NCBI RefSeq assembly: GCF_002210345.1
Contig: NZ_MWQI01000006.1
Location: 124,001-188,000, forward strand
Source of the DNA: Fibrobacter sp. UWB4
GTDB taxonomy: Bacteria > Fibrobacterota > Fibrobacteria > Fibrobacterales > Fibrobacteraceae
Direction: 5' to 3'
Length of the DNA: 64,000 nucleotides
Each line of letters opens with the position of its first letter. Position 1 is the stretch's first letter. A program made the translations under genes and the position numbers. A model generated the notes under the pieces. The model saw only the letters and a list, made by a program, of their open reading frames with translations. It searched no databases and was not told where the DNA came from. Positions 1-64,000 of this stretch are shown here, piece by piece.

Positions 1-2
1 AT

Positions 3-158
3 CATGGGACGCGCTATTATGATTTTGTGGGGTATGATACTCGTTGGGTTGTCTATGCCGATGGCTCCGAAGTCATTTTCGTAGATTCTCGCAATATCGA
101 CGCCTACGCCTACTATTATTACTACGATAACCCGGACTATTACGATTATTACTATTGA
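3..158 (+). CDS. C-terminal fragment of an unidentified protein with a Tyr-rich tail
   Basis: An open frame enters from the left edge and stops at a TGA at 156-158. It encodes about 51 residues, beginning HGTRYYDF and ending in a tail made almost only of Tyr, Asp and Asn (YYYYYDNPDYYDYYY). The upstream part is outside the window, so family and length are unknown. The middle part (WVVYADGSEVIFVDSRN) has a beta-strand-like pattern. I cannot name a function; it could be an exported or surface protein, but this is only a guess from composition. Confidence 0.55.
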   Translation, partial: HGTRYYDFVGYDTRWVVYADGSEVIFVDSRNIDAYAYYYYYDNPDYYDYYY

Positions 159-183
159 TTTATTGGCGCAATTTTCTATATTG

Positions 184-200
184 GCGCCCTTTCTGGGCGC
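184..200 (+). terminator. GC-rich hairpin, weak terminator candidate
   Basis: GCGCCC (184-189) and GGGCGC (195-200) form a 6-bp stem with loop TTTCT, 26 bases after the stop of the upstream gene. There is no U-tract after it, so it may only stabilise the 3' end or slow polymerase. The 9-mer TATTGGCGC occurs twice just upstream. Confidence 0.35.
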
Positions 201-280
201 ATATAGCACGGCTCGGTCATGCCAATTCGTGCAAGCACGATTGACGCGACTCTCGCCTTAAGCTATATTTGCTCCCACTC

Positions 281-949
281 ATGAGTAATTCGGAAAATTT
301 TGTTATCGCCCTTGATGGGGGCTCTGGCACAGGCAAGAGTACCACTGCAAAGATTATTGCAAAGAAATTGGGCATTACCTACCTCGACACAGGTGCGATG
401 TACCGCGCCGTGACGCTTGCCGCCCTCGATGCTGGACTTGCCGCCGAAGAAGGTTCGGCCATGGACGAATTGCTCTCTAACCTCACGCTCGGGTTCGACT
501 CCGAAAACCATATCCTCATTAACGGTGTCTGCCGCGAATCTGAAATCCGTGGCATGCGCGTATCGAGCAACGTGAGCATCTACTGCGCCCTCCCGTCGGT
601 CCGCGCCGCAATGACCAAGCAGCAGCGCGAAATCGGCAAGAAGCAGAGCTGCATTCTGGATGGCCGCGATATCGGAACGGTCGTTTTCCCCGATGCGAAG
701 TACAAGTTTTTCATGGTCACAGACGTGAAGGTCCGCGCCGAACGCCGCTACAAGGAACTCCTTGAAAAAGGCGAAAAAGTTACCCTCGAAGAAGTCCTCA
801 ACAATCTGGTCGAACGCGACCGCCTGGACTCATCTCGTGCGACCGCCCCGTTAAAGAAGGCGGACGATGCTATTGAAATTGACACTACACACATCTCAAT
901 CGAACAACAGGTTCAAAAGATTCTCGACTACGTAGGTGTAGTGGCGTAG
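281..949 (+). CDS. cmk: Cytidylate (CMP/dCMP) kinase
   Basis: Transfers phosphate from ATP to CMP or dCMP in cytosolic pyrimidine nucleotide synthesis. The P-loop is GGSGTGKST near the N-terminus, followed by the family's YLDTGAMYRA segment. The nucleotide-binding and lid regions appear as LDGRDIGTVVFPDA and ERDRLDSSRATAPL. At 222 aa it has the usual length for bacterial Cmk. I take ATG 281 (MSNSENF) rather than an in-frame TTG at 269, because the conserved domain starts right after it. The gene is followed after 36 bp by rpsA; the cmk-rpsA pairing is common in bacteria and suggests co-transcription. Confidence 0.95.
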   Translation: MSNSENFVIALDGGSGTGKSTTAKIIAKKLGITYLDTGAMYRAVTLAALDAGLAAEEGSAMDELLSNLTLGFDSENHILINGVCRESEIRGMRVSSNVSIYCALPSVRAAMTKQQREIGKKQSCILDGRDIGTVVFPDAKYKFFMVTDVKVRAERRYKELLEKGEKVTLEEVLNNLVERDRLDSSRATAPLKKADDAIEIDTTHISIEQQVQKILDYVGVVA

Positions 950-985
950 CCTGAATCCTTTGTTACCACAACCCAATTAACTAAT

Positions 986-2755
986 ATGTCTCAAAATCTC
1001 AAATTCGGAACTCAAGAAGATCTCGAAGAAATTCTCGCCGCCCAGGGTGAATGCTCCCCGGACTTCCGCAAGGCCAACGCTGACGTCTATGCCGGCATGG
1101 GCTGCCTCGAACAGGGCAAGCTCGTCACGGGCAAGATCAGCCAGGTGAACGACCAGGAAGTTCTCGTCGACGTGAACTACAAGTCCGAAGGCGTTATTGA
1201 TCGCGCCGAATTCAAGGATACTGATTCTCTCGAACTCGGTTCCGAAATCGAAGTGTTCGTCGAAAAGCTCGAAGACGAAGACGGTCGCCTCATCCTCTCC
1301 AAGCAGAAGGCTGACTTCGTTCGCGTGTGGGATCGCATCCACGCTGCATTCGAAAACAACGAAGTCGTACGTGGCACTCTCACGAAGCGCATCAAGGGCG
1401 GCGTTGTCGTCGACCTCTTTGGTATCGATGCCTTCCTCCCGGGCTCTCAGATCGACCTCCGTCAGATTCCGGACATCAACGCTCTTATCGGCCAGGAATT
1501 CGACCTCAAGGTTATCAAGGTCAACAAGGCTCGTCGCAACATCGTCGTTTCTCGCCGTGTTGTTCTCGAAGAAGAACGCAACAAGCAGCGTGGCGACGTT
1601 CTCGAAACTCTCGAGAAGAACCAGGTCCGCAAGGGTATCGTCAAGAACATCACCGACTTCGGTGCATTCATCGACCTTGGCGGCGTAGATGGCCTCCTCC
1701 ACATCACCGACATGAGCTACAAGCGCATCAACCACCCGTCCGAAATGCTCCAGCTCGGTCAGGAAGTCGAAGTCATGGTCCTCGACTTCAACGACAAGAA
1801 GGAACGCATCTCTCTCGGCATGAAGCAGCTTAAGCCGCATCCGTGGAAGGATATCGCCGAACGTTATCCGGAAGGCGCTATCGTTAAGGGTAAGGTTGTT
1901 TCCATCACTGATTACGGTGCATTCGTCGAACTCGACAGCGGTGTTGAAGGTCTCATCCACGTTTCTGAAATGTCCTGGACCCAGCACGTCAAGCACCCGT
2001 CCAAAATCCTCACCGTCGGTCAGGAAGTCGAAGCTGTTGTTCTCAAGGTTGAAGAAGATGCAGAACGTATCTCTCTCGGCATGAAGCAGCTCGAATCTGA
2101 TCCGTGGGATTCTATCGAAACCGAACTTCCGCCGGGCGCACGCGTCGTCGGTGAAATCCGCAACATCGCTTCCTTCGGCGCATTCGTCGAAATCAAGGAA
2201 GGTGTTGATGGCCTCATCCACGTCTCTGACATGTCCTGGACCAAGAAGATCACCCACCCGAACGAAATGGTCAAGAAGGGTGACAAGGTTGAATGCGTCG
2301 TTCTCGCCGTCGATAAGGAAAAGCGCCGCATTTCTCTCTCCATGAAGCACCTCACCGAAGACCCGTGGGATTCTATCGATTCCACCTATCCGGTTGACTC
2401 TGAAGTCAAGGGCAAGATCGTTCGCATGCTCGACCGCGGCGTCGTGGTTGAACTCGCTGACGGTATCGAAGGCTTCATCCCGGTTTCCAAGCTCACCGCT
2501 GAATACATCAAGGTTCCGGCCGATGCATTCAAGGTTGGCGACGAAGTTCCGGCTGTCGTGACCGAAATCGATCAGAACAACCGCAAGATTTACCTCTCCG
2601 TTGTTGACTACTTCAAGAACCGTGAATCCGCTGAACTCAAGGCTTGGATGGACTCCCACAAGCCGGGCGAAAACGGCACCACGATTGGCGAAGCTGTTGC
2701 TCCGAAGAAGAAGGCTTCCAAGAAGAAGGCTGAAAAGTCTGAAGAAGAAGCTTAA
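986..2755 (+). CDS. rpsA: 30S ribosomal protein S1
   Basis: Ribosomal protein that binds mRNA and helps it load on the 30S subunit. The 589-aa product shows six S1 (OB-fold) repeats at about residues 35-105, 120-185, 205-275, 290-360, 377-447 and 463-532. The last four carry the typical GAFV(E/D)L...GL(I/L)H(V/I)S(D/E)MSW pattern. A Lys/Glu-rich tail (PKKKASKKKAEK) closes the protein. Codon use is strongly biased (GAA, AAG, CTC, CGC), as expected for a highly expressed gene. It sits 36 bp after cmk and is followed by a strong terminator, so it probably ends a cmk-rpsA unit. Confidence 0.97.
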   Translation: MSQNLKFGTQEDLEEILAAQGECSPDFRKANADVYAGMGCLEQGKLVTGKISQVNDQEVLVDVNYKSEGVIDRAEFKDTDSLELGSEIEVFVEKLEDEDGRLILSKQKADFVRVWDRIHAAFENNEVVRGTLTKRIKGGVVVDLFGIDAFLPGSQIDLRQIPDINALIGQEFDLKVIKVNKARRNIVVSRRVVLEEERNKQRGDVLETLEKNQVRKGIVKNITDFGAFIDLGGVDGLLHITDMSYKRINHPSEMLQLGQEVEVMVLDFNDKKERISLGMKQLKPHPWKDIAERYPEGAIVKGKVVSITDYGAFVELDSGVEGLIHVSEMSWTQHVKHPSKILTVGQEVEAVVLKVEEDAERISLGMKQLESDPWDSIETELPPGARVVGEIRNIASFGAFVEIKEGVDGLIHVSDMSWTKKITHPNEMVKKGDKVECVVLAVDKEKRRISLSMKHLTEDPWDSIDSTYPVDSEVKGKIVRMLDRGVVVELADGIEGFIPVSKLTAEYIKVPADAFKVGDEVPAVVTEIDQNNRKIYLSVVDYFKNRESAELKAWMDSHKPGENGTTIGEAVAPKKKASKKKAEKSEEEA

Positions 2756-2781
2756 TTTAGTTTCTGACTAAAGCTTAAAGG

Positions 2782-2816
2782 AATCCCGCGGGTAACCGTG
2801 GGGTTTCTTTTTATTT
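2782..2816 (+). terminator. rpsA: Rho-independent terminator after rpsA
   Basis: AATCCCGCGG (2782-2791) pairs with CCGTGGGGTT (2796-2805), with one G-T pair in the middle and one near the base, around loop GTAA. The T-rich tract TCTTTTTATTT follows. It lies 26 bp after the rpsA stop codon. Confidence 0.85.
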
Positions 2817-2845
2817 GTCATTCCCGCCTCCGAGCGGGAATCTCC
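2817..2845. repeat. Dispersed hairpin repeat, GTCATTCCCGCC family
   Basis: A copy of a short intergenic repeat seen about ten times in this window: GTCATTCCCGC, a short loop, then GCGGGAATCTCC. The arms TTCCCGC and GCGGGAA make a stem. Here it is followed by a GC-rich tract with a second hairpin, GCGAAAAC/GTTTTCGC, near 2907-2924. The whole tract is translatable in the coaBC frame but is unlikely to be coding. Confidence 0.8.
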
Positions 2846-2961
2846 ATACACATCTCGAAATGCAGAAATTGACGCCTACGGCGTCCGCTGCTTCGGCTCG
2901 GAAATGCGAAAACAAGTTTTCGCGCTTCTCTCGCCTTGCTCACTTTTCTATCTTGCAGTTC

Positions 2962-4338
2962 ATGAATCTCGCTGGAAAGAAAATCCTTCTTGGAGTCTCG
3001 GGCGGAATTGCCGCCTACAAGTCTTGTGAACTCTTGCGCCTGTTGCAAAAGAAAGGCGCCGAAGTGCGCGTCTGCATGACCGAAGCTGCTACACAGTTCG
3101 TGGCTCCGCTTACGTTTGCAAGCCTTTCCAAGTGCCCCGTTTACCTGAAGAACGGCGCCGTCGAAGCCCGCCCTTTCCAGCACATTGATTTTCCGCGTTG
3201 GGCGGACCTTTATTTGGTTGTTCCGGCGACCGCCAACGTTATCGGAAAGTTTGTCTATGGCATTGCCGATGACCCCGTAAGCCTTTGCTTTATGAGCTGT
3301 ACGGGTCCGCGCTTTATCGCCCCTGCGATGAATGTCGCCATGTTCAATTCCCCGGCGGTCAAGCGCAATCTCGAAACGCTCCGCAGTTTTGAAAACACAT
3401 TCGTGATGGATAGCCCGGCAGGCGAACTTGCCTGTGGCGAAGTCGGCAAAGGCCGCCTCCTCGACCCCGCTGAAATTGTCGCTTATTTGGAAGCAACCAA
3501 CGTCGTCCTGAACAACGTGAAGGACTGTTCGCAACCCGTCACCCTGAGTGAAACGAAGGGTCCAATCAAATCTTGCCCAACGCAATCTCCTGCCGCGCAG
3601 TTCCTTCAAGAAACAGCTTTGCAGGACCTTCCTGCATCCGGAGTGGGCAAACGCCGCGTCCTCATCACCGCCGGCCGCACCGAAGAAGCGATTGACCCCG
3701 TGCGTTACATCAGCAACCGCAGCAGCGGAAAGACCGCAGTCGCAATTGCCGCGACGTTCCTTGCGAATGGCTTCGACGTGAATGTTGTCGCAGGCCCGAT
3801 GGAAGCCGAATTCCCCGGAGGCGTACGCGTCAAAAAAGTCAAGAGCGCTTGCGATATGCACAAGGCCGTTCTCGAACAGATGAAGAACGCCGATGTGCTT
3901 GTGCATTGCGCCGCCGTAGCCGATTACCGCCCGAAGATAGCCGCCACCGAAAAAATCAAGGATAGCCGTAGCCAACTCATCTTGGAACTGGAACCGAATC
4001 CGAACATCTTGCGCGATAGCGTCGCACAAAAACGCGCAGACCAGGTCGTTATCGGCTTTGCGCTTGAAACGGACCACTTCAAGGAACATGCGGCCGAAAA
4101 GCTCAAGAAGAGCGGTGCTGATGCGCTCCTACTCAACGCCCCCGTGGCATCAAACAGCGGTTTTGGTTTTGACGAAGTCCGTTACACATTGATCCGCGCG
4201 AACTCTCGCAAAGCACAAGAATCCGGCGACTCTCGAAACGCCGCAGAGGTTGAAATTCCCGAGATGAAGATGGGCTCCAAAATCGATCTCGCGCAAGAAA
4301 TTGTAGATTTTAGCCTTGATAAGTTAAAGAACGTTTAG
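2962..4338 (+). CDS. coaBC: Bifunctional phosphopantothenoylcysteine decarboxylase / phosphopantothenate-cysteine ligase
   Basis: Catalyses two successive steps of coenzyme A synthesis: ligation of cysteine to 4'-phosphopantothenate (CoaB) and decarboxylation to 4'-phosphopantetheine (CoaC). The N-terminal flavoprotein domain (about residues 1-185) has GVSGGIAAYKS, the QHIDFPRWAD segment and PAMNVAMF. The C-terminal ligase domain starts near residue 230 with ITAGRTEEAIDPVRYISNRS, followed by AAVADYRP. I chose ATG 2962 because the frame upstream consists of a dispersed repeat. The linker (about residues 183-230) is long and contains a translated dispersed repeat; see the separate entry. Confidence 0.93.
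   Translation: MNLAGKKILLGVSGGIAAYKSCELLRLLQKKGAEVRVCMTEAATQFVAPLTFASLSKCPVYLKNGAVEARPFQHIDFPRWADLYLVVPATANVIGKFVYGIADDPVSLCFMSCTGPRFIAPAMNVAMFNSPAVKRNLETLRSFENTFVMDSPAGELACGEVGKGRLLDPAEIVAYLEATNVVLNNVKDCSQPVTLSETKGPIKSCPTQSPAAQFLQETALQDLPASGVGKRRVLITAGRTEEAIDPVRYISNRSSGKTAVAIAATFLANGFDVNVVAGPMEAEFPGGVRVKKVKSACDMHKAVLEQMKNADVLVHCAAVADYRPKIAATEKIKDSRSQLILELEPNPNILRDSVAQKRADQVVIGFALETDHFKEHAAEKLKKSGADALLLNAPVASNSGFGFDEVRYTLIRANSRKAQESGDSRNAAEVEIPEMKMGSKIDLAQEIVDFSLDKLKNV
3537..3563 (+). repeat. Dispersed repeat translated inside the coaBC linker
   Basis: CCCTGAGTGAAACGAAGGG and flanking bases match the core of the mnmE-embedded repeat (near 33847-33885). It is read as PVTLSETKGP, between the CoaC and CoaB domains, where an insertion would not break either fold. 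In mnmE the same element is read in another frame. Confidence 0.6.
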
Positions 4339-4347
4339 AGGAACGGT

Positions 4348-5313
4348 ATGCCCGAAGAATTTGATTTTAGCGAACTTCGCAAGTATCTGCAAGGCCAAAT
4401 GGACATGGGCGAGGAGGATTTGCTCCTCGATGAACCGTGGACATTGACTCGCAAAAAGTCCGCTGCTCCGGCTCCTGCTCGTCCTGCAAATCCGATGCCT
4501 CAAATGTCGCGCCCGGCAAATCCGGCGCCATTCCCGCAGCATTCGGCTCCCGCGAATCCTGCTCCGATTCCGCAGCAATCGCCGTTCCCTTCAAACCCAG
4601 CCCCGTTTGCAAATCCCGCGCAGTCGGCATTTGCTGCACAGTCCGCTTTTCAGCAGCCTGCGTTCGGCGCTCCCGCGCAACCCGCGCCGGCTCCGCGTCC
4701 GGCCCCGGCGCCAAAGCTCGATGCTGGCCTCACCATTGCCCCGCGCGCCGTCAAGAAGACGACTGCCGCGTACGAACTTGCCGATTCCATCGGCGCCTTC
4801 TACAATGCGCTCAAGACAGATGCACTTTACGCCCGTGCCGCGAACGTTGTTCGCTATGAAGGCCCGGAACACCCGCGCCTTCTGATTCTCCTTGCTGCCC
4901 CGAAGCCCGGCGAGCCGGCCGGCGCCTTTTTCCAGTCTCCGACTGGCGAGATGCTTGTGCGTTTGTTCGGAAGCCTCGGTTACGCTCCAGACTCTCTTGG
5001 TGTTACATATTTCTACAAAGATGCTCCGCGAGCACTATCTCCGATCCTGCTCGCCTCGCTCCGTCGAATGCTAACAAAGGAACTTTCCTTTATTGCACCT
5101 GAAATGATGATTACCTTTAGCGAGCCGCTTTTCTATGACGTGTTCAGCAAGGGCAAGAACTTCAACGAACTCGCAGGAACTGCGCTTGATTTCAACGGCA
5201 CAAAGACTGTTTCGCTTGTCGATGCTTACGCGATGACTTCGGATAAACAGCTCAAATGGCTCACGTGGAAGGTGCATATCCCGCGCAGCGGCCTTTTCAC
5301 CGCCGCCAAGTAG
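4348..5313 (+). CDS. Proline/alanine-rich protein with a uracil-DNA-glycosylase-like C-terminal domain
   Basis: The 321-aa protein has a short acidic N-terminus, a low-complexity Pro/Ala/Gln/Asn linker (about residues 38-130, with many NPAP and APA units) and a globular C-terminal domain. That domain has the order typical of family 4/5 uracil-DNA glycosylases: a strand followed by APKPGEPAGAFF, then SPTGEMLVRLFGSLGY, a strand with a proline (YFYKDAPRALSP), an L-rich helix and IAPEMMITFSEPLF. The family's iron-sulfur cysteines are not visible and the active-site loops are altered, so activity is uncertain. It follows coaBC by 9 bp with its own Shine-Dalgarno (GAGGAAC). Domain assignment rests on pattern only. 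Confidence 0.6.
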   Translation: MPEEFDFSELRKYLQGQMDMGEEDLLLDEPWTLTRKKSAAPAPARPANPMPQMSRPANPAPFPQHSAPANPAPIPQQSPFPSNPAPFANPAQSAFAAQSAFQQPAFGAPAQPAPAPRPAPAPKLDAGLTIAPRAVKKTTAAYELADSIGAFYNALKTDALYARAANVVRYEGPEHPRLLILLAAPKPGEPAGAFFQSPTGEMLVRLFGSLGYAPDSLGVTYFYKDAPRALSPILLASLRRMLTKELSFIAPEMMITFSEPLFYDVFSKGKNFNELAGTALDFNGTKTVSLVDAYAMTSDKQLKWLTWKVHIPRSGLFTAAK

Positions 5314-5347
5314 CCGCGCATTCCACGTGCGCACTCGCAATTACATT

Positions 5348-5376
5348 GTCATGCCCGCCACCGAGCGGGCATCTCC
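5348..5376. repeat. Dispersed hairpin repeat, GTCATGCCCGCC variant
   Basis: Same family as 2817-2845, with compensating changes in both arms: GTCATGCCCGC and GCGGGCATCTCC. The changes keep the stem paired, which suggests the hairpin itself matters. It lies between the UDG-like gene and dnaB. The rest of this gap is AT-rich (TGTATATTTAAA near 5439) and probably holds the dnaB promoter. Confidence 0.75.
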
Positions 5377-5461
5377 ATTTTTATGGCCCATTTCACCCCG
5401 ATTTCGTGCCATCCCCAAAATTCCATGTAAATTTTTATTGTATATTTAAACCGGTATAGTT

Positions 5462-6886
5462 ATGTCTGAAGAAAATAATTCCAAGTCGTTTGATGGTCGC
5501 CAAATGCCCGCCGATGTTGAGGCGGAACGCTGTTTGCTGGGTGGTATTTTACGTGACCCCGAAGTGATGGGCGTCGCTGTTATGGCCATCAATGACGATG
5601 ACTTTTTCTACATGGAACGTCATCAGTTGATTTGGAACGCGCTTTGCAGTTTGAACAAGGCGGTTACTCCCATCGATCCCGTGACGCTTTCAGCGGAACT
5701 CACGAAGATGGGCAAGCTCGACCTTGTCGGTGGCCGCGAATACATCTTTGAATTGATGGAATCCGTCGCATCGTCGGCGAATGTCCCGTGGCAGTTGGAA
5801 CACCTTCGCAACAAGGCGGTGCTCCGCAAACTTATCCGCACGTCATCCGATATTATCCGCCAGGCGATGGACCCGGCCTCAACGCCGGACAATGTGTTAC
5901 AGGATGCCGAACGCGATATCTTTGCGATTGCCGATAACCAGGTGCGCAACACCTTGAAGTCGATCGACAACTTTGTGGCGCCTCTTTTGGAACGCATCAA
6001 CAACCGTCGTGATGGCGGCATTACGGGTGTGCCTACGGGCATTACGGAACTGGATGAACTCACGAACGGTCTCCAGAATTCCGACTTGATCATTCTCGCA
6101 GCCCGTCCGGGTGTGGGTAAAACATCTTTCGCGATGACGGTTGCCGCAAATGCAGCCATTCGCTACGGCAAGAACGTTGCCTTTTTCAGCTTGGAAATGG
6201 ACGGCATCCAGCTCGCCCAGCGTCTGCTTTGCTCGCAGGCGCAGGTGGACCAGAGTAGGCTCCGCAACGGTAAGCTCAGTTCTGACGAAATCAAGAAGAT
6301 TATCGCCGCAGTGACGCCGATTAATCAGGCTCCGCTGTTTGTCGATGACAACGCCGACCTCGGCATCATGGAACTCATGAGCAAGGCGCGCCAGCTCAAG
6401 CACAAGGGCCACCTCGACCTCCTCATCATCGACTACTTGCAGTTGATGAAGACCGGCAAGGAAGAAAACCGCGCGGTTGCAATCGGTGCCATTTCCCGTG
6501 GTCTAAAAATCTTGGCGAAGGAATTGAGCATCCCGGTCATCGCACTTGCACAGCTCAGCCGTAAAGTCGAAGAAAAGGGTCGTGAACGCCCGCAGCTTTC
6601 GGACTTGCGTGAATCCGGTTCTATCGAACAGGACGCCGACATGGTGTGGTTCGTGGAACGCCCGTTCGTGCAGACGCACAAGGACGAAGACCGCTACAAG
6701 GCAACACTCATTGTGGCGAAGCACCGTAACGGTTCCGTGAAGGATATTGACATGAGCTTCGTGCCTGAATACACGACGTTCTACGATGCGACCGACCAGC
6801 AAGGCGTGGAAGGTGACGAAGATTATCAGTATGGCTCAGATGACGATGGCGGTGGACCGCAGGTTGCCGACTTTGGGAGCTTTTAA
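5462..6886 (+). CDS. dnaB: Replicative DNA helicase DnaB
   Basis: Hexameric ATP-driven helicase that unwinds DNA at the replication fork. The N-terminal DnaB domain (about residues 15-120) starts with PADVEAERCLLGGIL. The RecA-like C-terminal domain has Walker A ARPGVGKTSF, Walker B LLIIDYLQLM, the arginine-finger region RESGSIEQDAD, and VAKHRNG near the end. At 474 aa it has normal length, with an acidic, Gly-rich tail. No intein is seen. The MlaE-like gene starts only 10 bp downstream, so readthrough is likely. Confidence 0.96.
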   Translation: MSEENNSKSFDGRQMPADVEAERCLLGGILRDPEVMGVAVMAINDDDFFYMERHQLIWNALCSLNKAVTPIDPVTLSAELTKMGKLDLVGGREYIFELMESVASSANVPWQLEHLRNKAVLRKLIRTSSDIIRQAMDPASTPDNVLQDAERDIFAIADNQVRNTLKSIDNFVAPLLERINNRRDGGITGVPTGITELDELTNGLQNSDLIILAARPGVGKTSFAMTVAANAAIRYGKNVAFFSLEMDGIQLAQRLLCSQAQVDQSRLRNGKLSSDEIKKIIAAVTPINQAPLFVDDNADLGIMELMSKARQLKHKGHLDLLIIDYLQLMKTGKEENRAVAIGAISRGLKILAKELSIPVIALAQLSRKVEEKGRERPQLSDLRESGSIEQDADMVWFVERPFVQTHKDEDRYKATLIVAKHRNGSVKDIDMSFVPEYTTFYDATDQQGVEGDEDYQYGSDDDGGGPQVADFGSF

Positions 6887-6895
6887 GGAAGTGCA

Positions 6896-7678
6896 ATGCC
6901 GTTGATTCTGAAACCGATAAATTGGATAGGGCAAAAGATTGTCGATGCAATCGCCGCTGTAGGCGAGTGCATTTGCATCCTGTTCATTACGCTCAAGCAG
7001 TTCAGGTATGTGCACAAGAATCCGGCCCTGATCGTAAAGGAGATGATCTCTGTAGGAGTCTCCTCGCTCCCGCTTTTGTTTGTGACGTCCATCTTTACAG
7101 GCATGGTCGCGACCATCATGGCCGAGTTCGAATTTCACAATCTCGTGTCCGACAAGTTCGTGGGAACGGCCGCTTGCAAGATGGTGCTGATAGAACTTGG
7201 CCCCTTGCTTACTGCGATTGTGCTTTCGGGCCGTGTGGGTAGCGCCGTTGCTGCTGAAATCGGCTCCATGAAGGAAAAGGAAGAACTCTCCGCGTATGTG
7301 GTGCTCGGGCTTGATCCGTACCGCTACCTTGCCATGCCGAGGCTGTTTGCGTTCTTGACGATGATCCCGTGCCTGACGGCCATCTCTAATGCGCTTGCGC
7401 TGATTGGCGGCTGGATCGTCTGTGTGCTTGCTCTGGATATCACGACCTACACCTATTCGACCGGTATGCAGTACCTGTTCGAAAATCTGGACTTGTGGGC
7501 GGGGATTATCAAGTCTATTGTATTTGGAACGATCATATTTGTGCTTGCCTACTACCATGGGACGCATTCCAAGCCGGGTGCGCATGGTGTTGGACTTGCG
7601 ACGATGAGCGTTGTGGTTTCTAGTTGTCTTATGATTTTGGTTTCTGACTTTATTCTTGATGCGTTCTTGTTCTTCTAG
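6896..7678 (+). CDS. mlaE: MlaE-family ABC transporter permease
   Basis: Inner-membrane permease of an Mla-type phospholipid transporter, which moves lipids between inner and outer membrane to keep outer-membrane asymmetry. The 260-aa protein has five or six hydrophobic segments and the family's conserved parts: ELGPLLTAIVLSGRVGSAVAAEIGSM split across two helices, and EELSAYVVLGLDPYRYLAMPR. The ATPase gene follows after 10 bp, so the two form one unit. The substrate-binding MCE-domain subunit (MlaD) that usually comes next is not in this window. The exact lipid substrate is not visible from sequence. Confidence 0.9.
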   Translation: MPLILKPINWIGQKIVDAIAAVGECICILFITLKQFRYVHKNPALIVKEMISVGVSSLPLLFVTSIFTGMVATIMAEFEFHNLVSDKFVGTAACKMVLIELGPLLTAIVLSGRVGSAVAAEIGSMKEKEELSAYVVLGLDPYRYLAMPRLFAFLTMIPCLTAISNALALIGGWIVCVLALDITTYTYSTGMQYLFENLDLWAGIIKSIVFGTIIFVLAYYHGTHSKPGAHGVGLATMSVVVSSCLMILVSDFILDAFLFF

Positions 7679-7688
7679 AGGTTGAGCT

Positions 7689-8483
7689 ATGCCGAATGTA
7701 AAAATCGATCCGAATGACATTGCAATTCGACTCAAAGGGCTTAAGAAGTCCTTTGGCCCTCAGACCGTTCTTGAAGACGTGAACCTCGACATCCGCCGTG
7801 GCGAGACGATGGTGATTATCGGTAAGTCCGGTGGTGGCAAGTCTGTGATTCTAAAGCACATGATTGGACTTTTGCAGCCGGATGGCGGCGAAGTGACTGT
7901 CGATGGCGTGACGATCAGTACGCCACAGTTCTTCGATACGCGTACCATCCGCCGCAAGATGGGTATGTTGTTCCAAATGGGCGCCTTGTTCGATTCCATG
8001 GACACGGGCGAGAATATCGCTTTTGCCCTCCGCGAACATCACCCGGAAATGTCTGAAGCTGAGATCCAGAACGTGGTGACGGAAAAGCTTCAGATGATCA
8101 ACCTCGTGCCGTCATTCCGTACAAAGATGCCCTCCGAACTTTCGGGCGGTATGCGTAAGCGCGTGGCTCTTGCAAGGGCCATTGCCTTGAATCCGGAAAT
8201 TCTTTTGTACGATGAACCGACAACGGGCCTGGACCCGATTACAAGTGACGTGATCAACGATCTTATTCTCGATATGCAGAGCAAGCTCGGTGTCACCTCG
8301 GTTGTTGTGACGCACGACATGGTAAGCGCCTTCAAGGTGGCGGACCGAATCGCCATGCTATACAATGGGCGAATCATCGAAGTGGGTTCAGTCGATGAAA
8401 TCAAGAATACAAGCAACCCGTATGTGCACCAGTTCATTACGGGACAACGTAAAATTTCGGTGGATGGGGAATCGCAGGAGTAG
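7689..8483 (+). CDS. mlaF: MlaF-family ABC transporter ATPase
   Basis: Cytoplasmic ATPase partner of the MlaE-like permease. Walker A is GKSGGGKSV, the signature motif is LSGGMRKRVALARA, and Walker B is ILLYDEPTTGLDP, followed by the H-loop in VVVTHDM. LSGGMRKRVALARA and MLFQMGALFDSMD are typical of MlaF/Ttg2A proteins. Length (264 aa) is normal. A poly-Ser lipoprotein gene follows after 8 bp and may be part of the same transcript, in the place where mlaD is often found. Confidence 0.93.
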   Translation: MPNVKIDPNDIAIRLKGLKKSFGPQTVLEDVNLDIRRGETMVIIGKSGGGKSVILKHMIGLLQPDGGEVTVDGVTISTPQFFDTRTIRRKMGMLFQMGALFDSMDTGENIAFALREHHPEMSEAEIQNVVTEKLQMINLVPSFRTKMPSELSGGMRKRVALARAIALNPEILLYDEPTTGLDPITSDVINDLILDMQSKLGVTSVVVTHDMVSAFKVADRIAMLYNGRIIEVGSVDEIKNTSNPYVHQFITGQRKISVDGESQE

Positions 8484-8491
8484 AATTTAAG

Positions 8492-9697
8492 ATGGGGAAT
8501 AATATGGATAGGAAAAAGTTTTTACCATTATTGCTTTCGTCGGCAATGGTGCTGTTCTGGGCTTGTGGTGAAGGTGAGATTGCTAAAGCTACAGATAATG
8601 ACGAATTGGCGATGAAAAAAATCGAAGAAATTGATGAACTTGAATTTGCCAATTTCTTTATCAAGGAATACTGTAAGGGAAAAAAGAACTGCAATGTAGA
8701 ACTTATAAAGAGTAGCAGTTCCAAAAAGAACGACGCGAAAAGCAGCAGTTCTGCAAAGTCTTCTTCGTCCAAAAAATCTTCTGATTCTGGCAAGAGCAGC
8801 AGCTCTGCGAAGTCTTCGTCGTCTGGAAAATCGTCTAGTTCTGGCAATAGCGGCAGTTCGACATCGTCGAGTTCGTCAAAGACCGGCTCTAGCTCCAGCG
8901 GCGCTTTGAAAGTCTCTGGTAAGTGTAGCGTCGAAAAAGACGATGTTGTTCGTATCGGAGACGCTGTCACGTGGAGCTATGTTCCTAATGAAGGAACGCT
9001 GGATGAAGGCAAATACAAGTGGGACCTGAGTCCTGATGCCGGAAGGAAGCCTAGCGTCCTTGTCGGTTCCGTTGAAGAAACCGGTTTCCCTGAAATCACG
9101 GTGGCTTATGATGCGGAAGGCCCTGTCATCGGTCCGTTGCTGACCTTTGCCGGCAAGGAATTTGATTGTGGCGATTTTGTAAAGCCGTTTACGGTACATG
9201 CTGCGGGTTATGATCCGACGTCTTCTTCTGCTATGGAATCCTCGTCTTCTGAGGCGGAATCGTCTTCTTCGGAGGTGAAATCTTCTTCAAGCGTCGTGAG
9301 GGGCTACTGCAAGGTTAGCAAGCGCGAAGCGTTTGTCGATGAAGAAGTGTACTGGTATGTTGCCGATGAAAACGGAGTCGAACTTGAAGGGTATCACAAC
9401 TGGACGGGTCTCGGCGCCTTTGGTACGCTTGTTTCGGGCGAACGCGAAGGAAATGGTTCCACCAGGATTAAGGTGAAGTATTCTGCACCAGGGCAAAAGG
9501 AACCTACTGTACAGTATGGAACGCTGGCTCTTATTTGCGATATCGATGATGAACTGGATCCGTTCCTTGTAGTTAAGCCCAAGATTGAAGAAAGTTCATC
9601 TTCCGAAGAACCCGAGGAAAGCTCGTCATCGTATGTTGAATTGAGTTCTTCTGATCAGGCTTCATCATCTTCTGGTAAGCCTCCGGTGATCGATTAG
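8492..9697 (+). CDS. Poly-serine lipoprotein with two beta-sandwich-like repeats
   Basis: The N-terminus is a lipoprotein signal: DRKK, a hydrophobic stretch, and lipobox VLFWAC. Residues about 73-138 and 240-265 are long serine linkers (SSSSK, SSSSG units). Between and after them lie two similar domains of about 95 aa, each starting with a Gly-x-Cys segment (GKCSVEKDD, GYCKVSKRE) and containing a VTWSY or VYWYV strand; they look like Ig- or PKD-type folds. A third Ser-rich stretch ends the protein. ATG 8504 is an alternative start with a G-rich site just upstream. It is paralogous to the next gene. It probably sits on the outer membrane; the partner is unknown. Confidence 0.75.
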   Translation: MGNNMDRKKFLPLLLSSAMVLFWACGEGEIAKATDNDELAMKKIEEIDELEFANFFIKEYCKGKKNCNVELIKSSSSKKNDAKSSSSAKSSSSKKSSDSGKSSSSAKSSSSGKSSSSGNSGSSTSSSSSKTGSSSSGALKVSGKCSVEKDDVVRIGDAVTWSYVPNEGTLDEGKYKWDLSPDAGRKPSVLVGSVEETGFPEITVAYDAEGPVIGPLLTFAGKEFDCGDFVKPFTVHAAGYDPTSSSAMESSSSEAESSSSEVKSSSSVVRGYCKVSKREAFVDEEVYWYVADENGVELEGYHNWTGLGAFGTLVSGEREGNGSTRIKVKYSAPGQKEPTVQYGTLALICDIDDELDPFLVVKPKIEESSSSEEPEESSSSYVELSSSDQASSSSGKPPVID

Positions 9698-9726
9698 TAC
9701 ACAAAAAACTGTATAATTAACTTTAC

Positions 9727-9762
9727 AAACACCCTGGACTTGATGTCTGGGGTGTTTTTTTG
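9727..9762 (+). terminator. Rho-independent terminator
   Basis: ACACCC (9729-9734) pairs with GGGTGT (9750-9755), followed by a run of seven T. It ends the transcript of the first lipoprotein gene, about 30 bp after its stop. Confidence 0.8.
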
Positions 9763-9841
9763 TGAACTTCCTCAATAAAAAACGCTTACACCATTTGCAT
9801 ATTGCCGTGATTTAATTTATTTTTCGCCTAAGAGGTTTTTT

Positions 9842-11107
9842 ATGAATAAAAAGTTTTATGTTGGAACGCTAGCTTTTGGTGTTGCTGCAAGTTTTTGGGC
9901 TTGTGGTAGTGGTGATATTTTGAACCCAAATAATGGCGACGATATTATGGGTCTCCCGATCAACTACGAAGATGGCGTAGCTGCTGACAATAGTCTTAAT
10001 GAAGCCGTGATGAATTCTACCAACTGCCCAGAATGTTTTGTAAGTGTTCAGCCTAGTTCTTCATCTAGGGGGAGAGTGAGGTCTTCGAGTTCGGTAAATC
10101 CTGGCCTTTCTTCGTCCCGCTATTCCAGCGCTATAGTTAATTCTTCTTCCTCTATACCTGGCTATGTAAGTTCTTCATCTACGACGAATCCTCCGCCTTC
10201 TTATTCGTCGAGCGCTGTTGTGGTTTCTAGCTCTTCTATACCTTCTGGTCCGATTTCGGATATCGGAACTTGCCATCCGGATCTTGCTACGATCTCTAAG
10301 GGTGGAACGGCTACATGGGTGTTTGACCAGGATGCAAGCATTTCCGCTCTTAAGTTGCTGAAGGCGAAGTTCACATGGACGTTTGAGGGCGGTACGCCTC
10401 CGACTATTGAAGTTGATGGTGCTAATGGTACTGAACAGAAGGTCAAGTACGTCAATTCCGGTAAGTATGGTGCTTCGGTTGTCGTAAGCTTTACTGATGG
10501 TGCTCATGTTGTGCCCTGTAGTCCGCTACAGGTGAATGGTGAACCGATTTCTTGTAAGTGCACTGGTGCTGGCGGCGATGTCACTACCGATGCCGGTGTA
10601 GCTACATGGACCGCTACTTGCACTTCTGCTGCTAACATCATTGATTATGAATGGGATGGCGTGTCTGCAGGTGCGACGGGCGTTACTGGTACTCACACCT
10701 TTACGAAAAAGGGCCAGTCCTATGCTCCAGTTCTTAGAGTAAGCAACGATGATAATTCTGTCGAGACAGTGACCTGCCCGGCTATTATTGCTTCGGATGC
10801 AAACATTCCGGACTATAAGATTGAAACGACGCAAGATAAAGTTGAATTTGACAAGGTTGGCGAATTTACTTTGGTGGCCGACTTGCCGCAGAATTGGCAT
10901 AATGATGCGACAACTTGCACCTTGGTCTGCCAGGGTGGAAATTCGCCGTATGAATTGACTATCGACGGCATTGAAGTTTCTGGTACGAACTATCAGGACA
11001 TTAAGGGCAAGATGCTTGTTGCTCATACTGTTGGTAAGTATCCGATCCCGGTAAAGGTGACAAAGATCGCTGCTGGTGAAACCGTCTCTTGCGGTGTTAA
11101 CTGGTAA
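9842..11107 (+). CDS. Poly-serine lipoprotein with tandem Ig/PKD-like domains
   Basis: Lipoprotein signal MNKKFYVGTLAFG...FWAC resembles that of the preceding gene (both end FWACG). A Ser-rich linker with clusters of four or five serines runs from about residue 60 to 135. Three domains of roughly 80-95 aa follow, each with a Cys pair and a W in a central strand (ATWVFDQD, ATWTATC, FTLVADLPQNW), which suggests Ig- or PKD-type beta-sandwiches. A good Shine-Dalgarno (AAGAGG) precedes ATG 9842, and the gene lies between two terminators, so it is probably its own transcription unit. Function is not known; surface binding or scaffolding is plausible. Confidence 0.75.
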   Translation: MNKKFYVGTLAFGVAASFWACGSGDILNPNNGDDIMGLPINYEDGVAADNSLNEAVMNSTNCPECFVSVQPSSSSRGRVRSSSSVNPGLSSSRYSSAIVNSSSSIPGYVSSSSTTNPPPSYSSSAVVVSSSSIPSGPISDIGTCHPDLATISKGGTATWVFDQDASISALKLLKAKFTWTFEGGTPPTIEVDGANGTEQKVKYVNSGKYGASVVVSFTDGAHVVPCSPLQVNGEPISCKCTGAGGDVTTDAGVATWTATCTSAANIIDYEWDGVSAGATGVTGTHTFTKKGQSYAPVLRVSNDDNSVETVTCPAIIASDANIPDYKIETTQDKVEFDKVGEFTLVADLPQNWHNDATTCTLVCQGGNSPYELTIDGIEVSGTNYQDIKGKMLVAHTVGKYPIPVKVTKIAAGETVSCGVNW

Positions 11108-11125
11108 CAGTTGTGAAATTCTAAA

Positions 11126-11153
11126 AAAGACCTCCCGCATGGGAGGTCTTTTT
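11126..11153 (+). terminator. Rho-independent terminator after the second lipoprotein
   Basis: AAGACCTCCC and GGGAGGTCTT form a 10-bp stem with a CGCAT-type loop, followed by TTT. A-rich and T-rich flanks make it usable in both directions. Confidence 0.85.
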
Positions 11154-11217
11154 GTATGCTCTGTCATTCTGAAGCGCGGCTTCGTCTTGCTCATAAAAAT
11201 CTTGCTCATAAAAGGAA

Positions 11218-11235
11218 AGCCCGCTTTCGCGGGCT
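11218..11235 (-). terminator. Terminator hairpin of the AGCS symporter gene
   Basis: AGCCCGC TTTC GCGGGCT is a perfect hairpin. On the minus strand it is followed by TTCCTTTT, and it lies about 36 bp past the symporter stop codon. Confidence 0.65.
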
Positions 11236-11240
11236 CCAAT

Positions 11241-11273
11241 GACCAAAGACTATTGACCAATAACTAATGACTA
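11241..11273. repeat. TAACTAATGACTA-type dispersed tract
   Basis: A degenerate tract built from GACCAAAGACTATTGACCAA and TAACTAATGACTA. Similar tracts lie at 972-985, 15958-15981, 32341-32384 (opposite strand) and 32801-32838. The tract reaches into the stop codon of the symporter gene. Confidence 0.55.
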
Positions 11274-12707
11274 CTCTTTCTCTCCCTTGAACTTCGCAAG
11301 GAACGTCTTTGTTTCGTTCGCGACAATGCCAGAGAGAAGTATTAGCGCCACAAGGTTCGGGAATGCCATCAGACCGTTAAAAATGTCGGCGCTTGTCCAG
11401 ACGGCGCTGACCGTGAGGTATGGTCCGATGAAAATGGCGAAGATGTAGACCCAGCGGTAGGTGAGAATCGCCTTCTTGTCCTTGCGGCCGAGCAGGTACT
11501 GCAAGCACTTTTCAGAGTAGTAGGCCCAGCCAAGAATCGTCGTGAACGCGAAGAACACGAGAGCTATTGCAAGGAAGTACGGGGCGATCACGGCACCGCC
11601 TGGGATAATGGCAAGGCCGCGGGAGAATGCTTCCATCGTGATGTTTACGCCTTCGAGTCCGAGCTTCGGATCCCAGGCGCCCGAGACGACAATCGCAAGG
11701 CCGGTCATCGTACAAATGATAATCGTGTCGAAGAACGTGCCTGTCATGCAAACAAGACCCTGACGCACAGGTTCCTTTGTCTTTGCTGCGGCAGCTGCAA
11801 TCGGTGCAGAACCGAGGCCTGCTTCGTTACTGAAAATGCCACGAGCGATGCCTTTCTGCATTGCAATGAAAATGGAACCGACAACGCCGCCGGTGACTGC
11901 AGACGGATTGAAAGCTGCCCTCACAATCGTTTCGATTGCGGAGGAAATCTGCGAGAAGTTGAGGAGCAAAAGGAGAATGCAAGCGATGATGTAGATGATT
12001 GCCATGATAGGAACAATGTACATCGAGACTTTTGCAATGCGCTTGAGACCGCCGATGATGACTGTTGCCGCAAAGATCGTGACGAGGAGGCCTGCGATAG
12101 CTGTCGTGACACTCACGGAGTTTCCGCCGATGTTGACAAATTCAGCGGCATTCGGAGTGAGACGCGCCATGGCGCTCGTGATGCCATTGACCTGCGTGAT
12201 GGTGCCAATGCCGAGGAGGCCTGCGGCCATGCCAAAGATGGCGAATATCACGGCAAGCCATTTCATGTTCCAGCCAAAGCGTTCCTTGATACCCGTTTCG
12301 ATGTAATAGAACGGACCGCCGAGAACCTTGCCGTCCTTGTCTACTGTGCGGTACTTGACGGCGAGCAGGCCTTCGGCATACTTTGTTGCCATGCCGAGGA
12401 AAGCGGCGACTTCCATCCAGAAGAGGGCGCCCGGGCCACCGGTGCCGATAGCGGTTGCCACGCCGACGATGTTGCCTGTACCGATCGTGGCGGCAAGAGC
12501 CGTGCAGAGAGCACCGAAGCTAGAAACTTCGCCTGCGCCGTCCTTTTCGCTGTGCGCCATGAAGCGGAGCGCGTTGTGCAAGTTCATGACTTGCAGGCAG
12601 CCAAGACGGATGGTGAGGAGGATGCCTACAAAGAGAATGATGACAATGAGGGGAACGCCCCAGACGTACCCATCGATAGCATCGAGAATGGAATTGAGTG
12701 TTTCCAT
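11271..12707 (-). CDS. Alanine/glycine:cation symporter (AGCS family)
   Basis: Sodium- or proton-coupled uptake of alanine or glycine across the inner membrane. The 478-aa protein has about ten to eleven hydrophobic segments. Family-type segments are GPGALFWMEVAAFLGMATKYAEGLLAVKYR, here split by loops, then GPFYYIETG, ISTEA-like IFSNEAGLGSAPIAAA, and WAYYSEKCLQYL. The start ATG 12707 has an AAGGA site just upstream. The exact amino acid cannot be read from sequence. It is not linked functionally to its neighbours and looks monocistronic. Confidence 0.92.
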   Translation of the reverse strand: METLNSILDAIDGYVWGVPLIVIILFVGILLTIRLGCLQVMNLHNALRFMAHSEKDGAGEVSSFGALCTALAATIGTGNIVGVATAIGTGGPGALFWMEVAAFLGMATKYAEGLLAVKYRTVDKDGKVLGGPFYYIETGIKERFGWNMKWLAVIFAIFGMAAGLLGIGTITQVNGITSAMARLTPNAAEFVNIGGNSVSVTTAIAGLLVTIFAATVIIGGLKRIAKVSMYIVPIMAIIYIIACILLLLLNFSQISSAIETIVRAAFNPSAVTGGVVGSIFIAMQKGIARGIFSNEAGLGSAPIAAAAAKTKEPVRQGLVCMTGTFFDTIIICTMTGLAIVVSGAWDPKLGLEGVNITMEAFSRGLAIIPGGAVIAPYFLAIALVFFAFTTILGWAYYSEKCLQYLLGRKDKKAILTYRWVYIFAIFIGPYLTVSAVWTSADIFNGLMAFPNLVALILLSGIVANETKTFLAKFKGEKE

Positions 12708-12840
12708 AAAGAATCCTTGATGTTAAGGGGTTTTGCTTCAAAGTTAGAAATAATGCTTGATGGTGTGAAGCTTTTTTTGCTGCTTTTTATAGACTTGTTC
12801 TATGACCGAAAAAATTGGATTGCGTTTGTTACGGCAAGTG

Positions 12841-12869
12841 TAAAAAATCCTGGCGTAAAACCAGGATTT
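12841..12869 (-). terminator. fabV: Rho-independent terminator of fabV
   Basis: AAATCCTGG (12845-12853) pairs with CCAGGATTT (12861-12869). On the minus strand the stem is followed by TTTTTTACAC. It begins about 45 bp after the fabV stop codon. Confidence 0.85.
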
Positions 12870-12914
12870 GTAAAAGACGGAGCTGTTGAAGCCGCTTGGC
12901 GACTAGGGCTACGG

Positions 12915-14132
12915 CTAAATTGTAGTTAGAGAATCAACTTCGGCGTTGTAATCTACGCCTTCGATGTCGAAACCGTTTGTTGCGAGAAAATCGTGACGGT
13001 AGCCTTCGAGATCGCCGACCTCGGCGAGGTTCTCTTGCGTGACGGTCGCCATGCGTTTGTCCACTTCGGCCTGGACTTTCGGGTCCAATTCGTAGTCATC
13101 GATGCGGATGAGGTGATTCTCGTCTGTCGGAACCTTGGAACCCGTATAAAGTCTTTCGGTCATCAAGCGTTCCATCTGCTCGATGCATCCTTCGTGATTC
13201 CCCATTTCCTTCATGACCTTGAAGAGCACGGAAATGTACATCGGGATGATGGGAATGACGGCGCTGGAACGAGTGACAAGTCCTTTGTTCACAGAGACGT
13301 AGGCTTCGCCGTGGAGGTCGTTTTGCAATTCGCTGTTGAGTTCAAGCGCGGTTGCTTCGAGATGCTTCTTGGCGCCGCCGATTGTACCGTCGCGGTAGAT
13401 GGCGTGCGAAAGCTTCGGGCCGATATATGAATAAGCGACGGTCTTCACGCCTTCGGCGAGAACGCCTGCCTCCTTGAGCTTGCGTACCCAAAGCGCCCAG
13501 TCTTCACCGCCCATGACTTTAACTGTATTGGCCACTTCTTCGGCGGTGGCGGGTTCTGCGCTGATGGTGCTGATCTTTCCGCTGAGGCAGTCGATTGTGG
13601 CGCCTGTGAACACTTGGCCGATCGGCTTCAAGACGCTGCGGTAGATCGTTCCGTTGTCTGGATCGACACGCACGGAACTTGCGACACTGTAAACAAGAAG
13701 GTCAACTTTCTTGCCCATCTTCTTGAGTGTGTTGATAACGTTTTGGCGCATCTCGTGCGAGAAGGCGTCACCGTTGAATGTCACGGATTCGAGGCCCGCT
13801 TCTTTTGCGAATTTGTCGAAAGCCATGTTGTTGTACCATCCCGGAGTTCCTGTCTTTTCGCGGGATTCGCCGATTCCTCCGTCGGAACCTTCCTTTTCGA
13901 ATGAAACGCCGATGGTTATCGCCTTGTAGCCAAATGCGGCGACTATGCGGCTTGCAAGTCCATAACCGGTAGAGCAGCCGAGGACAAGAACGGTCTTCGG
14001 TGCATCGGCGGGAATATTGCGCGTGGTGAATTTCTTTTCGATAAATTCAATTTGGTGTTTGACGTCGGCAGCGCAACCCTTCGGGTGAGCGTTAATGCAC
14101 ATGTTGCTGCGGATCAACGGTTCAATAATCAT
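12915..14132 (-). CDS. fabV: Trans-2-enoyl-ACP/CoA reductase (NADH), FabV type
   Basis: Reduces the trans-2 double bond of enoyl-ACP or enoyl-CoA with NADH, the last step of each fatty-acid elongation round. The 405-aa product has the FabV nucleotide-binding segment VLVLGCSTGYGLASRI (about residues 48-63), the SFEKEGSDGGIGESREKTGTPGW region in two parts, and the YSYIGP segment. The catalytic Tyr-x8-Lys pair is Tyr246 and Lys255 (YRDGTIGGAK). FabV is less sensitive to triclosan than FabI in characterised species. It may be the main enoyl reductase here, since no FabI is in the window. Transcribed alone and away from gltX. Confidence 0.94.
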   Translation of the reverse strand: MIIEPLIRSNMCINAHPKGCAADVKHQIEFIEKKFTTRNIPADAPKTVLVLGCSTGYGLASRIVAAFGYKAITIGVSFEKEGSDGGIGESREKTGTPGWYNNMAFDKFAKEAGLESVTFNGDAFSHEMRQNVINTLKKMGKKVDLLVYSVASSVRVDPDNGTIYRSVLKPIGQVFTGATIDCLSGKISTISAEPATAEEVANTVKVMGGEDWALWVRKLKEAGVLAEGVKTVAYSYIGPKLSHAIYRDGTIGGAKKHLEATALELNSELQNDLHGEAYVSVNKGLVTRSSAVIPIIPMYISVLFKVMKEMGNHEGCIEQMERLMTERLYTGSKVPTDENHLIRIDDYELDPKVQAEVDKRMATVTQENLAEVGDLEGYRHDFLATNGFDIEGVDYNAEVDSLTTI

Positions 14133-14377
14133 AGTGGACTCCTAGTTTTTGACGCTCGCAACTTAGCAATAAAAGGCTAGTCGCTATGGCGTAAAAACAA
14201 AGTCTTTGAACGTAAAGTATTTGTGTAATAATTATGTAATAATTTAAGAAGTTTGTAAGGCCTTGTGAGTAGAAGATGTGCTAAATATGCGTCTAAAAGT
14301 AGAAATGTCGATAAATTTTATACAATGGAATTTGCTATTTTCTGTCATAAAAGTAAAAAGGATCACTAGAGGAAATT
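14133..14377. promoter_or_regulatory. Divergent promoter region of fabV and gltX
   Basis: A 245-bp AT-rich gap between two start codons facing away from each other. TTTTATACAAT near 14317 is a reasonable -10-like element for gltX, and AGAGGA precedes its start. No clear operator palindrome is seen. No gene is supported here. Confidence 0.4.
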
Positions 14378-15838
14378 ATGACTGAAAAAAGTCCTGTTCG
14401 TGTACGCTTTGCTCCAAGCCCCACGGGTTACTTGCATGTGGGTGGCGCTCGCACGGCGATTTACAATTACTTCTTTGCAAAACACATGGGTGGTACGTTC
14501 TACCTGCGCATCGAGGATACTGACCGTAAGCGCTATAACGAAACTGCTCTTCACGACTTGATGCGTGACCTCAAGTGGCTTGGCCTCCAGTGGGATGAAG
14601 GTCCGGGTTGCGAAGGTGACTGCGGTCCGTATTTCCAGAGCGAACGCCTGGATATCTACCATCGCGAAATCAAGAAGCTTCTGGATGCGGGTTGCGCTTA
14701 CCACTGCTTCTGCACAGAAGAACGCTTGCAGGAAGTCCGCGCCGAACAAGAAAAGTCTCACGTGCCGGTCACAGGTTACGATCGCCACTGCCGTAACATC
14801 AGCCGCGAAGAAGCCGAAGCCCGCATTGCTGCTGGTGAAAAGGCTGTTATCCGCTTCAAGGTTCCGGAAACGGGCGTCACGGAATTCGATGACATGATCC
14901 GTGGACACATCAGCTACCAGAACGAACTTTTGGATGACCTCGTGCTCATCAAGCGCGATGGCTTCCCGACTTACCACTTTGCAAGTGTTGTCGATGACCA
15001 CTACATGGGAACGACTCACGTGCTCCGTGGTGATGAATGGATCAGCTCTACGCCGAAGCACGAACTTTTGTACAAGGCTTTCGGTTGGCAACCGCCTGTG
15101 TGGTGCCATTTGCCGGTGATTCTTGACAAGAACGGTGGTAAGCTTTCCAAGCGCAAGGGCGCTGCTTCTGTCGGTGACTTCCGCGACCTCGGCTACTTGC
15201 CGGAAACGCTTGTCAACTACTTAGCGCTCCTCGGCTGGAATCCAGGTGACGACCGCGAAGTGATGAGCGTCAAGGAAATGATCGACTGCTTTACGCTCGA
15301 ACGCATTAACCCGAAGTCCGCAAGCTTTGACGAAAAGAAGCTCCAGTGGATGAACGGCCAGCACATCCACATGTGCGATGATGAATTCCTCAAGAACATC
15401 ATGGTCGAAGGTCTCAAGGCTATGGGCGTTGATACGAGCGCTGAACCGAACGAACGCTTGCTCGAAATCGTAAAGCAGCTCAAGCCTCGTGCACACTTTG
15501 TACAGGACCTTGCTACGATGGCGAAGTACTTCTTTGTCGCTCCGACGGAATACGACGAGAAGGGGGCGAAGAAGCATTTCGGTGAAGGCTCCAAGGAAGT
15601 CGCGACGCTCGTGCGCGATATGCTTGCTTCCATCGAAGACTTCAAGACTCCGGTGATTGAGAAGGGCTTCTATGAATTGGCAGAACGCTGTGGCCACAAG
15701 GTCGGTGAACTGGTGGGCGCTCCGCGCCTCGCTGTTTCCGGTGTGACTGCGGGTCCTGGCCTCTGGGAAATGTTCGAAATTATCGGCAAGGAAGAAGTGC
15801 TCCGCCGAATGGATGTGGCTTTGCCGCTGATGAAATAG
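14378..15838 (+). CDS. gltX: Glutamyl-tRNA synthetase
   Basis: Charges tRNA-Glu with glutamate in the cytosol. The class I signature HIGH region is APSPTGYLHVGGARTAIYNY near residue 10, and the KMSKS-type motif is KLSKRKGAAS near residue 253. The catalytic core, the RFKVPETG connective part and the C-terminal anticodon-binding region are all present at a normal 486 aa. A cysteine/histidine set (CEGDCGPYF, YHCFCTEERL) lies where some GluRS enzymes bind zinc. A strong AGAGGA site precedes the ATG. A large inverted-repeat element follows the stop. Confidence 0.96.
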   Translation: MTEKSPVRVRFAPSPTGYLHVGGARTAIYNYFFAKHMGGTFYLRIEDTDRKRYNETALHDLMRDLKWLGLQWDEGPGCEGDCGPYFQSERLDIYHREIKKLLDAGCAYHCFCTEERLQEVRAEQEKSHVPVTGYDRHCRNISREEAEARIAAGEKAVIRFKVPETGVTEFDDMIRGHISYQNELLDDLVLIKRDGFPTYHFASVVDDHYMGTTHVLRGDEWISSTPKHELLYKAFGWQPPVWCHLPVILDKNGGKLSKRKGAASVGDFRDLGYLPETLVNYLALLGWNPGDDREVMSVKEMIDCFTLERINPKSASFDEKKLQWMNGQHIHMCDDEFLKNIMVEGLKAMGVDTSAEPNERLLEIVKQLKPRAHFVQDLATMAKYFFVAPTEYDEKGAKKHFGEGSKEVATLVRDMLASIEDFKTPVIEKGFYELAERCGHKVGELVGAPRLAVSGVTAGPGLWEMFEIIGKEEVLRRMDVALPLMK

Positions 15839-15843
15839 TTTTA

Positions 15844-15959
15844 AGCTATGGGGGCGCTCGTAAACTCGCTTTGGGCTCGCTTCGCTTTGGGCAACCTCAA
15901 AGGGAGCCGTAGGCGACCGACCTCATACCCCAAAGGCACGAAGTGCCGACCCCATAGCT
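15844..15959. repeat. Inverted-repeat-bounded intergenic element
   Basis: AGCTATGGGG (15844-15853) and CCCCATAGCT (15950-15959) are perfect 10-bp inverted repeats framing 96 bp of GC-rich sequence. The interior holds GGCAC GAA GTGCC and several CTTTGGGC/GCTTCGC words. It could be a small non-autonomous mobile element or a long-range terminator hairpin. No U-tract follows on the plus strand. Confidence 0.6.
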
Positions 15960-15982
15960 AACTATTAACTAGTAACTTTAGA

Positions 15983-17233
15983 ATGCGTCAATATTTTCCA
16001 TACAGATTATACTCACAGCAGCTGTACTGCAGGCAATGCCGGCAGGCAGTTCGCCATGATATCTGTGCGATGGAAGAGTATTCGACGTATGGTGGCTTGG
16101 ATCGTGGAATCCCGCTGCTTTGCGTTTGTACGCACTGCGGAACGATCCATGTCGCTTTTTCGCAGGAATTTGCTTTTGGACGTAAGGACGAAGCTCATTC
16201 CGAATATGCGAAAGTCTATGGACACAATCGAATTTTCCCGGGTGACTGGCTTTACTTTGACGGGGCGACAAGGCCATGTATTGTTAAAAGCTTTTTCCAG
16301 TCCAGAGACCGGGAAGTTGTTGTGTACAAACGGAATGGCATGCCCGATGAAAAGTATGAAGGGCCGAAGATTCCGATAAGTCATGAGGTGGCGCCTGAAG
16401 GCTACAGGCTCTTGCCGGCACAGTGTGTGAACACTTTGCTTGGAGATCATGTTTACCATGTCCTCCGCAAACAGTTTGGTGTGGCTGTTGGTGTTGTTAA
16501 GGATGATACTAAAGACAAACTTGTGGTAAAGATGGATGATGGGTTGTTGGTCTTTATGAGTTATCCGCGTTATGCGGAGAATCCGCCAAACGACGAGGTT
16601 GTTTCCGTTGTGCGTAAACGACTGGAAATTTTGTCGAGCGGACTCAGTGAAGACATCACCATCGAAGCCGGTCAAGGAATTGTTTACTTGCGCGGTTTTG
16701 TAAATAGCCTTGCAACAAAACGGGCTATTCAGACAACTGTTGGAGAAATTATGGGACTCCGTGGTTGTGTGAACATGGTCCGTGTCCGTAAAAACTCTAA
16801 GATGACCGATGGTGACTTGGAGCGGCGGATCTGGGATGTTTTGGATGATGTTGCACATCCGATTTTTAAGTACAGCGTCAAGGTGAAATCTGGCGCTGCG
16901 AAGGTGACTTTCTATTACGAGGACGAAGTCTATCCTGAAGAACTGAAGGCTCGTATTGAAAGTATTCCAGGCATAGTCTCGTTGAATATGCATGGAACTG
17001 CAATTTTAAAAAAGAATTTGGGAAAACAAGATCTTTGCCGGAAGATTATGGATAAACTTGCGTCATACCGCTTCTTGAAAAATTCTTTTGTCCATGTTAC
17101 TTATGTGGGAAAGCGTTTTTTGGTCGAAGGGCGTGTACGCAATATTATTCAGAGAGAGTTTGCACTATTGGCTGTTGCAGGATTTGCGCGGTCGGTGGCG
17201 GTGGGTAACCGGTTGAGAATATTAAAAACTTAG
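15983..17233 (+). CDS. Zinc-ribbon and BON-like domain protein
   Basis: The 416-aa protein has an N-terminal region with CRQC (near residue 17) and CVCTHC (near residue 49), arranged like a four-cysteine zinc ribbon. A central part (about 75-200) has short beta strands. Near residues 225-275 a segment (ITIEAGQGIVYLRGFVNS...GCVNMVRVRKN) matches the pattern of BON domains, which bind lipids or pack in membranes and periplasm. Two weaker copies of the alpha-beta pattern follow to the C-terminus. No signal peptide is seen, so it may be cytosolic. It lies 20 bp before a WYL regulator, probably in one operon. I do not recognise a named family for the full protein. Confidence 0.6.
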   Translation: MRQYFPYRLYSQQLYCRQCRQAVRHDICAMEEYSTYGGLDRGIPLLCVCTHCGTIHVAFSQEFAFGRKDEAHSEYAKVYGHNRIFPGDWLYFDGATRPCIVKSFFQSRDREVVVYKRNGMPDEKYEGPKIPISHEVAPEGYRLLPAQCVNTLLGDHVYHVLRKQFGVAVGVVKDDTKDKLVVKMDDGLLVFMSYPRYAENPPNDEVVSVVRKRLEILSSGLSEDITIEAGQGIVYLRGFVNSLATKRAIQTTVGEIMGLRGCVNMVRVRKNSKMTDGDLERRIWDVLDDVAHPIFKYSVKVKSGAAKVTFYYEDEVYPEELKARIESIPGIVSLNMHGTAILKKNLGKQDLCRKIMDKLASYRFLKNSFVHVTYVGKRFLVEGRVRNIIQREFALLAVAGFARSVAVGNRLRILKT

Positions 17234-17253
17234 GAGTAAAAAGGGGATAACAA

Positions 17254-18237
17254 ATGGCTACAGGCTATGAAAAAATAAGTAAAATCAAGTGTAAACTTCG
17301 TGTGCCGATGACGGTTGCAATGCTTGCCGAAGCTATGGATTGTGGTCCGCGAACCATATTCCGCCACTTAAACGCTTTGGAGCAGGAAAACTGTGGCTTG
17401 CATAAGTTTAAAAAAAATGGTGAGACTTTCTACGTTATTCAAACGGAACAGAAAGTTGATTTTAACCAGAAAATCGTCAAACAGCTTGAAAGGCTGAAAA
17501 AGACGATGAATGACACGACTCCGCTTGACTTGAAGAACAGAAAGCTTATTGACAGTGTCATCTCGTCGATGCAGACAACAGACCCGGATGGCTTTAAGGC
17601 AGAAGCGATTACTCTTGATCCGAACTATATCATGGATTATGGCCCGTTCTGCGACCATAAGGCTCAAGACTGTATGGTCTCAAAGCTTTTGTCTGCAATA
17701 CGCGAAGGCTTTAAGATTCGCATCGTGTACAGAAGCACAAACGAAGGTACCGAAAAGGAAACGAAGGAAGTTTGCCCGATCAAGCTTGTAATGCGTGTGG
17801 ATACGCTTTACTTGATTGCTGCGGATGAAACTTACGCAGAAACTCATGTTTTCAAGAATTATCTTGTTGAAAATATCATGAGTGTGGCTCAGACGAATAA
17901 CTGCGCCATGACGCTTCGTGAGCCGTTCTGTGTGTATGATCATTATAAGTATGCTTTTGGCAAGTATGTTTCTACGGACGATCCAGAAACCATTTCGCTT
18001 GTTATTAAATCTGGCTGGCTCAAGACTCAGTTTAACAAGTCCCGATTCTCGCCGCCTGCAGAATTTGCCGAAGATAAAGACGGCAATATGATTGTGACAT
18101 TGAAGCTTCGTTTGACTCCGGACTTTAAGACATGGCTGTTTGGAGTGCTTCCGGATGTGAAAATTTTGAAGCCGGAATCCTTGAAAACGGAAATGCTTGA
18201 ACGCTTGAAAAATACTTTGAAAGAAATGAAGGCTTAG
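17254..18237 (+). CDS. WYL-domain transcriptional regulator
   Basis: A 327-aa DNA-binding regulator. The N-terminal helix-turn-helix is at about residues 15-60 (MTVAMLAEAMDCGPRTIFRHL). The WYL domain follows at about 140-220, with the core VMRVDTLYLIAADE, where the usual W-Y-L is T-L-Y-L. The C-terminal extension ends in VKILKPESLKTEMLERLKN, like the WCX part of these regulators. Such proteins often sense nucleic acids or nucleotides. It starts 20 bp after the BON-like gene and its stop is 2 bp before queA, so all three may be co-transcribed. Target genes are unknown. Confidence 0.82.
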   Translation: MATGYEKISKIKCKLRVPMTVAMLAEAMDCGPRTIFRHLNALEQENCGLHKFKKNGETFYVIQTEQKVDFNQKIVKQLERLKKTMNDTTPLDLKNRKLIDSVISSMQTTDPDGFKAEAITLDPNYIMDYGPFCDHKAQDCMVSKLLSAIREGFKIRIVYRSTNEGTEKETKEVCPIKLVMRVDTLYLIAADETYAETHVFKNYLVENIMSVAQTNNCAMTLREPFCVYDHYKYAFGKYVSTDDPETISLVIKSGWLKTQFNKSRFSPPAEFAEDKDGNMIVTLKLRLTPDFKTWLFGVLPDVKILKPESLKTEMLERLKNTLKEMKA

Positions 18238-18239
18238 TG

Positions 18240-19286
18240 ATGGAGTACCATCTTTCTGATTACAACTTTGAATTCCCGAAAGAACTGATTGCGTCCCGTA
18301 CGGCGGGTAAGGGCAAAACGCGCATTTTGTATTGTCCGAAGAATGGCGGCGAACGCCGCATTATGAAGGCTCCTGAAATTGTCGATTTGTTCCGTCCGGG
18401 GGACTGCCTTGTGGTGAACAACACGAAGGTGATACCCGCTCGTCTTTATGGTGAAACTCAATTTGGTGGCCAAGTCGAAGTGCTTTTAGTCCAGGCGCTG
18501 AACCCGTCTGAATCAGGCGAGGCTCGCTTTGAAGCGAAAGTGCATCCGGGTAAGGCTTTCCAGGTTGGGCGTGAACTGACGCTTGCTGGAGTGCGTACTT
18601 TTGTGGAAGAAGTTCATGAGGAAGACGGTAATCGTGTCTTGCGCTTTGAAAAAACGCCTTCTGAAATGGAAGAGGTCATGAATAGGGAAGGCCATGTTCC
18701 ACTGCCTCCTTATATTGACCGTCCCGATGATGAAGACGATAAAAAGGCGTACCAGACGATTTTTGCAAAGTATGCTGGCGCCGTGGCCGCTCCGACGGCA
18801 AGCCTCCACTTTAGCGAACAAATGCTTGATGACTTAAAGGCCAAGGGCGTCTATGTCGCTGAAGTCACGCTCCATGTGGGGCCGGGAACGTTCCAGAACA
18901 TTTCTGTCGAAGATTTCACGCAGCATAAAATGCATGGCGAACATTACGAACTCACCAAGGAAAATGCAGACATCATCAACAAGGCTAAACGCGAAGGCGG
19001 CCGTATTGTGACTGTCGGCACGACGAGTACGCGCGTGGTCGAGACGATTGCCGATGCGAACGGATTCTTGAAACCGCAAAAGGGCGTGACCTATGCGTTC
19101 TTCTATCCGGGCTACAAGTACAAATTGATTGATGGACTTTTAACCAATTTCCATTGGCCAAAAAGTTCTCTCATTTTGCTTGTGTCCGCATTCTATGGCC
19201 GCGAAAACACGCTCGACGCATACAAAATGGCCGTAGAGAACAAGCTTAAATTGTTCAGCTACGGCGACGGAATGCTGATTTTGTAA
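18240..19286 (+). CDS. queA: S-adenosylmethionine:tRNA ribosyltransferase-isomerase
   Basis: Transfers and isomerises the ribosyl part of SAM to 7-aminomethyl-7-deazaguanine in tRNA, making epoxyqueuosine at the wobble base of GUN anticodons. The family segments are present: YNFEFPKELIASR at the N-terminus, NNTKVIPARLYG, YIDRPDDEDD, ALVAAPTASLHF-like GAVAAPTASLHFS, HVGPGTFQ and LLTNFHWPKSSLILLVSAF. The 348-aa length is normal. ATG 18240 is preferred over GTG 18237. No other queuosine genes are nearby. Confidence 0.95.
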   Translation: MEYHLSDYNFEFPKELIASRTAGKGKTRILYCPKNGGERRIMKAPEIVDLFRPGDCLVVNNTKVIPARLYGETQFGGQVEVLLVQALNPSESGEARFEAKVHPGKAFQVGRELTLAGVRTFVEEVHEEDGNRVLRFEKTPSEMEEVMNREGHVPLPPYIDRPDDEDDKKAYQTIFAKYAGAVAAPTASLHFSEQMLDDLKAKGVYVAEVTLHVGPGTFQNISVEDFTQHKMHGEHYELTKENADIINKAKREGGRIVTVGTTSTRVVETIADANGFLKPQKGVTYAFFYPGYKYKLIDGLLTNFHWPKSSLILLVSAFYGRENTLDAYKMAVENKLKLFSYGDGMLIL

Positions 19287-19290
19287 GGGA

Positions 19291-19815
19291 TTACTTTGTA
19301 GGCGTTTCGGATTCCATTTCGAGCGCCTGCGGAATCTTTTCGTCCTTGCAAAGGATTTCTTCGCGAATCTTGAATGTGAAGTCCTCCAGATTGTTTTCAA
19401 ACATCTTCTGGAAGGGCTTCTTTTTTTGTACACGTTCCAAAGCGCAAGAGCAGTAATTGATGCGCTGGATCAGCTTGACTTCGTTGGTCGGCGTATCATG
19501 CGAAAAGACGCATTCGTGCATGATGGCGTATTCCATGGAACGGTCATAACGGTATTTGCATTTGTTCGGAAGGTCCGGCTGTGCGGCAATTTTCTCGATG
19601 ATCTTTTCGGTTGGGATCTTGCTGCTGAACCAGTTATTGGCTTGGTAGCCCAAGAAGAAAAATAGCAAGCAGACGATGATACGGATGGTATTCCTTCTGC
19701 GGTATGCCATTCTGTTGAAACTGCGCTCGATGGCTGCAAAAGTCATTGTCGCATGTTTCTTGACTTCGTTCAAATCATCGTTTTCGTTGTTGTTTATGTT
19801 GTTGTTTTCAGTCAT
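19291..19815 (-). CDS. Small single-pass membrane protein, unknown function
   Basis: A 174-aa protein with an Asn/Glu-rich N-terminus (NNNINNNENDD), a basic segment (RMAYRRRNTIR) and one transmembrane helix (IIVCLLFFFLGYQANNWF, about residues 46-63). The remaining part is probably periplasmic and carries six cysteines (KCKYRY, HECVF, YCSCAL, LCKDE), compatible with disulfides. It overlaps the end of hpt by four bases (ATGA), so it is translationally coupled. I do not recognise the family. Confidence 0.65.
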   Translation of the reverse strand: MTENNNINNNENDDLNEVKKHATMTFAAIERSFNRMAYRRRNTIRIIVCLLFFFLGYQANNWFSSKIPTEKIIEKIAAQPDLPNKCKYRYDRSMEYAIMHECVFSHDTPTNEVKLIQRINYCSCALERVQKKKPFQKMFENNLEDFTFKIREEILCKDEKIPQALEMESETPTK

Positions 19816-20333
19816 GCTTCTTCAAGTGCCCATACTTCTGGATAGGTGCGGTACGTGTTTGCATAGTCGAGACCGTAGCCTACCACAAATTTATCTTCAA
19901 TTTCAAAACCAACGAAGTCGGCATGGAAATCCACCGTTCGTCTAGATTCCTTGTTCAACAGTACGCAAGTCGTGATGGAGGCGGGGGTGTAGTCCGCGAG
20001 GGCTTTCACGAGGGAATACATCGTGTTGCCAGTGTCTAGAATGTCGTCAATCAACAGAACGCGCTTGCCCTTGATGTCGAGACCTTCAAGGCCCGAGATA
20101 TGGACGTTCGCGCTCGGATGGTCGGAATCGCCGTAGCTTGACGCCTTGATAAATGCAATGCGCAATTTCGGAGTCGCGATACGGCGGGACAAGTCGGCGG
20201 TAAACATATAGCTGCCAGTCAGTGCAGATAAAATCACGTCGAAATCAAACGCCTTCAGTTCTTGGGCGAGCGAGTCCAGACGCGCGTTTATCTCTCGCGC
20301 TGTAATGAGTGGAGCGCTTGGCAGCTTGTACAT
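19812..20333 (-). CDS. hpt: Hypoxanthine phosphoribosyltransferase
   Basis: Salvages hypoxanthine (and probably guanine) to the nucleotide with PRPP. The PRPP-binding loop is VLLIDDILDTGNTMYSL, and the flexible catalytic loop includes LTGSYMFTADL. FVGFEIEDKFVVGYGLDY near the C-terminus is the purine-binding signature. At 173 aa it is a normal short type I phosphoribosyltransferase. Its ATG overlaps the stop of the GH57 gene by one base (TAATG), so the three minus-strand genes form an operon. Confidence 0.94.
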   Translation of the reverse strand: MYKLPSAPLITAREINARLDSLAQELKAFDFDVILSALTGSYMFTADLSRRIATPKLRIAFIKASSYGDSDHPSANVHISGLEGLDIKGKRVLLIDDILDTGNTMYSLVKALADYTPASITTCVLLNKESRRTVDFHADFVGFEIEDKFVVGYGLDYANTYRTYPEVWALEEA

Positions 20334-22753
20334 TAGACCACCTCAAAGTTCAACCATTGGAACATCGGCTTGAGGGCCGCAAACTTTCCGTCTGGTTCTG
20401 CCTTGTATTGCTTGTAGATGCTGAAGACGTGGTTTTCAAGAGAAGTCTTGTTGATGAAAAGCTTCAGCCAGTCGGCGACCGTGATGAGGTCGGTGATGTA
20501 GTTGAGCGTTTCTTCGTTGAACTTCTTGGAAACTTCGTCAATGAGGAGCGTGAGCTTGTGGAAGAACATGTGACCAAGCCCGCCAAAGCTAAAGTGCGTG
20601 TTGAGCGCTGTTGCTTCGTCGATGAGTTCGTGGATCTCTTCGATGGTCGCCTTGTTGTGTTCGTTCAGCAACTGCAATGCGGCATGATGAATTCTGGCGT
20701 TGATCTCCACCGTGAGGATTTTGCGCATAGTGTCCGGCAAGGTGTGGTCCGGGTCGGCAAGGCTGTCGATGGAAATGCCATGGTTCAGAGCAAAGCCGGA
20801 GAACGACTTTGTGATGTTCTCGAGGTGCTTTTGCGTCGAGAGCAAGTTGATGCGCTTCAAGGAATCGCTCGCGAGATTGCTCATGCGGACAACGTATGCA
20901 GTCGGGTAAAGTTCGTGGAGCTGTTCCGTCGTCATGTTCGGATTTTCAACGAACGTGAGAGCGCTTTCCTTTTCTTCGCCCATGGCGACGACGATGTTTA
21001 CGCGGCTGAGCTGGTCTGTGACGACCAAGTTCGTGGTCACGCAAGATTCGCCGAGATCGTTGTCTTCGTAAGAAGTGCGTACAAGCGTCTGGCGACGGCG
21101 GGACGCGATCTTTGTAGCCGTGATGCGGGAATCCTTGTTGAGGTAGTCTTCTTCAAGTTCGAGGTGGTAAATCGCTGCACGTTCTGCCATCTGCTTGATG
21201 ACGGACGGGACGTTTTCTTCGGCGTACTTCGTGAAGACTTCGGCGCCGTTCCACTTGTGTTCGTTACTTGTGGCACGGGCGAGGATGTACAGAATTTCGC
21301 TCTTGAGGTTGTCGCCCATCGGGAGGAACGGCTTCAAGAGTTGCATCGCACGGAGTGCATAACGCATGTTCTGCACCGGTTCCAGACCTTCGATATCGTT
21401 GAAGAACCAGCCGCAGCTCGTGAAGCTGAATAGGCAGAACTTCTGGATTTCGAGGAGTCGAATGGCCTTGGCGCGGTCTTCTTGCTTGCTGTAATCCTTG
21501 AGCGTTTCCTTGAGGTATTGTTCCTTGCGGGATTCGTCTTCGGGCGCAACGATCACTTGGATGTAGTTGTTGCGGGCTTCCCATGGATCGATCTTAGAAA
21601 TCTTTTCGAATTCGCGAACGAAGATGTTGTCGGCGACTTCCTTGAGATGGTTGAAGGCGTCGCGGAGCGGGCCTCTCCATTTCTGGTTCCAGTCGGCGCC
21701 ACCTCCGGTGGAGCAACCGCAGTCTCTGTACCAGCGACCGACTCCGTGAGCACAGCTCCATGCACAGCCTTCGCCGTAGAAATTCTTGAGTTCGACTTCG
21801 TGCTTGGGCGGGAACTTTTCGAGGAACCAGCCGTAGTTTACCGGAACCATGTTGTTCTGCGGAGCGAACTTGTTGTAAAGCCATGCGGCGCACATGTCGC
21901 CAAACGGTTCGTGGTGGCCGTAAGATTCGCCGTCAGTGCCGATGCTTACGAGTTGAGGCTCGCTGCGATTGGCGTCCCAGGCGCTTTCAATGCGGTGTCC
22001 GAATGTTCCTGCGTCGCGGAGCAAGTGCTCGAAGCCGACGGCGCTCGAAAGCCACGGATTGTAGAAGAATACGTCGAGGTAACCGTCACAGACGAGGTTG
22101 CCATCCTTGTCGCGTGGGTAAATGCGGTACGGGCGCGTCGTGTCGATGTTCGTGTTGCTGCAATCGGTCCACTTCTTGTCGCCAAACTTGCGGAACTTGT
22201 CGGCTTGCGTGGGCGAGAGAATGGTGTATTTGATGCCGGCTTTGATAAGTTCAACAACGGTCTCAAAATTGATGGCGGTTTCGGCAAGCCACATGGCTTC
22301 GGGCATGCGTCCGAAATGGAACTTGAAGTCTTCAATGCCCCAGCGGATTTGTGTACGCTTGTCCTGCGCACTTGCAAGCGGCATGATGATGTGGTTGTAA
22401 ACTTGAGCAATTGCGTTACCGTGCCCGTTCATGCGTTCCTGGCTGCGCTTGTCGGCGTCTTGAATGCGCTTGTAGGTGTCGGGCGTATTGGTGCGGATCC
22501 AGCCCATAAGAGTCGGGCCGATGTTAAAGCTCATGAAATCGTAGTTGTTTACGATATCGACAATTTTGCCTTTAGAATTTAAAATACGGCTTGCGGAGTT
22601 CGGGCTATAGCACTCGCTTGCAATGCGTTCGTTCCAGTCGTGGAACGGACGTGCGCTTGGCTGGTTCTCGATAACGCCAGTCCAAGGGTTTTCGCGAGGG
22701 GGCTGATAAAAATGTCCGTGAATGGTAAAGTAAAGGGGGTTCTTTTCGGTCAT
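20333..22753 (-). CDS. Glycoside hydrolase family 57 protein with DUF3536-type C-terminus
   Basis: An 806-aa protein with the GH57 start motif FTIHGHFYQPPRENPWTG (HxHxYQPPR) and the segment SIGTDGESYGHHEPFGD, whose Glu is the likely nucleophile. MPEAMWLAETAIN is another conserved GH57 stretch. The long C-terminal half fits the DUF3536 extension found on this subgroup. GH57 enzymes act on alpha-glucans (amylase, branching or 4-alpha-glucanotransferase activity). No signal peptide is present, so a role in internal glycogen metabolism is more likely than secretion. It is the first gene of the GH57-hpt-membrane protein operon. Confidence 0.85.
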   Translation of the reverse strand: MTEKNPLYFTIHGHFYQPPRENPWTGVIENQPSARPFHDWNERIASECYSPNSASRILNSKGKIVDIVNNYDFMSFNIGPTLMGWIRTNTPDTYKRIQDADKRSQERMNGHGNAIAQVYNHIIMPLASAQDKRTQIRWGIEDFKFHFGRMPEAMWLAETAINFETVVELIKAGIKYTILSPTQADKFRKFGDKKWTDCSNTNIDTTRPYRIYPRDKDGNLVCDGYLDVFFYNPWLSSAVGFEHLLRDAGTFGHRIESAWDANRSEPQLVSIGTDGESYGHHEPFGDMCAAWLYNKFAPQNNMVPVNYGWFLEKFPPKHEVELKNFYGEGCAWSCAHGVGRWYRDCGCSTGGGADWNQKWRGPLRDAFNHLKEVADNIFVREFEKISKIDPWEARNNYIQVIVAPEDESRKEQYLKETLKDYSKQEDRAKAIRLLEIQKFCLFSFTSCGWFFNDIEGLEPVQNMRYALRAMQLLKPFLPMGDNLKSEILYILARATSNEHKWNGAEVFTKYAEENVPSVIKQMAERAAIYHLELEEDYLNKDSRITATKIASRRRQTLVRTSYEDNDLGESCVTTNLVVTDQLSRVNIVVAMGEEKESALTFVENPNMTTEQLHELYPTAYVVRMSNLASDSLKRINLLSTQKHLENITKSFSGFALNHGISIDSLADPDHTLPDTMRKILTVEINARIHHAALQLLNEHNKATIEEIHELIDEATALNTHFSFGGLGHMFFHKLTLLIDEVSKKFNEETLNYITDLITVADWLKLFINKTSLENHVFSIYKQYKAEPDGKFAALKPMFQWLNFEVV

Positions 22754-22766
22754 GGCTTAAAAATAG

Positions 22767-22796
22767 AAAAAAGGTTCAAAAGTGAACCTTTTTTTT
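22767..22796 (-). terminator. Bidirectional terminator between the GH26 and GH57 genes
   Basis: AAAAAAGGTTCA and TGAACCTTTTTT form a hairpin with an AAAG loop and T runs on either strand. It starts about 23 bp after the GH26 stop on the minus strand and separates the mannan locus from the GH57 operon. Confidence 0.88.
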
Positions 22797-22818
22797 AGAA
22801 TACATGTTACAGCGCACA

Positions 22819-24705
22819 CTATTTTAAGCGTAATATCTGCATTGTGTTGTGTTTGTCGATACTCGCTTTGATGATGTAATTTCCGGAGGCGATGGATTGA
22901 AGGCTTAAATCATGAGTTCCTGCCGAAATATGACCTTGCATAAGCGTTGCGACACGGTGGCCAGTCAGGTCAAAAACGGTGACGGTGGCGCGGCCATTTT
23001 TATTCGTAAAAAGCGAAAGCGACTTGCCGTTTATGGCTAGACTTATGTTGTTTGTTACAATGCGCTTTGATCCAAAATTGCGGACGGTGACCTTATCCCA
23101 ACCGGGCATGTTGTCAAGGGCGATGATGCGCTTGTCGTCGAGGTTCCTCTTCCACATTTCTGTGGTCGTCTTTTCCAGGAAGTTCCCGCTCCAGGTCTGG
23201 CTCCAGGTCATCCAATAGCTCCAATTGGCCTTGTCTTCGGCAATGCTATCGATGTCCGGGATGGCGCCGTTTTCGCTCAAGGCGATCATCTTGTTCGTGC
23301 CCACATCGCTCACAATTTTATTGTAGTAGTTTGCACCGGAATTGTGGTCGTTGAGCGGGTCATAAATGTCAACTGCGACAATGTCCACGTAATCGTCGCC
23401 CGGATACCAACTTGCATTGAGGGCTGAGTAATCGTAACCGAATTGCGGGTCGGTATTGATGTTCCAGACCCAAAGCAAATTCTTGAGGCCGTTTGTCTTT
23501 ACCATGCGGTCAAAGACGAGTCGGTAAAGCTGTTTGTAGCAGTCGCCACTGCCGACTCCCCACCAGAACCAGCCACCGCTTGCTTCGTGAAGCGGGCGCC
23601 AGATAACGGCGACATCTTTCTCCTGCAATTGCTTGAACAGTGCAGAAACTTTATCAATATCGCTTACGATGTCCTTGTATTCCTGAGAGGCTTCGTTGAT
23701 TTCCTTGCAAGTGGAATCCTTGAATGCCTTGGTGTAGTTGAAGCACGTGTTGCTTTCGCTAGAACCCTTGGCGCCGTTGGCGCAGCCGCTGCTGCGGTAG
23801 CCGTTCATGGGGTAGGTGTCTTTTGTGTAGAACACCGTGTCTTCGCCGACTTTCCAATGCCATGTGAATGTCGGGATGCCGCCCAACTTCCAAAGTTCTT
23901 CTGCCATCAGGAGGTTGTTTTCGGAATAGCCTCTGAACCAGCCTTCATCGGAATGTCCGCCGGCGGCAAAGAGCATATCAAAACCGCCAATGGCGGGGTA
24001 GTGCCCGGAACGCTTGTAGAATTCGGCAATGTCCGTCTGGCCTTTCCACGAGACTTCGGCGTCGGTGTACTTGCAGGAATCGGCAGGAGTGCAGCCTCCC
24101 GGCGGAATGAGCCGCATGTTGCCGTAATCGTAGTTGAAATTCTGGTCGCTAATCATCATGCCGCTAAGCGTTGCCTTCGTAAAGTTCTCGCGCAAGAACG
24201 AGAATACTTTGCGAGCAGATTCTGTCGCGTTGGGCGTGACGGGCGCGGTCCCGATTTTGTATTCCGGGTCGGGGTGGCGCTCAACGGTGATGTTGTCTAC
24301 GCCAATCGCCTGGTTTCCGACCGTAATCTTGTTTTCGCCGACTTTCATCTTGGCAGATGCGGATACGACGTAGCTTGAATCGCAATTGCGCGGAGTCGTG
24401 AGCATGGAGCCTACATCGACGCCGTTGACCGTGATTTTAGAAGTAATCCAGTCGTACTGCTTGATGAGAACTTTCGTGGTAATATCGTAAACGGCGGTCT
24501 CTTCGACTTTGACCGTAAACGTGATGCCGCTTGCGTCTGCGGGCTTAGCGTATTTGCCTCCGGAGAAGTCTGCGCCTTCGGCTACTGTTACGCCGTTCAA
24601 GTCCTCGGCTTCGTAAGTTGTCGGTGCCGCGTAAACTGATGTTGTAGCGACTGCTGTGGCAAAAGCCATTGCGGAACAAGCGCCCGCGAATAATTTACAT
24701 CCCAT
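22819..24705 (-). CDS. Secreted GH26 beta-mannanase-like enzyme with CBM35
   Basis: The 628-aa protein starts with a signal peptide (FAGACSAMAFATAVA...VYA). A CBM35-like beta-sandwich follows (about residues 30-145, starting YEAEDLNGVTVAEGA). The GH26 catalytic domain (about 160-500) has the acid/base Glu374 in WRPLHEASGG and the nucleophile Glu478 in ALSENGAIP; the spacing of about 104 fits the family. The C-terminal 80 residues (ATVTVFDLTGHRVATL...GNYIIKAS) look like a type IX secretion sorting domain. ATG 24705 has a GGAG site seven bases upstream and is preferred over GTG 24711. The next upstream gene is 14 bp away, so it is co-transcribed. Substrate is inferred from the family. Confidence 0.9.
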   Translation of the reverse strand: MGCKLFAGACSAMAFATAVATTSVYAAPTTYEAEDLNGVTVAEGADFSGGKYAKPADASGITFTVKVEETAVYDITTKVLIKQYDWITSKITVNGVDVGSMLTTPRNCDSSYVVSASAKMKVGENKITVGNQAIGVDNITVERHPDPEYKIGTAPVTPNATESARKVFSFLRENFTKATLSGMMISDQNFNYDYGNMRLIPPGGCTPADSCKYTDAEVSWKGQTDIAEFYKRSGHYPAIGGFDMLFAAGGHSDEGWFRGYSENNLLMAEELWKLGGIPTFTWHWKVGEDTVFYTKDTYPMNGYRSSGCANGAKGSSESNTCFNYTKAFKDSTCKEINEASQEYKDIVSDIDKVSALFKQLQEKDVAVIWRPLHEASGGWFWWGVGSGDCYKQLYRLVFDRMVKTNGLKNLLWVWNINTDPQFGYDYSALNASWYPGDDYVDIVAVDIYDPLNDHNSGANYYNKIVSDVGTNKMIALSENGAIPDIDSIAEDKANWSYWMTWSQTWSGNFLEKTTTEMWKRNLDDKRIIALDNMPGWDKVTVRNFGSKRIVTNNISLAINGKSLSLFTNKNGRATVTVFDLTGHRVATLMQGHISAGTHDLSLQSIASGNYIIKASIDKHNTMQILRLK

Positions 24706-24725
24706 AATCACACTCCAAATTTATA

Positions 24726-26531
24726 TTACTTCACCAAAATTTTCCCGTTCTGCGCAAAGCCTTTTCCTTGCACTTTCACGAGGTATTGCCCGGCTGCAAT
24801 TCCATTCAAGTTGATGCTTGCGCTTGCACCGTTGATGGCACGACTCATCACTTGGTTGCCTTGCATGTCGAAAATCGCGACTCTTGCGGTTGCGCTGGCA
24901 GCAGCGCTCGGAACGCTAATTTGCAAATTCTTTCCGATAATAGACAAACTTGCGGTACCCTTCTGCGTATGTAACGTGTTCTTGATTCCCGTTGTCGGCG
25001 GCGGGACGATTTCGTACTTGTCCCAGCCCGGCATGTCTTCGAGTGTCAAGGTGTATTCGTTGTTCATCACGATTTTCCAGCTTTCGGCGTTGTTGTCGTT
25101 AGCCCAGCCTTCCATCGCGTAGTCACCGTACCAAGGCATGAACCAGCTCCAGTTGGCGCCATCGGCCTTCATTTCGTCAGGGTAGGGCACGGAACCGTTT
25201 TCGCTGAGCGTAACGATCTTTCTCCCGCCGAAAATTTCCTTGACGGTTTCGAAACTCCCGACAAGGCTAGAGTGGTTTGATTCGCGCGGGTAGTAATAGT
25301 AGTCGCGGCCCACAACGTCCACGTATTCATCGCCCGGGTACCAGTCGAGTGCGTCGGTCGCTTCGTCGGTGGTCCATACCCAAATTAAGTTGTGCAAACC
25401 CTTCTGGTTTACGAAAATGTCGAACATGAGCTTGTACAAAGCGACGCAGGGCTTTGCACCATCGGTGCCCCACCAGAACCACTTGCCGCTTGCTTCGTGG
25501 AGCGGGCGCCAAAGAACGGCGACACCTTCTTTTTGCAAAGACAAAAGCGAGTCGGCGATCATTTCCATATCGCGGACAATTGCCTTGTATTCTGCACTTT
25601 CTGTTTTCCACTTGTCGGAGGCCTCATCATAAGCCTTGGTAATGCTGAATTCCGTGAAAGGTGTGTTGCCGCTAGATTCGGTGTAGAATGCTTCTACATC
25701 GTGCATCGGGTCTTTCCAGTGCCAGTTGAATTGCGGAATGCCGCCTGCTTTCCAGACGGTCTTTGCCATTTCGAGCGAAGCATGCGTGTAACCCTGATAC
25801 CATTGCTGGTCGGAATTCTTGCCTGAGGCGTGCAAAAAGTCAAAACCGACGAGGACCACGTTCTTGCCGCTCGCCTTGTTGATGTAGCTGAGTTCGGTTT
25901 GTGTTTCGTAGTTTTGCGGGGTGTACTGGCCGTTGTTTTCGAACGGGCGTTCCGTCATGACGCCGCTAATCACGTGCTTGCCGAAATTGTTGAGCAAAAA
26001 GTTGTAGAGTTTCTGTGCGCTTTCGGTAGGCTCCGGCGTGACAGGCTTCGGTGAAATGTTCCACGGGCTTGCTTCGTATTCCGTGAGTTCGATGTAGTCG
26101 AGGTTGACCCAGCCCCAGCTGTGGATTATGCCGATCTTGTTTTCGCCTGCGGTGAGCTTGATTTTGCCCGCGCCCTTGATGGTCTTGAAATCGTCAGATG
26201 TGCCGAAAGAAATCTGGCCGGCAGAAACATCGTTGACGGTCAAGTTCTGGATTTTGTTGCCCGATTCTGTTGGCAATTGGTAATTGGCCCATAGCGTGTA
26301 ATAGCCTGTGGCGGTTACAGTCACCTTGAATTCCAGGTTGCCTTCTTTCATCTGGACGAACTTTCCACCCGATGCATTTGCATCTTCGGAAACGACGACT
26401 TTGTGATCATTGGCAAGGACGGCGTCTTCGGCTTCTAAGCGGATGGGGGAGGCGGCAAAAGCGGAACCCGCAAGTGCTGCGACAGTTGCCGTAGCGACAA
26501 AATTTGTGTAATTAAAAGTCTTCATAAACAT
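24726..26531 (-). CDS. Secreted GH26 beta-mannanase-like enzyme with CBM35
   Basis: A 601-aa paralogue of its neighbours. Order: signal peptide (ending near AFAA, residue 27), CBM35-like domain (about 29-152, RLEAEDAVLANDHKVV to NLDYIELTEY), GH26 domain (about 165-480), and a C-terminal sorting-like domain (ARVAIFDMQGNQVMSRA...GQYLVKVQGKG). Acid/base is Glu346 in WRPLHEASGKW and nucleophile Glu444 in TLSENGSVP. A GGAG site lies seven bases before ATG 26531. It is the promoter-proximal gene of a two-gene unit with the downstream GH26. Product specificity (mannan, glucomannan or galactomannan) cannot be told from sequence. Confidence 0.9.
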   Translation of the reverse strand: MFMKTFNYTNFVATATVAALAGSAFAASPIRLEAEDAVLANDHKVVVSEDANASGGKFVQMKEGNLEFKVTVTATGYYTLWANYQLPTESGNKIQNLTVNDVSAGQISFGTSDDFKTIKGAGKIKLTAGENKIGIIHSWGWVNLDYIELTEYEASPWNISPKPVTPEPTESAQKLYNFLLNNFGKHVISGVMTERPFENNGQYTPQNYETQTELSYINKASGKNVVLVGFDFLHASGKNSDQQWYQGYTHASLEMAKTVWKAGGIPQFNWHWKDPMHDVEAFYTESSGNTPFTEFSITKAYDEASDKWKTESAEYKAIVRDMEMIADSLLSLQKEGVAVLWRPLHEASGKWFWWGTDGAKPCVALYKLMFDIFVNQKGLHNLIWVWTTDEATDALDWYPGDEYVDVVGRDYYYYPRESNHSSLVGSFETVKEIFGGRKIVTLSENGSVPYPDEMKADGANWSWFMPWYGDYAMEGWANDNNAESWKIVMNNEYTLTLEDMPGWDKYEIVPPPTTGIKNTLHTQKGTASLSIIGKNLQISVPSAAASATARVAIFDMQGNQVMSRAINGASASINLNGIAAGQYLVKVQGKGFAQNGKILVK

Positions 26532-26615
26532 TCCATATCTCCAGCTGTAAATCTATATTTTTGAACCCCAAATTCAAAGGATTTTCGTCACTACTTTCTT
26601 TCAAAACGCAGGATT

Positions 26616-26643
26616 GTCATGCCCGACTTGATCGGGCATCTCC
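26616..26643. repeat. Dispersed hairpin repeat, GTCATGCCCGACTT variant
   Basis: GTCATGCCCGA CTTGA TCGGGCATCTCC: same 5' and 3' ends as the family at 2817 but with a different loop and paired changes in the arms. It lies in the gap between the GH5 terminator and the GH26 promoter. Confidence 0.75.
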
Positions 26644-26660
26644 TTCTTGTGAAAGCAATA

Positions 26661-26690
26661 AAAAAAGTCCCGTTTTTCGCGGGACTCTCG
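26661..26690 (-). terminator. Rho-independent terminator of the GH5-like gene
   Basis: AGTCCCG (26666-26672) pairs with CGGGACT (26680-26686). On the minus strand a run of T follows. It lies about 15 bp after the GH5 stop. Confidence 0.85.
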
Positions 26691-26700
26691 AAGCTTCTTG

Positions 26701-28587
26701 TTACTTCACAATCACGGGCTGCGTCGTGGTGATTCCAGCGCCTTTCATGCGGACGATGTACTGTCCCTTCGGCATGTCGGCAAGGCTGAACACGTAATTG
26801 CCTGCGCCTAGCATTCCGTTAAAGAGGGTCGCGACGATTCTTCCGTTCATGCCGAATACGTCAACGCTGACCTGGCCTTTCGCCTTTGTGTTGAGCATAA
26901 TCTTGTTGCCGCTGATGGTGAATTTGGAGGTTGCTGCGAGCTTGTTCTTGGAAATCGTGGTTCTTCCATAGGCGTAGTTTTCATCGAAGACAATCCTGAT
27001 TTCTGGAATCATTTCTTCGGTGTTTTCGTAACCGCGCTTGAAGGCGTCGTACTTGTCGGTGTTGAAGTCAAAGAGCGTCGTGGCGCCAGCCTTGATGTCA
27101 TCGTAAATCACCGTGCCGGTGTAGCCTGCGGCATAGTTTGCAAATGTGATGCTGAGGGTCTTGTTGCGGTCGGCAAAGCTAGAAATGTCAATGGAGCAAG
27201 TGACCTTTTCGCCTGCCGGAACCTTGCAGCTGCCGTCCGTTTCGGTCCATGTCCAGGAATCCGTAAGCTTGAAAATCAAATAGAGGTCTGCGTCCGATGC
27301 GCCGTTGTTCTTGGCTGTCCAAGTGAAAGTCGTTGCGCCGGAGAGGTCCCAGCCGCCCTTGTTCTGGTATTCCACCTGGGCGTTATCTCCACCGTAAGTC
27401 ACGGCCATCATGCCGTTTCCACCGGAACCGCCTTCAATGTTCACGTCCTTGATCTTGATGCTTGCCTCTTCTTTTGCGGCGAGAGCAGTCATTGCCTTGA
27501 GCGCCGGATCAATCGTGTAGCTGTAACCACCAAAGTTAGCTTCGGTCTTGTCGCCGATGTACTGCCAGGCGAGAGCGCCTGCGTAACCGCCGTCAAAAGC
27601 TTTGCGGTAGCATTCTTCCGTGGTAATCTGCGTCTTGGCAGCCATGCTTGCCGTATAGGTGTCGCCTGCCCAGCCGCTTGCCGGGAATTCGCCAATAATC
27701 ATCGGCTTGCTGTCGTAGCTGTACTTTGTTGCCATTTGGGCCGCCGTATTCACGAACGGACTCACAGCATCGTTTTGCCAGTACGGGTAGTAATGTGTCT
27801 GGAAAAAGTCGAGTGTACCGTTTGCCTCGCCGCCCGCAGCGATAAGCGCAGCATCGTTCCAGTGCTTTTGATACTGGATGTTCACGCTACCCGTCGAAAC
27901 GAGAAGTTCCGGGTTCGTCGTGTGAATTGCCGCTGCGACCTTGTTCGTAAACTTCTGGATTTTGGCAAGAGCCATCTTCTTGGTGGTCCAGCCGCTGCAT
28001 TCGCTCGTCATGCCTTCCGGCTCGTTAAAGACTTCCCAAGTCATGAGTGCCTTGTGATTGCCTATGGCTTTCACAACCGGAATCAAAACGTTGTCTATAA
28101 AAGCCTTAGTTCCTTCGTCTTCGAAAAGGAGCGTATTTGCCGTGATGTCAAGCTTTTCGTTGTAAAGACCCCACTGGTTCGGTTCCATCAAGTTGTGGCT
28201 GAAAAGGCACATCGAGACCATTACGCCGTATTCTTCGGCAATGTCCAAAGCCTTCTTCATGTTCGCAATAGTGTTTTCCTTAGGACCCGTGACCAAATGC
28301 GTGGACTCGTCAATCGTCGGACTCTGGCTCATGTTGTTGAAAAGCCACCAGCGGATTGCGTTACCGCCTGCGGCACGTGTGCCTTCCACGGCCTTGCGCC
28401 AAGCATTTTCGTCAAGCGGGGAGGCTCCCACGTCGGAGTTGTAGTCGCTCCAGGCGAGGTTTGTGCCCGAGAAGAAAATCTTCTTGCCGTTGTATTGGAG
28501 ATCCGTGCCGTTTACGGTGAGTCCCGGTGCTGCAAAAGCGGCGGTTCCGAGAAGCGTTGCGGCGATTAAAGTCTTGAAGCTATTCAT
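26701..28587 (-). CDS. Secreted clan GH-A (GH5-like) mannanase or endoglycanase
   Basis: The 628-aa protein has a signal peptide (TLIAATLLGTAAFAA, cut near residue 20). The catalytic TIM barrel (about 22-350) has acid/base Glu189 in WEVFNEPEG and nucleophile Glu300 in IIGEFPASGW, the layout of GH5 and related clan GH-A enzymes; the FFSGTNLAWSDY start is typical of beta-mannosidase/mannanase types. A beta-sandwich of about 150 aa follows (VNIEGGSGGNG to YTGTVIYDDIKAG), similar to one in the large GH26 upstream and likely carbohydrate-binding. The tail (VSVDVFGMNGRIVATL) is a sorting-like domain. The context of three GH26 genes favours mannan as substrate; a xylan or glucan role is possible. 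Confidence 0.85.
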   Translation of the reverse strand: MNSFKTLIAATLLGTAAFAAPGLTVNGTDLQYNGKKIFFSGTNLAWSDYNSDVGASPLDENAWRKAVEGTRAAGGNAIRWWLFNNMSQSPTIDESTHLVTGPKENTIANMKKALDIAEEYGVMVSMCLFSHNLMEPNQWGLYNEKLDITANTLLFEDEGTKAFIDNVLIPVVKAIGNHKALMTWEVFNEPEGMTSECSGWTTKKMALAKIQKFTNKVAAAIHTTNPELLVSTGSVNIQYQKHWNDAALIAAGGEANGTLDFFQTHYYPYWQNDAVSPFVNTAAQMATKYSYDSKPMIIGEFPASGWAGDTYTASMAAKTQITTEECYRKAFDGGYAGALAWQYIGDKTEANFGGYSYTIDPALKAMTALAAKEEASIKIKDVNIEGGSGGNGMMAVTYGGDNAQVEYQNKGGWDLSGATTFTWTAKNNGASDADLYLIFKLTDSWTWTETDGSCKVPAGEKVTCSIDISSFADRNKTLSITFANYAAGYTGTVIYDDIKAGATTLFDFNTDKYDAFKRGYENTEEMIPEIRIVFDENYAYGRTTISKNKLAATSKFTISGNKIMLNTKAKGQVSVDVFGMNGRIVATLFNGMLGAGNYVFSLADMPKGQYIVRMKGAGITTTQPVIVK

Positions 28588-28897
28588 AGAATATCCTTGT
28601 TTTTCTTTGAAACTAGATAAATAACGATGAAATAGGTCTATCCCGACTTTTGAGTGTTGACAAAACAGTGGAAAATGTCCACACCCCCAAACATCCTAAA
28701 TATCGTTAATAGAAAAATAGATTCGATAAAAATGAAGTCAAGTTGCTCTGTGATAAAATGCAATTTCTTCAGGGAAATGTAAGCGGAATAAATGCTTTAT
28801 TTGGCGATTTTGGGGTGAAAAGTGACGAAATGCACACACGAGAAAAGGCAGCCGCTTTCGCGACTGCCTTTGTGTATTTAGCTTTTTGTGTTATAAT
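28588..28897 (-). promoter_or_regulatory. Intergenic region between GH26 and GH5-like genes: promoter, palindrome and terminator
   Basis: On the minus strand this 310-bp gap starts with a terminator for the large GH26 gene: AAAGGCAG and CTGCCTTT (28844-28871) with an inner CGC GAAA GCG, then TTTTCTC. Further on, GTGGA AAATG TCCAC (28668-28682) is a 5-bp inverted repeat that could be an operator for the GH5-like gene. AT-rich sequence before the start likely holds its promoter. A short plus-strand frame here has no support. Confidence 0.6.
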
Positions 28898-31213
28898 CTA
28901 CTTGAGGAGGACCTTCTGGGTGGCGTTAAACCCTGCGCCCTTGGCGCGGATGATGTACTGACCTTTGTTGAGGCCCTGGAGGCTGAACGTGTGGCTGCCT
29001 GCGCTGAGGTTGCCGCGGTGGAGTGTCATAACGCGCTTGCCGATCATGTTGAACACGTCGATGCTTGCAAAGCCGGAGGTGTTTGCGGTGAGCGAGACGT
29101 TTCCGTTCTTGACGCTCATGCTTGCCTTCTTTGCGGCGGCAATCGGCTTGATTGCGGAAGTGCCTGCCGGCGTACCATCCTTGTTGTAAAGTTCGATGCT
29201 TGTGATGTGGCCCTTGCTCTGGTCTGCGGCCGAGAAGAGTTCTGTCTTCTTGTTGAATCCGTTGATGATGATGCCGTTGTCCGTGACCATGTTGTCGAAG
29301 AGCACCGTGCCAGAAAATCCGTTTGCGCCTGCCAAGATGAAGGTGACGGAGAAGAGGTTGTCGAGGTCCATCGGGTGTTCAACGCCTGCGTCGTCGGTGT
29401 AAGTCTCGATGGCAAATTCACAAGTGGATTTTGCACCGTCGTTGAGCCAGCAACCATCAGACGGGGACTGTTCCCAAGTCCAAGCCTTGTCCTTGGAACC
29501 GTCGCGGACAAATGCCATGCCGATCCAGATGCCGTTCATTTCGCCACCAGAACCCTTGTTTTCGATCGTGACGGCGATGCTCTTTGCGCCGGTCAAGTTC
29601 GGGACTTTCTTGAATTCGATATTTGCGCCGCTATCGTTGATGGCCTTGTAGGTCACGCCCATGAGGAGGTCTACATTTCCGGAATTTGCCTTGGCTGTGT
29701 CTGCACCGAATTTGGCGTTCTGCGTAGATGTCGGGCAAGCGTTAGTTGCTGCGGCTGCTTCGTTGTAGTTGTCCCAGCCCGGCATTTCGTCGAGGGTGAT
29801 GATGCGTTCGTCGGCGAGGTTCTTCTGCCATACGCTTGCTGCGGTCTGGCTTACGTAGCCTGCTGACCAGGAATCGTACCACGGCATCCACCAGCTCCAG
29901 GTAGCGCCATCTTCGTACATCTTGTCAACGTCAGGAATCGGGCCGTTTTCGCTGAGCGAGATGATCTTGTTGGTGCCGGCCTTGTTCGTGAGGTCGATGA
30001 ATGCGGAGCTGTTGCTCTGGTGATCGTTAGCGGCGTTGTAAATGTCGACGCTCAAAATGTCATAGTAGGTTTCGCCCGGAGTCCAGGACATCATAGCGGC
30101 GTCCTTCGGGTTGAAGTCCCAAATGAGGTTGTTTACGCCGTTCGTGAAGACCATGCGTTCGTAGAGCAACTGGTAAAGGGCTGCGAACTGCTTGCCCGTG
30201 TGGGTGCTCCACCAGAACCAGTTACCACCGGATTCATGGAGCGGGCGGAAGATGGCGGCGACGCCTTCTTTCTGGAGGTCAAGGAAAATCTTGGAGACGA
30301 GGTCAATATCTGCGACGATGGCCTTGTAAGCTGTGGAGAGTGTATCCCAAGTGGTCGTGCCCGTGACAAATGCTTCGGTGAAGTCGAATTCGGTATAGGT
30401 GTCGTGAGCGCCCTTGACGTAGAATTCCACTTCGTCACCCGGACGCCAGTGCCATGTGAATGCCGGAATGCCGCCCTTCTTCCAGGTGGTCTTGGCAATG
30501 TCGATTGCCTTTTCGGTGTATTCCTGGAACCAGCCGTCGTTCTTGTTCGCGCCCGTGGCGTTCATGAGGTCGGAGCCGACGAGTGCCGGGTACTTGCCGC
30601 CAGCCTTGAATACGGCCTGGACGTCTTCGTGCTGGGAGAAGTCGCCTTTGGTGTAGGCGTCCATGTTGCCGGTCATCACGCCGGAAATGGTCTTTTTGCC
30701 GAAATTGTTGACGAGGAAGTTATAAAGCTTGACGGCGGACGGGGTTGCCGTTTTGGTGATCGGGGCGTTGCAGAGGTTGAACGCCTTGGCTTCGTAGCCC
30801 TTGACTTCGATGTAGTCGAGGTCGATCCAGCCCCAGCTATTGGTGATGGCGATGGTGTTCTCGCCGGCTGCAAGGTTCATGACCGTTTCGACGTCGGCGA
30901 ATTTGCCCTTATCGGTCACGTCGAATGTCACGGCGGAGGAGGCTCCGCCGACTTCGACGTTGTTAATCTTGGATCCGCCATAATTGTTCATGTAATGGAG
31001 AACGATGGTATATTTGCCTGCTTTTTCGACGGTCACCTTGGAAAATGTGATGTCGCCGCCGTTCATCTTGACATATTTACCGCCGGAAGCGGCTGTGTTA
31101 GAGGCTACGGCTGCGTCTTTGGTGATGGTTGCGTCTTCGGCTTCATACGGGGCCGCGAAGGCGGTGCAGGCGACTGAAAGGCCGCATGCGAGGAAAACTT
31201 TCTTAAAATCCAT
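28898..31213 (-). CDS. Large secreted GH26 beta-mannanase-like enzyme with CBM35 and a second binding-type domain
   Basis: The 771-aa protein has a signal peptide (VFLACGLSVACTAFA, cut near residue 21), a CBM35-like domain (about 22-140, PYEAEDATITKDAAV to LDYIEVKGYEA), a GH26 domain (about 155-470), a beta-sandwich of about 150 aa (about 495-660) like that of the GH5-like protein, and a sorting-like C-terminus (ASIDVFNMIGKRVMTL). Acid/base is Glu327 in FRPLHESGG, where the usual W is F, and the nucleophile is Glu422 in SLSENGPIP. AAGGAGAG precedes the start. It has its own terminator downstream, so it is a separate unit from the GH5-like gene. Confidence 0.9.
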   Translation of the reverse strand: MDFKKVFLACGLSVACTAFAAPYEAEDATITKDAAVASNTAASGGKYVKMNGGDITFSKVTVEKAGKYTIVLHYMNNYGGSKINNVEVGGASSAVTFDVTDKGKFADVETVMNLAAGENTIAITNSWGWIDLDYIEVKGYEAKAFNLCNAPITKTATPSAVKLYNFLVNNFGKKTISGVMTGNMDAYTKGDFSQHEDVQAVFKAGGKYPALVGSDLMNATGANKNDGWFQEYTEKAIDIAKTTWKKGGIPAFTWHWRPGDEVEFYVKGAHDTYTEFDFTEAFVTGTTTWDTLSTAYKAIVADIDLVSKIFLDLQKEGVAAIFRPLHESGGNWFWWSTHTGKQFAALYQLLYERMVFTNGVNNLIWDFNPKDAAMMSWTPGETYYDILSVDIYNAANDHQSNSSAFIDLTNKAGTNKIISLSENGPIPDVDKMYEDGATWSWWMPWYDSWSAGYVSQTAASVWQKNLADERIITLDEMPGWDNYNEAAAATNACPTSTQNAKFGADTAKANSGNVDLLMGVTYKAINDSGANIEFKKVPNLTGAKSIAVTIENKGSGGEMNGIWIGMAFVRDGSKDKAWTWEQSPSDGCWLNDGAKSTCEFAIETYTDDAGVEHPMDLDNLFSVTFILAGANGFSGTVLFDNMVTDNGIIINGFNKKTELFSAADQSKGHITSIELYNKDGTPAGTSAIKPIAAAKKASMSVKNGNVSLTANTSGFASIDVFNMIGKRVMTLHRGNLSAGSHTFSLQGLNKGQYIIRAKGAGFNATQKVLLK

Positions 31214-31249
31214 GTTCTCTCCTTAAGATACGTGTTCTCAAAATATATT

Positions 31250-31281
31250 GAAAAAAGCAAAAATGCAATAGCATTTTTGCT
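31250..31281 (-). terminator. Terminator of the aldose-epimerase-like gene
   Basis: AGCAAAAATGC (31256-31266) and GCATTTTTGCT (31271-31281) form an 11-bp stem with loop AATA. On the minus strand TTTTTTC follows. It lies about 55 bp after the stop of the epimerase gene and just upstream of the GH26 start. Confidence 0.8.
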
Positions 31282-31335
31282 TGAAAGGAAAAAATATGTT
31301 TACGGGCATTTTTGGATGCCTTTTGGGCCCGTTTT

Positions 31336-32334
31336 TTAGCGTTTTTGGAACTTTGCCCCGAAAGTGAATGTGCGGCTTTCGCCCGGCTTGATGATGATTA
31401 AGTCACGGTGATGGTTTAAAGTATCGGGTTCTGCGGTCATCGGTTCGATGGCGATGCTCATACGGTCAGGCGGTGTGTAAATCTGGATGGCGTTGTATTG
31501 TTCATCGCCTGCCTTTTGCCAAATCTGGAGCGATTTGGTGTCGCTTTTGAGTTCTACAGTGGCTAAAATGTTCTCAAAATTTTTCTTGTTCTTGAGAACA
31601 AAGGTTCCGTTGCCCTGGTTTAAGCAGAAACAGTCGTTGATGAACTCGTCGTTGATGAGGCGCCCGCCCACGAAACGGGTATCCGGCTTGAATTCGCCTG
31701 TCGGGATGTCGGCCTTGTCGAGAATTGCGAGGTTTGATTCCGGGAGGGTCATCTGGAGGCCGTTGATTTTTTCACCGAGCGTGTAATAGGGGTGCCAGCC
31801 TTCGGAATAGGGAAGGTCGCATTTGCCGATGTTCGTGACGGTCGATTCGACAGTGTAGCTTTCGCCTGTGAACGTGATCTTGTTGACCGCGCGGAAGGGA
31901 AACGGGAAACCCGTAAATGCACCCGGCCAGTCGATACCGAATGTCGCGACGCATTTTTCGCTATCGCTTTCGAAACTCAGGAGGTTCCATTCTTTGTTCT
32001 GCAAAAAGCCGTGGAGGGCATGCGGTGCCCAGCTCACGTTGTTCACGAGCTGGTAATCGCTCCCGTTCCAGTTGAATTTGGCGTATGCCACGCGTCCCGG
32101 GAACGGGGCGAGTCTGCAACCTGCGTTTGTGTCGGGGCCCATTTTGAAAATGTCGTCGCCCTCGCGGTAGCCGAAAAGGAGGTCCTGGAGTTTGCCGTTA
32201 TTGTCAGGAAGGCGCCAAGCGTTGAGGCCTGCGCCATAACCGCTCAAAATTTCGAATTCAGCGCCGTCGTCACGCTGCAAAACAAAGCACTGCACAGTGC
32301 CCAAAGGACGGGAAATAAGTTTGAAGTTGCTCAT
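31336..32334 (-). CDS. Aldose 1-epimerase family protein (galactose mutarotase-like)
   Basis: A 332-aa cytosolic protein of the galactose-mutarotase-like fold, which interconverts alpha and beta anomers of hexoses. Visible family parts are GCRLAPFPGRVAYAKF near residue 92, WAPHALHGFLQN with the conserved His residues, SEGWHPYYTLG with the second His, and IYTPPDRMSIAIEPMTAEPD with the catalytic Glu region near residue 300. There is no signal peptide. Its place beside mannanase genes suggests handling of released hexoses, but it is transcribed separately and could act on another sugar phosphate or aldose. Confidence 0.83.
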   Translation of the reverse strand: MSNFKLISRPLGTVQCFVLQRDDGAEFEILSGYGAGLNAWRLPDNNGKLQDLLFGYREGDDIFKMGPDTNAGCRLAPFPGRVAYAKFNWNGSDYQLVNNVSWAPHALHGFLQNKEWNLLSFESDSEKCVATFGIDWPGAFTGFPFPFRAVNKITFTGESYTVESTVTNIGKCDLPYSEGWHPYYTLGEKINGLQMTLPESNLAILDKADIPTGEFKPDTRFVGGRLINDEFINDCFCLNQGNGTFVLKNKKNFENILATVELKSDTKSLQIWQKAGDEQYNAIQIYTPPDRMSIAIEPMTAEPDTLNHHRDLIIIKPGESRTFTFGAKFQKR

Positions 32335-32849
32335 ATCGTTGTTGCTAGTTGATAGTTATTAGTTATTAGAGAATTTAGTAATTAGACGAGAGAACGCTCG
32401 CAGGCTTGCTACAGACGGGAGCCTGTTTAAATTACTGCATTTTTCTCTTGATTTTGATTTTTTGCCGTTTTTTACGTCAAAATGATGGGGAAATTTCGTT
32501 TTTTGACGTAAAATTTTATACAAATTAACTGATTTTGGCTGAGAAATCCCGATTTTGGTAGCGTCGGGCTGCTTTTCCCTTCAAAAAATTGCCTGTTTCG
32601 TCAGTTTTTTGAAAAATTTGCCTCCAATATCTCGCAAATTTCTCAAGATATTATAGACAACGTTGAAATTTTACGTCAATTTCTTTGAAAATTCACCTTT
32701 TTTGACGTAAATTTTGACCTTTTTTCGATTTCACTCCTTTTTAGATTGCTGAACTCAAAGTTCTGCCGACTGCGGTAAAATCGCGATTATTATCAAACGA
32801 CTAAAGACTAATAACCAATGACCAACTGCTAATTACTATCTTTCTCTTC
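32335..32849. promoter_or_regulatory. Divergent intergenic region with two 42-bp inverted-repeat modules
   Basis: A 515-bp AT-rich gap without a gene, between the epimerase-like gene and mnmE. TTTACGTC at 32471-32478 faces GACGTAAA at 32505-32512, and TTTACGTC at 32670-32677 faces GACGTAAA at 32704-32711. Each pair spans exactly 42 bp, and each right copy is preceded by a run of six T. Both ends of the gap, next to the start codons, carry TAACTAATGACTA-type tracts (32341-32384 and 32801-32838). The modules may be operators or transcribed hairpins. Confidence 0.6.
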
Positions 32850-34268
32850 ATGGATTCTCAGACGATTGTTGCTCCGATGACGCCTGCGGGCGTGAGTGCC
32901 GTTGCCGCCATCCGCGTGAGTGGCTCGAAGGTGCGCGAAGTGGTGCGCCTCTTGTTCGGCGAATCGGCGTTCAAGAATTTGAAGCCTCGCGAAGCAAAGC
33001 TTGCGACGGCTCGTGACTATCGTACAATGATCGGCGATGACCGTAAAACGGCGCAAGTCATCGATAGCCTCCTCTACATCTTTTTTGAAGGTCCGAATTC
33101 CTATACCGGCGAAGACGTGCTGGAACTTTACCCGCACGGGAACCCGATTATCGTCCGCGAACTCATTCAGGTTATCAAGAGCGTCGAAGGCGTACGCTTG
33201 GCAGAGCCGGGCGAATACACGCGCCGCGCTTTCTTGAACGGTCGCATGGACTTGGTGCAGGCGGAATCTGTCGCCGATGTGATCCACAGCGCTAACCGTG
33301 ACGAACTCAGGAACGCCCATCGCTTGCTCGGCGGTGCGCTCTCGAAAAAAGTCAAGACGCTTACGGAACAGGTCATGGATATCTCGGCCCGCCTCGAACT
33401 GGATGTCGATTTCTCCGAAGAAGAAGCTGACCCGGATTATGCGACTTGGGGCGTGAAAATCTCTGCGATTCGCGAAAGCGTAGAATCCATTTTGAAAAGT
33501 TTTAAGGGCAAGGCTGTCGTCAGCCGTTTGCCGCTTGCGGTTTTGTACGGCGCTCCGAATGCGGGCAAGTCGAGCCTCGTGAATGCGCTCCTCGGTGAAG
33601 ACAGAATCCTCGTGAGCAACATCCCCGGCACGACCCGCGACTTTGTCGAAGTCCGCTTGTTCCTGGACGGGGGTGAAATCCGCCTTGTCGATACCGCCGG
33701 TATCGCGGACAAGGCGACCGATGCTCTCGATGCGCTTAGCATGGAAAAGAGCAAGGAAATCCTCGCCGAAGCGGACATGAAGATTCTGGTGGTGGACGGT
33801 AGTTTAGACGAGAGGCTAGAGACGAGAGACGAAAGTTGCATGTCCTGTCATCCTGAGCGAAACGAAGTGGAGTCGAAGGATCTCCATCCGGATTTTGTCG
33901 TCATTTCAAAGAGCGACTTGGGCGCATCTCGGCAGGTCGGCGCATCTTGCCAAGGCGGAAATCTTCACATTTCCTCCAAAACAGGGGTGGGTCTTGCGGA
34001 TCTCAAACGCGCTATGAACGCCGCCCTTTTCAAGAAAACTGAAAATTCCGAAGACCTCTGGATCACAAGCGAACGCGAAAAGACTTGCCTCGAAGAGGCC
34101 CTTGCGGGCATCGACCGTGCACTTGACCTTATCCGCACGAATCCGGCGGTGGAACTTTTGGCTTTCGAAATGCAGCTGGTGCGCCGTTCGCTCCAGAGCA
34201 TAACGGGCGAAATCTCGTCCGAAGACGTTTTACAACAAATATTTGCGGGGTTCTGCATTGGGAAATAG
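32850..34268 (+). CDS. mnmE: tRNA modification GTPase MnmE with an embedded repeat
   Basis: With MnmG it builds 5-carboxymethylaminomethyl-uridine at the tRNA wobble position. The N-terminal folate-binding domain has TIVAPMTPAGVSAVAAIRVSG and GPNSYTGEDVLELYPHG. The G domain has G1 GAPNAGKSS, G2 GTTRD, G3 DTAG and G4 SKSD. The C-terminus is the conserved FCIGK with the essential Cys. Length is 472 aa, slightly longer than E. coli (454). The extra residues lie between G3 and G4, where a dispersed repeat is translated. The G4 motif reads ISKSD, not NKxD, so Asn to Ser is worth noting. Its 3' end overlaps the next gene. Confidence 0.95.
   Translation: MDSQTIVAPMTPAGVSAVAAIRVSGSKVREVVRLLFGESAFKNLKPREAKLATARDYRTMIGDDRKTAQVIDSLLYIFFEGPNSYTGEDVLELYPHGNPIIVRELIQVIKSVEGVRLAEPGEYTRRAFLNGRMDLVQAESVADVIHSANRDELRNAHRLLGGALSKKVKTLTEQVMDISARLELDVDFSEEEADPDYATWGVKISAIRESVESILKSFKGKAVVSRLPLAVLYGAPNAGKSSLVNALLGEDRILVSNIPGTTRDFVEVRLFLDGGEIRLVDTAGIADKATDALDALSMEKSKEILAEADMKILVVDGSLDERLETRDESCMSCHPERNEVESKDLHPDFVVISKSDLGASRQVGASCQGGNLHISSKTGVGLADLKRAMNAALFKKTENSEDLWITSEREKTCLEEALAGIDRALDLIRTNPAVELLAFEMQLVRRSLQSITGEISSEDVLQQIFAGFCIGK
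33802..33892 (+). repeat. Dispersed repeat translated inside the MnmE G domain
   Basis: About 90 bp made of GACGAGAGGCTAGAGACGAG followed by GTCATCCTGAGCGAAACGAA and the GGAGTCGAAGGATCTCC end. It is read as LDERLETRDESCMSCHPERN, then EVESKDLHP. The second part is the classic GTCATCCTGAGCG intergenic repeat. No frame or fold element is broken: the next residues are the DFVVISKSD strand of the G domain. Confidence 0.75.
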
Positions 34269-35112
34269 TTACGTTGGTCTCGTTCTTGCCGTCTTTGCGT
34301 TCGGCACTTACATGGTCCCTCTCAAGGCTTGGTCCAAGTTCTCGTCGTGGGCGTACCTCTCCTGCATGGCCTTGGGCATGTTCATCGGGCAGCTTTGCAT
34401 CTCTTTTGCGACGGACTCGTTCCGCTTTTTGCCGGTAGGCATCCTTTGCGGTTTCCTTTGGGTGATTGCAGGCGCGTTCTGCTTCTGGGCGGTCAAGGCT
34501 GAACAGGACTTGACGGGTGCCGGTGTGCGCTCGATGGGCGTGAGCATCCTCGCTTCGTTTGTGAGCGGTGTACTTGTATTCTCGGAATCCACGCTGCTTT
34601 ATTTTTCGATCCCGGCGATAATCCTTTTGCTTTTCGGCTTGAGCCGACTTGCCCCTCCGCAAGGGAACATTTTCAGAAATTGGCGCTCCCTTCTGGGCGG
34701 TCTCATTTTTGGGCTGTTCCTCATCCCCTACAAGTTTGCCGAAGTCCCCATACTCGAATTTATGGGTTCGTTTGCCTTAGGTATTTTTGTATCCGCAGAA
34801 CTTTTGGTTGCAATTTTGAGTATAAAGCGACGTGCACTTTTTGAATATGGCGTTGCTCCGTCTGTGACGTCCATGTTTATGGGTGTCCTCTGGGTCATCG
34901 GACAGCATGGCTGCTTCTGGGCTATCGATTCGAATGGCGCTTTGGGTTACGCCGTTGGTTACCCGCTCACGCAATTGAATCTTTTGGTGAACTTGCTCTG
35001 GGGCGTGGTCGTCTTCCATGAATACCCGACCAAGCCGGAACGGATTAAGCTTGCCATTGCGGTTTTTGTTATTCTTTGTGGCGGAGCCTTGCTTGCACTG
35101 TCGAAAATGTAA
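34258..35112 (+). CDS. GRP-family (glucose/ribose porter) sugar transporter
   Basis: An inner-membrane protein of the DMT superfamily, about 284 aa with nine to ten hydrophobic segments. The first helix carries the family's FAFGTYMVPLK, and the last part has LLVNLLWGVVVFHEYPTKPERIK in two pieces, as in GlcU/RhaT-like proteins. TTG 34258 has GGGG seven bases upstream, so I choose it over TTG 34243; either way the gene overlaps the 3' end of mnmE. The substrate could be glucose, ribose or another sugar. The overlap suggests translational coupling to mnmE, probably without functional link. Confidence 0.8.
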   Translation: MGNSYVGLVLAVFAFGTYMVPLKAWSKFSSWAYLSCMALGMFIGQLCISFATDSFRFLPVGILCGFLWVIAGAFCFWAVKAEQDLTGAGVRSMGVSILASFVSGVLVFSESTLLYFSIPAIILLLFGLSRLAPPQGNIFRNWRSLLGGLIFGLFLIPYKFAEVPILEFMGSFALGIFVSAELLVAILSIKRRALFEYGVAPSVTSMFMGVLWVIGQHGCFWAIDSNGALGYAVGYPLTQLNLLVNLLWGVVVFHEYPTKPERIKLAIAVFVILCGGALLALSKM

Positions 35113-35227
35113 AGTGCTGTAACTTTTTGTAGCGGTTGCTAATGCCGTTGGCGTTCTGTCAACGGAAAACATGTAAAAAACGCATTGCTTTTTTGCACAT
35201 CCCCGATTCTGAATATATGTTTATAGT

Positions 35228-37441
35228 ATGAGTTGGTGGAAGTGCATATTGATTGGGTCTTTAGTCGGTTCCGCGTCCGTGTGGGCCGTTAAAGCAGCAC
35301 CGTTTTTAATCAATTCGACACAGCCGGATGGTTCTGTCGTGCAGATTCGAAAGGTCGGAAACGAACACTTTAATTACACGCTGACTGGTGAAGATAGTGT
35401 GCTTGTGGTTCGTGATTCTGCCGGTTATTGGAACTATGCCGACGAACATGGTAAAAAGACGGGTATGAGGGTTCATGCCAAGTCCAAACGTGGTGCAAAA
35501 GAGAAAAACTTCCTCAAAAAACGCGATTCTCACGAAATCTTGAGAAAGTTCCGCGAAAAACGCCTGAAAAAACTCCAGGAACAGCAGGCGGACACCTCTT
35601 TGGGACCCATGATGCTTCAGTCTTCTGCGGGTGCTCCCCAGATGGCTAATGAGTGGGGATGGGGCGGCAGGGGCGAAACGACCCAAAGTACAGGCGTTCC
35701 GACACGTCCGGCATTGAATTCTGTCCGAAAAGAGGGCGAAGTTCGTGGCCTTGTTGTTCTGGTCCAATTTAGCGATGTCAAGTTCAAGCGGGATAATGCC
35801 GCCGAAGAATATCTGAATTACCTCAATCAGGAGGGATATTCCAATTTTTATATGAGCGGCAGCGTGAGGGATTTCTTTATTTCAAATTCCAACGGCAAGT
35901 ACCAGCCGACATTTGATGTTGCTGGGCCGATTACTCTGAAAGGTACTCGCGATTCGTACGGCTCTCAAGTGAACCCGAATAACATGGCGGCCGGTGCCGT
36001 CAAGGCTATTAGCGAAGCGATGGACTCGCTTGTTGCGAGCAATGTAGATTTTTCGCCTTACGATAGCGATGGTGATCGGGTTGTTGACTTTGTCTATATG
36101 ATCTATGCCGGTGTCGGCTCTGCGGATACAGATGTGCAATCTGCGATTTGGCCCCATTCATACAATGTTGCAAAGCGTCTTACGCGTAACATGTCGATGA
36201 ACCGTTACGCTTGCTCTCCAGAACTTGATGGCCAGTCGTATATGTATAATAGAAATACGACCGCGTTGAATGGCATCGGGACGTTCTGCCATGAATTTAG
36301 CCATGTGCTTGGACTCCAGGACCATTACGATGTGCAGGTCAACGACACGAGAACGAAAGTCCGTTACACGCCTGGTCAATGGGACCTGATGGATGCCGGG
36401 TCATACAACTGCCCGCAAAACAGATCGTATACGACGTCTTGCTCTCCCGCAAACATGTCCTCGTTTGAACGCTTTAGCTTGGGCTGGCTTGATCCAAGGT
36501 ATCTAGAAGTTTCGGATACAACATTTGTTCTAAAGTCGATTCAGGAAAATGACGGGCTTGTGCTGACGTCTAAAAAGGATAATGAATATTACTTTGTCGA
36601 TTTCCGTTTGCTGACGGGCTTTGATAAGGGACTTCCCAATAAAGGCGTCTTGATTTGGCATATAAACTATGACCGGTATTTATGGACGTATAACGAAGTC
36701 AACACATCGGACCCGATGAAGGTGGATCTGATCGAAGCCGATGGCAAAGCGGATATGTATTCGGTATCTGGTGACGCATTCCCGACGAATCGAGTTAATA
36801 GCTTTAACGGCTTTGTGACGTGGAGCGGCGATAGCCTCGGGCTTGAAGTTTATGATATCAAGATCGTTGATGATCATGCCGAATTTAAAACTCGGGGGAG
36901 CCGTACCCCGCGCGTGACGGTATCTTCTAGTTCGGCAAAGGTTTCTTCTTCGAGTGTTGCAGTCTCATCGTCGAGTAAAAATGTTTCGTCTTCGAGCCGG
37001 ATCGCTTCGTCGTCAAGCCGGATTGTTTCCTCTTCAAGTCAAATAGCGTCGTCCTCAAGTCTTTTTGAAAAGAACTCCTCTATTGCCGAGGCCACTTCGA
37101 GTTCATCGGAAATGATGAGCAGTTCTTCTGATGCATCCTCGGTTTTGGAAAGCTCAAAGTCTAGCTCTTCGAAGGGTACTATTGCCTTGGATAAAAAGAA
37201 TTCGACCATGCCGAATGTCCGCATCTCTGTAATGGATGGCGTTTTGATGGTGCATTCCAAGATTGCAGGCCGTAAGATGGTCAACCTTTTCGATGCCAAC
37301 GGAACGCTTCTTAAAACGGAAATGTTCTATGGCGAATCCTGTGAAATTCGTTTGGGCGAAATTCGCGGAAAATCGTTTGTCATCGCGACGGTTGAAAACG
37401 AAGGACGGATAATAAAATCATATAAAGTTCGAATGAACTAG
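35228..37441 (+). CDS. Secreted M6-type zinc metalloprotease with poly-Ser linker
   Basis: The 737-aa protein has a signal peptide (CILIGSLVGSASVWA). After a propeptide-like region, the M6 (immune inhibitor A-like) domain has the zinc motif HEFSHVLGLQD at residues 355-365, followed by WDLMDAGSYN, the family's Met-turn region. Residues about 560-660 form a Ser-rich linker (units such as SSSSK, SSSSR). The C-terminal ~75 residues (RKMVNLFDANGTLLKTEMF) resemble the sorting-like domain of the glycosidases here. Likely exported to the surface and acting on proteins; target unknown. It is a single gene with its own terminator. Confidence 0.87.
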   Translation: MSWWKCILIGSLVGSASVWAVKAAPFLINSTQPDGSVVQIRKVGNEHFNYTLTGEDSVLVVRDSAGYWNYADEHGKKTGMRVHAKSKRGAKEKNFLKKRDSHEILRKFREKRLKKLQEQQADTSLGPMMLQSSAGAPQMANEWGWGGRGETTQSTGVPTRPALNSVRKEGEVRGLVVLVQFSDVKFKRDNAAEEYLNYLNQEGYSNFYMSGSVRDFFISNSNGKYQPTFDVAGPITLKGTRDSYGSQVNPNNMAAGAVKAISEAMDSLVASNVDFSPYDSDGDRVVDFVYMIYAGVGSADTDVQSAIWPHSYNVAKRLTRNMSMNRYACSPELDGQSYMYNRNTTALNGIGTFCHEFSHVLGLQDHYDVQVNDTRTKVRYTPGQWDLMDAGSYNCPQNRSYTTSCSPANMSSFERFSLGWLDPRYLEVSDTTFVLKSIQENDGLVLTSKKDNEYYFVDFRLLTGFDKGLPNKGVLIWHINYDRYLWTYNEVNTSDPMKVDLIEADGKADMYSVSGDAFPTNRVNSFNGFVTWSGDSLGLEVYDIKIVDDHAEFKTRGSRTPRVTVSSSSAKVSSSSVAVSSSSKNVSSSSRIASSSSRIVSSSSQIASSSSLFEKNSSIAEATSSSSEMMSSSSDASSVLESSKSSSSKGTIALDKKNSTMPNVRISVMDGVLMVHSKIAGRKMVNLFDANGTLLKTEMFYGESCEIRLGEIRGKSFVIATVENEGRIIKSYKVRMN

Positions 37442-37446
37442 AAACT

Positions 37447-37466
37447 GGGGCGAAAGCCCCTTTTTT
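37447..37466 (+). terminator. Rho-independent terminator of the M6 protease
   Basis: GGGGC GAAA GCCCC followed by six T, six bases after the stop codon. Confidence 0.9.
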
Positions 37467-37495
37467 ACAATATGTCATCCTCGCCATGATAAAAT

Positions 37496-37524
37496 GTCAT
37501 TCCCGCCTCCGAGCGGGAATCTCC
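37496..37524. repeat. Dispersed hairpin repeat, GTCATTCCCGCC family
   Basis: Identical in arms and loop to the copy at 2817-2845. It lies between the M6 terminator and the start of the M16 gene, only 30 bp from that start. A related GTCATCCTCGCC fragment is just upstream at 37474. Confidence 0.8.
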
Positions 37525-37553
37525 TTTTTTAGAAAATATCTAAATTGTCTAAC

Positions 37554-39023
37554 ATGAAAAAACTTTTCGCTAGAATTGCTATGAGCTGCGCGCTTGTCCC
37601 GGCACTTTTGACGGGGACGTCTAGGGCCGCAGTAAACTTGCCCGTGCATAAGGAAGTCCTTGATAACGGGCTTACCGTACTTTTGTACCCGAACAAGCAG
37701 GCTCCGACAGTGAGCTTCCGCCTGTTTTACGTGACCGGCTCCGTCCACGAAGTTCCCGGCAAGTCTGGACTTGCGCATATTCTGGAACATGAACTCTTCA
37801 AGGGCACAAAGAAGGTCGGCATCTCCGATAGCGTTGCCGATGTCAGGTTCATGGCAACCCAGGATTCCTTGCAGGCTTTGATCCGCTCGGCAAGACTTGC
37901 TGACGATACCGCCCGCGTGAAAACGCTGACTGTAGAACACGATTCCGTGCTGAATGAGCACCGCAAGATTTTCATCAAGGATGAACTGTGGGGCGCCTAC
38001 CAGGCTGCTGGCGGAACGGGTCTCAACGCCTTTACGAGCGACTTGGTCACGGCTTACACCGTAACGCTTCCCAAGAATAAAACGGAACTCTTTATGTGGC
38101 TAGAATCGGACCGCATGCAGAACGCCGTGTTGCGCGAGTTCTATTCGGAACGCTCTGTTGTCCGTGAAGAACGCCGTATGCGCTACGATGACCGCCCGAC
38201 GGGCCGCTTTTACGAAACGCTGAATTCCATGATTTACGAAGCGTTCCCGTACCGTGTGCCGACCATCGGCTGGCCAAGCGATATCGAAAACCTGACACGC
38301 GAACAGGCCGAAGAGCATTACCGCAAGTATTACAAACCGCGCAATGCAATTCTCGTGATGGCAGGCGATTTGGACACGCTTGAAACGATGAAGCTTGTCA
38401 AGAAGTATTTTGCACCGATCCCGGCCGGCGAAGCATTCCCTCCGCTTACCGTGCGTGACCCCGAACAGGCTGGCGAAAAGCGTTTGACTGTCAAGCGCAA
38501 GGATGCCCCGAATCTTTACACGCTCGTCTTCAAGACTCCCGCTGTGGGCGACAGCACCCTCTACGCACTTGACATTGCCGAAGGCGTGTTGAACGGACGT
38601 TCCGGCCGCCTCTACAAGCGCCTTGTCGAAGAAGAAAAAATCGCCGTCGGCGTGAGCGCAAGCAACAGCCCGAACAAGTACATCTCCGAGTTTTCTGTCC
38701 GCGTGAATCTGCGCCCCGATGCCAATCGCGAGAAGGTCGAAAAAATCGTCTGGGAAGAACTTGAAAAGTTGAAATCGCAGCAGGTCAGCGAACGCGAATT
38801 CCAGAAAGTCAAGAACCGCGCTTATGCAGGACTCGTCCGTAGCTTGACCGATATGGAAAATGTCGCGACCATGCTCGGCTGGTACGAAGTCTATGGCGAT
38901 TACCGCATCTTCCTCAACTGGGCTGATAATTTGGACAAGGTAAATGTCGCTGACGTGCAGAACGTCGCAAAGAAAACATTTGTCCGCGAAAAGTCCATTG
39001 CCGGATTCCTCGTGAAAGAATAA
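37554..39023 (+). CDS. M16 family zinc peptidase (insulinase/PqqL-like), exported
   Basis: The 489-aa product has an N-terminal signal (KKLFARIAMSCALVPALLTG...SRA). The inverted zinc motif HxxEH is HILEH at residues 75-79, and the third ligand Glu is probably in MWLESDRMQNAVL. A second M16 lobe follows (about residues 260-480). ATG 37554 is preferred over TTG 37545. Such enzymes degrade peptides in the periplasm or at the surface. It stands alone between terminators. Confidence 0.88.
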   Translation: MKKLFARIAMSCALVPALLTGTSRAAVNLPVHKEVLDNGLTVLLYPNKQAPTVSFRLFYVTGSVHEVPGKSGLAHILEHELFKGTKKVGISDSVADVRFMATQDSLQALIRSARLADDTARVKTLTVEHDSVLNEHRKIFIKDELWGAYQAAGGTGLNAFTSDLVTAYTVTLPKNKTELFMWLESDRMQNAVLREFYSERSVVREERRMRYDDRPTGRFYETLNSMIYEAFPYRVPTIGWPSDIENLTREQAEEHYRKYYKPRNAILVMAGDLDTLETMKLVKKYFAPIPAGEAFPPLTVRDPEQAGEKRLTVKRKDAPNLYTLVFKTPAVGDSTLYALDIAEGVLNGRSGRLYKRLVEEEKIAVGVSASNSPNKYISEFSVRVNLRPDANREKVEKIVWEELEKLKSQQVSEREFQKVKNRAYAGLVRSLTDMENVATMLGWYEVYGDYRIFLNWADNLDKVNVADVQNVAKKTFVREKSIAGFLVKE

Positions 39024-39029
39024 AAATGA

Positions 39030-39053
39030 GCGACGCTAATGCGTCGCTTTTTT
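39030..39053 (+). terminator. Rho-independent terminator of the M16 peptidase
   Basis: GCGACGC TAAT GCGTCGC followed by six T, starting seven bases after the stop codon. Confidence 0.9.
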
Positions 39054-39074
39054 GTATTCTCATACTCTCTTCGA

Positions 39075-39166
39075 AACATGACTGCTGCGGATATCAAATG
39101 CGAGTCCACAAGTGACCTCTCGCTTGATACCCTTGCATGTCATTCCCGGCTTGACCGGGAATCTCC
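39075..39166. repeat. Composite dispersed repeat ending at the Rpn stop codon
   Basis: GACTGCTGCGGATATC, a variable middle, then CTTGCATGTCATTCCCGG, a short loop and CCGGGAATCTCC. The same composite (GACTGCTGCGGTTATC ... CTTGCATGTCATTCCCGC) occurs at 55131-55215. It abuts the stop codon of the minus-strand nuclease gene at 39167. Confidence 0.7.
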
Positions 39167-40069
39167 TTACAAAGCTTCGATTTCCTCTTTGGTGAGACCG
39201 AATGTATCAGCAATGATATCTATTGAAACACCTTTGCTTTTTTGCAATTTTGCTTTTTCTTTCAACACTTTCTCATCGTGTTTTTTGAACGCATCTGAAT
39301 CGTGCTGTTCAATGTAGTCCAGCACTACTTCGTTATCCCATCTGGCGTTCTTCATCATAAGATACTCCTCAAGTTTGTCTCCCTTCAAATTAGATATTTG
39401 AGAGACCGAAGTCAAGTGCTTGAATTTTTTGTTTTGGAGAGGAGGAGGGAGTTCTTTCAGTAAACTTGAGTATCTAAGTGCGAATAACCATTGGTTTTCG
39501 TTTTGTTTTAAGTCTATTTCTCTATAAATCTTTGGAATTTCAATGATGGTGAAGTTGTAACTGTCCATCATTATTTCGCCTGTCTTAAGGTCGCAAATGG
39601 AGCTTCGGTGAATAATGCGATCATCCTCAAACAGTCTATGTTGAGCGATTGCCATGATGTAAGTCGGCTTGACCTCGTATTTCCATCCGGGATAGCCTTG
39701 CGATACGACCATCTGTCCTGCGTAAAAAGCGAGTCTTTTCATAAAGTTTGTGAAAGGACGAATTTGAACTTCAATTTCAATGAGTTTTCCGGAATCGTCG
39801 GTGCAGTGCAAATCAAAAAATGTAGTCTTTGATTCCTTACTGCCAGTCGCGTTTTGCTCCGAACCACGTCTGCGGACGTCTGTAATAGGGTGGGGAAGCT
39901 GTGGCCCTAAAATATCGTTTAATAGGTTGATGAGGTTTGTTTTAGAATCTGGTTTGTCCGGGTCAAAAGCCTGCTTGAAAGCAGGATCAATTAGAAGGTC
40001 TGTAAACGGGCTTGTTTCGCCTGGTTTGATGAAATATTCAGACAAGGAATCTGGATTGTTTTGTTCCAT
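39167..40069 (-). CDS. Rpn-family PD-(D/E)XK nuclease/transposase-like protein
   Basis: The 300-aa protein begins with the family-type TDLLIDPAFKQAFDPDKPDS and LLNDIL. The nuclease core has FFDLHCTDDSGKLIEIEVQI, with the Asp and the E-x-Q of PD-(D/E)XK enzymes. RLAFYAGQMVVSQGYPGWKY and YIMAI follow, as in proteins annotated Rpn or PDDEXK_2 transposase. The C-terminal helices (about 240-300) end in FGLTKEEIEAL, like a targeting region. Rpn proteins promote recA-independent recombination in E. coli. Here it sits at the edge of the CRISPR-Cas block; full length, so possibly active. Confidence 0.85.
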   Translation of the reverse strand: MEQNNPDSLSEYFIKPGETSPFTDLLIDPAFKQAFDPDKPDSKTNLINLLNDILGPQLPHPITDVRRRGSEQNATGSKESKTTFFDLHCTDDSGKLIEIEVQIRPFTNFMKRLAFYAGQMVVSQGYPGWKYEVKPTYIMAIAQHRLFEDDRIIHRSSICDLKTGEIMMDSYNFTIIEIPKIYREIDLKQNENQWLFALRYSSLLKELPPPLQNKKFKHLTSVSQISNLKGDKLEEYLMMKNARWDNEVVLDYIEQHDSDAFKKHDEKVLKEKAKLQKSKGVSIDIIADTFGLTKEEIEAL

Positions 40070-40082
40070 ATTAAACGCCTTT

Positions 40083-40334
40083 TCGCGACGATCCCTTGAT
40101 TTTTGAAAATGTATCGTAGGGACCTATCGCGATGAATTTGCAACGCATTGCAAAAATATGCAGTGAACGTCGTGTTGATACAAGCAGCAAATGCTGCGCC
40201 GATTCATCGAAATGTTCGTCCGTCTCCTATACGGACGTGGTGCCCTACGTTGATTCAGACTTTATCTGAGTTCGGCCGGGAAGCTCTTTCCCAGGTACCC
40301 TGCGACGTCCATTTTTGATAAATGTCGTCACGAC
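40083..40334. ncRNA. Candidate structured RNA or multi-hairpin DNA element
   Basis: Seven stem-loops lie in series in 250 bp without a gene: TCGCGA...TCCCT with AGGGA...TCGCGA (40083-40132); TTTGCA/TGCAAA (40137-40154); GCAGC/GCTGC with loop AAAT (40184-40197); CGTCCGT/ACGGACG (40217-40237); TCAGA/TCTGA (40255-40269); GGGAA/TTCCC (40278-40292); GACG..CATTT with AAATG..CGTC (40304-40329). GTCGTG (40169) can also pair with CACGAC (40329) to enclose most of them. It matches no RNA class I know. The strand is open. Confidence 0.4.
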
Positions 40335-40490
40335 CGTCAAGCAGAGAGTTTAACTTGCCTACACGTATGCGGATTAGTTACTCATAAATAATATACACAA
40401 ATGTGTACTAAAATGCAAGAGAAAAAAATTTTTTTCAAATAAATTTCAAAATGTCATCTTCTGACAGTCTAGTATGTTATATTGTAAAGT
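40335..40490 (+). promoter_or_regulatory. Promoter/operator region of the cas operon
   Basis: The rest of the gap before cas3 is very AT-rich. TACACA AA TGTGTA (40394-40407) is a perfect inverted repeat and could bind a dimeric regulator. TTATAT near 40477 is a possible -10 element close to the start. No clear Shine-Dalgarno precedes the cas3 ATG. Confidence 0.45.
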
Positions 40491-43094
40491 ATGTTAGGAA
40501 AATGCTTAAATAATACTCAAAAACGTCAAATTGAAGCTTTTTCACCAGAAAAATGCTTGGCAAAGCTTGTTGATGACAATCTGACTGGTGAAAAGAAACC
40601 CGGTATTTCCGTTGCGGAACATTGCTTGATAACGGGTTTTGTTGCTGAGGAATTGTGCAAGTCCTTAATTGATAATGTGAAGGCGATACTGACAGAATCA
40701 GCTCCGTTTTTTGCGTCTATACATGATGTTGGAAAGATTAGTCCGGATTTTCAGCGGATGATATACACTTCTTGGCTTGGTAATGTCAAAGATTTTCCGC
40801 AGTTGCAAAGTGCTAATGAAAATAGGGCAAAGCGAAAAGATGTGAGTTTTCACGGAAAGGTTTCTCAAGTATCTATTGAAAGTAGCTTTCCTGAACAAAA
40901 AATGCTAGCAACCATTGAGGGAATGCATCACGGCTTTAAACCGAATTTTAGCCCAGTTGCGGAGAATAGCGATATTTATGGCGGCGATAATTGGACCACA
41001 TTACGGCATAAGCTTATTGAGAACTTGAAGCAGAGTTTCCCTTATTCGGGGTCAAATAATTTAAACGAATGGAATCAAGCGTGTGTTATAGGCGGTTTTA
41101 TTACCGTTGCGGACTGGATTGCTTCTGGTGGTTATTTTGGGAATATTCAGCAAAATCATTCTTATAGTAAAGATGATTTGAAAAGTATTGCTCATAGGGC
41201 TGTCCATAATGCTGGTTTTATACCACTTTCTATAAAGTCAGGACTGCAATTTGAAGATATTTTTGGCTTTACTCCTAGAAAAATTCAGTCGGATCTTTTT
41301 GAATCAGTTACTTCTCCTGGTGTTTATGTATTAGAAGCCCCGATGGGCTTAGGAAAAACAGAAGCGGCCCTTTATGCGGCTTATAAAATGCTGGAAAAAG
41401 GTCTTGCTTCTGGAATTTACTTTGGCCTTCCGACTCAATTGACATCCAATAAAATTTATGAACGAGTGGAATCGTTCCTTAGTAAAATCGTGGGCGAAGA
41501 ATCCTCGTATTGCTTAAAGTTGCTGCATAGTTCTGCTTGGCTTGAAGAAGATTCTTTTGGTGAAGATGCCAAAGTTGGCAAGTCTTGGTTTGATTCTAAG
41601 AAAAGAAGAATTTTGGCTCCGTTTGCCGTTGGCACTATTGACCAAGCACTTATGGCTGCAATGAATGTCAAGCATAGCATGGTGCGAGCATTTGGCCTGG
41701 CAGGGAAAGTAGTAATTCTTGATGAGGTGCATAGCTACGATTCCTATACTGGAACGATAATGAATGCCCTTGTTGATGAATTAAAGCATATTGGATGTAC
41801 AGTAATCATTTTAAGTGCTACGCTGACATCATCTCAGAAAAAGAAAATTTTGAATCTACCGCTTGAACAAGTCTTAAACGAAAGTTATCCCTTAATTTCA
41901 AGCCAAACGGACAAGTCTTTTTCTGAAATTTCGAGTTTGGGAGAATCCAACCGGAAGGTTTCTATTCAAATAAGTAAAGATGATAAAAAGGCTTTTGATG
42001 TCGCTTTAGAAAAAGCAGAAAACGGAGAACAGGTTCTTTGGATAGAAAATACAGTTGCTGAAGCTCAGGATGCATACAAGAAACTTGCTGCAAAATCTGC
42101 CGAAATGGGCTTAGAATGTGGTTTAATTCATTCTAGATTTATAAAGAAACAGCGCTCTGAAATTGAAAATAAGTGGGTCTTGCTGTATGGGAAAAACGGC
42201 TATTCCAAGCGAAGTACTTGTGGACGAATTTTGGTAGGAACGCAAGTCCTAGAACAATCTATTGATATTGATGCGGATTATTTGATAACCAGGATTTGCC
42301 CGATGGATATGCTTTTGCAAAGAATCGGGCGCTTATGGCGACATCGCGAAAATGATAAAATTCGTCCTTCGACAGCAAAATGCGAAACACTTGTCCTTTC
42401 GCCTGTTATTGATGATTTTATAAAAAGTGATAAAGTTTTTGGCGTGACGGGTGTGGTGTATAGCCCCTATGTTCTGAGCCGAACACTTGAGGTTTTGAAA
42501 AGCGTAGAAGCTATTAATTTGCCGAATGATATTCGTGGGCTGTTGGAAGGCGTTTACCAAGAGCGGCAGGAAGAAGGAATCCTTGCTAAAATGAAAACTG
42601 ATTTGCTGGGAAAACAGTCTCATTTGCAAGGACTCGCTAGGGTCGGCTTATCTTCAGCTATTTCAACATTGCCAGAATCTGCTGTACAGACACGATATTC
42701 TGATGTTGATACGGTTTCTGTGTTGTTGTTAGAATCTTTCGAAGTTGAAGAAAATGGAGTTGAAATAAAGTTCTGGAATGAATCAGAGGCGATTGTTTTG
42801 CCTAAATACCCGTCAAGTGAAAGACAAAAAAGAGAATTGTCAAAAAAAATCGTGGATCATTGTGTAATTATAGCCAAAAAAGATGCACCTTCGATAGAGA
42901 GTCATATTAAATATTTTGAGAATTACGTGTATCTTGGCAATGCCAAAGATAAAGAGGATGATGAAGAATGCTTGTTCAGAGCGGTTATTGTGGATAAAGA
43001 CTGCTCATTTAGGGATTTAAATCGAAATCGTTTAGACGAAAACTCCAAAAAAATGTTATATACAAAGAGTGTTGGTTATAAAATTGAAAAGTAA
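40491..43094 (+). CDS. cas3: CRISPR-associated helicase-nuclease Cas3 (type I-E)
   Basis: Recruited by Cascade to bound target DNA, where it nicks and degrades it with an HD nuclease and an SF2 helicase. The 867-aa protein has the HD domain first: EHCLITG (His44) and SIHDVGKISPDFQ (His78, Asp79). The helicase has Walker A EAPMGLGKTEAALYAAYK (about residue 285), the DEVH box LDEVHSYD (about 410), motif III LSATL and motif VI QRIGRLWRHR. The C-terminal region fits Cas3 of subtype I-E. All key residues are present. It is the first gene of an eight-gene operon, 8 bp before cse1. Confidence 0.95.
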   Translation: MLGKCLNNTQKRQIEAFSPEKCLAKLVDDNLTGEKKPGISVAEHCLITGFVAEELCKSLIDNVKAILTESAPFFASIHDVGKISPDFQRMIYTSWLGNVKDFPQLQSANENRAKRKDVSFHGKVSQVSIESSFPEQKMLATIEGMHHGFKPNFSPVAENSDIYGGDNWTTLRHKLIENLKQSFPYSGSNNLNEWNQACVIGGFITVADWIASGGYFGNIQQNHSYSKDDLKSIAHRAVHNAGFIPLSIKSGLQFEDIFGFTPRKIQSDLFESVTSPGVYVLEAPMGLGKTEAALYAAYKMLEKGLASGIYFGLPTQLTSNKIYERVESFLSKIVGEESSYCLKLLHSSAWLEEDSFGEDAKVGKSWFDSKKRRILAPFAVGTIDQALMAAMNVKHSMVRAFGLAGKVVILDEVHSYDSYTGTIMNALVDELKHIGCTVIILSATLTSSQKKKILNLPLEQVLNESYPLISSQTDKSFSEISSLGESNRKVSIQISKDDKKAFDVALEKAENGEQVLWIENTVAEAQDAYKKLAAKSAEMGLECGLIHSRFIKKQRSEIENKWVLLYGKNGYSKRSTCGRILVGTQVLEQSIDIDADYLITRICPMDMLLQRIGRLWRHRENDKIRPSTAKCETLVLSPVIDDFIKSDKVFGVTGVVYSPYVLSRTLEVLKSVEAINLPNDIRGLLEGVYQERQEEGILAKMKTDLLGKQSHLQGLARVGLSSAISTLPESAVQTRYSDVDTVSVLLLESFEVEENGVEIKFWNESEAIVLPKYPSSERQKRELSKKIVDHCVIIAKKDAPSIESHIKYFENYVYLGNAKDKEDDEECLFRAVIVDKDCSFRDLNRNRLDENSKKMLYTKSVGYKIEK

Positions 43095-43102
43095 GGCAGA
43101 AA

Positions 43103-44668
43103 ATGAAAGAGAATAGATTTAATTTGATTGATGAACCTTGGATTCCTGTTGTTGGAAAGGGAAAAGTTGGATTAAGGCAAATCTTTGCTGATGAATCCAT
43201 CGCAGCTCTTGGAGGAAATCCTGTTGAAAAAATTGCTGTATTCAAATTGCTTTTGGCTATAGCACAAAGTGTGATAACTCCGAAGGATGAATCCGAATGG
43301 AAATCTTTGGGGGTAAAAGGGCTACAAGAGCGAGTTTCCGATTATTTAGAGAAATGGTATGACAGTTTTTGGCTTTATGGTGAAAAACCGTTCTTGCAAA
43401 TGCCTGAATTGAAGAAAAAAGCAGAGGCATTGTCCAAAAAGGAAAAAAGAGAACCTTATAAAATAGGGAATGGTACTTTTGCTGATTTAATGGCTGAAAA
43501 TAATACTTGCGTAACGCAATATGATTTTAGGGATGTTTCTCAAAACGATTCTGATAAAGCATTATTTTTATTGGCTGTCATTAATTTTGCATTTTATGGG
43601 AAACAACCAAATCAAGAACTTTCTTTAGAGAAAAATCTTAAAAAGAATGTAATAGCAAAGCCTGGTGCTAGTTTAGGATTTTCCAATTATCTACATTCAT
43701 TCGGACTTGTTGAAAATGTTGTTACATCTGTTTATTATAACTTGCTTTCAGAGCAAAATGTAAGATCTTATACTTGGTTGTCTGAAGGAGTGGGTAAACC
43801 ATTTTGGGAAATGATGCCAACAACCGAAAGTGATTGTGTAACAGAAACTTCGAAAAAAACATTATTAGGTCATTTAATACCATTGTCAAGATATGTGTTA
43901 ATGGTAGATAATGGCTTGTACTTTACTGAAGGTGTTATTTATCATTTAGCCAAATCAGAAAAGAAAAAGGGGCAAAGTGTAGAAAATTGGATTGAAACTA
44001 GTATGTCATGGTATCTAGAAAAGGATGAAATAAAAGCGTTAAATGCCGATATTTCTAAGAAACCTTGGAGAATGTTGACATCAATGTTGTCTTTATCGGA
44101 TACGGAAAGGAAGTATTGCAATTTGGGCTTGTCTTTATTCATAAATCGTATTTCAGAATATGATAAAGTATTTTCTATATGGTCTGGAGGTATTGATGTT
44201 TCCGGAGATTCGTTTGGAAAGAAAATAAAGAATAATGATGATTATGTTGAGTCTGAAATTCAATTGCATTCAAGCGCTTTTGGTGATTCTTTTTGCAATA
44301 AGCTTTTTGAACAAATGAGAAAACTCGACGAATTTTGCTCTGATTTGCAAAAATTTGTTGTTGGGTATAATGTGGAGATTAGAGGGGGGAAGTCTTCAAA
44401 AAATGCAAGGCAGATCGGATCGCAAAATATTCCAAGCGTAGAATCGGATTATTGGCAGCAGTGTGAAGGTGTTTTCCAACGAATTGTTGACACCTGTTCG
44501 ATTGAAAATACAGACCAATATAATCAGGAAATGGATAAAATCAATGCTCAGATTTGGCAATTTGTAAAACAGATTTATAACCAATATTGTCCGAACCAAT
44601 CGGCTCGTCAATTGGAAGCTTGGGCTAAAAATTTCCCTAAAAAGTTTGAAAAGAAGAGGTTATCATAA
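43103..44668 (+). CDS. cse1: Cascade large subunit Cse1 (CasA/Cas8e)
   Basis: Large subunit of the type I-E surveillance complex; reads the PAM and recruits Cas3. The 521-aa length and the opening FNLIDEPWIPVV are typical of Cse1. FLQMP follows near residue 95, and the L1-type PAM loop region and the C-terminal four-helix bundle fit the family pattern. The gene is very AT-rich. It overlaps cse2 by one base (TAATG), so the two are translationally coupled. Confidence 0.93.
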   Translation: MKENRFNLIDEPWIPVVGKGKVGLRQIFADESIAALGGNPVEKIAVFKLLLAIAQSVITPKDESEWKSLGVKGLQERVSDYLEKWYDSFWLYGEKPFLQMPELKKKAEALSKKEKREPYKIGNGTFADLMAENNTCVTQYDFRDVSQNDSDKALFLLAVINFAFYGKQPNQELSLEKNLKKNVIAKPGASLGFSNYLHSFGLVENVVTSVYYNLLSEQNVRSYTWLSEGVGKPFWEMMPTTESDCVTETSKKTLLGHLIPLSRYVLMVDNGLYFTEGVIYHLAKSEKKKGQSVENWIETSMSWYLEKDEIKALNADISKKPWRMLTSMLSLSDTERKYCNLGLSLFINRISEYDKVFSIWSGGIDVSGDSFGKKIKNNDDYVESEIQLHSSAFGDSFCNKLFEQMRKLDEFCSDLQKFVVGYNVEIRGGKSSKNARQIGSQNIPSVESDYWQQCEGVFQRIVDTCSIENTDQYNQEMDKINAQIWQFVKQIYNQYCPNQSARQLEAWAKNFPKKFEKKRLS

Positions 44669-45183
44669 TGGCTGATGAAAATAAACAGAAAGAACCATCA
44701 TTGGTGGCAAAGATTTTTGCTCGTTGCAAAAATGATAAGGGATTTGCAGCAACTCTAAAGAGAGCTGATAATCCTGATACCGCTTATCAGGCATGGGAAA
44801 TTTTAGCGACCTATGGTGTTCCGCTGGATAAAGACTTTAAAAGATTGCCTTATGCTTTGGTTCTTGCCGCTGTTGCAAGGTCTTCTAATGATCAGGACGG
44901 AAAACTTGGCTTAGGTGCTGCTTTGGCTAAGGCGTATCAAGATGAAAAGGGAAATGTTGGTGATGCTGCAAAACCTAAGTTGCGTCGAATTTTGGCTTGT
45001 GATGATGTGGTTGAAGTATGTCAAGTGCTACGTCCTATTTTGCAATTGATTTGTAGTAGAGGTGTTGGCATCTCTTTTGAAAAACTGTTAAATGATTTGA
45101 AATATTTTAATTCTGAAAAAACATTGGCTTCTTGGGCGCAGGATTTCTTTGGCTCAAAGTCTAAAGAAAACGAGGAGCCGTAA
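44668..45183 (+). CDS. cse2: Cascade small subunit Cse2 (CasB/Cas11e)
   Basis: An all-helical 171-aa subunit that lines the belly of Cascade and stabilises the R-loop as a dimer. RADNPDTAYQAWEIL and the C-terminal helices fit Cse2. The FxxRxxRLL-like site is here FEKLLNDLKYF. It starts with a one-base overlap to cse1 and ends with a one-base overlap to cas6e. Assignment relies on size, composition and fixed position, as Cse2 is poorly conserved. Confidence 0.88.
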   Translation: MADENKQKEPSLVAKIFARCKNDKGFAATLKRADNPDTAYQAWEILATYGVPLDKDFKRLPYALVLAAVARSSNDQDGKLGLGAALAKAYQDEKGNVGDAAKPKLRRILACDDVVEVCQVLRPILQLICSRGVGISFEKLLNDLKYFNSEKTLASWAQDFFGSKSKENEEP

Positions 45184-45803
45184 TGTTTATATCTGTTTTA
45201 CGATTAAGTCGGAGTGATGTTCAACAGATTGCCGTATGTAATCAGGGTGTTTTTGATGCATACACTCTGCATAAAACGGTATATTCGATGTTCCCAAAGG
45301 AATCTGAGGAAACAAGAAGCTTTTTATATGCAGATCATGGTGGCGATTTCAATGAAAAAAGAATTTTGATTCTTTCGAAAAATTTGCCAAAGGAGCCTCA
45401 AATAGGAAAAGTTGAAACACAAGAAGTCCCGTCGCAATTTTTGCAACAGGAATATTACGGTTTCGAGGTTTTGATGAATCCTGTTCGTTGTGATTCTAAA
45501 ACGAAAAAGAAAATTCCCATTAGAGGGAATGATAAAGAAACTTTGAAACATTGGTTTTTAGAAAAGGCCGTAGCAAATGGATTTGAGGTTGTTTCAGATT
45601 CATTGTCTATTGGGAATACTTCGGTTTTACAATTCCATAAGGACAAGCAGAAAGTTGTTCTTGGAAAAGCCTCTTTCAAAGGCCGCCTTAAGGTCACTGA
45701 CCGAGAAAAGTTTATTAATGCATTTGAAAAAGGACTGGGAAAAGGAAAAGCGTATGGCTTTGGACTTTTCCAAATTGTTCCACTAACAAATGTAACTGTC
45801 TAA
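45183..45803 (+). CDS. cas6e: CRISPR RNA endoribonuclease Cas6e (CasE/Cse3)
   Basis: Cuts pre-crRNA at the base of the repeat hairpin and stays bound to the crRNA 3' end in Cascade. The 206-aa protein has two ferredoxin-like halves; the N-terminal SRSDVQQ...DAYTLHKTVYSMFP holds the conserved H-x(2,3)-(V/L) region with the catalytic His, and the C-terminal glycine-rich loop is GKASFKGRLKV...GLGKGKAYGFGLFQIVP. Gene order is unusual: cas6e precedes cas7 and cas5, whereas in E. coli it follows them. It overlaps cse2 by one base. Confidence 0.92.
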   Translation: MFISVLRLSRSDVQQIAVCNQGVFDAYTLHKTVYSMFPKESEETRSFLYADHGGDFNEKRILILSKNLPKEPQIGKVETQEVPSQFLQQEYYGFEVLMNPVRCDSKTKKKIPIRGNDKETLKHWFLEKAVANGFEVVSDSLSIGNTSVLQFHKDKQKVVLGKASFKGRLKVTDREKFINAFEKGLGKGKAYGFGLFQIVPLTNVTV

Positions 45804-45827
45804 AAATTTTAATAATAGGAGATAAAA

Positions 45828-46949
45828 ATGGTTAATCAGAACCCTTACACCAACAAGAAAATAGAATTTCACATCTTGCAGTCTTTCCCGGTTACGTGCT
45901 TGAACCGAGATGATGTGGGTGCACCGAAAACGGCTATGATTGGCGGCGTGAGCCGTGCTCGAGTTTCTAGCCAATGCTGGAAACGTGCTGTTCGCTTGGC
46001 GATGCATGAAGTAAGTGGTGTTGAACTTGGCACCCGTACAAAATTGCTTTCGGATCTTGTTGCATCTGCTTGTAAAGAAATGGGTGCTACACCGGAACAG
46101 GCAAAAGCATGTGGCGATAAAATTGAACAAATCTTTATAAAGTCAGACTCTAAGAAAAAAGGTGATGAAGAAGGAGATTCTAAAGCCGATACCTTAATGT
46201 TTTTGGCTCCTGCGGAAATCTCTTTGATTGCCGAAAAGTTCAAGGAATGTGAATTTAAGCCTGAAGAAGTAATTAAGGATGCTAAGCATCCTGAAAAGGA
46301 TTTGGCAAAGATTATTGAAAAGTCCAAGTTTGCTCAGTCTGAAACATTGGATGGCCTTGATATCGCCCTGTTTGGAAGGATGGTTGCTCAGGCTCCGACA
46401 ATGAATGTTGAAGCTGCATCTTCTTTTGCACATGCGATTTCGACACATCGCGTAACAAATGAAGTGGAATTCTTTACTGCTGTTGCTGACTATTCTAAGG
46501 ATAATCAGGGGTCGGCTCATATGGGTTCTCTTGAATTCAATGCTGCTACATATTATCGTTATATTTCCCTTGATTTGGGTCAACTTTATGAATCGTTGGG
46601 CGGAGATCAGTTCTTCCCACAAGCAGTATCTTCTTTCATTAAGGCTCTTTATGTAGCTGTTCCTTCGGCAAGGCAGACAACGCAGGCTGGAGCATGCTCT
46701 TGGGATTTTGCTGAAGTTTTTGTTCGCAAAGGACAGGGAATGCAACTTTCGTTTGAAACGCCTATTCTCAAAGACGATAACGGTGGTTTTTTGTCCAAAA
46801 GTAAAGAATATATGAAAAATACTCTTGCTAAAAAGGAAAAGCTTTCTGGTTCGCTGTTTGGTTTGATTAAGAAGTTCGAATTTGGTGAAGATGAAAACTT
46901 CTCTATCGATAATCTTATTGATGGTGTTGTAGCGGCAATTAAGGAGTAA
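45828..46949 (+). CDS. cas7: Cascade backbone subunit Cas7e (CasC/Cse4)
   Basis: Six copies form the crRNA-binding backbone of Cascade. The 373-aa protein opens with IEFHILQSFPVTCLNRDDVGAPKTA and GGVSRARVSSQCWKRAVR, in pieces typical of Cas7e. The middle has ALFGRMVA, MNVEAASSFAHAISTH and GSAHMGSLEFNAATYYRY, and later AVPSARQTT. These are strong family signatures. It has its own site TAGGAG and a 24-bp gap from cas6e, and cas5 follows after 2 bp. Confidence 0.95.
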   Translation: MVNQNPYTNKKIEFHILQSFPVTCLNRDDVGAPKTAMIGGVSRARVSSQCWKRAVRLAMHEVSGVELGTRTKLLSDLVASACKEMGATPEQAKACGDKIEQIFIKSDSKKKGDEEGDSKADTLMFLAPAEISLIAEKFKECEFKPEEVIKDAKHPEKDLAKIIEKSKFAQSETLDGLDIALFGRMVAQAPTMNVEAASSFAHAISTHRVTNEVEFFTAVADYSKDNQGSAHMGSLEFNAATYYRYISLDLGQLYESLGGDQFFPQAVSSFIKALYVAVPSARQTTQAGACSWDFAEVFVRKGQGMQLSFETPILKDDNGGFLSKSKEYMKNTLAKKEKLSGSLFGLIKKFEFGEDENFSIDNLIDGVVAAIKE

Positions 46950-46951
46950 CA

Positions 46952-47692
46952 ATGGATACTCGTTGGATGCTTCTTTGGTTTGAAGCTCCATTGCAATCTT
47001 GGGGTGCAGATTCCAAGTTTTCTCGCAGGGATACGCTAGAATTCCCGACGAAGTCGGGTGTTCTAGGTCTTGTTCTTTGTGCAATGGGAGCTTCTGGTGA
47101 GCAGAAGGATTTGCTGGCTTGTTTTTCGAATTTAAAACAGATTGTTTTATCGTTTCAATATGATAGGGATTCTTTGTTGCATGATTTTCAAATGATTGGT
47201 TCTGGATATGATTCCAATGATCCTTGGCAATCTTTGTTGATTCCTAAAACTGGAAACGGTAAGTCGGCTGTTGGTGGGGGGACAAAATTGACGCATCGTT
47301 ATTATTTGCAAAATGCAGTTTTTGCGGTGTTGCTTGAGGTTCCTGCGGATTTGACGGAAAAGATTGCGAATGCTTTGCAAAATCCAGTATATCCAATATA
47401 TCTGGGACGACGCTGCTGTGTTCCGACTGATTTCGTATATCATGGAGAATTTGCTTCTGAAAATGAAGCGGAGCAGGCTGCAAAGGATTATGCCGCGAAG
47501 AAATCAGAATTGCGTAATGAAAATCTTCCTGATTATGCAAAAAAATTGTTGTCTTTGAATTTTAAGGTGATAGATGGCGATTTCCCTGAAAAGGGCGATG
47601 TCTTTACATTGAATGATGTGCCTATACAGTTTGGTACTCAAAAGATGTATCGTGATCGCCGCGTCACCAAGATTTCAGAAGGATTGTCATAA
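46952..47692 (+). CDS. cas5: Cascade subunit Cas5e (CasD)
   Basis: Caps the 5' handle of the crRNA and contacts Cse1. The 246-aa protein begins WMLLWFEAPLQSWGADSKFSRR, continued by DTLEFPTKSGVLGL, the typical Cas5 start with the SWG and PTKS elements. YLGRRCCVPT and a C-terminal beta region fit subtype I-E. It stops at 47692, one base before the ATG of cas1 (overlap TAAATG), so it is tightly coupled. Confidence 0.94.
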   Translation: MDTRWMLLWFEAPLQSWGADSKFSRRDTLEFPTKSGVLGLVLCAMGASGEQKDLLACFSNLKQIVLSFQYDRDSLLHDFQMIGSGYDSNDPWQSLLIPKTGNGKSAVGGGTKLTHRYYLQNAVFAVLLEVPADLTEKIANALQNPVYPIYLGRRCCVPTDFVYHGEFASENEAEQAAKDYAAKKSELRNENLPDYAKKLLSLNFKVIDGDFPEKGDVFTLNDVPIQFGTQKMYRDRRVTKISEGLS

Positions 47693-48562
47693 ATGGCTGA
47701 TGGTCAGGTAAAAGAAAAAAGTAATCGATTGATTATCAAGGTAACGCATGATACGTTGCCTCAAATAAAAGATCGTTATCCATTTCTTTATCTTGAACGA
47801 GGCCGTTTAGAAATAGACGATAGTAGTGTTAAGTGGATTGATTGTGAAGGCGAAGTTATTCGTCTTCCTATTGCCACAATAACGACCTTGTTGCTGGGGC
47901 CTGGAACTAGTGTAACTCACGAGGCTATTAAAGTTCTTGCTGCCGCAAATTGTAGTGTGTGCTGGGTTGGTGAAGACTCGTTACTGTTTTATGCAGTGGG
48001 CAATTCACCAACCGCAAATACTCGAAATTTACGACGACAGATGCAGATTTCGTGCGATCCTGAAAAATCGCTTGCGGTCGCAAGACGCATGTATGAGCGA
48101 CGTTTCCCGGATGAAAATTTGAAAGGCAAGCCTTTAAAAGAAATGATGGGGATGGAAGGATATCGTGTTCGAGCGTTATATGAGAAAAAAGCAAACGAAT
48201 ATGGAGTAGGGTGGCGAGGTCGTTCTTTTACACCTGGAAAGATGGAATTGAGCGATGTCACTAATCAGGTGTTGACCGCTTCAAATGCGGCCTTGTATGG
48301 CATTCTATGTTCTTGCATATATTCTATGGGGTATTCGCCGCATATTGGATTTATTCATTCTGGATCGCCATTGCCATTTGTCTATGATATGGCCGATTTG
48401 TACAAAGAAGAATTGTGTATTGATTTGGCTTTTAAAATGACATTGGATTTGGCGGGAGAGTACAATAAACATCGGGTATCAGCTGAATTCCGGAAGCGGG
48501 TTCTTGATTATAAATTGTTAGAACGTATAGGTCCAGATATTGAGGAGATGCTAGGTAAGTAA
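47693..48562 (+). CDS. cas1: CRISPR integrase Cas1 (type I-E)
   Basis: With Cas2 it captures prespacers and integrates them at the leader end of the array. The 289-aa protein has the three metal ligands Glu155 (MMGMEGYRVR), His222 (FIHSGSPLPFV) and Asp235 (MADLYK), with the E. coli spacing between His and Asp (13). The N-terminal beta domain holds LERGRLEIDDSSVKW. No fusion is seen. cas2 follows directly with no gap, so spacer acquisition looks intact. Confidence 0.96.
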   Translation: MADGQVKEKSNRLIIKVTHDTLPQIKDRYPFLYLERGRLEIDDSSVKWIDCEGEVIRLPIATITTLLLGPGTSVTHEAIKVLAAANCSVCWVGEDSLLFYAVGNSPTANTRNLRRQMQISCDPEKSLAVARRMYERRFPDENLKGKPLKEMMGMEGYRVRALYEKKANEYGVGWRGRSFTPGKMELSDVTNQVLTASNAALYGILCSCIYSMGYSPHIGFIHSGSPLPFVYDMADLYKEELCIDLAFKMTLDLAGEYNKHRVSAEFRKRVLDYKLLERIGPDIEEMLGK

Positions 48563-48850
48563 ATGGTTGTTGTTATCGCAAATGATTTGCCCCCAGCTGT
48601 TCGGGGAAGAATGAAGTTATGGTTTGTAGAACCGAGAGCGAACATATTTGTGTCTGGAATAAAAGATTCTGTCGCAAATGATGTCGTTCAATATTTATTG
48701 AAGTCATGCCCTGCTCAATCAGGGCTTTTAATTTTTCAGCGGATAAATAAGGCACCCGGATTTAAGATTTGGGGACAGGGGGATCCGAATAAGAAAATAG
48801 ACGAAATTTCGGGTTATCAGCTGATTGTTGAAAAAATCTTAAATCAGTGA
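48563..48850 (+). CDS. cas2: CRISPR adaptation protein Cas2e
   Basis: A 95-aa subunit of the Cas1-Cas2 integrase, of the subtype I-E (CT1978-like) type: it starts MVVVIANDLPPAVRGRMKLW and continues with FVEPRANIFVSGI. It serves mainly as a structural clamp for prespacer DNA. It is the last cas gene; the first CRISPR repeat begins 48 bp after its stop, leaving little room for a leader. Confidence 0.95.
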   Translation: MVVVIANDLPPAVRGRMKLWFVEPRANIFVSGIKDSVANDVVQYLLKSCPAQSGLLIFQRINKAPGFKIWGQGDPNKKIDEISGYQLIVEKILNQ

Positions 48851-48898
48851 AGTACTATATTTTGTGTATTGCCAAGTGTGTAATCACAAAATCTTGGT
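48851..48898 (+). promoter_or_regulatory. Short CRISPR leader
   Basis: Only 48 bp lie between the cas2 stop and the first repeat. The stretch is AT-rich, with TATATT near 48855. The leader proper, including any IHF-type site and promoter, may extend back into cas2. Orientation is set by the repeat, whose form GTTTTCTCCGCG...GTGTTTC matches the transcribed direction of other I-E repeats. Confidence 0.6.
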
Positions 48899-51800
48899 GT
48901 TTTCTCCGCGTAAGCGGAGGTGTTTCCCTTACGACGGGTGAACTTTCCGATGTTTATGAGTTTTCTCCGCGTAAGCGGAGGTGTTTCTATTATTTGACTG
49001 GTGCCGATGTTAATGAGCAGGTTTTCTCCGCGTAAGCGGAGGTGTTTCTCTGTATTGCGCTTTCTTGTTGGAAATCCAACCGTTTTCTCCGCGTAAGCGG
49101 AGGTGTTTCTTGCTGAGCGCTGAAAGGTTACTATCCAAGCCCGTTTTCTCCGCGTAAGCGGAGGTGTTTCCCGCCTTTTACCATCCTTGATATAGTCGGG
49201 ATCGTTTTCTCCGCGTAAGCGGAGGTGTTTCTGTAGTCAAATCCTACGTAAATATCAAGTTGGCGTTTTCTCCGCGTAAGCGGAGGTGTTTCCATTCGGG
49301 TTAGCGTTATCCAGCTTGTTTTCGCGTTTTCTCCGCGTAAGCGGAGGTGTTTCTGGACTTGTCAGCGTGTCCGTCGAACACGTCGGGTTTTCTCCGCGTA
49401 AGCGGAGGTGTTTCTATACAATCTTTCCACCTTCAGAAGCAACACCGGTTTTCTCCGCGTAAGCGGAGGTGTTTCTATAGGTTCGGTACTTATTCATTTC
49501 CGAGCCTAGTTTTCTCCGCGTAAGCGGAGGTGTTTCTAATTTACAATCCTGATAGTAATACTTCATTTTGTTTTCTCCGCGTAAGCGGAGGTGTTTCCAA
49601 CGGACATCATAGAGCACCCCCGCGAAATTGGTTTTCTCCGCGTAAGCGGAGGTGTTTCTTCCCGCTAAATAGCTTATCGAAAAAAGAAGAGGTTTTCTCC
49701 GCGTAAGCGGAGGTGTTTCTCAATCACGCTTTTCACGACCATCGCAGAAGATGTTTTCTCCGCGTAAGCGGAGGTGTTTCCTCCTGGGTCCTGGACTTTG
49801 AACCCCAACCAAAGTTTTCTCCGCGTAAGCGGAGGTGTTTCTCGCCAAAGTATCTTATAGACTTCTTGGTGTCTGTTTTCTCCGCGTAAGCGGAGGTGTT
49901 TCTTCAAGTGATTCTAGCCCATTTCGTGGAAAGTAGTTTTCTCCGCGTAAGCGGAGGTGTTTCCATCTTGGCGTCTACATAGCCATGCTCAATTCTGTTT
50001 TCTCCGCGTAAGCGGAGGTGTTTCCATCTTCTGCACGTCGGCGGTGATTTCGTCGAGGTTTTCTCCGCGTAAGCGGAGGTGTTTCCTTTGCGCCCGGGAT
50101 TTCGGTCTGCGTGGCGTCGTTTTCTCCGCGTAAGCGGAGGTGTTTCTCATGGTGAGGAGGGCGATTTCACCGAAGGTTCGTTTTCTCCGCGTAAGCGGAG
50201 GTGTTTCCTCTTTCCTTTTTTCCATGTTTAATTTTATTGCGTTTTCTCCGCGTAAGCGGAGGTGTTTCTTGGCTTCCAAAGTTTTTGAAAGGGCTTGGTT
50301 TGTTTTCTCCGCGTAAGCGGAGGTGTTTCTCCACGCCAAGCCTGAGACTTTGCAGCGTCAAGGTTTTCTCCGCGTAAGCGGAGGTGTTTCATGGTCAAGA
50401 CAATGGAATTAGCGAATGGACAGGTTTTCTCCGCGTAAGCGGAGGTGTTTCCTTTTCACGGTCTATCAAAGCGGCATAGACGGTGTTTTCTCCGCGTAAG
50501 CGGAGGTGTTTCTGACTTTATTATGATTGCTCAGTTGGAGGATTAGTTTTCTCCGCGTAAGCGGAGGTGTTTCTGACTCTGTCAAGGTTCAACCCGATTC
50601 TTTGTGGTTTTCTCCGCGTAAGCGGAGGTGTTTCCTGGTGTTTCGCGACGGACACAACCGGGTTTACGTTTTCTCCGCGTAAGCGGAGGTGTTTCTTATG
50701 GATCCAGTATTCGGTGCTGCTGTCATTGGTTTTCTCCGCGTAAGCGGAGGTGTTTCTGGCATATTATACACTTTTTTGACGCGCTGACGGTTTTCTCCGC
50801 GTAAGCGGAGGTGTTTTCGGGTTAACTTGTTCAAGATTCACGCCAGCCTTGTTTTCTCCGCGTAAGCGGAGGTGTTTCTTGTTCGGTGATGAGCTTGGTT
50901 CTTTTTTGCTGGTTTTCTCCGCGTAAGCGGAGGTGTTTCTATTCAGCCAGAGCCTGCTGTGTGGAAATATAAGTTTTCTCCGCGTAAGCGGAGGTGTTTC
51001 TCCATTAAATACTTCACATGAAGTAGGCTATCAGTTTTCTCCGCGTAAGCGGAGGTGTTTCTTTCGATTCCGAAGAAGTCCGTGAGCTACATCGGTTTTC
51101 TCCGCGTAAGCGGAGGTGTTTCCAAAAAAACTAAGATTGTACATGAACGTATTGAGTTTTCTCCGCGTAAGCGGAGGTGTTTCCAAGCACCGCAAGACCG
51201 AAACGCTGGAACTATGGTTTTCTCCGCGTAAGCGGAGGTGTTTCTGCTCTGCCTTCGCCTGCTAGGAAAAATTCTCCGTTTTCTCCGCGTAAGCGGAGGT
51301 GTTTCTCAAGCGTCTTGGTGGTCATATACTCCATCTTGGTTTTCTCCGCGCAAGCGGAGGTGTTTCTAGAGGAGTTAGCAGGAGATGGAGTTTGAGCAAG
51401 TTTTCTCCGCGCAAGCGGAGGTGTTTCACAAGAGGCCGCCGCCGCAGGCGCTTCAATGGAGTTTTCTCCGCGCAAGCGGAGGTGTTTCCGGTAAAGGCAT
51501 TTTTCCGCTTTCGATCGACGCGTTTTCTCCGCGTAAGCGGAGGTGTTTCCAAATTTTCCAAACTTCTCTGCATATACGAGCGGTTTTCTCCGCGTAAGCG
51601 GAGGTGTTTCTAACCCCTGTCAATCGACCATAGATAGTCTTAAGTTTTCTCCGCGTAAGCGGAGGTGTTTCCATTCACCTGCAATCACCTGAGTCTTCAG
51701 CGCCGTTTTCTCCGCGTAAGCGGAGGTGTTTCTGCAGCTGCTCAATCTGAACTTTTACGCGCTCAGTTTTCTCCGCGCAAGCGGAGGTGTTTCCGACCAG

Positions 51801-51976
51801 TAAACTTCTTAATAACTTCTTTGCCTGTTTTCTCCGCGCAAGCGGAGGTGTTTCTCCGTCAACGACGGTGTAGGGGTGTTTCTTGTCGTTTTCTCCGCGC
51901 AAGCGGAGGTGTTTCTCGAGAAAAAAGAAGTCGAAGAGGTGAAAGACGGTTTTCTCCGCGTAAGCGGAGGTGTTTC
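48899..51976 (+). CRISPR. Type I-E CRISPR array, 51 repeats and 50 spacers
   Basis: The 28-nt repeat starts GTTTTC, has the stem CTCCGC/GCGGAG with a GTAA loop, and ends GGTGTTTC. Repeats recur exactly every 61 bp from 48899 to 51949 with no exception, so every spacer is 33 nt (32 if the first base is counted with the repeat). Six repeats (51339, 51400, 51461, 51766, 51827, 51888) have loop GCAA instead of GTAA. The repeat at 50790 ends in T rather than C. The base after the repeat is T for 30, C for 18, A for 2 and G for 0 of the 50 spacers. No duplicated spacer is evident by eye. The Cas6e cut should fall at the 3' base of the hairpin. Confidence 0.98.
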
Positions 51977-52008
51977 TTCTAGCGAAGCAACGCGTCTGAG
52001 CGAAGAGA

Positions 52009-52034
52009 CTTTGTTATTGCACTAGTAATAACAA
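52009..52034 (+). terminator. Hairpin after the CRISPR array
   Basis: TTGTTATT and AATAACAA form an 8-bp stem with an eight-base loop, about 35 bp past the last repeat. There is no T run on the plus strand, so it may act as a weak terminator or a 3' stabiliser for the pre-crRNA. Confidence 0.4.
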
Positions 52035-52035
52035 A

Positions 52036-52060
52036 AAATTCCCGCTTTCTCGGGAATGAC
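52036..52060 (-). terminator. Terminator of the 303-aa gene, formed by a dispersed repeat
   Basis: TTCCCG CTTTCT CGGGAA is a hairpin; on the minus strand it reads GTCATTCCCGAGAAAGCGGG and is followed by six T. It has the GTCATTCCCG start of the dispersed repeat family and works as a canonical terminator here. Confidence 0.8.
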
Positions 52061-52061
52061 A

Positions 52062-52973
52062 TTACACCCCTTCAATTTCTTCGATCTGCTTGCCGAGTTC
52101 GCTTGCTTGCTGTGAATCTTCGTTGTAGATGGCGTTGATTCGCTTGCAGCTGAGTTCGAGCAGATTGCGGGCTTCGATGGAATCGCTCTGCTTGCGGAGT
52201 TCGCGCAATGCCTTGTCGATTCTCTCGATGTCCTTCTGGTCGGGGTAGCCCTTCATGAAGGCGTAGAAAAGCTTAATTTGTGTGTTGTATTCGCTGTCGG
52301 ATTCGCAGGCGAGCAAGAACGGTATCACGCGCACGTTGAGGAGCTTCGAGAGGTCTCCCATGAACGTGTTGAGCGTGAGACCCTTCGGGAAGAGTTCTTC
52401 CGTGTCTTTCTGGATGTCTTCGGTGTTCACGAAATCGCCCTCTTCAAACTGCAGGAGCATTTCGTTGAGCATATCCATTTCGTTTCGCTTAGCTTGTTCG
52501 CGATACTTTGCCTGGTAATAAATCGGAAGCGTCGTGAGACAGTAATGCGCCTGGTTTGCACCGATAAATTCACCGATGTAGTAGATGTCGGCGTCTTCCT
52601 TGAGAATGTCTTCTTCGTTATTGAAGTTCCCGATGCGGGCCGGTATAGGAATCACTTCCATGTTCGAAAGTTCATGAAGTCGTTCGCGCATGGCGTCAAC
52701 GTCCAAATTCTCGGGGAGTTCCACACCGTTTTCTTCCATCGTCTTGAGAAAGTTGTTGAACTTTGCATCGACGGCGCGGTTGACTTCTCTTCGGCTTGGC
52801 TTGTGCTCGAACTGACGAAAGTCGCCTTCCAACGTCAAAAGCCCATTTTTAATCATATCACCAAACGGTGTTTCGTTGGGTTCAGCGTCGGGAGAGGGCA
52901 AAATACGTGCGTAGGCAATCATCCTGCCGCACAACTGATCGTCATTTCCTTTTTTCTGTTCGATTCCAAGCAT
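52062..52973 (-). CDS. Unknown 303-aa acidic cytosolic protein
   Basis: No family is recognised. The protein is rich in Glu, Asn and Leu and mostly helical by pattern. The middle holds VIPIPARIGNFNNEEDIL and ADIYYIGEFIGANQAHYCLTTLP, split by loops, which looks like a small beta-rich core. LLNVRVIPFLLACESDSEY and the C-terminal helices (LELSCKRINAIYNEDSQQASELGKQIEE) suggest coiled-coil contacts. There is no signal peptide or membrane segment. A good site TAGGA precedes ATG 52973 and a repeat-derived terminator follows. Codon use is like the core genes, not like the cas genes. It lies right after the CRISPR array, but a defence role is only speculation. Confidence 0.7.
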   Translation of the reverse strand: MLGIEQKKGNDDQLCGRMIAYARILPSPDAEPNETPFGDMIKNGLLTLEGDFRQFEHKPSRREVNRAVDAKFNNFLKTMEENGVELPENLDVDAMRERLHELSNMEVIPIPARIGNFNNEEDILKEDADIYYIGEFIGANQAHYCLTTLPIYYQAKYREQAKRNEMDMLNEMLLQFEEGDFVNTEDIQKDTEELFPKGLTLNTFMGDLSKLLNVRVIPFLLACESDSEYNTQIKLFYAFMKGYPDQKDIERIDKALRELRKQSDSIEARNLLELSCKRINAIYNEDSQQASELGKQIEEIEGV

Positions 52974-52992
52974 GTCCTAAAATTAACAAAAT

Positions 52993-55092
52993 CTAGCGGA
53001 CATGGACCATTTTTTGTTGGGTATAACCTTGCGCTGAGGTCTTTACGACGTAGATTCCGGGGGTAAGGCCGTTCAAATTGGCGATTCCCTTTGCGCTGCG
53101 AACGAGTTTCCCGTTCGTGTCATAGATGCGGGTTTCGCTAACGGTTGCGTTTACGCGGGCTGTTTTCGCGATGGCAACGCCTCCCTTGTCTACATCCTTC
53201 TCGGTGAGCTTGATCTGGTCGAGGTTCGGGCCATCATTGCCGTCAACGATGGAGAACGTGATGTAGCTTGCGCCTTTGGGGAGTGTAATGGTTGATTCTT
53301 TTGTCTGGTATGTGGTCCACTTGTCGGTGGCTTCGAACGAGATGACTTCGGCGCTCTTGCATCCGTCAACGCCTGCGGTACATGTGCCGGGGGCTGCGAA
53401 GGCGAGGTTGCGAGCTTTGCCGCTGCCGTTTGCGTATGTCATTTCCATCGTGTATTCGCCGGGGAATTCTACATAGACGGGGACTTGGACGGTCGATTTC
53501 CCGGTGCCGAAGTTGATGTAGCCGGTGCCAGCAAAGCCTGCGTTTGTGCTTTCGTTGATGGCGTTGTCGATGATGCCGTCTTCGGCCTGGAACGTAGTTG
53601 TACCTTTGGCTTCAAAGATGGCGCCGAGTTCGATGTCTTTGGTCATCGTGGTTTCCCAAGTGCTTTCGCTGCCGGCATCGCTTGCGCTCTTGCCGGTCCA
53701 GCCTGCGAATTTCCAGCCGGCGGCTGGTTCTGCGGTAAATGTGATTGCGGTTCCTTCGGCGATTTTTTCGCGATTCGGGGAGGCCACAACGGAGCCGCCA
53801 ATAGAAGAATTAATTGTTAAGTTGTAGTAAGTGACGTTTGCTTCGAGAACGGTAATCTCGTTAGAGCTTGCGCCGAGACCGCCCATGGAATTTGCGGCAC
53901 GTACCGTAACTTTGGAGCCGGCGGCAATGCTTCCGACGTCAATGGAATTTGTGGTAGTATTGCTGTGGTACTTGCCGTTTACAAAGATGGCCCAGCAAAT
54001 GGCGTTGTCGTCATCGTTCCAGATGATGTTTGCGCCTTCCTGCGAAATCTTCGGGGCGGAAACCTGTGCCGTGAACTTGGTCGGGTCCCAGTTGTCGCTG
54101 CCGCCAAGAACGTTTTGGAGCGTGTATTTAGCGGCGTCGCTTGCGTTCCACACGGTCTTGAGTGTTGTTGCTGTCGATGCGTCTTTGCCTCCGTTAAAAT
54201 ACGTTTTACGTTGGCTCGTGTTGATTGCGCCGCCGCTCCCGTTCTTGCTGTTGTATTCGCCGAAAATAACAGGCGCAGAATTCATGTCGGGGCCCCAGCC
54301 TTCGGCTTTGGGTTCTGCGCGCATGACGGTGTTTAAAAAGACAACTTTTGCGCGGCCCCAGGAACGCCCGAGATAGAATGTCTTGTTGAAACCGGAATTG
54401 CTGACTTCGATGATGGCGTTGTTGAAAACGTATCCCCAGGTGTCAGGGTTTTGCGATGCCGTGATGTAGCCGCCGTTACGTGTCATCACGAGCTTGGTGC
54501 CTTCGAAAAATACATCGCCACCACCACAGATAAAGTCTACAGTGCCGTCAATTTCGCCACCTTCCCAATACGTGCGGCCTTTCTTGGTGTAGTATGTGTC
54601 TTGACCGCTCAAAAGACGCACGTTCTTGTAGATGAATTTGTCGCCTGCATTTTGCTGCAGAGCAACCTGGCGTGCTGCGTTTGAAGAGCTGACGGAACTT
54701 CTGTTTTGCAGGGTGATATCCTGCATGTACATATTTTTGTTGCTTGGGAAGTACAGCGTTGCAGTTGTGCTGATGCCTTCGGTATCGGTTGTATTCCAGA
54801 TGATCGTCTTGTCAACGGACTGCCCGATGATGGAAATGTTCGAGCCGCTGAATGTCGATTTGCCGTGCTCGTCACCGGTGACCTTGGTGATATTGTATTC
54901 GCCGTTGGGCACAAAGAGTATGAATCGCTTGGACTCGGTGGCGCCCGAAGAAGATGCCTTGGCGATAGCCGCCTTGAAGTCTCCATCGACGCCAAGCACA
55001 AAGTCAAACCCGTGCTTTGCAATTGCGGAAGCGCTCGCCGCCATCGCAAGCGGCATACAAACTGCAAACCTGTAAACCCAACTATTCAACAT
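52993..55092 (-). CDS. Secreted pectin methylesterase (CE8) with CBM35-like domain
   Basis: Removes methyl esters from homogalacturonan. The 699-aa protein has a signal peptide (VCMPLAMAASASAIA) and a CE8 beta-helix (about residues 28-330). Catalytic residues are Asp165 in SGQDTYY, Asp186 in GTVDFICG, Arg243 in YLGRSWG, plus Gln142. A fibronectin-like part is followed by a Listeria-Bacteroides-type repeat (LTINSSIGGSVVASPN to WKFAGWTG), a CBM35-like domain (FQAEDGIIDNAINES to NLDQIKLTEKD) and a sorting-like C-terminus (TRIYDTNGKLVRSAKG...GIYVVKTSAQG). An AGAGG site precedes the start. It lies next to a pectate lyase that would use its product. Confidence 0.92.
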   Translation of the reverse strand: MLNSWVYRFAVCMPLAMAASASAIAKHGFDFVLGVDGDFKAAIAKASSSGATESKRFILFVPNGEYNITKVTGDEHGKSTFSGSNISIIGQSVDKTIIWNTTDTEGISTTATLYFPSNKNMYMQDITLQNRSSVSSSNAARQVALQQNAGDKFIYKNVRLLSGQDTYYTKKGRTYWEGGEIDGTVDFICGGGDVFFEGTKLVMTRNGGYITASQNPDTWGYVFNNAIIEVSNSGFNKTFYLGRSWGRAKVVFLNTVMRAEPKAEGWGPDMNSAPVIFGEYNSKNGSGGAINTSQRKTYFNGGKDASTATTLKTVWNASDAAKYTLQNVLGGSDNWDPTKFTAQVSAPKISQEGANIIWNDDDNAICWAIFVNGKYHSNTTTNSIDVGSIAAGSKVTVRAANSMGGLGASSNEITVLEANVTYYNLTINSSIGGSVVASPNREKIAEGTAITFTAEPAAGWKFAGWTGKSASDAGSESTWETTMTKDIELGAIFEAKGTTTFQAEDGIIDNAINESTNAGFAGTGYINFGTGKSTVQVPVYVEFPGEYTMEMTYANGSGKARNLAFAAPGTCTAGVDGCKSAEVISFEATDKWTTYQTKESTITLPKGASYITFSIVDGNDGPNLDQIKLTEKDVDKGGVAIAKTARVNATVSETRIYDTNGKLVRSAKGIANLNGLTPGIYVVKTSAQGYTQQKMVHVR

Positions 55093-55110
55093 ATTACCTC
55101 TTCCTTATTT

Positions 55111-55259
55111 GTCATTCCCCTAACGGGGCTTGACTGCTGCGGTTATCCAATACGCACACAAGCGTTCGTGCAGTCTAACCTTGCATGTCATTCCCGCCTC
55201 CGAGCGGGAATCTCCTTCTTGAACAGAAACAGGAGATGCCCGATCAAGTCGGGCATGAC
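55111..55259. repeat. Cluster of three dispersed repeats
   Basis: GTCATTCCCCTAACGGGGCT (55111-55130) leads into the composite GACTGCTGCGGTTATC element, then GTCATTCCCGCC...GCGGGAATCTCC (55187-55215), then an inverted copy GGAGATGCCCGATCAAGTCG (from 55232, ending GGGCATGAC at 55259). The third is in opposite orientation. They fill almost the whole gap between the pectin genes. Confidence 0.75.
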
Positions 55260-55266
55260 AATATTG

Positions 55267-57006
55267 TTAATATTCCCTAGTCGTTTTCCCGTTCACGCGG
55301 TACGTTTTTCCGTTCCCGCGCATAATGTAAGCCCCAGCACCGTTTGCGTTGCGGTTGAAGTCTACGAAGTAGCGGTTGCCTTGCTGCGTTTTGCGTTCAG
55401 TGCGCATTGCTTCAATGGACGTGCGCGGAATTTCAACTTCGCCAGCTTTCAAGTCTTCGCTCATCCAGCCGATGTAATCGATGTTTGCCATGCCATCTTT
55501 CGAAAGGCTTGTGAACTTGAGTTCGCTATAGCCTTGTGGCAATTCGATTTCGATGGATTGCACTTTCCATGTTGTCCACGCTGCGGTGGATTCCATGCTG
55601 CCGTCTGCAAGTAGCGTCTTGTCGCCTACGGAAACGCTGTATCCACGTGCGGAACCGCCGCCGTTTGCAAAGCTGAGGAACAGCGTGTATTTGCCTTCCT
55701 TGAATGCAGTGACACCGTAAGTCACGTAGCTTCCGGTGGAGTTGTCCACGTTGGCGTAGCCTTCGCCGACGAATCCCGCGTTGTTTGCTTCCTTGACTCC
55801 CTGAATGTCGATGAAGTTTACTCCGTCAATGTATGTTTTGCATGTGTCGTTCCCGCACATTGCCGAAGGTGGTGGAGGCGGAACGTAGCTGTCGTCCATC
55901 TTGGCGAGCGCTTCGAGGTAAGCTTTTTCGGTGCTGATGAGAGCCGTGCCGTATTCGCCTGCCCACTGGTATCCCGTGCGGCGTTCTTCGCTAATTTTTG
56001 TGAAGTCCTGCGTCTTGGTGCTTGCGCCATCGCGGTCGCAGAAAAAGTAGTTGTCGTTGTTGACTTCGTAGAATCGGTACCAGAGAACGTTGCCTTCGCG
56101 TTCTTCGAAGCGGCCCTGTTTCTTGTTGAAGTAGAGTCCTGTGACGCGGGTCTTCTTGTACCATTCAATGGCGCCCTTGATGGATTTCTGGATGGCTTCG
56201 GTTTGTTCGGGCCAGTTCATCAAGAACCACACGACACCTGCGGATTCGCTACCGGACTTGCTGTCGAGTTCGTATGCGCGCGCGCCGACCGGGGCGAGAC
56301 TGTTGGTGTCATGCTGGGCGCACCAGACGGTGAGTTTTCCGTCGTTTACGATTTGTGCCTTGAGCAAGTAATCGATCGCTTTGTCGAGAGCGGATTTCAT
56401 CTTGCTGCGGGTATTGTCGTCAATGATGTCCGAGTCAAATGGACTTGTCTTGTTGGCAATATCCATCATCGTGACCATCGCGCGGATCATGGCGTTGTCG
56501 TTCAGCGTAATTTGGTCGGAATAGTTACCGCGCTTGGGCCAGACTTGCGGGAGGCCGCCTTTGGAGCGCTGCATGGTCAAAAGGAAATTGACGGCCTTGT
56601 TGAAACTTGTCTTGAATGCGGATTTGTAATTGCTGTTCGTTGTCGCCTTGTAGCGCACGGCGAGCAGCCGCATTTCTTGAACAGTCGCGTTGTTGTCGAT
56701 GGTACCGAGGTCACCGCCGCCTTTTGCCGTCCAGGAGGATTTTGCGCCACCGGTGTATGCGCTCTTGTACTTCTCGGCGTGAGCCTTGTCAAAACCGCCG
56801 TTTGCGATTTGCCATGTGGTCATGTTGTAGGTGTACTGGTCAATGTCCATGCCGGATGCCGCGTCGGTAAGTTCCGAATAGCCTCGGTAGCTGTTGATTT
56901 TCGAAACCGCCGTTGATGGAGGCGCGTAGCTTGCCGCAAATGAAAAAGACGCGACAGACATTGCCGCTACAAAAAACTTGTAGTTACCAAACCCAAAATT
57001 CTTCAT
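55267..57006 (-). CDS. Secreted pectate lyase, PL10 family, with CBM35-like domain
   Basis: Cleaves de-esterified polygalacturonate by beta-elimination. The 579-aa protein has a signal peptide (FFVAAMSVASFSFA). The PL10 (alpha/alpha)3-type domain covers about residues 30-375: NMTTWQIANGGFDKAH, GTIDNNATVQEMRLLA, LLTMQRSKGGLPQVWPKRG, ITLNDNAMIRAMV, WCAQHD, and PVGARAYELDSKSGSESAGVVWFLM in parts. The catalytic Arg is likely in PVGARAYE. A CBM35-like domain follows (about 385-520, FIDIQGVKEANNAG to NIDYIGW). The tail is unlike the sorting domain of its neighbours: it is basic and ends MRGNGKTYRVNGKTTREY. Substrate fits the upstream methylesterase. Confidence 0.92.
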   Translation of the reverse strand: MKNFGFGNYKFFVAAMSVASFSFAASYAPPSTAVSKINSYRGYSELTDAASGMDIDQYTYNMTTWQIANGGFDKAHAEKYKSAYTGGAKSSWTAKGGGDLGTIDNNATVQEMRLLAVRYKATTNSNYKSAFKTSFNKAVNFLLTMQRSKGGLPQVWPKRGNYSDQITLNDNAMIRAMVTMMDIANKTSPFDSDIIDDNTRSKMKSALDKAIDYLLKAQIVNDGKLTVWCAQHDTNSLAPVGARAYELDSKSGSESAGVVWFLMNWPEQTEAIQKSIKGAIEWYKKTRVTGLYFNKKQGRFEEREGNVLWYRFYEVNNDNYFFCDRDGASTKTQDFTKISEERRTGYQWAGEYGTALISTEKAYLEALAKMDDSYVPPPPPSAMCGNDTCKTYIDGVNFIDIQGVKEANNAGFVGEGYANVDNSTGSYVTYGVTAFKEGKYTLFLSFANGGGSARGYSVSVGDKTLLADGSMESTAAWTTWKVQSIEIELPQGYSELKFTSLSKDGMANIDYIGWMSEDLKAGEVEIPRTSIEAMRTERKTQQGNRYFVDFNRNANGAGAYIMRGNGKTYRVNGKTTREY

Positions 57007-57391
57007 AAAAAACCTATAGAAGAGTTCTTAACCCCACACCACTTCTATAATCTACATTATAATAGGCCGTTTTTTGCTATGAATTTCTTTTAAGTGTTGT
57101 CCATGGACAATGGGAGCGGTAGCATTGTCTCCTTTGCATGTCATTCCCCTAACGGGGCTTGACTTGTTCGCCTCGGATATAGAAACATGTAAGCATGTTT
57201 CTGCATCGCTCGGCTCCGTTGTCATTCCCGCCTCCGAGCGGGAACCTCCATCTCGTTTTATAATACACGTTGTATAATACTTTTTTAAAAATTTTTAGAA
57301 AAATAAAAAATCTTCAAAATTTCTTCAAAAATCTTAATTTTGTATAGTAAAATTTATTGCAGAACTATACCGCAAAATCTAATTTATAGGA
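57007..57391. promoter_or_regulatory. Divergent intergenic region with palindrome, repeats and inverted repeat
   Basis: A 385-bp gap without a gene. TTGTCCATGGACAA (57097-57110) is a perfect 14-bp palindrome about 90 bp upstream of the pectate lyase start. GTCATTCCCCTAACGGGGCT (57140) and GTCATTCCCGCC...GCGGGAACCTCC (57221-57249) are dispersed repeats, with AGAAACATG/CATGTTTCT between them. Close to the TIGR02147 start, GTATAGT (57342-57348) and ACTATAC (57364-57370) form an inverted repeat 22 bp before the ATG. TCTTCAAAA occurs twice near 57311-57328. Confidence 0.55.
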
Positions 57392-58213
57392 ATGAAACCA
57401 ATCACCGAATATCAAAACTACCGAGAATACATGCGGGACTTCTACGAAGAACGCAAACGCAGTTCTTTGTTCTCATGGCGCGAATTCTCCAAACTGGCGG
57501 GGTTTGCTTCGCCAAACTTTATGCAGCTCGTTTGCGAAGGCAAAAGCCGCTTGAGCAAAACGGGAGTCGAGAAAGTGGCGGATGCCATGGGGCTTGCGGG
57601 TGCTGACCGCGACTATTTCTTTGCGATGGAGCGTTTTGGCGATGCCAGGAGTGATTCTATGAAACTCCAGGCGTTTAACGAAATGCAGAAAATTGCAAAG
57701 GAAAACCGTTTGCGAGTCGTCGATGCCGAGGCGTTCAAGTATTTCGAATCGTGGGTGAACCCGGTGTTGCGTGAACTTGCACCGATCATGCCGGGTGCAA
57801 AACCGCTGGAACTGGCGCGCCAATGCATTCCGGTCGTGAGTGCCGCCGAAGTTCGCCATTCGCTTGACTTTATGTGCCATGCGGAATTCCTCAAGAAAAT
57901 CGGCGAAGATACCTACGTGCAGACTGAGAAGGTTGTGACGGGATCTTCCGAGGCAATTCCTTTGGCTCTGCGTTCCATGAACCGTCAAATGTCGAAGTTT
58001 GCAACCGAAGCGATTGACGAGGTTCCGCCCGAAAAACGCCATATCACGGGTGTGACGTTTGGTATTTCCGAAGAGACTTACCAATGGCTTGTGCAGAAGC
58101 TTGAAACACTCAGGCAGCAGGTGGTTGCCATGGCTGCTAAGGAAAAAGAATACGATAAAGTTTATCGACTGAATTTACAACTATTCCCGTTAACTAAAGG
58201 GAGAGAGGCATAG
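57392..58213 (+). CDS. TIGR02147-family regulator-like protein
   Basis: A 273-aa protein of the paralogous family TIGR02147, first defined in Fibrobacter succinogenes. The N-terminus ITEYQNYREYMRDFYEERKR is its hallmark. It is followed by a helix-turn-helix-like segment, FSWREFSKLAGFASPNFMQL (about residues 26-45), and the linked GKSRLSKTGVEKVADAMGL. The C-terminal part (about 100-260) is helical with a conserved MNRQMSKFATEAIDEVPPEKRHITG stretch in pieces. DNA binding is inferred. It sits one base before a lipoprotein gene, a pairing that may be functional. The inverted repeat just upstream may be its own operator. Confidence 0.82.
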   Translation: MKPITEYQNYREYMRDFYEERKRSSLFSWREFSKLAGFASPNFMQLVCEGKSRLSKTGVEKVADAMGLAGADRDYFFAMERFGDARSDSMKLQAFNEMQKIAKENRLRVVDAEAFKYFESWVNPVLRELAPIMPGAKPLELARQCIPVVSAAEVRHSLDFMCHAEFLKKIGEDTYVQTEKVVTGSSEAIPLALRSMNRQMSKFATEAIDEVPPEKRHITGVTFGISEETYQWLVQKLETLRQQVVAMAAKEKEYDKVYRLNLQLFPLTKGREA

Positions 58214-58214
58214 T

Positions 58215-59630
58215 ATGAAAAAGTTGTATAAAATAATCGCTATGGCATGGACGGGACTTTTGCTGTCTTGTTCTGGTGATCAGTCTAGTGGTCGCGATCT
58301 TGCCGGTGCAACTACGGAACCGAACTCCACGCAACGCGCAGAATTGACGGAAGAACAGAAGGCCCTGCTGGAAAAATCTCTGGTCGTATTGGTTGGAGGG
58401 ACGATTGAAAATTCAAATGATATTAGTGTAGATCCCGATCAGAGTGTTGCCATTGATTCTTCCGTATTTGGAAAGTTGATGTTCCCGTTTGACTCGGTAC
58501 CGGATACGTCATTCTATACTTCGAGCTTGGATGGCTCTAGGTCGTGTCAGGTTTCTGTTCAAGCGAAAGAGTCCGGTGTAGAACTCGAACAGTCGATGTA
58601 CACGCAAGACCGATACGGTCAATATTACAGCTCTAGTATTATTGCCGTCAAGGTTGTAGATGTCGAGGGTACTCCTGTTTTGCTGAAAACTGTTGGACAT
58701 ACGGATTATTGGGGCTATGGAACGTCTTGTTCTGAATTTTTGAATGAATTCAAGCAGTCGTGCGAAGCGTCTAACGGAATTTTCAAGGATTACGAAGACG
58801 GTTGTCGCAATTATTTTTTGAGCTTGGTGTGCTCTATGCTGATGCCGGAAGGAAAAACGGCGGAGGACATCGTGCGTTCCTATACGAAGGAATACAGGAA
58901 TACCTGTAAGGAAGATTCTATCAAATATGCTCCTGTTGATACTAAAGTTGATCCTTTGCAAGGTTGTCATATCACAAACGATGAAAACGGCGATCATTAT
59001 TTTGGGGATTGTCCTTTGATCGATGATGGTGTTGATAAGGATGTATGGCGCAGGGACAGTGCATGGCGTATGAACTTGACACGAACCTTGGATGTCTATG
59101 AGGAACAGTTTGCCGTTTTTAGAGAAGAGACTGACGGAAAGTCGGGTTATATCAGTCACGAAGAATTGGACAATGAAGCCGTTCTCGCGTATAACTCATT
59201 CCCGAAAGACAAAGTGGCAAACGCCTATCGCAAAGAGGGTATTTTCCACTTGCCGGATTCCCTGCTTGCGGTATTTTTCCCCACGGCTGCGAACCACCCG
59301 CGTGCATATACAACGCTTCAAGGTGAACCTAAAGGTATGGCTTATTACATCGTCGTCTTGAAGGATATCGGGGCCAAGGGACATGCCCTGAACAAGATCG
59401 ATGCAAGTGGAATCTACGTAAGGGATATTTTGAAGAGTGGAGAATCTTGCCCGGAAGATGCTGACGAATATTATTCCGTGTATCTGATTCGAGGCTCTAC
59501 CGAATGGGATATCAGCGAAAAGAATATTGTCCGTAGTACCTTTGTGAGCCCGCTTTGGAATTGCGATGATTCCGAAAGTATTGAGCGCATTGAACCTTAC
59601 GGTGAATGGACCAATCGTGATGGATTCTAA
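58215..59630 (+). CDS. Lipoprotein of unknown function paired with a TIGR02147 regulator
   Basis: The 471-aa protein has a lipoprotein signal (MKKLYKIIAMAWTGLLLSC) with lipobox LLSC. The mature part has Asp- and Ser-rich stretches and at least nine further cysteines (for example SCQVS, SCSEFL, SCEASNG, GCRNYFLSLVCS, TCKEDS, GCHITN, DCPLID). No known domain is recognised. AGAGAGG precedes the ATG, which lies two bases after the stop of the regulator gene, so they are co-transcribed. It probably sits in the outer membrane or periplasm; a role as the target or sensor of the regulator is inference only. Confidence 0.7.
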   Translation: MKKLYKIIAMAWTGLLLSCSGDQSSGRDLAGATTEPNSTQRAELTEEQKALLEKSLVVLVGGTIENSNDISVDPDQSVAIDSSVFGKLMFPFDSVPDTSFYTSSLDGSRSCQVSVQAKESGVELEQSMYTQDRYGQYYSSSIIAVKVVDVEGTPVLLKTVGHTDYWGYGTSCSEFLNEFKQSCEASNGIFKDYEDGCRNYFLSLVCSMLMPEGKTAEDIVRSYTKEYRNTCKEDSIKYAPVDTKVDPLQGCHITNDENGDHYFGDCPLIDDGVDKDVWRRDSAWRMNLTRTLDVYEEQFAVFREETDGKSGYISHEELDNEAVLAYNSFPKDKVANAYRKEGIFHLPDSLLAVFFPTAANHPRAYTTLQGEPKGMAYYIVVLKDIGAKGHALNKIDASGIYVRDILKSGESCPEDADEYYSVYLIRGSTEWDISEKNIVRSTFVSPLWNCDDSESIERIEPYGEWTNRDGF

Positions 59631-59670
59631 GATTTAGTATTTAATATTTAAGAGCTATTTTCTATCTTAA

Positions 59671-61905
<2,235 letters not shown>

Positions 61906-61922
61906 TTTGTCGTCACCATTAC

Positions 61923-61961
61923 AAAAAAGGAGTGTCGCAGAAATGCGCACTCCTTTTTTTT
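61923..61961. terminator. Bidirectional terminator between icd and the OLD-like gene
   Basis: GGAGTGTCGCA (61929-61939) pairs with TGCGCACTCC (61944-61953) around loop GAAA, with one unpaired T. A run of six A precedes and seven or eight T follow, so it serves both converging genes. Confidence 0.9.
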
Positions 61962-61977
61962 GCTTCGCTGTGAATTC

Positions 61978-63756
61978 TTAGAACTGCCCGCGGCTCCCGT
62001 TGATAATCCATTGACACAATGCCTCAATGCCGTCGTAGTCGGGGAGCGTTTGCAAGAAATTTTTTGACTTGCTGCGTTCAATGAAGTTCCGCCAGACCAT
62101 TTCGTTTTTGCCGTTCAGCCCGAGGTGTTCTTCGATAGCCCCGCGCGTCCAGACCCAGATGCCTTGCTTGCAGAGCTTTTCGTGGATGTTTCGGATGGGA
62201 CGTTCTGCTTCGGGCATGGATGCCATCATGGCGTATGCTGTAGATGCGTTGATATTGCTGTGTTTGTTGACGGGAAGCCCGTTTACCAGACGCAGGTGGT
62301 TATGGCAAGCGAGTTCACGGAACAAGTTGCGGCATTGCGTGATGTCTGGATCGTTTGCTTGTAAAAAGCCGTCGCGAGTCGCTGTCGTAAAGGCATAGTC
62401 CAAATCGACAATGGCGCGTACGGGAATGTCCATTGCCGTTAAAACCTGCATGCTCTTTCGGGTATTGCTCACGCCGCCCTGGCGCACGAGTGCGCATTTG
62501 ATCAGTGCAAAGGATTGCCCGGTAATGCGCTCGAAAAGGGCGGGCAACACTCGCCATTCCGTTTTTCCTTCGGTAAGCAACACGTAGTCGGCGAACAAAA
62601 GTTCGTTGCTGTTCGAAAGACTGAATAGCATTTGCAGCTGGCTTGGCGCGTCTTGGACGACCTGGCGGACGGCATCTTCCATTCGCTTGCGCATGTATGT
62701 ACCGCGCTCTTTATTTTTGCGAATGAGTAGAGATGTGCTCACGTCTTCACTAGTGACCATTTGCGCGGAGTGTGTTGCGAATATGACCTGATAGCCTTCG
62801 TTCGAAAGATTTTTGAGCGCGACACGAACAAGTTCAACTGCTTGCGGGTGCAAAAAGAGTTCCGGCGAATCAATTAGCAAGAGCGTTCGGCTCAGGTAAT
62901 GATTGTTGTGGTGCTTCTTGATTTCGGCAAGATAGCGGATAAGCGCCATCTGGATGGCGCGTTGCGAACCTGCGCCCATGCGCGAGATGTCGCGTTCAAA
63001 GCCGTCATCTTCATCGACCACTTTAATTGTTGCGCTCTTGAGGAAGGTTTCGAGCGTCGGCACGGGAATGTCGAGTTCCACGCGGACGCTTGGAAATAGC
63101 GGGCGAAGTGCCGTGTTGACTTCTTTGTCGAATGCCTGGATTTCTTCGGCTTGCCTGTCGCTTCCTGAGGACAGCAGTTCCGTAAACTGTTCGATGACTT
63201 GACTCAATTCGCCGCCAAACTTGCGTTCCAGGGGCTTGAAAATTTCGTGCATCAATTTTGTGTAGGCGTTGTTCCCTTCAAAATCCCAAATGGCGATGGA
63301 TTCCGGGAACATGCGGTTAAATGCCGCGATAAACTGGTCGTTGACGCGGACCCAGTCTTTGCCTTTTCGTTTGCCGTTAGGCGGGCAAAATGCCCAAAAT
63401 TCAATATTGCCGGGAAGTTCTCCCGGAATGCGCTGCACTTTCTTGACGCGAAGCGATGTCCCTGCCAAAAATGGCTCGATTTCAGCCGCTTTCTCGTCTC
63501 CAAGGCGGTTTAAGATCTGTTCTGTGATTCCTTCAAAAATTCCTTCGGCTTCGACGGGGTGGTTGGGGTCGTCAAAATAGGAAATATCCAGCGAAAAGTG
63601 GGCAAGCAGCCAGCGTATTCCCATCAAGATATTTGTCTTGCCTGCGTTGTTATAGCCAATAAGTGCGGTAAAATCACTAAGCGGAAAAGTCTCGCGCTGG
63701 ATAGAGCGGAGATTCGAAATCGTAATTTTGGACAGTCTAAGTGCTTGCGGTTGCAT
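61978..63756 (-). CDS. OLD-like ATPase/TOPRIM nuclease
   Basis: A 592-aa protein with an ABC/SMC-like ATPase part and a C-terminal TOPRIM domain, as in overcoming-lysogenization-defect (OLD) class proteins. The start KITISNLRSIQRETFPLSDF and Walker A GYNNAGKTN are typical. The signature-like segment is RMGAGSQRAIQMALI (about 258-272), and Walker B is LLLIDSPELFLHPQ. TOPRIM residues are the Glu in VLLTEGKTEWRVLPAL and the Asp pair in RAIVDLDYAF. Such proteins are found alone in DNA repair or as defence proteins; no GajB-like helicase is next to it. It converges with icd and shares its terminator. Confidence 0.87.
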   Translation of the reverse strand: MQPQALRLSKITISNLRSIQRETFPLSDFTALIGYNNAGKTNILMGIRWLLAHFSLDISYFDDPNHPVEAEGIFEGITEQILNRLGDEKAAEIEPFLAGTSLRVKKVQRIPGELPGNIEFWAFCPPNGKRKGKDWVRVNDQFIAAFNRMFPESIAIWDFEGNNAYTKLMHEIFKPLERKFGGELSQVIEQFTELLSSGSDRQAEEIQAFDKEVNTALRPLFPSVRVELDIPVPTLETFLKSATIKVVDEDDGFERDISRMGAGSQRAIQMALIRYLAEIKKHHNNHYLSRTLLLIDSPELFLHPQAVELVRVALKNLSNEGYQVIFATHSAQMVTSEDVSTSLLIRKNKERGTYMRKRMEDAVRQVVQDAPSQLQMLFSLSNSNELLFADYVLLTEGKTEWRVLPALFERITGQSFALIKCALVRQGGVSNTRKSMQVLTAMDIPVRAIVDLDYAFTTATRDGFLQANDPDITQCRNLFRELACHNHLRLVNGLPVNKHSNINASTAYAMMASMPEAERPIRNIHEKLCKQGIWVWTRGAIEEHLGLNGKNEMVWRNFIERSKSKNFLQTLPDYDGIEALCQWIINGSRGQF

Positions 63757-63872
63757 AGCTTGAAACTATAAAATCTTTTAGCGAAAAGCGCTTTTTTGAG
63801 CGAATGGAAGCGAAAAAGTGCAAATAAGACCGTATAATTTGGAATGAAATTGGTGAAAATTGCCTAGGAAAC

Positions 63873-63912
63873 GAAAAAACACCTTAGCTGTTGGGGCTAA
63901 GGTGTTTCTTTT
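63873..63912 (-). terminator. Strong terminator hairpin at the right edge
   Basis: ACACCTTAGC (63879-63888) and GCTAAGGTGT (63896-63905) form a perfect 10-bp stem with a seven-base loop. A6 lies on one side and a T-rich tract on the other. On the minus strand it ends the gene that enters from the right, 12 bp after its stop. Confidence 0.85.
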
Positions 63913-63916
63913 GGGG

Positions 63917-64000
63917 TTAGGAGGAGAACAAAGAGTTCTTGAACATAAAGGTATTTAAAGTTTGAATGTTGATGCCGTTTTTTGCCATTTTCGTGTTGAA
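63917..64000 (-). CDS. C-terminal end of a gene entering from the right edge
   Basis: On the minus strand a frame is open from the window edge to a TAA at 63917-63919. It gives 27 residues, ending NTFMFKNSLFSS. The terminator hairpin starts 12 bp further on, which supports a real gene end. The piece is too short to identify. Confidence 0.4.
   Translation of the reverse strand, partial: FNTKMAKNGINIQTLNTFMFKNSLFSS

What the first reader, a model, noticed from the sequence alone, without database searches (positions are those of the whole stretch)
40083..40334. Seven consecutive hairpins between an Rpn nuclease and cas3
Seen: at least seven stem-loops, several with 5-7 bp perfect GC-containing stems, in a 250-bp gene-free stretch, plus a long-range GTCGTG/CACGAC pair that would close most of them. 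The stretch is more GC-rich than the cas DNA beside it. Inference: a structured non-coding RNA of about 165-250 nt, or a folded DNA site used by the nuclease or a lost mobile element. It does not look like tmRNA, RNase P, SRP, 6S or a riboswitch known to me.
Basis: partly seen in the sequence, partly recalled or inferred. Interest (0 to 1): 0.65.

Follow-up and report, generated by a model that had tools for sequence, protein, structure and literature searches.

The report
Shared RNA leader of toxin genes
The hairpins form part of a previously undescribed folded RNA that starts the messages of many unrelated bacterial toxin and anti-phage genes in Fibrobacter, which suggests that one kind of RNA control element governs a whole set of defence genes.

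Summary
The hairpins are real, but the functional RNA is on the minus strand and is larger than reported. It runs from a promoter at about 40418-40390 to the start of the Rpn nuclease gene (40069, minus). Its core (40236-40379, minus) belongs to an RNA family found about 110 times in 50 of 111 genomes of this bacterial family, and only there within the phylum. The structure (a 5' hairpin plus a multi-branched domain closed by CUCUGC:GUAGAG) is supported by massive compensatory change (352 double-change cells against 87 expected; 0 of 500 shuffles). No Rfam family matches. Of 90 members with a readable downstream region, 87 lie directly upstream of toxin or nuclease genes of at least six unrelated families: mostly Rpn, then DUF1016/YhcG, GNAT toxin modules, Gp49/HigB-like, Ntox50 and PIN. 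Proximity to cas3 is incidental. In about half of the longer leaders the 3' strand of the closing helix can pair instead with a downstream mimic, and the ribosome-binding site is often sequestered. This suggests a two-state translational switch, shown here only computationally. Best reading: a new cis-regulatory leader RNA class for toxin and anti-phage genes; its signal is unknown.

The parts
40413..40418 (-). -35-like hexamer TTGCAT of the leader promoter, 17 bp from the -10
   Evidence: Sequence. In the family 63 of 90 loci have TTGnnn-15..19-TANNNT upstream of the core (57 with TATATT, 48 with a 17-bp spacer) against 9.0 in shuffles. The window site was too weak in the -35 for the generic scan.
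40390..40395 (-). -10 hexamer TATATT
   Evidence: Sequence; family statistics
40236..40379 (-). core of the leader RNA (covariance-model match, full length)
   Evidence: (107.6 bits, E 6e-26 with R1)
40358..40372 (-). P1: 5' hairpin CCGCA-UACG-UGUAGG, with a UNCG-type tetraloop in the short class
   Evidence: Covarying helix 1, 4 of 5 pairs with double changes
40341..40349 (-). conserved strand ACUCUCUGC; 5' side of closing helix P2 (whole P2 strand 40337-40346: CUCUGCUUGA)
   Evidence: TCTGC is at least 95% conserved; helix 2
40243..40253 (-). 3' side of P2: UCAA-C(bulge)-GUAGGG
   Evidence: CGTAG is at least 95% conserved
40302..40331 (-). P3 hairpin
   Evidence: Helix 4: all 5 pairs show double changes
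40278..40292 (-). P5 hairpin GGGAA-AGAGC-UUCCC
   Evidence: Helix 5: 4 of 4 pairs with double changes, 97.9% of cells paired
40255..40269 (-). extra hairpin UCAGA-UAAAG-UCUGA between P5 and P2, present in this member (a similar insert in L029)
   Evidence: Alignments
40239..40249 (-). switch strand CGUAGGGCACC (3' side of P2 plus CACC)
   Evidence: Can pair with 40115-40124 as an alternative to P2
40115..40124 (-). alternative partner GGUCCCUACG of the switch strand
   Evidence: dG -15.9 against -8.9 in shuffles, p=0.005. Compensatory relative to the family form GUAGAGCACC:GGUGUUCUGC
40218..40237 (-). second-domain hairpin with stem CGUCCGU/ACGGACG
   Evidence: counterparts GUCUGC..GCAGAC in other long leaders
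40130..40209 (-). second-domain helix CGAUGAAU (40202-40209) with AUUCAUCG (40130-40137)
   Evidence: Inverted repeat I1; fold. No close homologue, so not tested by covariation
39167..40069 (-). Rpn (PDDEXK_2) nuclease gene whose mRNA the leader begins
   Evidence: PF12784 E 9e-30, TIGR01784 E 3e-20

Best explanation
The region is the 5' leader of the rpn mRNA (minus strand). It carries a lineage-specific, cis-acting structured RNA that the Fibrobacter family uses as a common regulatory module in front of toxin and anti-phage nuclease genes. Shown: a conserved fold, its strand, a promoter-proximal position, attachment to many unrelated toxin families, and a sharp end of the module at GUAGAGCACC. 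Supported but not proven: in the longer leaders the strand GUAGAGCACC chooses between the closing helix of the core (with CUCUGC) and a downstream mimic (GGUGUUCUGC). In the second state an anti-Shine-Dalgarno strand pairs with the ribosome-binding site, so the toxin is off by default. Inferred: an unknown signal (metabolite, protein or infection-related RNA) stabilises the core helix, frees the ribosome-binding site and turns toxin translation on.
For: Family: blastn homologues; CM hits in 50 of 111 family genomes, including a long class not used to train R1. Covariation: 352 double-change cells against 87 shuffled, 0 of 500; slides 22-54. Strand: 201 G-U against 46 A-C cells. Promoter. Genes: 57 Rpn, 10 DUF1016/YhcG, 7 GNAT modules, 6 Gp49, 4 Ntox50, 3 PIN, 2 phosphoesterases of 90; also ORF6N, SocA_Panacea, AlbA_2. 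Module edge: homology between members ends within -15..+5 of the core end in 290 of 530 pairs. Alternative partner in 22 of 48 non-redundant loci at p<0.05, Fisher 4e-15. Anti-SD:SD helix in 11 of 19 (Fisher 7e-10). Forcing P2 opens the SD in 9 of 20 loci and closes it in none, p=5e-4. Rpn proteins are anti-phage toxin-antitoxin systems (PMC10327210).
Against: No transcript or expression data. The switch pairing is absent in about half of the non-redundant loci and in the short class, so the output mechanism is not uniform. The effect on the whole ribosome-binding region (-20..+3) is not significant (p=0.33). In the window itself the SD is not clearly sequestered (p=0.73). R1:R2 pairing is only weakly supported (5 of 19). 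Only 2 of the 10 rpn genes of this genome carry the leader, so it is not required for rpn.
Confidence: 0.65

Rival explanations
1. A promoter-proximal processive antitermination or anti-Rho element (in the manner of phage put RNA or EAR). The nascent RNA modifies RNA polymerase so that horizontally acquired toxin genes are transcribed through.
For: The core starts close to the promoter in the family, is shared by unrelated acquired genes and carries no intrinsic terminator in the window. Sequence conservation is concentrated in two short strands.
Against: It does not predict the downstream mimic of the closing helix or the SD-sequestering helices. Most units are single genes, for which long-range antitermination gains little.
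Confidence: 0.15
2. A DNA-level element: a folded recombination or insertion site (integron attC-like) that carries toxin cassettes.
For: Cargo resembles integron cassettes (toxins, small nucleases). Module edges are sharp at GTAGAGCACC. Tandem units occur (L118, L149, L154). Distribution is patchy.
Against: G-U pairs are tolerated 4:1 over A-C on one strand, as expected for RNA. A promoter with near-constant spacer lies upstream. No RYYYAAC/GTTRRRY boxes at the base in the consensus. The element lies upstream of the gene.
Confidence: 0.08
3. A type III-like RNA antitoxin that binds the toxin encoded downstream (as the AbiF RNA does).
For: A structured RNA precedes a toxin gene, as in AbiF/RCd22 (PMC12373285).
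Against: One RNA family precedes at least six unrelated toxin folds. No ToxN/AbiF homologue and no tandem repeats in the leader. The GNAT modules carry a small partner gene of their own.
Confidence: 0.07

Closest known systems
Riboswitches and other metabolite- or protein-sensing mRNA leaders
   Same: 5' leader position, multi-branched covarying core, alternative helix near the ribosome-binding site in part of the family
   Different: No ligand known; no Rfam class matches; controls toxin/nuclease genes of unrelated families instead of one metabolic pathway
abiF RNA / RCd22 with AbiF (type III-like antitoxin RNA)
   Same: Structured RNA associated with an anti-phage toxin gene
   Different: abiF RNA is tied to one protein family and acts by binding it; this RNA is shared by at least six unrelated toxin families
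Rpn (YhgA-like) anti-phage toxin-antitoxin genes
   Same: Main gene family behind the leader
   Different: The E. coli report describes control by an intragenic antitoxin; a text search of it for UTR, leader and riboswitch found nothing. Most rpn genes in this genome lack this RNA
put RNA / EAR processive antitermination leaders
   Same: Compact promoter-proximal conserved RNA
   Different: No evidence for action on RNA polymerase; sequestration of the ribosome-binding site points to translation

Membership tests
Cis-regulatory leader RNA / riboswitch | Located in the 5' leader, same strand, just upstream of the regulated gene | tested here: met
   Median start distances of 8 to about 190 nt downstream in the main gene clusters; promoter upstream
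Cis-regulatory leader RNA / riboswitch | Conserved secondary structure with compensatory changes | tested here: met
Cis-regulatory leader RNA / riboswitch | Mutually exclusive structures that expose or hide an expression signal | tested here: inconclusive
   Alternative partner in 22 of 48, SD helix in 11 of 19, coupling in 9 of 20 loci; absent in the rest
Cis-regulatory leader RNA / riboswitch | Direct binding of a ligand | not testable with these tools
   Needs in-line probing or similar
Any Rfam family (release 15) | Score at or above the curated threshold | tested here: not met
   None at gathering in the window; nothing meaningful at relaxed threshold in the window or 14 related loci
Integron attC site | RYYYAAC / GTTRRRY core boxes at the base of the hairpin | tested here: not met
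   Base is ACUNUCUGC / CGUAGAGC (consensus)
Type III toxin-antitoxin RNA | Tandem-repeat RNA upstream of a ToxN/CptN/TenpN toxin | tested here: not met
   No tandem repeat at the locus; toxins of other families
CRISPR-regulated CreTA module next to cas | RNA with a cognate CRISPR-repeat-like stretch, adjacent to cas genes | tested here: not met
   No repeat-like match within 3 mismatches near the leader; P1 sequence not found in arrays of related genomes; cas3 adjacency not conserved

The most novel reading that the evidence does not exclude
One RNA sensor class runs a lineage-wide toxin and defence regulon. About ten unrelated toxin, nuclease or defence gene families have each acquired the same RNA leader, so a single unknown signal, perhaps made or changed during phage infection, switches them on together at the mRNA level.
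Probability: 0.35. Interest if true: 0.92.

Novelty: new variant of a known kind. Interest (0 to 1): 0.75.

Why it matters
How bacteria keep toxic anti-phage proteins silent until needed is an open question, and the known answers are mostly protein antitoxins and DNA-binding repressors. A single structured mRNA leader shared by Rpn nucleases and at least five other unrelated toxin families would be an RNA-level control shared by many defence genes. It gives a concrete, testable handle: find the signal that changes this RNA. The RNA can also serve as a genome-wide marker for new toxin and defence genes in Fibrobacter.

Tried and rejected
Loci L015-L028, matched by short stretches at 40088-40114, 40137-40175 and 40233-40252, are chance matches inside coding genes and were dropped. 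Rfam at gathering and relaxed thresholds gave nothing. Phages and viral contigs gave no matches. CRISPR-repeat mimicry of P1 was tested and rejected. The cas3 association was tested: flanks are conserved without the leader. The 2017 list of 224 candidate RNAs was not held, so prior description there cannot be fully excluded; Rfam 15 has no match.

Full report
Observation. The gap between the Rpn gene (39167-40069, minus) and cas3 (40491 onward, plus) has no gene. Its sequence is dense in inverted repeats. Both strands fold far better than shuffles (z -5.3 plus, -4.15 minus). Rfam gives nothing.

Homologues. The query was unique in its own genome by blastn. In the 111 genomes of the family it matched 28; the matches that proved real lie in its part at 40273-40400. 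Those matches share one layout when read on the minus strand: a TATATT box, a small hairpin, the strand AACUCUCUGCUUGA, two or three hairpins, then UCAACGUAGAGCACC, then a gene. Shorter matches from the left part of the stretch were chance hits inside genes.

Structure. Eleven non-identical members gave a consensus with 29 pairs, 13 of them with double changes. A covariance model (R1) then found about 100 members in 50 of 111 genomes, including a long class that was not used for training. On 84 distinct aligned members 92.7% of cells pair, against 76.5% after shuffling. There are 352 double-change cells against 87 (0 of 500 shuffles), and sliding the partners destroys the signal. All five helices covary. 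G-U pairs outnumber A-C pairs 201 to 46 on this strand, so the minus strand is the RNA. Sequence conservation is concentrated in TCTGC and CGTAGaGC.

Distribution. A retrained model (R2) found the same 50 genomes in 3 genera. No other genome of the phylum matched R1, and no other genome of the class matched R2. The searches score only the best candidates of a first look, so counts are lower bounds. An exact two-part pattern scanned over one genome per bacterial and archaeal species gave 20 matches, all in Fibrobacter. Viral contigs gave none.

Position and genes. 63 of 90 members have a sigma-70-like promoter just upstream, against 9 in shuffles. In the window it is TTGCAT (40413-40418), 17 bp, TATATT (40390-40395). 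Downstream genes cluster as 57 Rpn, 10 DUF1016/YhcG nucleases, 7 GNAT-toxin modules with a small MATSSITHNFV partner, 6 Gp49/HigB-like, 4 Ntox50, 3 PIN and 2 phosphoesterases; 1 has none. The GNAT label rests on a motif and weak matches to N-acetyltransferase structures, which I recognise from memory as AtaT/TacT-type toxins. The PIN label rests on one Pfam match and its two relatives. Additional members precede ORF6N, SocA_Panacea and Schlafen AlbA_2 genes. Homology between members usually stops right at GUAGAGCACC (290 of 530 pairs), so the RNA is a module shared by unrelated genes. Rpn proteins are known anti-phage toxin-antitoxin systems (PMC10327210).

Context. cas3 relatives in other genomes lack the leader: homology ends at about 40450. 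The peptidase gene at 37545-39023 is conserved nearly everywhere, and in three genomes it is followed by an rpn remnant without leader. Only 2 of 10 rpn genes in this genome have the leader. The cas3 neighbourhood is therefore incidental.

Mechanism. In long leaders the strand GUAGAGCACC has a second partner, GGUGUUCUGC or variants, 45-150 nt downstream. It is significant in 22 of 48 non-redundant loci (Fisher 4e-15). In the window both sides have changed together (GUAGGGCACC with GGUCCCUAC). The ribosome-binding site is often held in a helix (CUCCUGUUU:AAACAGGAG, UUCCGUUUG:CAAACGGAG; 11 of 19). With the closing helix of the core enforced the SD opens in 9 of 20 loci and closes in none (p=5e-4). 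The alternative state is favoured by 7.7 kcal/mol without help, and the effect over the wider start region is not significant. No intrinsic terminator is present in the window leader. This fits a default-off translational switch turned on by stabilising the core, but the link is computational only, and short-class members must use another output.

Rivals. A put/EAR-like antitermination element remains possible. A recombination site is disfavoured by the G-U bias, the promoter and the lack of attC boxes. A type III antitoxin RNA is disfavoured by the variety of toxins. CRISPR-repeat mimicry was tested and not found.

Novelty. No Rfam family, and no description found in the papers searched, though the largest 2017 compilation was not available. 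I rate it a new variant of a known kind: a leader RNA class whose common denominator is toxicity and defence of the controlled genes, not a pathway.

Noticed in passing
window 48900-51976: CRISPR array of 51 repeats (TTTTCTCCGCGTAAGCGGAGGTGTTTC, 61-bp period) downstream of the cas genes; several repeats carry the same T-to-C variant in the loop.
   Followed up: partly
L065, L069, L071, L074 (just after the core): Gp49/HigB-like toxin modules start with their own promoter-like sequence (TTGACA-17-TATATT overlapping the palindrome TGTCAAAAATGACA) immediately after GTAGAGC, so the leader lies upstream of a second promoter.
   Followed up: no
L072, L073, L076: In DUF1016 members the CACC end of the core pairs with the start-codon region (CACCACUU..AAGUGGUG) with the Shine-Dalgarno in the loop, a different output arrangement.
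   Followed up: no
L052, L053, L084, L090, L099, L103, L113, L116, L118, L120: P1 carries a large insert of nested hairpins (CACCGAGAAAUUGACGCCGUUGGCGUC...GUUUCAAGCAAGCUUGAAAC) shared across loci; it looks like an inserted repeat tolerated in the loop of P1.
   Followed up: no
L012 (G054:C13:1510-1598): A leader lacking P3-P5 but keeping P1, P2 and GUAGGGC, in front of a probably frameshifted Gp49-like gene.
   Followed up: no
window 39057-39170: Dispersed repeat of about 90 bp between the peptidase and rpn genes; 85-97% identical copies at many places in the genus.
   Followed up: no
window 32850-34268: The MnmE/TrmE-like ORF contains an in-frame insert reading ..CHPERNEVESKDLHPDF.., which looks like a translated dispersed repeat.
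   Followed up: no
L197 (G062), L198 (G089), L199 (G034): At the orthologous place behind the peptidase gene only 3' parts or remnants of rpn remain and no leader is found, so this rpn locus has been gained, lost or replaced repeatedly.
   Followed up: partly
L063/L064 against L065/L069: Near-identical upstream DNA and leader but different toxin genes behind it (PIN against Gp49-like), with the switch right after GTAGAGCTC: module exchange at the leader edge.
   Followed up: partly
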